From a virus, in the IMG/VR virus record IMGVR_UViG_3300025435_000098, positions 1-23,063 of that record: a stretch of 23,063 nt of DNA, one strand, 5' to 3'. Shown here piece after piece: positions 1-23,063 of the stretch. Below the pieces are notes generated by a model. That model was not told the DNA's origin, did not search any database, and worked only from the letters and a program-made list of their open reading frames with translations. Position numbers and translations under genes: made by a program. Numbering within the stretch: the stretch's first letter is position 1; each line of letters opens with the position of its first letter.

Positions 1-2
1 CA

Positions 3-80
3 ACTGATGTCGGAACACCAGACGCACCCAAGCGTTATGTGTGGGATGAGGAGACCAAGGCATGGAACTTGGTGACATGA
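3..80 (+). CDS. 3' end of an unidentified phage gene (partial)
   Basis: This frame is open from the left edge and stops with TGA at 78-80. The 25 visible residues include VWDEETKAWNLV, a Trp-containing ending of the kind seen at the C-termini of phage tail or hypothetical proteins. The stop overlaps the ATG of the next gene (ATGA, 77-80), the usual coupling arrangement in this operon, which supports the frame being real. Function cannot be assigned from this fragment. Confidence 0.6.
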   Translation, partial: TDVGTPDAPKRYVWDEETKAWNLVT

Positions 81-271
81 GCGACACCGAAAAAGACCTA
101 GCCGTTCACGTTGCCGTATGTGACCAACGCTATCAGCAGATTGCCCAATCCTTAAAAGAAGGGGAGAGGCGCATGACCAAGATTGAATTCTTGATCTATG
201 CTGTGATGGCAATGGTCATGTTTGGCCCCGGTGTAGCGGCGCAGTTCTTCCACAAGTTCTTTGGAGTTTAA
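77..271 (+). CDS. Small membrane protein, XhlA/holin-accessory-like
   Basis: A 64-residue protein. I chose ATG 77 rather than the in-frame ATG at 62 because it forms an ATGA overlap with the upstream stop. Residues 1-34 are polar and helical (charged stretch LKEGERRMTK), and residues about 36-57 form one hydrophobic membrane segment (FLIYAVMAMVMFGPGVAAQF) followed by a short tail. A short amphipathic or coiled-coil N-terminus before a single C-terminal TM segment is the layout of XhlA-type lysis accessory proteins. It sits at the head of a cluster with a holin and an endolysin, so a lysis or inner-membrane role is inferred from layout and location. No catalytic residues are visible. Confidence 0.7.
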   Translation: MSDTEKDLAVHVAVCDQRYQQIAQSLKEGERRMTKIEFLIYAVMAMVMFGPGVAAQFFHKFFGV

Positions 272-273
272 TC

Positions 274-453
274 ATGGCTAAAAATTGGATTCAAAACGCA
301 ATTAAAAAACCCGGTGCTTTAAAAAAAGAATTGGGTGTACCTGCTGGTAAGACGATTCCTGCAAAGAAGCTAGCCGCCGCTGCAAAAAAACCCGGGAAAG
401 AGGGGCAGCGTGCGCGTTTGGCTGAGACACTCAAAGGTCTGAAGAAAAAATAA
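274..453 (+). CDS. Small basic phage protein (59 aa)
   Basis: ATG at 274 and TAA at 451-453 give 59 residues. The protein is very rich in Lys and Ala (starting MAKNWIQNAIKKPGALKKE and ending TLKGLKKK) with no membrane segment or cysteine. I recall near-identical small proteins beginning with a similar NWIQ.AIKKPGALKK pattern in many environmental and enterobacterial phages, always hypothetical, often near lysis or tail genes. Its stop overlaps the ATG of the following gene by one base (TAATG), indicating translational coupling. The charge would allow nucleic-acid or membrane-surface binding, but no function is established. Confidence 0.8.
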   Translation: MAKNWIQNAIKKPGALKKELGVPAGKTIPAKKLAAAAKKPGKEGQRARLAETLKGLKKK

Positions 454-1000
454 TGGATCCAATCACCATCTTTGCGGCGTGTAAAGCAGCTCACGCAGGG
501 ATTCGTGAGTGCATTGATCTATACCAAGACTTCAAGAAAGATGGCAAAGAAGTCGGTGATATTGTCAATGATATTGGCAGTCACCTTGGTGCGTTCTTTA
601 CCCATCAAGAGTCGTTCAAGGAAGCTGAGAAAGAAGCCAAGAAGAACCCGCTGCCCAAGAATATCAGTATCAATGAAGAGGCGATGAACAGAATTTTGCG
701 CCAACAACAGATTGAGCAGATGGAAACTGAACTTCGTGAGATGATCATATATCAGGTTGGAATGCCCGGTCTTTGGTCAAAATTCACAGAAATGCGCGAA
801 ATTGTGCGAAAAGAGCGAGAAAAAATCGAGCGTGAAGAAAAAAAGCCCGCGAGCTGGTTGCGCTTAAACGCAGACAATTTATTGACAAGTGGAAGATTAG
901 AGTGGCTTTGGCTACGGGCTTGGTTACATGGCTATTTGTTTTCGCCGTACTCATGTATGGTGTTCATCTAGACTATCAACGCAGTAAGGGGATATTATGA
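453..1000 (+). CDS. Coiled-coil membrane protein made via an apparent -1 frameshift
   Basis: The zero frame (453-971, 172 aa) starts MDPITIFAACKAAHAGIREC, followed by charged helical sequence and a coiled coil at about residues 80-131. After codon 131 (position 845) the zero frame turns Trp/Leu-rich and atypical. The -1 frame instead reads ARELVALKRRQFIDKWKIR, then a hydrophobic segment (VALATGLVTWLFVFAVLMYG), then VHLDYQRSKGIL, and stops at 998-1000. That stop forms an ATGA overlap with the holin start at 997. The switch point is A AAA AAG at 839-845, in the correct phase for -1 slippage. The fused product would be 182 residues: a cytoplasmic coiled coil anchored by a C-terminal TM helix. 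I recall similar phage proteins ending near DYQRSKG. It lies directly upstream of the holin, so a lysis or membrane role is plausible but unproven. A lost A in the homopolymer is the alternative explanation. Confidence 0.75.
839..845 (+). other. Candidate -1 programmed ribosomal frameshift site (A AAA AAG)
   Basis: Relative to ATG 453 the codons read GAA AAA AAG, so the heptamer A AAA AAG lies in the X XXY YYZ phase used for -1 slippage in dnaX and in many phage genes. Slippage moves into the frame encoding a TM helix and a well-placed stop. Downstream structure is weak: a short hairpin TTGCG-CTTAAA-CGCAG at 858-873 includes a G-U pair. No strong internal Shine-Dalgarno-like sequence is seen upstream. 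Confidence 0.55.
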
Positions 1001-1497
1001 GCTGGATTGAATCAATTTGCCCTACATTGGCTACCTGTTTAGCTGGCCCGCTCGCTGGCATGGCGGTTGAGGCAGTTTCTAAAGCCATAGGGGTTGACCC
1101 TAGTGAAGTGCAGAACACGATTAACTCTGGCAAGATGACCGCCGACCAGATTGCTTCACTCCAAACCGCTGAGATTGCCCTAAAAGCCAGAGCGCAAGAG
1201 ATGGGGCTAGACTTTGAGAAGTTGGCTGTAGCAGACCGCACAAGTGCGCGTCAAATGCAAATCAGCACCAATAGCTTTATACCGCCCATTCTTTCTATCA
1301 TGATTGTGGTGGCATGGTCGGCAGTGCAGTATTTTCTATTGACCCATATTATTGACCCGTCCATGCGTGAGTTGATTGCCCGTGTGCTGGGTACGCTTGA
1401 TGGTGCGTTGATGTTAGTCCTTTCGTTTTACTTTGGATCGTCCAGTGGTTCACAAGCCAAGGACACAATGATCCACAACTCAACACCTACAAAGTGA
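997..1497 (+). CDS. Holin, 3-TM (GTA/phage holin) family
   Basis: A 166-residue protein with a hydrophobic N-terminal segment at about residues 9-27, a cytoplasm-like charged middle (KARAQEMGLDFEKLAVADRT), and two clear membrane helices at about 94-117 (FIPPILSIMIVVAWSAVQYF) and 130-147 (VLGTLDGALMLVLSFYFGSS). The C-terminal TLDGALMLVLSFYFGSS pattern is typical of the 3-TM holin family (PF11351-like). It would form lesions in the inner membrane that release the endolysin encoded immediately downstream. It starts in a 4-nt ATGA overlap with the -1-frame stop of the upstream gene. Family assignment is from recognition of the pattern and the TM layout. Confidence 0.82.
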   Translation: MSWIESICPTLATCLAGPLAGMAVEAVSKAIGVDPSEVQNTINSGKMTADQIASLQTAEIALKARAQEMGLDFEKLAVADRTSARQMQISTNSFIPPILSIMIVVAWSAVQYFLLTHIIDPSMRELIARVLGTLDGALMLVLSFYFGSSSGSQAKDTMIHNSTPTK

Positions 1498-1503
1498 CCC
1501 GAA

Positions 1504-1935
1504 ATGACCCAATTAACCAAACACTTTTCGCTCGAAGAGCTGACACACACAGATCACAGAAACTTGGAGAACATACCAAATGCAGATGAAACCCATAATC
1601 TTTACCGCCTTGCCCAATTTCTGGAGCAGGTTAAGTTCGTGCTGGGCGACGTGCCGATCATGGTTAACAGCGCGTTTCGGTCAAAGGCCTTGAATGACGC
1701 AGTCGGCTCAAAAGATTCCAGCCAGCATAGGGTGGGCTGCGCATGCGATTTTCGTGTACCCGATATGACTCCAAATGAGGTCGTTCAAAAAATCATAGCA
1801 TCCCAGCTAGACTACGACCAAGTAATCCGTGAGTTTGATCGCTGGACGCACATATCCATCCCAAATAAAGAAGGCGATAAGCCTAGACGGATGGCGCTTA
1901 TCATTGATAAAATGGGTACAAGGAAATATGCTTAA
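1504..1935 (+). CDS. Endolysin, peptidase M15A family
   Basis: A 143-residue protein with the zinc-peptidase signature of M15 enzymes: SQHRVGCACD at residues 73-82 (H75 and D82 as zinc ligands) and WTHIS at 114-118 (H116 as third ligand), with E110 as the likely catalytic base. SAFRS at 57-61 is the usual motif preceding the SxHxxGxAxD motif. M15A enzymes cleave peptide cross-links in peptidoglycan. There is no signal peptide, so export depends on the adjacent holin. Length matches small phage M15 endolysins with no separate cell-wall binding domain. The start is 6 nt after the holin stop; the ribosome site is weak, suggesting reinitiation. Confidence 0.88.
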   Translation: MTQLTKHFSLEELTHTDHRNLENIPNADETHNLYRLAQFLEQVKFVLGDVPIMVNSAFRSKALNDAVGSKDSSQHRVGCACDFRVPDMTPNEVVQKIIASQLDYDQVIREFDRWTHISIPNKEGDKPRRMALIIDKMGTRKYA

Positions 1936-1938
1936 TCT

Positions 1939-4017
1939 ATGGGCGTCATACAAAAAATCACCTTTAAGCCGGGAATTAATCGGGAGAACACTCGTTTCTT
2001 TACTGAAGGCGGGTGGTATGAAAGCCAGTGGGTGCGGTTTCGCCAAGGTAGCCCGGAAAAAATAGGTGGTTGGACGCAGTATTCGGTCAATACATTTTTA
2101 GGTGTTTGCCGTTCTTTATGGAATTGGATTACGCTTGCTAATCTTAACCTAGTCGGCGTAGGCACAAACTTAAAGTACTACCTCACTTACGGCACAAGCT
2201 ATTTTGATATAACCCCCATTAGATCAACGGTAACGTTGGGTACAAACCCCTTTGCTACGGTACTTAATTCGCCCATAGTTACGGTTACGGCCACAGCAAA
2301 CGGCGCTTTCATCAATGACTTTGTGACTTTTAGTGGTGCTACGGCAGTTGACGGCTTGATGATCAATGGCCAATATCAAATTGTTTCCACACCAACAAAT
2401 AACACTTTTACTATCAATGCGGGATCAAACGCAACGTCCACAACAACTGGCGGTGGTAGCTCTGTCGTAGCTGCATTCCAAGTCAATACTGGCCCTGCTA
2501 CACAAACGCCGTTCAATGGTTGGGGTGCGGGTGCTTGGGGTCTTGGGCCTTGGGGTACAGGCCAAACCGTTAAGAATAATCTGCAGATATGGAATGCTTT
2601 TAATTTTGGCGAAAACTTGATTTTTGGCCCCCGTGGTGGTGGGATTTATTATTGGACAGCTTCAAGCGGAGTTAGTACTAGGGGTGTGGCGCTTAACACC
2701 ACAGGTGGCACGGTTACTATTACGATAGCATCTCCAGCAGTTGTGACATCCTTAGTCACTTTAACCAACAACAGTTCTATTCAGCTAGGCACGACTGGGG
2801 CTCTGCCGACTGGCTTATCAACTAGTACCACATATTACGTTGTCAATTTATCAGGCACGTCGTTTAATCTAGCTACGACAATAAATGGTTCCCCCATTAA
2901 TACCAGCGGTTCACAGTCGGGCGTGCAGTCTATAGCGCTCCTCATGGACGTGCCGTTGTACCAGAATGTACTTCAGATTTCAGACGCGTCGAACTTCGTG
3001 CTTGTTTTTGGCACTAACCCAATTGGCCAAACTTATTTAGATCCCCTGCTTATTCGTTGGTCTGACCAGCAAAATCCGTTGGTATGGTATCCAGATATTA
3101 CCAATCAAGCAGGCGATGTGCGCTTATCCCACGGCTCACAGATAGTTACTACTGTCCAAACCCGCCAAGAGATTGTGACTCTTACAGACCAAGCAGTTTA
3201 TTCACTGCAGTATCTTGGCCCTCCGTATGTTTGGGGCGTGCAGTTGCTCAGTGAAAACACATCTATTATTGGCCCCAATTCGGCTACGCTTGCTTCCGGT
3301 GTTGTGTACTGGATGGGTGTGGATAAGTTCTATATGTACGATGGTCGGGTACAGACGCTTAATTGTGATCTACGTCGATACATATTTCAAAACATTAACC
3401 AGCAACAAAACCAACAAGTCTACTGTAGTACGGTAGAAGGCTTTAATGAAGTCTGGTGGTTCTACGTATCAGGTACTAGCGAACAAGTTAATAGCTATGT
3501 TGTTTATAACTACATTGAAAAAACATGGTATTACGGCTCTATAGGCAGGACTGCTTGGCTGGATACTACGCTTCAATCTAATCCAATTGGTGCAACCTAC
3601 AACGGCTATTTGTGTAACCAAGAAAGTGGTCTTGACAATAATGAAACGGGAACTGCCACAGCTATTGACGCTTATATATCTTCTTCTGAATTTGATATTG
3701 GGGACGGGGATCATTTTGCATTTATTTCTAAGGTACTGCCTGACTTAACGTTTGAAAATTCAACTGCAACATCGCCGACTACAACGATGACCATTCAATC
3801 GCTAATAAACTCAGGGTCAGGCATCTCTACCAATCAAACAAGTCCTAATCCTGTATATAGCGTCGACATCAATGGTAACCCTGAGACTTTTACTGGGTAT
3901 GTGTATACCCGCATCAGGGGTCGTCAGTTTATATTCAAGATGGAATCTAACCAAGTCGGCACAACTTGGCAGCTCGGCGCACCGCGTTTTGAAATTAGAC
4001 CGGATGGGCGTAGATAA
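1939..4017 (+). CDS. P22 gp10-like tail / packaged-DNA stabilisation protein
   Basis: A 692-residue protein. The N-terminus (ITFKPGINRENTRFFTEGGW and later PEKIGGWTQY) resembles the family of phage tail accessory proteins related to P22 gp10, which close the portal channel. P22 gp10 is about 470 residues, so this one is longer. Extra material includes two Thr/Ser/Gly-rich beta segments at about residues 110-170 and 245-325 (for example TTYYVVNLSGTSFNLATT), which look like inserted Ig- or fibre-like domains. The C-terminal half has repeating aromatic beta strands (VYWMGVDKFYMYDGR, EVWWFYVSGT) consistent with a beta-propeller. It follows the endolysin by 3 nt and overlaps the next start by 1 nt. 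The gp10 link is from pattern memory, not a search. Confidence 0.6.
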   Translation: MGVIQKITFKPGINRENTRFFTEGGWYESQWVRFRQGSPEKIGGWTQYSVNTFLGVCRSLWNWITLANLNLVGVGTNLKYYLTYGTSYFDITPIRSTVTLGTNPFATVLNSPIVTVTATANGAFINDFVTFSGATAVDGLMINGQYQIVSTPTNNTFTINAGSNATSTTTGGGSSVVAAFQVNTGPATQTPFNGWGAGAWGLGPWGTGQTVKNNLQIWNAFNFGENLIFGPRGGGIYYWTASSGVSTRGVALNTTGGTVTITIASPAVVTSLVTLTNNSSIQLGTTGALPTGLSTSTTYYVVNLSGTSFNLATTINGSPINTSGSQSGVQSIALLMDVPLYQNVLQISDASNFVLVFGTNPIGQTYLDPLLIRWSDQQNPLVWYPDITNQAGDVRLSHGSQIVTTVQTRQEIVTLTDQAVYSLQYLGPPYVWGVQLLSENTSIIGPNSATLASGVVYWMGVDKFYMYDGRVQTLNCDLRRYIFQNINQQQNQQVYCSTVEGFNEVWWFYVSGTSEQVNSYVVYNYIEKTWYYGSIGRTAWLDTTLQSNPIGATYNGYLCNQESGLDNNETGTATAIDAYISSSEFDIGDGDHFAFISKVLPDLTFENSTATSPTTTMTIQSLINSGSGISTNQTSPNPVYSVDINGNPETFTGYVYTRIRGRQFIFKMESNQVGTTWQLGAPRFEIRPDGRR

Positions 4018-4343
4018 TGGCAACGAAACCAATTAATCCCGCAGCTCCTAATCTGCCGTTAGCGCCGATAGAATATGATGTTAACTATCAAGAAAAGCTT
4101 ACTAATACTTTACGTTTATTTTTTAATCAATTAAACTCTGTTTTGACCGTACTAACAAGCGCGTATATTACAAATACAACAATTTATACAGTTGCAACTT
4201 TGCCGACTGCGTCTTCATCGAATGCAGGAACAAGAACATTTGTATCGGATTCCTCAGTAACCACTTTTGGTTCTACTGTCGCTGGCGGGGGCACAACAAC
4301 TGTGCCTGTCTACTCTAACGGTACTAACTGGAAAGTAGGCTGA
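4017..4343 (+). CDS. Small fibre-like virion protein
   Basis: A 108-residue protein. An N-terminal Pro/Asn-rich region and a helical stretch (YQEKLTNTLRLFFNQLNSVL) are followed by a beta-rich C-terminus ending AGGGTTTVPVYSNGTNWKVG. That ending (VPVYSNGTNW after a Gly/Thr run) is a common C-terminal motif of phage tail fibre and appendage proteins. The short N-terminal helix could serve as an attachment or trimerisation segment. Its ATG overlaps the stop of the gp10-like gene (TAATG), so the two are probably translated together. Role in the virion is inferred. Confidence 0.75.
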   Translation: MATKPINPAAPNLPLAPIEYDVNYQEKLTNTLRLFFNQLNSVLTVLTSAYITNTTIYTVATLPTASSSNAGTRTFVSDSSVTTFGSTVAGGGTTTVPVYSNGTNWKVG

Positions 4344-4376
4344 TATGATAAACTCTAACTTATTTATGAGGCAAAT

Positions 4377-7097
4377 ATGAGTCTCCAAAACATAGCACAA
4401 CACTTAGCTCAGCAAGGTCGTGGTAACGACAAAATGCTTGTGCACATGAGCGCGCAGGAGGTGGGTTCGCTTCAAAAATTAGCCCAACAACATGGCATAC
4501 CTCAGTTACCAACCAACCCACATACGGGTTTACCCGAAGCTGGCCTATTAGATAAATTGCTTCCTACAATTGTAGGCGCAGGGTTGGCTTACATGACAGG
4601 CGGTATGTCTTTAGGCGCAGATATTGGTATGGCGGGTTTGAGCAATGCCGCAGTTATTGGTGGTGGAGTTGGTCTTCTTGGGGCTGCTAAAACAGGTAAT
4701 CTTGAAAAAGGTCTAATGGCAGGTTTAGGTGCTTATGGTGGTGCAGGTATTACTAGTGGGTTAATGAATTTAGGTGCTGCAAGTCCTGAGCTTACCGCTA
4801 GCACTCTAGGTGAAGGTGCTGCTTCTGGGGCGGGTTCTCAAGCTGCTATGCTAGCTGCACAAAATGCAGGTTTTGGTGTTGAGGGCGCAAATTTAACGGC
4901 TGACGCTGCCGCCTCAGTTCCCGGGTATACGGGCACGGTTCCAACTGGACTTAGTACTTTAGGTACCGGTGTTGAATCAGCATACGATAATCCTTCCGCT
5001 GCAATTAAATCAATGGGTGGCGGGATGAGCGCAGCAAAAATGGGCTTGGCTGCCCTTGCTCCTATGGCTACAATGTCTCAGCCGACTGTGTCGATGCCCG
5101 GTACCAGCCCCACTGCGTATATTCAAACCAAGATGGTCAACCCTTATACACATCAAGTGTATGACATAAGCAAAGTTCCTGCCAACCAGTATACAGGTAC
5201 ACGCCAAGATCAAATTAATAAAGCTGATCCATCTATTTTTGGACTTGCTAAAGGTGGTGAGGTTAAGCATTTTGACGACGGTGGATACACATCGTATACA
5301 CCTCAACAGATTCAAGATTATTTTGCGGCTAACCCCAATGCCAATGTAGCTGCGGCTACAGAACAATTCCATGCCGACCCTGCTGCGGTAGCTGCTGCGG
5401 GTTATGTGCCTGCTGGATTAGCGGCTCTTGATAAGTCTATGGGTGCGTCTACACCTGCTCAAGCAGGCCAAATGGCAATTAATAATGCTGATGGTGCTAC
5501 TGCAACTCCAGGTCTATATGTTAACGGAAGCCCAGCAGCAACGGCGGCCCAAGCTGCTTTACCTAATTACACATCTTACACACCTGACCAAGTCACCAAT
5601 TACATCCAAACAAGTGGTATTGATTTGTCAAATCCCAATGCGGTCAACGCAGCGCTATCCCAAGCACACATGGATCCTGCGGCGTATGCCGCATATCTAA
5701 AATCTACAAATAACCCATATGCTGTTAGTAATTTATTAAGCCCAGCAGCGGCTGACGTTTCTACCTTTGATAAAGGTTTGGGTGCAAACCCTACAACGGG
5801 TGCTCTTACGGACATTAGAAACGCGGTTGTAACTGCGCAAAATACAGTTGGTGGCCCTAATTCAGCTACTAATATACCCGCCGATACGCAAATTGCCAAG
5901 GAAATGGATGCGTTTAATGTAGACCCTGCCACGATGGGTAAAGCTGTCAATATGTCTGCGGATCAGATACAGGCGCTTTATAACCAAGTTAACCCAAATG
6001 GTAAATATTCAACTGTACCCAAAGCAGTGACGCCGACAGTTACACCTACCCCTACTCCTACCCCTACACCCACGCCGACTACGTTAGTTAACCCAACAAG
6101 TCATACAACAACTAATGTAACTACACCCACGTCTATTGCTATTGCGCCAGCATCTGCATTGCCTATCGGCGTCGGCGGTAACAACGCATTCGTTAATCCT
6201 AACGGGACAATTAGTCAGAACCCAAACATTCCCGGTAGACCTGCAGGTGGGTTTACAGGCATGAACGATGTTATCAATGCGTACACAAAAGGTGGTGGTA
6301 GCACAGGTTACCTTTCGCCGACTGTGTCTTCAATGGATGAGTTTAATGCCAAATACAACCAACTATCTGGTGGAACTAAACAGGCTTATGACTACCTAAC
6401 AGGTAAAACTTCTGCAGTTCCTACGATGCCTGTAACACCAGATGGCATGGTTGCAAAACCATATTACCCAGCAGCGGCAACAGGTACTTCACAACAAAGA
6501 ATTATTTTTGATCCAAATACGGGTAAGCCTATGCTTAACCCCAACTATAAAGAAACAAGTTCAACTTCTGGTGTGGGTACAACGGCAAGTACTTCTGGAA
6601 CTACGGGTAAAACAATGAACTTGCCCGATGGAACTACGGGAACACAATTAACCGCATACCCTGGTTTCTACATAGCCAATGGAAAATATTATGACTCTAA
6701 TGGTAGCTTAGTTGCTAGCAGTGAAAATGAATTTCAGCGTATGTTAAATCCCCAATATGCTACAGGCGGTTTAATGGGTATGGCTCACGGCGGTATGGCT
6801 GATGGCGGGTTTAACCTTGGAGGCTATTCAGATGGTGGACGTCTACTACGTGGCCCGGGCGATGGGGTATCCGATTCGATACCTGCTACTATTGGTCATA
6901 AACAACCTGCTCGGCTTGCTGATGGTGAGTTTGTGGTTCCTGCACGAATAGTTTCTGAACTAGGAAATGGTTCTACTGACGCTGGTGCAAGGCAACTATA
7001 CGCCATGATGGACAGAATTCAAAAATCTCGTGGTAAGACAATTGGTAAAAATAAAGTAGCAACCGATACCAAGGCTGCTAAACACCTTCCCGCATAA
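4377..7097 (+). CDS. Large Gly/Ala-rich virion protein with internal repeats
   Basis: A 906-residue protein. Residues 1-60 (GRGNDKMLVHMSAQEVGSLQ, then NPHTGLPEAG) and the C-terminal region near 800-885 (GGYSDGGRLLRGPGDG, then ARLADGEFVVPA and a QLYAMMDRIQ helix) match a family common in T7-like environmental podoviruses. Residues about 60-130 are Gly-rich and hydrophobic, like membrane-active internal virion proteins. Two copies of a TSYTP-led repeat lie at about 302-340 and 401-440. A Pro-Thr tract (VTPTPTPTPTPTP) lies near 555, and LAKGGEV near 290. It has a good ribosome site (GAGG, 6 nt before ATG) after a 33-nt gap. Internal or tail virion function is inferred from family and position. 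Confidence 0.75.
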   Translation: MSLQNIAQHLAQQGRGNDKMLVHMSAQEVGSLQKLAQQHGIPQLPTNPHTGLPEAGLLDKLLPTIVGAGLAYMTGGMSLGADIGMAGLSNAAVIGGGVGLLGAAKTGNLEKGLMAGLGAYGGAGITSGLMNLGAASPELTASTLGEGAASGAGSQAAMLAAQNAGFGVEGANLTADAAASVPGYTGTVPTGLSTLGTGVESAYDNPSAAIKSMGGGMSAAKMGLAALAPMATMSQPTVSMPGTSPTAYIQTKMVNPYTHQVYDISKVPANQYTGTRQDQINKADPSIFGLAKGGEVKHFDDGGYTSYTPQQIQDYFAANPNANVAAATEQFHADPAAVAAAGYVPAGLAALDKSMGASTPAQAGQMAINNADGATATPGLYVNGSPAATAAQAALPNYTSYTPDQVTNYIQTSGIDLSNPNAVNAALSQAHMDPAAYAAYLKSTNNPYAVSNLLSPAAADVSTFDKGLGANPTTGALTDIRNAVVTAQNTVGGPNSATNIPADTQIAKEMDAFNVDPATMGKAVNMSADQIQALYNQVNPNGKYSTVPKAVTPTVTPTPTPTPTPTPTTLVNPTSHTTTNVTTPTSIAIAPASALPIGVGGNNAFVNPNGTISQNPNIPGRPAGGFTGMNDVINAYTKGGGSTGYLSPTVSSMDEFNAKYNQLSGGTKQAYDYLTGKTSAVPTMPVTPDGMVAKPYYPAAATGTSQQRIIFDPNTGKPMLNPNYKETSSTSGVGTTASTSGTTGKTMNLPDGTTGTQLTAYPGFYIANGKYYDSNGSLVASSENEFQRMLNPQYATGGLMGMAHGGMADGGFNLGGYSDGGRLLRGPGDGVSDSIPATIGHKQPARLADGEFVVPARIVSELGNGSTDAGARQLYAMMDRIQKSRGKTIGKNKVATDTKAAKHLPA
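5281..5697 (+). repeat. Duplicated TSYTP-led protein repeat
   Basis: Two diverged repeat units within the 906-residue protein: TSYTPQQIQDYFAANPNANV with a following HADPAAVAA, and TSYTPDQVTNYIQTSGIDLS with a following HMDPAAYAA. They start near 5289 and 5570. A third partial unit (NVDPATMGKAVNMSADQIQ) lies near 5920-5980. The DNA has diverged while the protein pattern persists, so the duplication is old. Confidence 0.6.
6031..6080 (+). repeat. Pro-Thr coding microsatellite
   Basis: A CCTACC/CCTACT/CCTACA hexamer-like tract encodes alternating Pro-Thr residues in the 906-residue protein. It probably forms an extended linker between the repeat region and the C-terminal part, and it is prone to length variation. 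Confidence 0.7.
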
Positions 7098-7106
7098 GGA
7101 TAAATC

Positions 7107-8150
7107 ATGGCAGACACACCTAGCAGTACCAACCCAACGGCGGTTACACAATATAACTATGGCTTCGCGCCAGAAGTTGCGCCATTTGCGCAGGATCTAC
7201 TTGCTAATGCGGCGTCGTATACCGACCCTATGAACATGCCCTATATGCAGTATCAGGGGGCTCAAAACGCACAGTTCTCCCCACTGCAAAACCAAGCATT
7301 CCAAAATGCGGCATTGATGCAAACTGCGCCCCAGCAACAACAGGGCACGGCTATAGCAGGGCAAGCTGGACTTGGCGCATTAAACACCCAATACACATAT
7401 AACCCGTATCAGAACCAGAGTTTTACAAGTCCGGGCATGGCGCAAGCCTACATGAATCCGTATTTGCAAGCATCTCTTGCCCCTCAGTTGGCTATACAAC
7501 AGCAGTTACAAGGCGCAGCGCAGCAAACTCAAAACGCTCAAGCTACACAGGCAGGGGCTTTCGGTGGTTCACGGGCTGGCGTACAAGCTGCAGCTACTGG
7601 GCTAAACAATCAACTTGCTAACCAAAACTTAATTGGTCAAGGCTACAACACGGCTTATAACAATGCCCAAAATCAATTTAACGCTGAGCAAGGGCAGACT
7701 CTTAACGCCGCACAACTCAACGCGCAACAGGGCCAATTTGGTGCTAATTTAGGTTTGCAGGGTTTAAATACTGCTCTACAATCAGCTAGTACTTTGGGCA
7801 ATCTAGGTAATCAACAGTTCTCCCAAAATGTCGACATCAATCAGTTGCAAAACGCAGCGGGTACTCAGCAGCAACAGCAAGCTCAAAACATCTTAAACAC
7901 TCAGTACCAAAATTACCAAAATGCGCAAAACTATCCATACCAACAAATGGGGTTCATGTCGGACATTATTCGGGGTTTACCTACAAGCCAAACGGCGAGT
8001 TCGGTTTATCAAGCGCCGCCTAGTACAGCGCAAACTGTTGCCTCTTTGGGGTTAGGCGCAGCAGGTTTATCTAAATTGTTTGCCAAAGGCGGGCATGTCA
8101 ATAGTCATGGTCTCGGTGGTATTGCACTACGTAAGTTGCAGGAGGCATAA
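7107..8150 (+). CDS. Gln/Asn-rich virion protein
   Basis: A 347-residue protein dominated by Gln, Asn and Ala (runs of QQQQQ), predicted as long helices. A GAFGGSRAGVQAA motif near residues 148-160 followed by QNLIGQGYNTAYNNAQNQF is a pattern I recall from podovirus internal or tail proteins. The C-terminus carries LFAKGGHV and GLGGIALRK, a short Gly motif also present in the genes on either side. The start has a good ribosome site (AAGGA, 7 nt upstream) and the stop overlaps the next ATG by 1 nt. Position between other internal-virion-like genes suggests a structural or ejection role; no enzyme motif is visible. Confidence 0.72.
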   Translation: MADTPSSTNPTAVTQYNYGFAPEVAPFAQDLLANAASYTDPMNMPYMQYQGAQNAQFSPLQNQAFQNAALMQTAPQQQQGTAIAGQAGLGALNTQYTYNPYQNQSFTSPGMAQAYMNPYLQASLAPQLAIQQQLQGAAQQTQNAQATQAGAFGGSRAGVQAAATGLNNQLANQNLIGQGYNTAYNNAQNQFNAEQGQTLNAAQLNAQQGQFGANLGLQGLNTALQSASTLGNLGNQQFSQNVDINQLQNAAGTQQQQQAQNILNTQYQNYQNAQNYPYQQMGFMSDIIRGLPTSQTASSVYQAPPSTAQTVASLGLGAAGLSKLFAKGGHVNSHGLGGIALRKLQEA

Positions 8151-9508
8151 TGGATCAGTCACTAATATACGCTGAAAGATATAAGAGCAATCCTCAAATG
8201 CTAGAGCAAGCGTTGCTCGGCCACAACCCACAGATCGACCCATTTACTGCGTTAAATGCGTTACAAAAAATTAAACAATCTGGGCAAATGCAGAATGCGC
8301 AAATGGCGCAGCAGGCTCCTGCAGCTCAAGCTCAGCCGTCGATTAAAGATAGCACCGTAGCCGCAATAAATCAAGAACGTGCAGAACCAGAAAACTACTT
8401 TGGAACTGGTGGTATTGTGGCTTTTGCTAAAGGGGGCGGAAGTAGTGAAGATAAAGATTTAGTAAATTTAAATGATGATGGTGATGATTCAGTTGAGTTT
8501 GGCGATAATAATTTAGGCGGAGATGGTAGCGGTGTACAGCAGTACAAAAACTACATAATGAATGCAAACGATACGCCAGATACCGAAGAACAAACTAGGG
8601 GTAAAGTAGCCAAAGAAATGGAAGAAGCTCAAAAAGTTATGGGCTTAGGCGATCCTTATGGGGACTATAGAAAAAGCATAGCTGAACAAGAAGCTGGCGC
8701 CCCTCAAGAATTGGAACAGGGTAAAGGTATCGCACTTCTTAAAGCTGCTGCGGCTATGTCTCAAGGTAATAATTTTGCTCGTGCTGCGGCTGGTGCAGCT
8801 GGTGAATTTGGCGGTGCTTATGGTGAAGCACTCAAGGCTGATCAAGCCTCTAAAGCCCACAGAAACGAAATGCGTTTCCATTTAGCCGACGCTGAGAGAA
8901 AAGAAAAATTAGGTCTTTATAGAGATGCAGCAGCTAGCGTAGCTGCAGGGCAGTCTGCCGCCTCTAAGAGTCATTTGTTTGATCTTCAGAAAACACAAGC
9001 ATTGGCTACATTGACTTTGAATCAAGCTAGGTTAGAAGCTGCGCAAAAGAAAGGTGCTGGGGCGGGTAGTGCAGGAGCTCAACAACTCGAAGCACTAACG
9101 CAAGATAACATAGCAAAAGGTATGAACCCAACAAAAGCTAGAGCTGCCGCAACAAGAGAAATATTAGGTATGCAGCAAAACAAATTTATTTCTACTACAT
9201 CAGGTTACATTGGTGGCGACCAAACAAAAGGTGATATTGAGAAAAATAAAGCAAATATAGCCAAAGCAGCGCAAGAAGAAACAGCAATTAAAGATGCTGA
9301 AGCTGAAGTTGAAAAATCAACTGGGTTTAAAAATCTTCCGTTACTTAAATTAAAAAGAACAGACCCAACAGCCGCCAATGCTGAAATAGCTAGAATTAGA
9401 ACCGAGGCTTATAGAAAACGAAACGTATCGCATAGACTGCCCAATGCAAGTACGGGGGGTGGCGGGGCTACTCCAGCACTACCTTCAGGTTATAACTTGG
9501 ATAAATAA
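8150..9508 (+). CDS. Helical internal virion-type protein (452 aa)
   Basis: A 452-residue protein. The N-terminus is Gln-rich and helical, followed by GGIVAFAKGGG at residues 87-97, an acidic linker (EDKDLVNLNDDGDDSVEFGD) and long Ala/Lys/Glu helices (HRNEMRFHLADAERKEKLG, AKAAQEETAIKDAEAEVEK). A GNNFARAAAGAAGEFGGAYG stretch near 200-220 could be membrane-active. Its position just before the giant last virion gene is that of T7 gene 15, but no sequence relationship to gp15 is claimed. It shares 1-nt start/stop overlaps with both neighbours. Function as an ejected internal protein is inferred. Confidence 0.7.
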   Translation: MDQSLIYAERYKSNPQMLEQALLGHNPQIDPFTALNALQKIKQSGQMQNAQMAQQAPAAQAQPSIKDSTVAAINQERAEPENYFGTGGIVAFAKGGGSSEDKDLVNLNDDGDDSVEFGDNNLGGDGSGVQQYKNYIMNANDTPDTEEQTRGKVAKEMEEAQKVMGLGDPYGDYRKSIAEQEAGAPQELEQGKGIALLKAAAAMSQGNNFARAAAGAAGEFGGAYGEALKADQASKAHRNEMRFHLADAERKEKLGLYRDAAASVAAGQSAASKSHLFDLQKTQALATLTLNQARLEAAQKKGAGAGSAGAQQLEALTQDNIAKGMNPTKARAAATREILGMQQNKFISTTSGYIGGDQTKGDIEKNKANIAKAAQEETAIKDAEAEVEKSTGFKNLPLLKLKRTDPTAANAEIARIRTEAYRKRNVSHRLPNASTGGGGATPALPSGYNLDK

Positions 9509-12500
9509 TGGCGATTCAAACAGCTACCAATCCAAACACAGGGGAAAAAGTAGCTCTAGTTGATGGTGAATGGCAGCCCGTACTCAAGACTGCTACTCAT
9601 TCTGAAACTGGGGCTAAAGCTTATTTGATTGGCGATAAATGGCTTGAAACTGAACCCCCTGCTAAAGCTGAAAAGAAAGAAGTACCCCAAGAAAAAATAC
9701 CGTCGATTGGCGAAGACTTAGTATCGTCCATAAAAAATATATTTACTGGTAAGCCCAGCGTTTTAGAAGGCCGCAATCTTGGTGCGCCACAAGTTGATCC
9801 TGAACTCAATCGACAAGCTATGCTGCAAAGCGGTAGCCCCGAGTCTGTTATGTTTACTCCGGGTAGAGAAAAGCAAAAAGTTGATCAGCAATTAGCCGAC
9901 TATAAAGCTAAGCAAGCCCAAGAAAAAGCTAGGAAGGATAAGCTAGCACAGGCAGCCCATGAAGAAAACTATGGCGTAACTGACTTTGCCAAAGATACTG
10001 GCTTAGATGTTGCCAAAGGTGTGGTCGATCTTGGTCAATCTTATGTTGGTCTTTTAGATTTAACAAGTGGCGGTGCTGCTGGTCGAGTGCTAGAAAAAGC
10101 AGGGTACGATCCAGAAAAAACAAATCAATTTTTAACTGGGTTCCAGTCGCTCACTAGAAAAAATGCGGATCAAAAAGTTAAAGACGCAGTCGGCTTCGTT
10201 GATACCCTAAAGGCCCTTGCTGTTAATCCTACTTCTTTAATAGGCGGTATTGCAGAATCTTTGCCCGGTACTGTTCTTGCTGGTGCTACAGGGGGTAGAT
10301 TTGTTCGTTTCCTAGTGGGTAAAGCAGCGACTGAGGCTACTGCATTAGGACTAGAGGGCAAGGCAGCTCAAGACTTTATTACCAATAAAATTAAAGACCA
10401 AACTGTAAAAATTGCAACAGTGTCTGGCGCAGGTGAAGGCGCTCAATCTACGGGTCAAATTGCTGAGCAAGCTCGTGCTCAAGGTAGAGACTGGAATGAA
10501 TATGTTTTACCTGCATTAGGCGCAGGATTTGGTACTGTTGCAATAGCGGCACTATCGGGTGGCGTAGCAAAAAAACTTGGGATTGGTGATGTAGAAACTA
10601 ACATTGCTGCAAGATCTGCAGGTATTTCAAACATTGGTACGGGTGAGGGGCCGTTCTTAATTAAAGCATTAAAAGAAGCAGCTAGTGAAGGCTTGCTCCA
10701 AGAGATGCCCCAGTCGGCGCAAGAACAAATATTTACCAATCTTGCAACGGGTAAGCCGTGGGACGAAGGTGTTGGGCAGCAAGCAGCTCAAGGTTTAGTT
10801 ACGGGTATGGCTATGGCGGGTGGCCACGCCACTACTGTGCAGTTACTACAAAGTACCGCAAAAGCATTTAAGCCTGAAGAGCAGCCCAATGCAGAAGATA
10901 TTGCTCGAAGCAAAGGGTTTTTAGTACCTGAAAGAACACCACAAGAACAACAACAAGTTCAACAAGAACAACAGGCAAACGCCCCAGCCCCCGCTGCCCC
11001 ACCAGTGCCACCTCCTGCAGATCAGACAGTACCCACAGCACCTGGAATACCGCCGCTTCAAACAAGCACAGCAGAAACTGAGCCGACTACGACAGAAGAA
11101 GACAATAAAAAAATAGAAGAGTTTGCAAAGCAGTACGTATACGCAGGTGTGTCTGAAGATAGCGCACTGAAAATGGCTAAGAAGAAATTAGATAGAGAGA
11201 AAGAAAAGGAAAAGGAAGAACAAAATGTTGGAACACCTGTCACTACGCCAAGTGGAGTTAGCCCTGCAATACCTAGCCAGCCCAGTGCCGGAACTACCAC
11301 CGGAGAACTTGGAGGAACTCAACCAACTAGAGTGGTTCATCCTGCAACGGATGTTGGACAGCCTAATGTTGGAGAAGCAGAACAACCCCCTGCAGTAGAG
11401 ACAGAAGAACAAATTACTGATATACCCAAACAAGTTCAACGCTACGAAGAACCCGGAGTTGGTAGGGCTACAACAGATAAACCGCATGGTATATACACTA
11501 CACCAGCAAACGTAGAATCGCCCCACAAAGACTTAGGTGGAGATCAGCATTTTTGGGACGTAAACCCTAAAGCAAATGTATTAGATGTAACACCATTTGG
11601 GGGGCCAGATGTTGCTATGCGAAAAAATGCTGTAAACGCCGGAGCAGGTGTAGCCGCAGCAAAATCACTTTTAGGCGCTGATACTTTTAATAAATTAAAA
11701 AAATTAAATAAAGAAGATTTAATAGCCGTAGCAAAAAATTATTTTCCAAATGTAGACTTTAGTAAATACTACGATGCACAAGAAGTAATGGAAGCTCTTG
11801 GCGCGCAATTAGCTAAAAAAGAAGGCTATGATGCTATTTGGCAAAAAGACCAAGACCCTGCGTTTAGCGAATTTGTTGGGCTAACCAACAATGCAATGAC
11901 GCCTAGTAAAACTAAGCAAACAGAAGCAATAAACCCAGAAACTGGAGAAATTACAAGTGGCACTGAAACCCCTCAAGCCCAGCAAGCAACGCAAGAAGGA
12001 CAAGAAACACCAACTACCAGAGCCGAACAGCCAGTAAGCCAGCCGCCCAGTGCAACTCCAACAAGTGATACAGCTAAAACTGAGCCGACTGCAATGGGTG
12101 GAAGACCCGGCAGAGGCAAGCCAAATATTCAATTTAACTACGCAAAAAATACGGTACAAGCCCTTGGTGTTGTTGCTAAAACAGGTAACGCATTTCAAAG
12201 ATTATTAGCTAGAAAATTGATGGGGTTTGTGGGTGGAGTTACATTTAACCCAGTCATAGAAGGCGAGCCACTGCCAGCAGCCTTATTGCCCCATGCAGAT
12301 ATGTGGAGCACCGCAAGGGCTTTGTACGTACGAGACCCAGCCACAGGTAAACGTCATATCTTTGTGCGGTCTAGCGGTAACAACCAAGGTATCAATAATA
12401 TTGACGTGCTTCACGAAGCACTACATGCAGCTACGATGCAGAAAATGTATCTTGGCTTTAAATCTTTGGGTGAAGGGTTTGATGTAGACTCAAAATTAGC

Positions 12501-15500
12501 TAAGCTAATGACCGACATCCAAGACTTGATGAAACGTGCTGAAGCTCAGTACGAAAAAGACAAAGCTGCAGGTAAATTACATTCAGGCATTACAGGTCGT
12601 ATTGATTCTGTAAAGGACATATTTACAAACCCGTATGAGTTTTTAGCCTACGGAATGTCTGATGAAAATGTACAAGACTTTTTGCACCGTGTAGAAGGTA
12701 TCCGTACTAACGAATCTGGTTTTAGTAGTTTTGTTAAATCCATCATGAATGTGTTTGGGTTTGGTAAGCAATATTACAATGGTTTCTCTGACCTTATTGA
12801 TATTACTGGCGGCGTGCTAGAGTCAGATAAAACTTCTAAACAAGTCGCTGCTGAACGCAAGGAAATAAATAAAGCTAGACTAGCTAATGTAATAAGACAA
12901 AGAAATGGAGTCGGCGCAGCTCCTACAGCAGCAGCTACGTCAATACAGCCAAGCGGTAAGCAAGCTGTTAAAGACATGACCACCAGAACTAATCAGGGTC
13001 TTAAAGCAGTTGCAGATAGCCGAGCAGGTAATGATCTAGGTAAAGCAGTTTCTTATATGCAAATGCTTAGAGACCCACGAGAAATTTGGTCTGAGGCTAA
13101 GTTGCTATGGGGTAGTATGACTGCGGATGCTAGGGAAATTTATAGTCACGCTTTGGATCGTGAAGGCATAGCTGAACAATTCGGGGATCGTATCCCTGCG
13201 CTAATAGATATCAACAAAGCCGCCCAAAAGATGACGGGTCAAACACAAAATTTATTGCGCGGTGCGGCCAATATGTCAGATGAAATTGTGCGTTTTCAGC
13301 GTGCGCATCCAAAGTTTGTTGACCAGTTTGAAGACTTGCGGAATCTATCAACATATGTTGAGTATGATCCATCTCTGCCAGTCATAAAAGACCATAACAA
13401 AGAAATTGATAACTTATACAATACATTGCCAGAGCAAGGTAAAAAATTGTATGTAAGCCTAAAAAATTATTATTCCCATTTAAACGATTTCCAAAACGAA
13501 ATTCTTGAAGAACAACTAGATGCTTTAGATTTACCGGAAGAAGAACGCAAAAAACTAATGAAAGGTTTGCGTGAAACTATACAAAAAGAAAACAAAATAG
13601 AACCGTACTTTCAATTGGATCGTCAAGGTGACTATGTTTTAGAGTATGGTAGAGGTAAAAGCAGAGTAGCATTGCGCTTTGATACGCAAATAGAGCGCGA
13701 CCGCGCCAAAAATAATTACTTAAAAACGCAGAATGAAACAGAAAAAGAATTACGGGATAGAGATGCGTTAAAAACATCACACGATAAGGGTGGTTTAAAA
13801 CTTCGTGCGCAAATAGAAGGTGTAAGTAAAATTCTAAAAACTGCGTATGAAGCAATTGACTCGGCTGATATGAAAGATCCCAGAGCTAAAACAGCAATGA
13901 AGGATGAAATATACCAAGCCGTTTTGACATCAATGCCCGAAGCTAGTATTCGTAAGATGTTTATACACCGTAAAGGCACACCCGGATTTACCTCCAATAT
14001 CTTGCGTACTGTAAACAATACTGGAGTTAGGTTCTCAACTCAACTCGCTCGGCTAAAGTACTCCCCAGAAATGCGTAGGGGCTTAGAAGCTGCTCAGCGT
14101 GCGCTTGAGGGTCAAGAAGATTTAACGCCTATTGTTAAACGCATGACTGAGTTTGTTAATGAATCTATTCAACCGACGCAGAAAACAGATGCTACAAATG
14201 CTTGGGATAAAGTTGCTGGAGGTATTGCTAAATTAGCGTTCTTAAGATATCTAACAAGCTGGTCTTCTGCGTTGATGCAACCTATGGATATTTTCCTCAA
14301 AGGGTGGCCTATTCTTGCATCACATGGGGCTGCTAAAGGCACTGCAACATTGTTAAAAAACTTAGCGCTATTAAATCAATACGGCGTAGTAGAAACAATG
14401 CCCGATGGAAGCACAAGATATCATGCGCCCAGCATTGAATTTGCTAAAGGGTTAAGCCCCATGAAACGCAGAGCTGTTCGTGAAATGAAAGAACGTGGTG
14501 TCACTACCAATACTTTAGAAAACGAAGTCTACAGTCAAGCTAAAAAACCATATTCTAAAGTAAGTAGTAAAGCCGTCCAAACAGCAAAAGATGTTGCAGG
14601 TACTTTGATACTCGGTGGGTTGATGCACCACATGGAAAGATTGTCCCGTGAAGTTATTTATTTATCTTCATTTGAAATGGCTATGGACGGTAAACCACTT
14701 ACCGAAGAAAATTATCAAGCTGCAGCCGACCAAGCAACAAGAGATACTAACGAAGCATTTGGTAATTACGATCCAGATAACAAACCAATGATTATGCGTG
14801 GTGGTACAGGAAAAATTGTAACCATGTATAAGTTTTTCCCGTTGATTACAACTAAACTTTTAATAACCAATTTCTTTAAAATGTTGCCTCTCTTTAAGGA
14901 AGGTAAAAAACAAGCTGCTATTAAATTCTTTGGTGTAATGGGCACTCACTTGCTTCTCGGTGGTGTGGTAGCGTTGCCAGCGTTTAGTTTGGTTATGAGT
15001 ATGCTCGGTTTAGCGTGGAAAAAATGGGGTCAAGACCCTGATGCACCCGAAGATATGAAGAGTCTTGATTACGAGACATGGTGGCGCACCGAGTATTTAC
15101 CGGAAATGTTGGGCAATATGGGCCTTAATGAATTAAGCCGACTGGTTGAAACTGGGGTGCTTAATAGAATTACTGGTCTCGACGTATCTAGTCGGCTATC
15201 TTTAAACGATATGTGGTTCCGTGATCCTGCACCGGGCCATACAATTAAGGAATCTATTGCTAACATAGGGCTATTACTTGGGGGCCCTGCAGCTAATATG
15301 GCTCTGTCTGCTATGCAAGGTATACAGCTGTTAGCCGACGGCGACTACGAACAAGGTATTGAAAAACTTGTACCCGGATCCATAGGAAACCTTATAGCTG
15401 CGCACAGATACGCAAAAGAAGGATACCAGGATTACCAAGGCGCACAAATGGTTGAGGCTAAAAATGTGCCAACCAAAGAGATAATCGGCAAAGCAATAGG

Positions 15501-15891
15501 CTATGCTCCCGCTGCGATTGCAGATACACAAACAAAAGCATTTAAAGAAGCTGCCGTAACTAAACAAATCCTTACAGAAAAAGCTAGCATACAGAAAAAA
15601 CTTATTGACGCATTTCGTAAAGCAAATGATCCCGCTTTATCCCCCGAAAAACAAGAACGCTTTGATCAAATATTCATTGGTATGATAGATAAAATGGCGG
15701 ATTTCAACGTAAAGCATCCTGAAAATGCGTTTGATGACGAAGAAGTTCAGAAAGCAATAGATGCTTCTTACGAAAAACGGGGTATTGCTGAAACGTTTGG
15801 TGGCGTTAATTTAACTGAAAAGACAGCACGTATTGGGCTACCTGTTGCAGAGCACAACGTAGAGACTTTGCAAAAAGCTTACGGCAAATAA
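9508..15891 (+). CDS. Giant polyvalent internal virion protein with ART-like and zincin domains
   Basis: A 2127-residue protein. Residues 1-50 hold two short repeats (ATNPNTGEKVALVDGEW and ATHSETGAKAYLIGDKW). Residues about 230-440 are Gly/Ala-rich and hydrophobic, with a PQSAQEQIFTNLATGKPWDEG stretch seen in ejected internal proteins. About 470-640 is disordered and Pro/Gln/Thr-rich. About 655-795 looks like an ADP-ribosyltransferase-type fold of polyvalent proteins (HGIYTT at 660, EGYDAIW at 772, EFVGLTNNAM at 788). A zinc metallopeptidase motif HEALH lies at 969-973, with E1044 in NPYEFLAYG as a possible third ligand. Helical regions follow, including LPD38-like sequence near 1580-1850 with a hydrophobic helix at about 1810-1838. 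It lies where T7 has gene 16, but no transglycosylase motif was seen. It probably enters the host with the DNA. Confidence 0.75.
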   Translation: MAIQTATNPNTGEKVALVDGEWQPVLKTATHSETGAKAYLIGDKWLETEPPAKAEKKEVPQEKIPSIGEDLVSSIKNIFTGKPSVLEGRNLGAPQVDPELNRQAMLQSGSPESVMFTPGREKQKVDQQLADYKAKQAQEKARKDKLAQAAHEENYGVTDFAKDTGLDVAKGVVDLGQSYVGLLDLTSGGAAGRVLEKAGYDPEKTNQFLTGFQSLTRKNADQKVKDAVGFVDTLKALAVNPTSLIGGIAESLPGTVLAGATGGRFVRFLVGKAATEATALGLEGKAAQDFITNKIKDQTVKIATVSGAGEGAQSTGQIAEQARAQGRDWNEYVLPALGAGFGTVAIAALSGGVAKKLGIGDVETNIAARSAGISNIGTGEGPFLIKALKEAASEGLLQEMPQSAQEQIFTNLATGKPWDEGVGQQAAQGLVTGMAMAGGHATTVQLLQSTAKAFKPEEQPNAEDIARSKGFLVPERTPQEQQQVQQEQQANAPAPAAPPVPPPADQTVPTAPGIPPLQTSTAETEPTTTEEDNKKIEEFAKQYVYAGVSEDSALKMAKKKLDREKEKEKEEQNVGTPVTTPSGVSPAIPSQPSAGTTTGELGGTQPTRVVHPATDVGQPNVGEAEQPPAVETEEQITDIPKQVQRYEEPGVGRATTDKPHGIYTTPANVESPHKDLGGDQHFWDVNPKANVLDVTPFGGPDVAMRKNAVNAGAGVAAAKSLLGADTFNKLKKLNKEDLIAVAKNYFPNVDFSKYYDAQEVMEALGAQLAKKEGYDAIWQKDQDPAFSEFVGLTNNAMTPSKTKQTEAINPETGEITSGTETPQAQQATQEGQETPTTRAEQPVSQPPSATPTSDTAKTEPTAMGGRPGRGKPNIQFNYAKNTVQALGVVAKTGNAFQRLLARKLMGFVGGVTFNPVIEGEPLPAALLPHADMWSTARALYVRDPATGKRHIFVRSSGNNQGINNIDVLHEALHAATMQKMYLGFKSLGEGFDVDSKLAKLMTDIQDLMKRAEAQYEKDKAAGKLHSGITGRIDSVKDIFTNPYEFLAYGMSDENVQDFLHRVEGIRTNESGFSSFVKSIMNVFGFGKQYYNGFSDLIDITGGVLESDKTSKQVAAERKEINKARLANVIRQRNGVGAAPTAAATSIQPSGKQAVKDMTTRTNQGLKAVADSRAGNDLGKAVSYMQMLRDPREIWSEAKLLWGSMTADAREIYSHALDREGIAEQFGDRIPALIDINKAAQKMTGQTQNLLRGAANMSDEIVRFQRAHPKFVDQFEDLRNLSTYVEYDPSLPVIKDHNKEIDNLYNTLPEQGKKLYVSLKNYYSHLNDFQNEILEEQLDALDLPEEERKKLMKGLRETIQKENKIEPYFQLDRQGDYVLEYGRGKSRVALRFDTQIERDRAKNNYLKTQNETEKELRDRDALKTSHDKGGLKLRAQIEGVSKILKTAYEAIDSADMKDPRAKTAMKDEIYQAVLTSMPEASIRKMFIHRKGTPGFTSNILRTVNNTGVRFSTQLARLKYSPEMRRGLEAAQRALEGQEDLTPIVKRMTEFVNESIQPTQKTDATNAWDKVAGGIAKLAFLRYLTSWSSALMQPMDIFLKGWPILASHGAAKGTATLLKNLALLNQYGVVETMPDGSTRYHAPSIEFAKGLSPMKRRAVREMKERGVTTNTLENEVYSQAKKPYSKVSSKAVQTAKDVAGTLILGGLMHHMERLSREVIYLSSFEMAMDGKPLTEENYQAAADQATRDTNEAFGNYDPDNKPMIMRGGTGKIVTMYKFFPLITTKLLITNFFKMLPLFKEGKKQAAIKFFGVMGTHLLLGGVVALPAFSLVMSMLGLAWKKWGQDPDAPEDMKSLDYETWWRTEYLPEMLGNMGLNELSRLVETGVLNRITGLDVSSRLSLNDMWFRDPAPGHTIKESIANIGLLLGGPAANMALSAMQGIQLLADGDYEQGIEKLVPGSIGNLIAAHRYAKEGYQDYQGAQMVEAKNVPTKEIIGKAIGYAPAAIADTQTKAFKEAAVTKQILTEKASIQKKLIDAFRKANDPALSPEKQERFDQIFIGMIDKMADFNVKHPENAFDDEEVQKAIDASYEKRGIAETFGGVNLTEKTARIGLPVAEHNVETLQKAYGK

Positions 15892-15915
15892 AAAAACCCC
15901 GCACACAGGCGGGGA
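15891..15915 (-). terminator. Intrinsic terminator for the leftward operon
   Basis: On the minus strand a 6-bp GC stem (CCCCGC at 15914-15909, GCGGGG at 15902-15897) with a 6-nt loop is followed by a T-run at 15896-15890. The plus strand has the same stem but no U-tract, only ATAAATT, so it should act mainly on leftward transcripts. It stands between the convergent stops of the giant virion gene and the 64-residue gene, and its T-run overlaps the TAA of the former. Confidence 0.85.
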
Positions 15916-15958
15916 TAAATTGCAAAGAAAGGAACTAACTTTCAGGGTGGATTGTATA

Positions 15959-16153
15959 TTAAACTCTCCAAATCCGCAACCCTTTTATGTTCTCTTCAAC
16001 GACACATTTGGATATCGTGTCGATTTTTAGCCGTTTTGTAACCACGTTTAATGCTTCCCGTGCCGCTTTGTGGTCGATACAGGGTACAAAAAAAGAAGTA
16101 CCTTTTCTAAACTTCTTCCAATTGATCTGGTAACTCACTGTCTCTATTTTCAT
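15959..16153 (-). CDS. Small conserved phage protein (64 aa)
   Basis: From ATG at 16153 the protein is 64 residues, starting MKIETVSYQINWKKFRKGTS and ending ENIKGLRIWRV. It is basic with alternating beta and helix character. I recall similar small proteins (INW..FR.GTSFF..C...LR.WR) next to replication genes in other phages, all of unknown function. It overlaps the 3' end of the primase-helicase gene by 47 nt. An in-frame ATG at 16192 would add 13 residues, but the added sequence looks unrelated to the conserved start. The ribosome site is weak for either choice. It is the last gene of the leftward operon, just before the terminator. Confidence 0.65.
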   Translation of the reverse strand: MKIETVSYQINWKKFRKGTSFFVPCIDHKAAREALNVVTKRLKIDTISKCVVEENIKGLRIWRV

Positions 16154-18938
16154 GGGGCTCAATCTGTAAGAACTCGCTTGTCGAAGCATCAAACATTAAC
16201 ACGCGCACTGCGGGAGATACAACTTTCATACCCTTTGCCATGCGTTTATTAACTGTTTCTTTATATACTCCAGTCTCTTTCAATTTATTAAGCAACTCTT
16301 TATGGTTGATTTGTATTTTTACACAGTAGTTTTTAAACGGTGTTGCGGCTATATACAAATGCTTGGTGTCCGGCTCGTAGCGTATTAGCAATTCATTCCT
16401 AGGCTCCAGTATAGGTGCGGCGTTAAGCCCACTCCTCGAATCCACTTCACCATTTACAACTAAAGTATTCATTGTATGGGCGTTCAAGTAGTCTCCCAAT
16501 ACTGTAAAAGGTGCATCGACTGGAGGTTTCACGTCTTCACGCATTTCACCGAGCATCTTAACCAACCATTTATACACAAGCTTCATGTCATAGTCGTGGA
16601 GTTTTAAGCTCTTTGCAATCAAACCCCCTGCTATGTTACAGGCACATACTGCCGACCAAAACCGCTCACGTGCGGTAAACTTAACTTCCTTGTCAATGCG
16701 GGCTTGGATTTGGCGCACCAAGTCTTTTGCTTCTTCTAAGTTATTTACAAGCCAAGTAGCGTAGATTTCACCCGCATGGCCATAATTTTCCCGTAGTTGG
16801 TGGTCAAACATTTCCTTGCCGACTTGAACATCAATGATGTTGTTTGGTGAAATTTTGTACTCAATCAAGCGCATCGACTCGCCATCGGGGGAATTTTTAG
16901 CCGCACCTAGCTTTTGATAGAAGCTAGCATTGGCAGAAGACAGGGTCATGTTATTCCACGACGTATTGTTAACACGCATCTCATTGGTCTGAGACTTCAT
17001 CTTGTCTTTGCCACGCCCTTGTGAAATACCATACGCAAGGTCAGAGAACTCCATCGGCGATGTGTTTGTAATCTCATCAATCGTGTTTGACAAGTTATTC
17101 ATTACGCCGAGTCGGTGCATCTTAGATTGTGGCGTATCTTTCCACTGGGCTGACAGCTGCACTGGATGTCCGTATACGCTGTTACACATAAACAAAGCCG
17201 TTGACTTGCCCGATCCAGACTTCTCGTGGATCAAATTAATAATAGCCCCGCTCATACCCGTAAACTTTAATAGCGGACTACCAAATGCCGTTAACGCCGC
17301 AAACGCATGGCCTTCGAGACCGGGTCGGCCGTACATATTAAATACTTCTTTCCACTTCTCAAACGTCCCTTTAGCGTGTAGGTGTTCCACAATACCTTTT
17401 GTAGACGTCGATGGGGGGCTGTAAAATACTCCGTCTTTTGTAATTTCTCGTTCGCCGATAATAAACTTACTATCGTTATCCGCCCAACCAAATTGTGTTC
17501 TCATAATGTCTGCCTTTCTTTCTACTTGCATGTTTTTAATAAACGTCATTATGTACACATACATTAAGTCCAATTGCTTGGTAAATAACGCAACTCCATA
17601 ATGCGCTAACGTTTTTCTTAGTTCTTCTTTAACCGTGATTGAAGTCAACGGCACAACAAATTCCTTCACCCCATCTTTGGGTAGGTGCAGTTTTATCAAC
17701 GCCACCTCGCCCGCATTCGGATCAACCAACCTTTTAATCACATAGATGTCATGCTCGTAAACTTGTTCTGCGTCACCTTCGTCCTCATCTCTTCGGTAAA
17801 CCCCGCCATTCTTCCCACGAAAAAACGGAAACGGATACTCGGGTATCTGATGCGTCTCTACAGTTCCTTCGTCATCCTCGGCTACGACAGTGTTGTCCTC
17901 GTCGTCCGCTTCCGCAATCTCCTCCCCTAGGCTGATTGGGGATTTAATCTTTCCTTGGTTTACGCAACCATCACAAAAGCCCTTGTTGAGTTTATCAAAC
18001 GTGGTGCAATGGTGCGGTGCGCCCATCTTAATAAGATAGTTAGACTTCTTCTCGGTCTCGGCGTAGTCGTACTCGTCATGATCCTTTGATAACATGTGTA
18101 TGGCTTTGTCTCTGTCTACGCAAAAAGATGCAATAGATAAAGCGCTGCGCCATAAAGGTTCTTCAATCTCCGTTTGATTCTTATAGCAGTGCAGTAGCTG
18201 GGCACATCCAGTACCCTCTACCGACTTAACCATAATTGTCTTGAAGCGTTTAATCTTGTTAGACATAAGCGACATCATCAAAGGACTCATCGACCTAGGT
18301 ATGAAGTCAGGCTTGTCTTGCACGGGCTCGGGAGCGCCGAGTAGTTCTTTAATTTCTGCGTAGGGCGTACGCTTAGAAACTTCGTTGATTAGTCTAACCT
18401 CGACAGGCTCTTCACCTTTGAAGTTAAAAGTTCCGGGGATTCTTAGTACTCGGGATGCTTCAAAAACAGCAGGGTCAACAATGAGTTCGTTTTCTTTGCA
18501 TAGCTCGTGCAACCTGTTGGCTAGCGCTTCCCAATCGTTTTTACCAATCGTTTCTTCTAGTAACCAGTACGCATGTATACCGTAACCAGAGTCAACAATT
18601 AATGGTGGGGGTAAGCTCGTCGTCTTGCAAAACTTCTTAAACTCTTGTAAACCAATTGCTTGTGTTGCGTACCCTTTGCCTTCAGCCGCTTTTGCTTCGC
18701 CGCAATCAATGTCAATCCAAAGGGCTCTAAAGTACTTGGCATTCGCATGGGTTCTATTATTAAGATCACCATACTTAGCACAACCATAGAACACATTAAC
18801 TTTGTTAAGCACCAATTCTTGGGCGATTAAATCAACTTCAGCACGTGTGTTGCAAAACCTTTGGTCTGGATATTTACCCAAGCCAAACACGCAGTACCTA
18901 CCCTCTGCCGGTAAAACAGCATCTAGTAGATCGAGCAT
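16107..18938 (-). CDS. Primase-helicase: AEP-like primase fused to DUF927-type helicase
   Basis: A 943-residue protein. The N-terminal third has archaeo-eukaryotic primase-like motifs: WIDID (D76, D78), VDSGYGIHAYWLLEE (S117-H122) and RVLRIPGTFNFK at 164-175. This combination is typical of RepB/prim-pol type primases. A Cys/His group (H309, H310, C311, C322, C325) may bind zinc, followed by an acidic linker at about 340-362. The C-terminal part is a DUF927-like ATPase with Walker A SGSGKST (K578) and Walker B-like NTIDEI (D621, E622). It would prime and unwind DNA during phage replication, a job done in T7 by the unrelated TOPRIM gp4. The start is 3 nt after the HTH gene stop, with a weak GGAA ribosome site. 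Domain names are from motif recognition. Confidence 0.85.
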   Translation of the reverse strand: MLDLLDAVLPAEGRYCVFGLGKYPDQRFCNTRAEVDLIAQELVLNKVNVFYGCAKYGDLNNRTHANAKYFRALWIDIDCGEAKAAEGKGYATQAIGLQEFKKFCKTTSLPPPLIVDSGYGIHAYWLLEETIGKNDWEALANRLHELCKENELIVDPAVFEASRVLRIPGTFNFKGEEPVEVRLINEVSKRTPYAEIKELLGAPEPVQDKPDFIPRSMSPLMMSLMSNKIKRFKTIMVKSVEGTGCAQLLHCYKNQTEIEEPLWRSALSIASFCVDRDKAIHMLSKDHDEYDYAETEKKSNYLIKMGAPHHCTTFDKLNKGFCDGCVNQGKIKSPISLGEEIAEADDEDNTVVAEDDEGTVETHQIPEYPFPFFRGKNGGVYRRDEDEGDAEQVYEHDIYVIKRLVDPNAGEVALIKLHLPKDGVKEFVVPLTSITVKEELRKTLAHYGVALFTKQLDLMYVYIMTFIKNMQVERKADIMRTQFGWADNDSKFIIGEREITKDGVFYSPPSTSTKGIVEHLHAKGTFEKWKEVFNMYGRPGLEGHAFAALTAFGSPLLKFTGMSGAIINLIHEKSGSGKSTALFMCNSVYGHPVQLSAQWKDTPQSKMHRLGVMNNLSNTIDEITNTSPMEFSDLAYGISQGRGKDKMKSQTNEMRVNNTSWNNMTLSSANASFYQKLGAAKNSPDGESMRLIEYKISPNNIIDVQVGKEMFDHQLRENYGHAGEIYATWLVNNLEEAKDLVRQIQARIDKEVKFTARERFWSAVCACNIAGGLIAKSLKLHDYDMKLVYKWLVKMLGEMREDVKPPVDAPFTVLGDYLNAHTMNTLVVNGEVDSRSGLNAAPILEPRNELLIRYEPDTKHLYIAATPFKNYCVKIQINHKELLNKLKETGVYKETVNKRMAKGMKVVSPAVRVLMFDASTSEFLQIEPHENRDSELPDQLEEV

Positions 18939-18941
18939 TGT

Positions 18942-19181
18942 TTAGTTCCGCTTTTTGTGTTGACGCATGAACGAAACAATCAGCTCACTGTGTTGCTTAG
19001 AAGGGGCGCTTGCCCCCCAAAACCAATTGTAAATCGTAGCACGACTCACGCCTAGGTTCTCAGCAACTTCGTTAACTGGGATGTTTCGTTCAATACATAG
19101 TCGGCCTAGGGCTACACCCAACGAATTAACGTCTGCTTTTTGATTAGCAAATACTAAGCGTTGACTATAACCGTAACTCAT
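18942..19181 (-). CDS. Small HTH DNA-binding regulator
   Basis: A 79-residue protein. Residues about 36-60 (VNEVAENLGVSRATIYNWF) form a clear helix-turn-helix of the Cro/XRE or terminal-inverted type: helix 2 VNEVAENL, turn G, recognition helix SRATIYNWF. The C-terminus is basic (MRQHKKRN). There is no other domain. Its ATG overlaps the stop of the upstream 289-residue gene by 1 nt (TGATG), so it belongs to the replication operon. The operator-like palindrome at the operon promoter (20508-20529) is a plausible target, which would make it an autoregulator; this is inference. Confidence 0.82.
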   Translation of the reverse strand: MSYGYSQRLVFANQKADVNSLGVALGRLCIERNIPVNEVAENLGVSRATIYNWFWGASAPSKQHSELIVSFMRQHKKRN

Positions 19182-20050
19182 CAGTCTTCCTCACTCCATG
19201 CTTTTAGCACGTCGTCAAGGTCTTTTTTAGCAACTGGGGTATCGGCTTTCTTACTCTCACGCTTTTTAGGTTCTTCAACAACTTCTTGTTTCGGCGTCGG
19301 CTTTGGCAATACTTTCGTAGTGCTTTGCTGTGCTTCGTAAGGAGTCATCACAACCATCTTGTGCAACTCGGGTGAGTCGGCGAGCTTACTTGTTACCGCA
19401 AACTCTTCTTTGTTGATGAATCGTGCGGGTGTAAACAAAACAGATTGGTTATCATTGTCTTCGTTAAAGCTCAATGCAGTCACAACGTAGTCAATACCCT
19501 TGCCATTGTTGGCCAAGTATTTTGTGTAGTTCTCAAATGTGAAACTGTTATCGCCGACGTTCTCTCCGAAAAGAGATTTAGAGGCTAAGTTCATTTGATA
19601 AACTTCACCTTCTAGCGAAGTACCAAAGTCTTCTTCTAGTACTAATGCAATACGTCGTGAGTACCTACATGCTTTAGATGTCCCTTGTCCTGAACCCTTG
19701 ATGTTATTAGGGCAAGAATCGCAACGATCTGCTTGTGGTTTAACTGAACCCTTGTCGGGGGCTTGTCCATCATTGGAGAAACAATCAGGCGCAGTTGGCT
19801 CTGAATCAGGAGTCCATGCTTGTGAGTAGAAAATGCGGCCTACTTTTGGTGAGGCATTAACAACGATAACGTTAAGGTTGCCCTTGACTTTACCCATCTC
19901 TTCCATGCCGACCATCTTACGAAAGATTCCGTTTTTTGGTACGATACGTTTGGCTCCAGTTTTTCCAGCCAAAGCTTTAGTTAATGCACTAACCCCTGCA
20001 GTTTGCAGAAAGTCAGGTAACGCTTGATCTAACAACGCAATATTGCTCAT
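19181..20050 (-). CDS. Conserved phage protein, candidate ssDNA-binding protein
   Basis: A 289-residue protein. The core region (FRKMVGMEEMGKVKGNLNVI, then KVGRIFY) is rich in beta and basic residues. Four cysteines, C90, C110, C113 and C128 (CDSCPNN, then KACRYSRR), could form a zinc site. The conserved-looking DNDNQSVLFTPARFI follows at about 205-220. A Pro/Lys/Glu linker (residues about 245-275) leads to an acidic end, LDDVLKAWSEED. A core, linker and acidic tail is the layout of phage and bacterial ssDNA-binding proteins, and it sits two genes upstream of the primase-helicase. I recall this family as hypothetical in other phages, so the SSB role is a hypothesis. It has a good ribosome site (AAGGA, about 9 nt before ATG). 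Confidence 0.7.
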   Translation of the reverse strand: MSNIALLDQALPDFLQTAGVSALTKALAGKTGAKRIVPKNGIFRKMVGMEEMGKVKGNLNVIVVNASPKVGRIFYSQAWTPDSEPTAPDCFSNDGQAPDKGSVKPQADRCDSCPNNIKGSGQGTSKACRYSRRIALVLEEDFGTSLEGEVYQMNLASKSLFGENVGDNSFTFENYTKYLANNGKGIDYVVTALSFNEDNDNQSVLFTPARFINKEEFAVTSKLADSPELHKMVVMTPYEAQQSTTKVLPKPTPKQEVVEEPKKRESKKADTPVAKKDLDDVLKAWSEED

Positions 20051-20052
20051 TT

Positions 20053-20472
20053 TTAAATTTCCTTTTTACGTCTAACAACCACGGTATACTGGTTCTCAGT
20101 GTTGAGTCCCATTGGGAGAACATCCGGATTCTCTTCAAGAAATTCTTTCATGTGTGTTTGATGAAGTCTTTTCTCTAGCAAGGCAAACGCATCGTTATCA
20201 CGAATGAATTGATACATTGAATCCCAATCGTTTGTCCAGTACCGTGTTTTAACCGAACGCACAACTGTGCCATGATTTGTTGAAATACTATTAGCATTAA
20301 GCTCTTTGCAGAGGTCTAGCAATGCTTCTTCGATCATCTGCATCTGAGTTGCAATTGCATGGTCTCTGTCTTCCCACTCCTGTTTGATGATCGCACGTTT
20401 ATCACGCATACGAATATACGTTTGGGTTAGCGTATCGACGGAGGGTTTTTCTTCCTGAACCTGTAAGTCCAT
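20053..20472 (-). CDS. Conserved phage protein of unknown function (139 aa)
   Basis: A 139-residue protein. Residues about 10-60 form a long charged helix (MRDKRAIIKQEWEDRDHAIA) consistent with a coiled coil. A conserved-looking region follows (HGTVVRSVKTRYWTNDWDSM, then FLEENPDVLPMGLN). The helix followed by a short beta/alpha domain is loosely like Gam-type nuclease inhibitors, but I cannot assert that. It is the first gene after the TTGACA/TATAAT promoter and has a good ribosome site (AAGGAACTGACT before ATG). It precedes the candidate ssDNA-binding gene by 2 nt, suggesting a replication or recombination role. Confidence 0.7.
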   Translation of the reverse strand: MDLQVQEEKPSVDTLTQTYIRMRDKRAIIKQEWEDRDHAIATQMQMIEEALLDLCKELNANSISTNHGTVVRSVKTRYWTNDWDSMYQFIRDNDAFALLEKRLHQTHMKEFLEENPDVLPMGLNTENQYTVVVRRKKEI

Positions 20473-20501
20473 AGTCAGTTCCTTTTGTTGTTGGGCTTTG
20501 T

Positions 20502-20529
20502 ATTATATGTCAGAGTTTGACAATGTCAA
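20502..20529 (-). promoter_or_regulatory. Consensus sigma70 promoter for the replication operon
   Basis: On the minus strand TTGACA (20529-20524) and TATAAT (20507-20502) are both perfect consensus and are separated by 16 nt. The start point would lie about 20 nt before the ATG of the 139-residue gene, after its -10 box. The -35 box lies in the last codons of the SNF2 gene, and the -10 box overlaps its stop codon. It would be read by host RNA polymerase. Confidence 0.85.
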
Positions 20530-21912
20530 GTTATCTTCTGATAATTCTTGCTTATATAACTCAATTATTTTTGAGTGGTTCGTAATATTATTGCGTAGCA
20601 TTTCGTATAAACGTTTCTCAACTGCACTGCCTCTTATGTGTACTATAGTCATAGAATTCTTTTGCCCGGGCCTATCAATCCTTGCGTTTGCTTGGAGATA
20701 CGTTTCAACGCTGGTGCACGGAGCATACCAAATTATAGTATCTGCGGCGGTTAGGGTTAGTCCGTGGGAGGCGGCTTGCGGTTGTATGATTAATACTTTA
20801 GGTTCTGCTTGTGTTTGAAAAGTTTTTACAATTTCAGCTCGCCGATTAGCACTAACTGCACCATTAATTGTGTCGTTGGTTATGTTGTTTTTATTTAAAT
20901 GCCTTGCCAATAAATCAATCGTATGTGTGAATGGCACAAAAATTAATACTTTATTGCATGATTCTTCAATGACTTCTTTGACAACTTTTAATCGGCTTGA
21001 CGCATCAAAATCAACAACTTCGCCCTTGTCTGTGTACACAGAACCACATGAAATTTGGAGTAATTTAGTCAACTTTGAAGCCGCATTGACGGCACTGACT
21101 TCTTCACCGGCTGCTTCGATAAGCATCTGACTCTTAAGTTTCTTGTAGTAAGCTACCTGCTGCGGCGTTAGTGGTGCATCTCGTTCAGTATATGTAAGCG
21201 GTGGTAGATCCAGACACTGAGCTTTTTCAAATCGGATTGCTGGCTGAAGAACCTTGTGCACAATTTGATCAGCGTTAGGTTTTGGAACCCATCTAAACTC
21301 TGTGATCTTTGTCATCACGCTATCTTTAAACTGCGTAAAAAACATTGGTATGCCAGCTGGGTTGACTAGCTTTGCTAATCCGTAAGCATCCGCAGGACTT
21401 TGGGCGGCTGGCGTCCCAGTCAACATCCACAACCCATTTATTTGTTTGCACAAATCCCGCATGACCTTCCAACGATTCGTCTGCGCATTCTTATAAGCCG
21501 ACGCTTCATCCACCACAATTAAATCAAACTCATTATTGAGGATATCGTTTTTAACAATCTCAACGCCATCAAAATTAATAATGACGTACTCGGCATTACC
21601 CCTAATAACTTCTCTACGCTTAGCCGCGCTACCATGAGCTATGTCTACTCTGCGATGCAGAGCAAATTTAAATAGGTCTTCTTGCCAAGCCGCTTTCATC
21701 ACAGACAACGGGCACACAATCAATACACGACTTATGATACCCCTAGTCATGAGGTAGTCGGTTGCCCAAATGACGGACGCAGTTTTACCTGTACCCTGTT
21801 CATTAAAACAAAATGCCTTCTTGTGCTTAGTTAAGAATTCTGCAGTTTTAACTTGATGCGCAAAGGGGCTATATCCGTGTGGTCGTGGCCAACTGTATTC
21901 TGCTAAGCTCAT
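20503..21912 (-). CDS. SNF2-family (SF2) helicase
   Basis: A 469-residue protein with the SF2/SNF2 motif set: HQ at 19-20 (Q-motif-like AHQVKTAEFL), Walker A NEQGTGKT at 37-44 (K43), motif Ia LIVCPLS, DEAS at 135-138 in place of DEAH, motif III LTGTP at 164-168, a C-terminal RecA domain with KVLIFVPFT at 321-329, and motif VI QANARIDRPGQ at 407-417. It lacks extra chromatin-type domains, as is usual for phage SNF2 helicases, which remodel or translocate on DNA in replication or recombination. It starts in an ATGA overlap with the HNH gene. Its 3' end contains the promoter of the next genes. Confidence 0.9.
   Translation of the reverse strand: MSLAEYSWPRPHGYSPFAHQVKTAEFLTKHKKAFCFNEQGTGKTASVIWATDYLMTRGIISRVLIVCPLSVMKAAWQEDLFKFALHRRVDIAHGSAAKRREVIRGNAEYVIINFDGVEIVKNDILNNEFDLIVVDEASAYKNAQTNRWKVMRDLCKQINGLWMLTGTPAAQSPADAYGLAKLVNPAGIPMFFTQFKDSVMTKITEFRWVPKPNADQIVHKVLQPAIRFEKAQCLDLPPLTYTERDAPLTPQQVAYYKKLKSQMLIEAAGEEVSAVNAASKLTKLLQISCGSVYTDKGEVVDFDASSRLKVVKEVIEESCNKVLIFVPFTHTIDLLARHLNKNNITNDTINGAVSANRRAEIVKTFQTQAEPKVLIIQPQAASHGLTLTAADTIIWYAPCTSVETYLQANARIDRPGQKNSMTIVHIRGSAVEKRLYEMLRNNITNHSKIIELYKQELSEDNLTLSNSDI
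20508..20529. promoter_or_regulatory. Operator-like palindrome overlapping the -35 box
   Basis: TTGACAATGTCAA (plus strand, 20517-20529) is a perfect 13-bp palindrome with one central base. TGTCA (20508-20512) and TGACA (20518-20522) form a second inverted repeat with a 5-nt spacer. The three half-sites fill the -35 box and spacer, so a bound repressor would block polymerase. The HTH protein of the same operon is the candidate binder. Confidence 0.55.
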
Positions 21913-22184
21913 TTTTTGGGCGTATTCTTTTTAACAGTATGATCGCTGTTTCTACTGAAAGATCGGTTGGCGCTTGGGGTCTTTAACTTTAAGTTGCTCG
22001 GCGCATTTGTACCACCCTTTGATAGTGGTATCGTATGGTCGATGTCTTTACCCTTGCGGTCTACGCCCTTTTTGTCCATCTCATTGCGGGCACGCTGACG
22101 TTCCATTCGAGTTTCGTGTTCACCACGCTCAACTTGTTGTTGATATTCTTTTTTGTAAGGTCTAGGTTTGTTGACGTATGGCAT
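21909..22184 (-). CDS. Small HNH endonuclease-like protein
   Basis: From ATG 22184 the protein is 91 residues, MPYVNKPRPYKKEYQQQ onward. The HNH core is GKDIDHTIPLSKGGTN (D49, H50) with SNLKLKTPSANRSF (N64, N73) after it, then a basic tail. I see no Cys zinc pairs. The start at 22184 is favoured over an upstream in-frame ATG at 22262 because it has a strong GAGGAG site 6 nt upstream and a TAATG overlap with the nuclease gene stop. The stop overlaps the SNF2 start (ATGA). It may nick or cut DNA in recombination or packaging; cleavage activity is not demonstrated. Confidence 0.85.
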   Translation of the reverse strand: MPYVNKPRPYKKEYQQQVERGEHETRMERQRARNEMDKKGVDRKGKDIDHTIPLSKGGTNAPSNLKLKTPSANRSFSRNSDHTVKKNTPKK

Positions 22185-22990
22185 TACTGTCTCCTCTTTA
22201 CATAATGTTCGCATGTTGTTACTGGGCACCAACCGCATAATCCGCTTTGTCTTGGGTTCCAAACTCCGCTTTCAAATGCGCCTTCTAATCTTTCAATGTG
22301 GGGCATGATCTTATCCATGTAAGAGCCCTTCATAGTTTCCAAATGGAGAGCCCTGACAAATTCTTTCGACACTACAAATAAGAGTGCCGACTTCACAACC
22401 TTCACCTCCGGAAATTTCGCAAATAAACCACAGGCGACTAAATCGAGTTGACTCACGTCCGCATATTTCGCATTCTTTGATGTCTTGTAATCGATAGAAT
22501 ACGCAGTCCCCGTCTTCTTGTTGATAATCACTAAGTCCGCCACCCCATGCCACCAAACATTCGGAGCATCGAATTCGCATGATTCTAAGGTTTTCGTCAA
22601 ACCAAGTTTTACTTCGCAATGCTTTTCCCCTTCGATATTGTTTAGTATGTCCAACGATGATCTAAGATATTCAAACCGAGGGGGCAAGTCAATGCCATCA
22701 CGAATGTACTCTTCTGCCGCTAGGTGCATCTCTTTGCCGTAGATGGAGTACTCGTTATCGCTACTCTCAACATCCTTGGCTACTTTGATATGGTAGTATT
22801 TCCTAGGGCATTGCACAAACGTTTTAAGGCTACTGAAAGACCATATTAAATTAGTCATAGGTTGCGTTCTTTTGTTGTCTTCGTATTTATGTATACGTGT
22901 ACCCCCCATTTGAGTAGGGTTCATGCGTTCTTCTTTAGTCCAGTTCACACGATTTTGTATGCGCTCAAACTCTTCGTCTTCTTCAGTCAT
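22184..22990 (-). CDS. PD-(D/E)XK nuclease, RecB/Cas4-like with probable Fe-S cluster
   Basis: A 268-residue protein. The nuclease core begins near residue 49 (WSFSSLKTFVQCPRKYYH). H89 in GKEMHLAAEEY, D152 in HGVADLVI and D167/K169 in YSIDYKTSK match the RecB/Cas4-type active site. C61 together with C252, C255 and C260 (LCGWCPVTTC) matches the four-cysteine pattern of the 4Fe-4S cluster in Cas4, AddB and related exonucleases. It probably degrades or resects DNA ends alongside the SNF2 helicase. Start 22990 is supported by a strong AGGAGG site, but it leaves an unusual 44-residue acidic/basic N-terminal extension before the usual family start (MTNLIWSF, with a weak ribosome site). The stop overlaps the HNH ATG by 1 nt. 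Confidence 0.87.
   Translation of the reverse strand: MTEEDEEFERIQNRVNWTKEERMNPTQMGGTRIHKYEDNKRTQPMTNLIWSFSSLKTFVQCPRKYYHIKVAKDVESSDNEYSIYGKEMHLAAEEYIRDGIDLPPRFEYLRSSLDILNNIEGEKHCEVKLGLTKTLESCEFDAPNVWWHGVADLVIINKKTGTAYSIDYKTSKNAKYADVSQLDLVACGLFAKFPEVKVVKSALLFVVSKEFVRALHLETMKGSYMDKIMPHIERLEGAFESGVWNPRQSGLCGWCPVTTCEHYVKRRQ
22191..22196 (-). promoter_or_regulatory. Strong ribosome binding site fixing the HNH start
   Basis: GAGGAG on the minus strand ends 6 nt before the ATG at 22184. This site decides the start of the HNH gene against the longer reading frame from 22262, which would lie inside the upstream nuclease gene. Confidence 0.8.
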
Positions 22991-23063
22991 AACACCCTCC
23001 TATTAACCCACCAACATTTGATGTACCCCCAAAATGTTCTTTTAAATAGTTGTGCTTCTAATT
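22987..23063 (-). CDS. 3' end of an upstream leftward ORF (partial)
   Basis: On the minus strand one frame is open from the right edge and ends in a TGA at 22989-22987 that overlaps the nuclease ATG (ATGA). It encodes 24 visible residues rich in Trp and Arg (for example FWGYIKCWWVNRR). The ATGA junction fits the gene packing here, but the fragment is short and could be chance. The other two frames contain early stops. Confidence 0.35.
   Translation of the reverse strand, partial: LEAQLFKRTFWGYIKCWWVNRRVL
22996..23001 (-). promoter_or_regulatory. Strong ribosome binding site for the nuclease gene
   Basis: A perfect AGGAGG on the minus strand lies 5 nt before ATG 22990. It supports the long form of the PD-(D/E)XK nuclease with its N-terminal extension. 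Confidence 0.85.

Follow-up and report, generated by a model that had tools for sequence, protein, structure and literature searches.

The window, by which we mean the whole of the 23,063-base virus record examined here, carries an open reading frame at 453-971 that is followed by a holin-like gene and an endolysin gene. The features of this locus are listed below with the evidence for each.

453-845, plus strand: shared N-terminal domain, 131 codons in the zero frame, predicted to be helical with a charged, coiled-coil-like end
828-835, plus strand: GAGCGTGA, a frozen 5′ element and candidate Shine-Dalgarno-like stimulator (silent-site freezing, anti-Shine-Dalgarno pairing)
839-845, plus strand: slippery heptamer A_AAA_AAG, the putative -1 shift site, identical in every scored locus of at least 70% identity
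845-1000, plus strand: -1 frame tail, 51 codons and the stop TGA (998-1000), predicted to give a 182-amino-acid shifted product (pN/pS 0.36, homology to in-frame C-termini)
846-971, plus strand: zero-frame tail, 41 codons and the stop TAG (969-971), predicted to give a 172-amino-acid unshifted product (pN/pS 1.07)
855-876, plus strand: 3′ hairpin, weak in the window, with the family hairpin region at 850-885 (codon-preserving energy tests)
902-958, plus strand: transmembrane (TM) helix predicted within the -1 tail (the window's 19-residue Kyte-Doolittle maximum is 2.15)
986-991, plus strand: AAGGGG inside the -1 tail, judged from its sequence to be where ribosomes likely bind for the holin-like gene
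997-1497, plus strand: holin-like membrane protein (phrog_1544, E 9e-15; 46% identical to a MW202701 protein annotated as holin)
1504-1935, plus strand: endolysin, peptidase M15 (PF08291, E 8.5e-17; phrog_894 endolysin, E 4e-33)

The A run occupies 838-844 and is followed by a G at 845, and the zero-frame codons at this point are GAA (837-839), AAA (840-842) and AAG (843-845), which places A_AAA_AAG at 839-845 in the X_XXY_YYZ phase, as the original prediction had held. The main open reading frames of the window comprise 7509 codon pairs, and the heptamer is in phase in this one place only. Reading in the -1 frame from 845 gives ARELVALKRRQFIDKWKIRVALATGLVTWLFVFAVLMYGVHLDYQRSKGIL, a basic linker followed by a TM helix, and the stop codon of this frame (998-1000) overlaps the ATG of the holin-like gene (997-999) as ATGA (997-1000); the charged linker, TM helix and stop-start overlap foreseen for this frame are thus all present.

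The surroundings of the gene are similar in its relatives. Of 64 loci, 55 have a holin-like gene downstream, 58 have an M15 endolysin and nine have Rz/Rz1-like genes, and in some clades the next gene is a lipoprotein or Rz instead of the holin. The profile phrog_1544 is itself listed in PHROG as of unknown function, and the name holin is taken from the MW202701 annotation and from position. The N-terminal domain of the frameshift protein matched phrog_32327, also of unknown function, weakly (in the window at E 6e-6; in the alignment, 28 of its 34 members match, the best at 1.4e-9), while Pfam, PDB-sequence and BFVD fold searches gave no informative match for the protein. No holin or antiholin family was matched in the Pfam or PHROG profiles, and the link to lysis is the neighbourhood. 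A structural model of the in-frame homologue L155 was all helix (mean pLDDT 70), with one helix at 111-199 running through the TM. An i-spanin (Rz) identity was considered and rejected, because nine loci carry separate Rz/Rz1-like spanin genes; the TM is moreover C-terminal, not N-terminal.

Further small genes were seen in these regions. In the window, 274-453 encodes a small protein that is basic and rich in lysine, contains A_AAA_AAA twice in phase and weakly matches phrog_20603, and 62-271 encodes a small protein with a C-terminal TM, similar to those that precede some distant relatives (L082, L083 and L086). In L146, an Rz-like i-spanin (3057-3539) with an embedded, out-of-frame Rz1-like lipoprotein (3262-3507) lies just downstream of the frameshift gene. 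A small Cys-rich lipoprotein (CQDPDHFND...C), recurrent in the lysis modules of these relatives, follows the frameshift gene or its in-frame relative in L139 (3057-3224) and L083 (4830-5033).

As an alternative to a programmed shift, a one-base deletion error in the seven-A run had been proposed, to be judged from homologues: exact conservation of A7G would point to programming and an in-frame A8 to an error. We scanned IMG/VR with the first 131 residues as the query, which returned 127 relatives, of which 80 were kept; AAAAAAAG was present in all 80, its phase being altered in L069 by an upstream indel. After further scans, the run was in phase in 167 loci, corresponding to 71 unique sequences with the window included. 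Among loci with at least 70% N-domain identity, 168 of 168 (about 72 distinct sequences) keep exactly A7G and none has A8, and a recount made without an assumed run length found no other lengths in this set. The run is in the expected phase in 164 of these loci (69 unique) and out of register in four (three unique), an upstream indel being observed in L069 and L149. These locus counts include duplicates fetched in more than one scan, the unique sequences being the fair number, and overstate independence because the sequences are related within clades. The contigs that bear A7G derive from many separate metagenomes, and since the run is uniform across them, a deletion error cannot explain it, contrary to the proposed alternative. 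The fact that every close relative keeps A7G argues that the frame break is a programmed signal, not an error. Nor was any close homologue found with an uninterrupted frame; the uninterrupted ones are at most about 50% identical and branch outside the frameshift clade. The single-base indels of L069 and L149 lie within the N-domain, upstream of an intact A7G, and reflect either error or decay.

Selection on the two sides of the site was compared in 42 representatives of less than 96% identity (median pairwise nucleotide identity 72%). Upstream, pN/pS in the zero frame was 0.14 over the last 57 codons; downstream, the -1 frame gave 0.36, against 1.04-1.07 for the zero frame and 1.83 for the +1 frame, showing that the -1 frame is coding beyond the site, as in a -1 frameshift cassette. 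The zero-frame tail is 26, 29, 30, 35 or 41 codons long depending on the clade; every -1 tail includes a TM and is 50-55 codons long. Together, the pN/pS values and this pattern of tail lengths indicate that the -1 tail is selected and that the zero-frame tail is seemingly incidental. The 19-residue Kyte-Doolittle maximum is at least 1.99 in the -1 tails of all 42 representatives (range 1.99-2.56), compared with at most 1.12 in the zero-frame tails, and since the latter are insufficiently hydrophobic for a TM, a soluble-like, TM-less zero-frame product is plausible. Residues rich in K/R precede the TM helix and the N-terminus is predicted to lie in the cytoplasm, suggesting that the N-domain of the shifted form would be cytoplasmic and tethered by a single TM.

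The codons leading into the site (GAG CGT GAN CAA AAA AAG) have frozen silent sites. GAG (828-830) and CGT (831-833) are identical in 42 of 42 representatives despite their degeneracy, and among conserved degenerate columns of the final 60 codons, those in which one codon accounts for 100% are confined to -1 (AAG), -2 (AAA), -3 (CAA), -5 (CGT) and -6 (GAG), the CAA column encoding Q in 40 of 42 and E in the other two. Five codons upstream, at -11 to -9, a further E-R-E motif is found whose codons vary, unlike those of the copy at the site. The pairing of GAGCGTGA with the 3′ end of 16S rRNA is imperfect, with a bulge, and has a mean energy of -8.5 kcal/mol, the strongest of the local profile; among synonymous alternatives, its median rank was 4% in the family and only 24% in the window.

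The description of the downstream hairpin as weak fits the window, where it folds to -6.2 kcal/mol, but does not fit the family, whose mean is -10.6. When the 36 bases lying about 5 to 40 after the site were subjected to codon-preserving energy tests, the family value of -10.6 compared with -5.9 ± 0.48 in synonymous shuffles (0 of 200 as strong) and with -7.7 ± 0.33 when codons were permuted within columns (0 of 300), whereas the following 36 bases, used as a control, were without a clear folding effect (12 of 100 shuffles as low). These tests replaced RNAalifold, which found no consensus pairs in the family because the hairpin register slides, with clades pairing in different registers. A 3′ structural stimulator is therefore seen at the family level, weak in the window and without a fixed-register consensus.

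The N-domain and the TM are encoded in one frame in L155 (about 50% identity) and in L158-L164 (about 40%), as well as in Limnohabitans phage DC31, Roseobacter phages CRP-345 and CRP-5, and MW202462, and the -1 TM tail is homologous to the in-frame TM tail of these distant relatives. Since the distant relatives are built in this way, the TM-bearing form is probably ancestral. In L155 and L158-L164 the protein also continues beyond the TM, with a C-terminal segment that bears two conserved cysteines and that the frameshift clade lacks. A scan of GTDB genomes found no relatives. A further group (L150-156 and L165-171) has A9G in place of A7G and retains the TM tail in the -1 frame; its zero-frame codons are CAA AAA AAA AGG. 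It has neither a strong hairpin nor the frozen GAGCGTGA, so the candidate 5′ and 3′ stimulators are not universal. In trees built with and without the tail, the branch parting frameshift from in-frame genes had support values of 86/87 and 89/87, and the A9 clade was nested within A7, with moderate support and some long branches. The simplest reading, which is not proven, is that frameshifting was gained once and that the site then changed to A9. Given that nine A residues are long enough for transcriptional slippage (PMC5009743), the mechanism may have changed in this group, making it a candidate for a switch from ribosomal to transcriptional slippage. At L107 (2501-3060), an N-domain 89% identical to that of the window is joined to a -1 tail like those of the A9 clade, which likely reflects recombination at or near the shift site.

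Sequence comparison supports the site, a coding role for the -1 frame, the silent-site constraint, the hairpin and the ancestry, and we consider it highly probable that -1 programmed ribosomal frameshifting yields the TM form of the gene. Ribosomes would translate 131 codons up to the in-phase A_AAA_AAG; those that do not shift would complete the 172-residue protein, with its unselected tail and no TM, while others would slip back by one base, probably aided by the upstream Shine-Dalgarno-like GAGCGTGA and the short 3′ hairpin, and make the 182-residue protein with a basic linker and one TM helix, terminating at the holin-like start codon. In evolutionary terms, one clade of freshwater phages would have brought an ancestral single-frame TM protein under the control of frameshifting.

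Other accounts of the frame break fare much less well. That it is a one-base deletion arising in sequencing or assembly, or the mark of a decayed pseudogene, gains something from the proneness of homopolymer runs to error and from the single indels found in the same gene in individual contigs (L069 and L149), but the uniform A7G of the scored loci at 70% identity or more, drawn from many separate assemblies, the purifying selection on the -1 tail and the frozen silent sites at the run make it extremely improbable, and for the clade as a whole it is already refuted. It is also unlikely, if less starkly so, that RNA polymerase slips on the A run and produces mRNAs with an extra A. Runs of nine A residues do slip efficiently in bacterial transcription, as stated in PMC5009743, and the derived A9G clade lacks the strong hairpin and the frozen GAGCGTGA; the clade of the window, however, holds its run at exactly seven, with the next G invariant as a reading of AAG requires, and its conserved candidate element for anti-Shine-Dalgarno pairing and its 3′ hairpin are of the kinds that stimulate ribosomal shifting. 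Scarcely any probability attaches to a tail assembly chaperone of the lambda G/GT kind, which shares the type of shift and its position near the gene end, since the neighbours here are holin-like, endolysin and Rz/Rz1 genes with no adjoining tape measure gene, the extension is a TM helix, and profile searches gave no match to a chaperone family; in the 64 loci the gene does not lie between the major tail and tape measure genes, and this candidate was rejected.

A different question is what the shift would be for, and here a rather unlikely answer, compatible with -1 frameshifting as the mechanism, is that it serves mainly in translational coupling: ribosomes that have shifted would terminate at the ATGA and begin again on the holin-like gene, in which case the efficiency of slipping would set the dose of holin and the zero-frame protein would be a by-product. 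The -1 stop overlaps the next ATG as ATGA or precedes it by at most 4 nt in 65 of 71 sequences, the zero-frame stop falls 26-86 nt short of the -1 stop, and slippage in Shigella spa13 offers a precedent in affecting spa32 (PMC5009743). On the other hand, the holin-like gene comes with an AAGGGG site of its own, other genes of the operon are packed equally tightly, the holin is not always the next gene, and the TM sequence is itself selected and is in frame in the outgroups.

Frameshifting as proposed here has its closest parallel in Escherichia coli dnaX, whose cassette combines A_AAA_AAG with a Shine-Dalgarno element and a stem-loop. The phage gene has the same in-phase heptamer and a 3′ hairpin, together with a candidate upstream element that could pair with the 3′ end of 16S rRNA; it differs in that the dnaX shift gives the short product whereas the phage shift would give the longer, membrane-anchored one, and in that its hairpin register is not conserved. 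As in lambda G/GT, a phage late gene would have two products with a common N-terminus, but the gene is unrelated, lies in a lysis neighbourhood without a tape measure gene, and has a TM helix as its extension. In E. coli copA, recoding likewise chooses between a soluble (chaperone) and a membrane (pump) product of one gene, although in that case it is the short soluble form that results from the shift, and the gene encodes a bacterial metal transporter. In Shigella spa13/spa32, the recoded extension also overlaps the start of the next gene, but the slippage is transcriptional and has a reported effect on that gene, whereas coupling in the phage gene is putative. The copA and spa13/spa32 comparisons, and in part that with dnaX, draw on the Atkins review (PMC5009743). 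The phrog_32327 family and the single-frame homologues in DC31, CRP-345 and CRP-5 share a homologous N-domain and C-terminal TM and lie near lysis or late genes, but have no frame break and are annotated only as hypothetical proteins.

The lysis neighbourhood suggests a role for the protein in lysis, a possibility to which we give somewhat less than even weight. Both products would accumulate, the N-domain would be cytoplasmic, and the pair would take part in lysis, for instance because the free form dilutes the anchored form or because termination by shifted ribosomes feeds translation of the holin. More doubtful still is the proposal that frameshifting switches a lysis-region protein between free and membrane-anchored states and that the ratio of the two, or the supply of ribosomes to the holin start, helps to time lysis, with recoding acting as a lysis clock.

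Phage frameshifts are described in tail, capsid and other genes in the available text of the Atkins review and of the PRFect paper (PMC10885494), and the conserved tailed-phage cases in the former are used for tail chaperones and for proteins of the capsid or tail. A membrane anchor added in the holin region does not appear in the available text of either paper, and our search of the open-licence literature, which is weak evidence on this point, turned up no phage in which frameshifting is described as adding a membrane anchor in the lysis region. In contrast to those conserved cases, the frameshift described here would add a membrane anchor to a lysis-region protein, and it is conserved across many freshwater phages. 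By implication, the gene would be mis-annotated as a truncated hypothetical protein wherever the zero frame alone is called. With single-frame outgroups, A7G genes with stimulators and A9G genes without them, the family would provide a natural comparison set for the origin of recoding sites and for changes in their mechanism.
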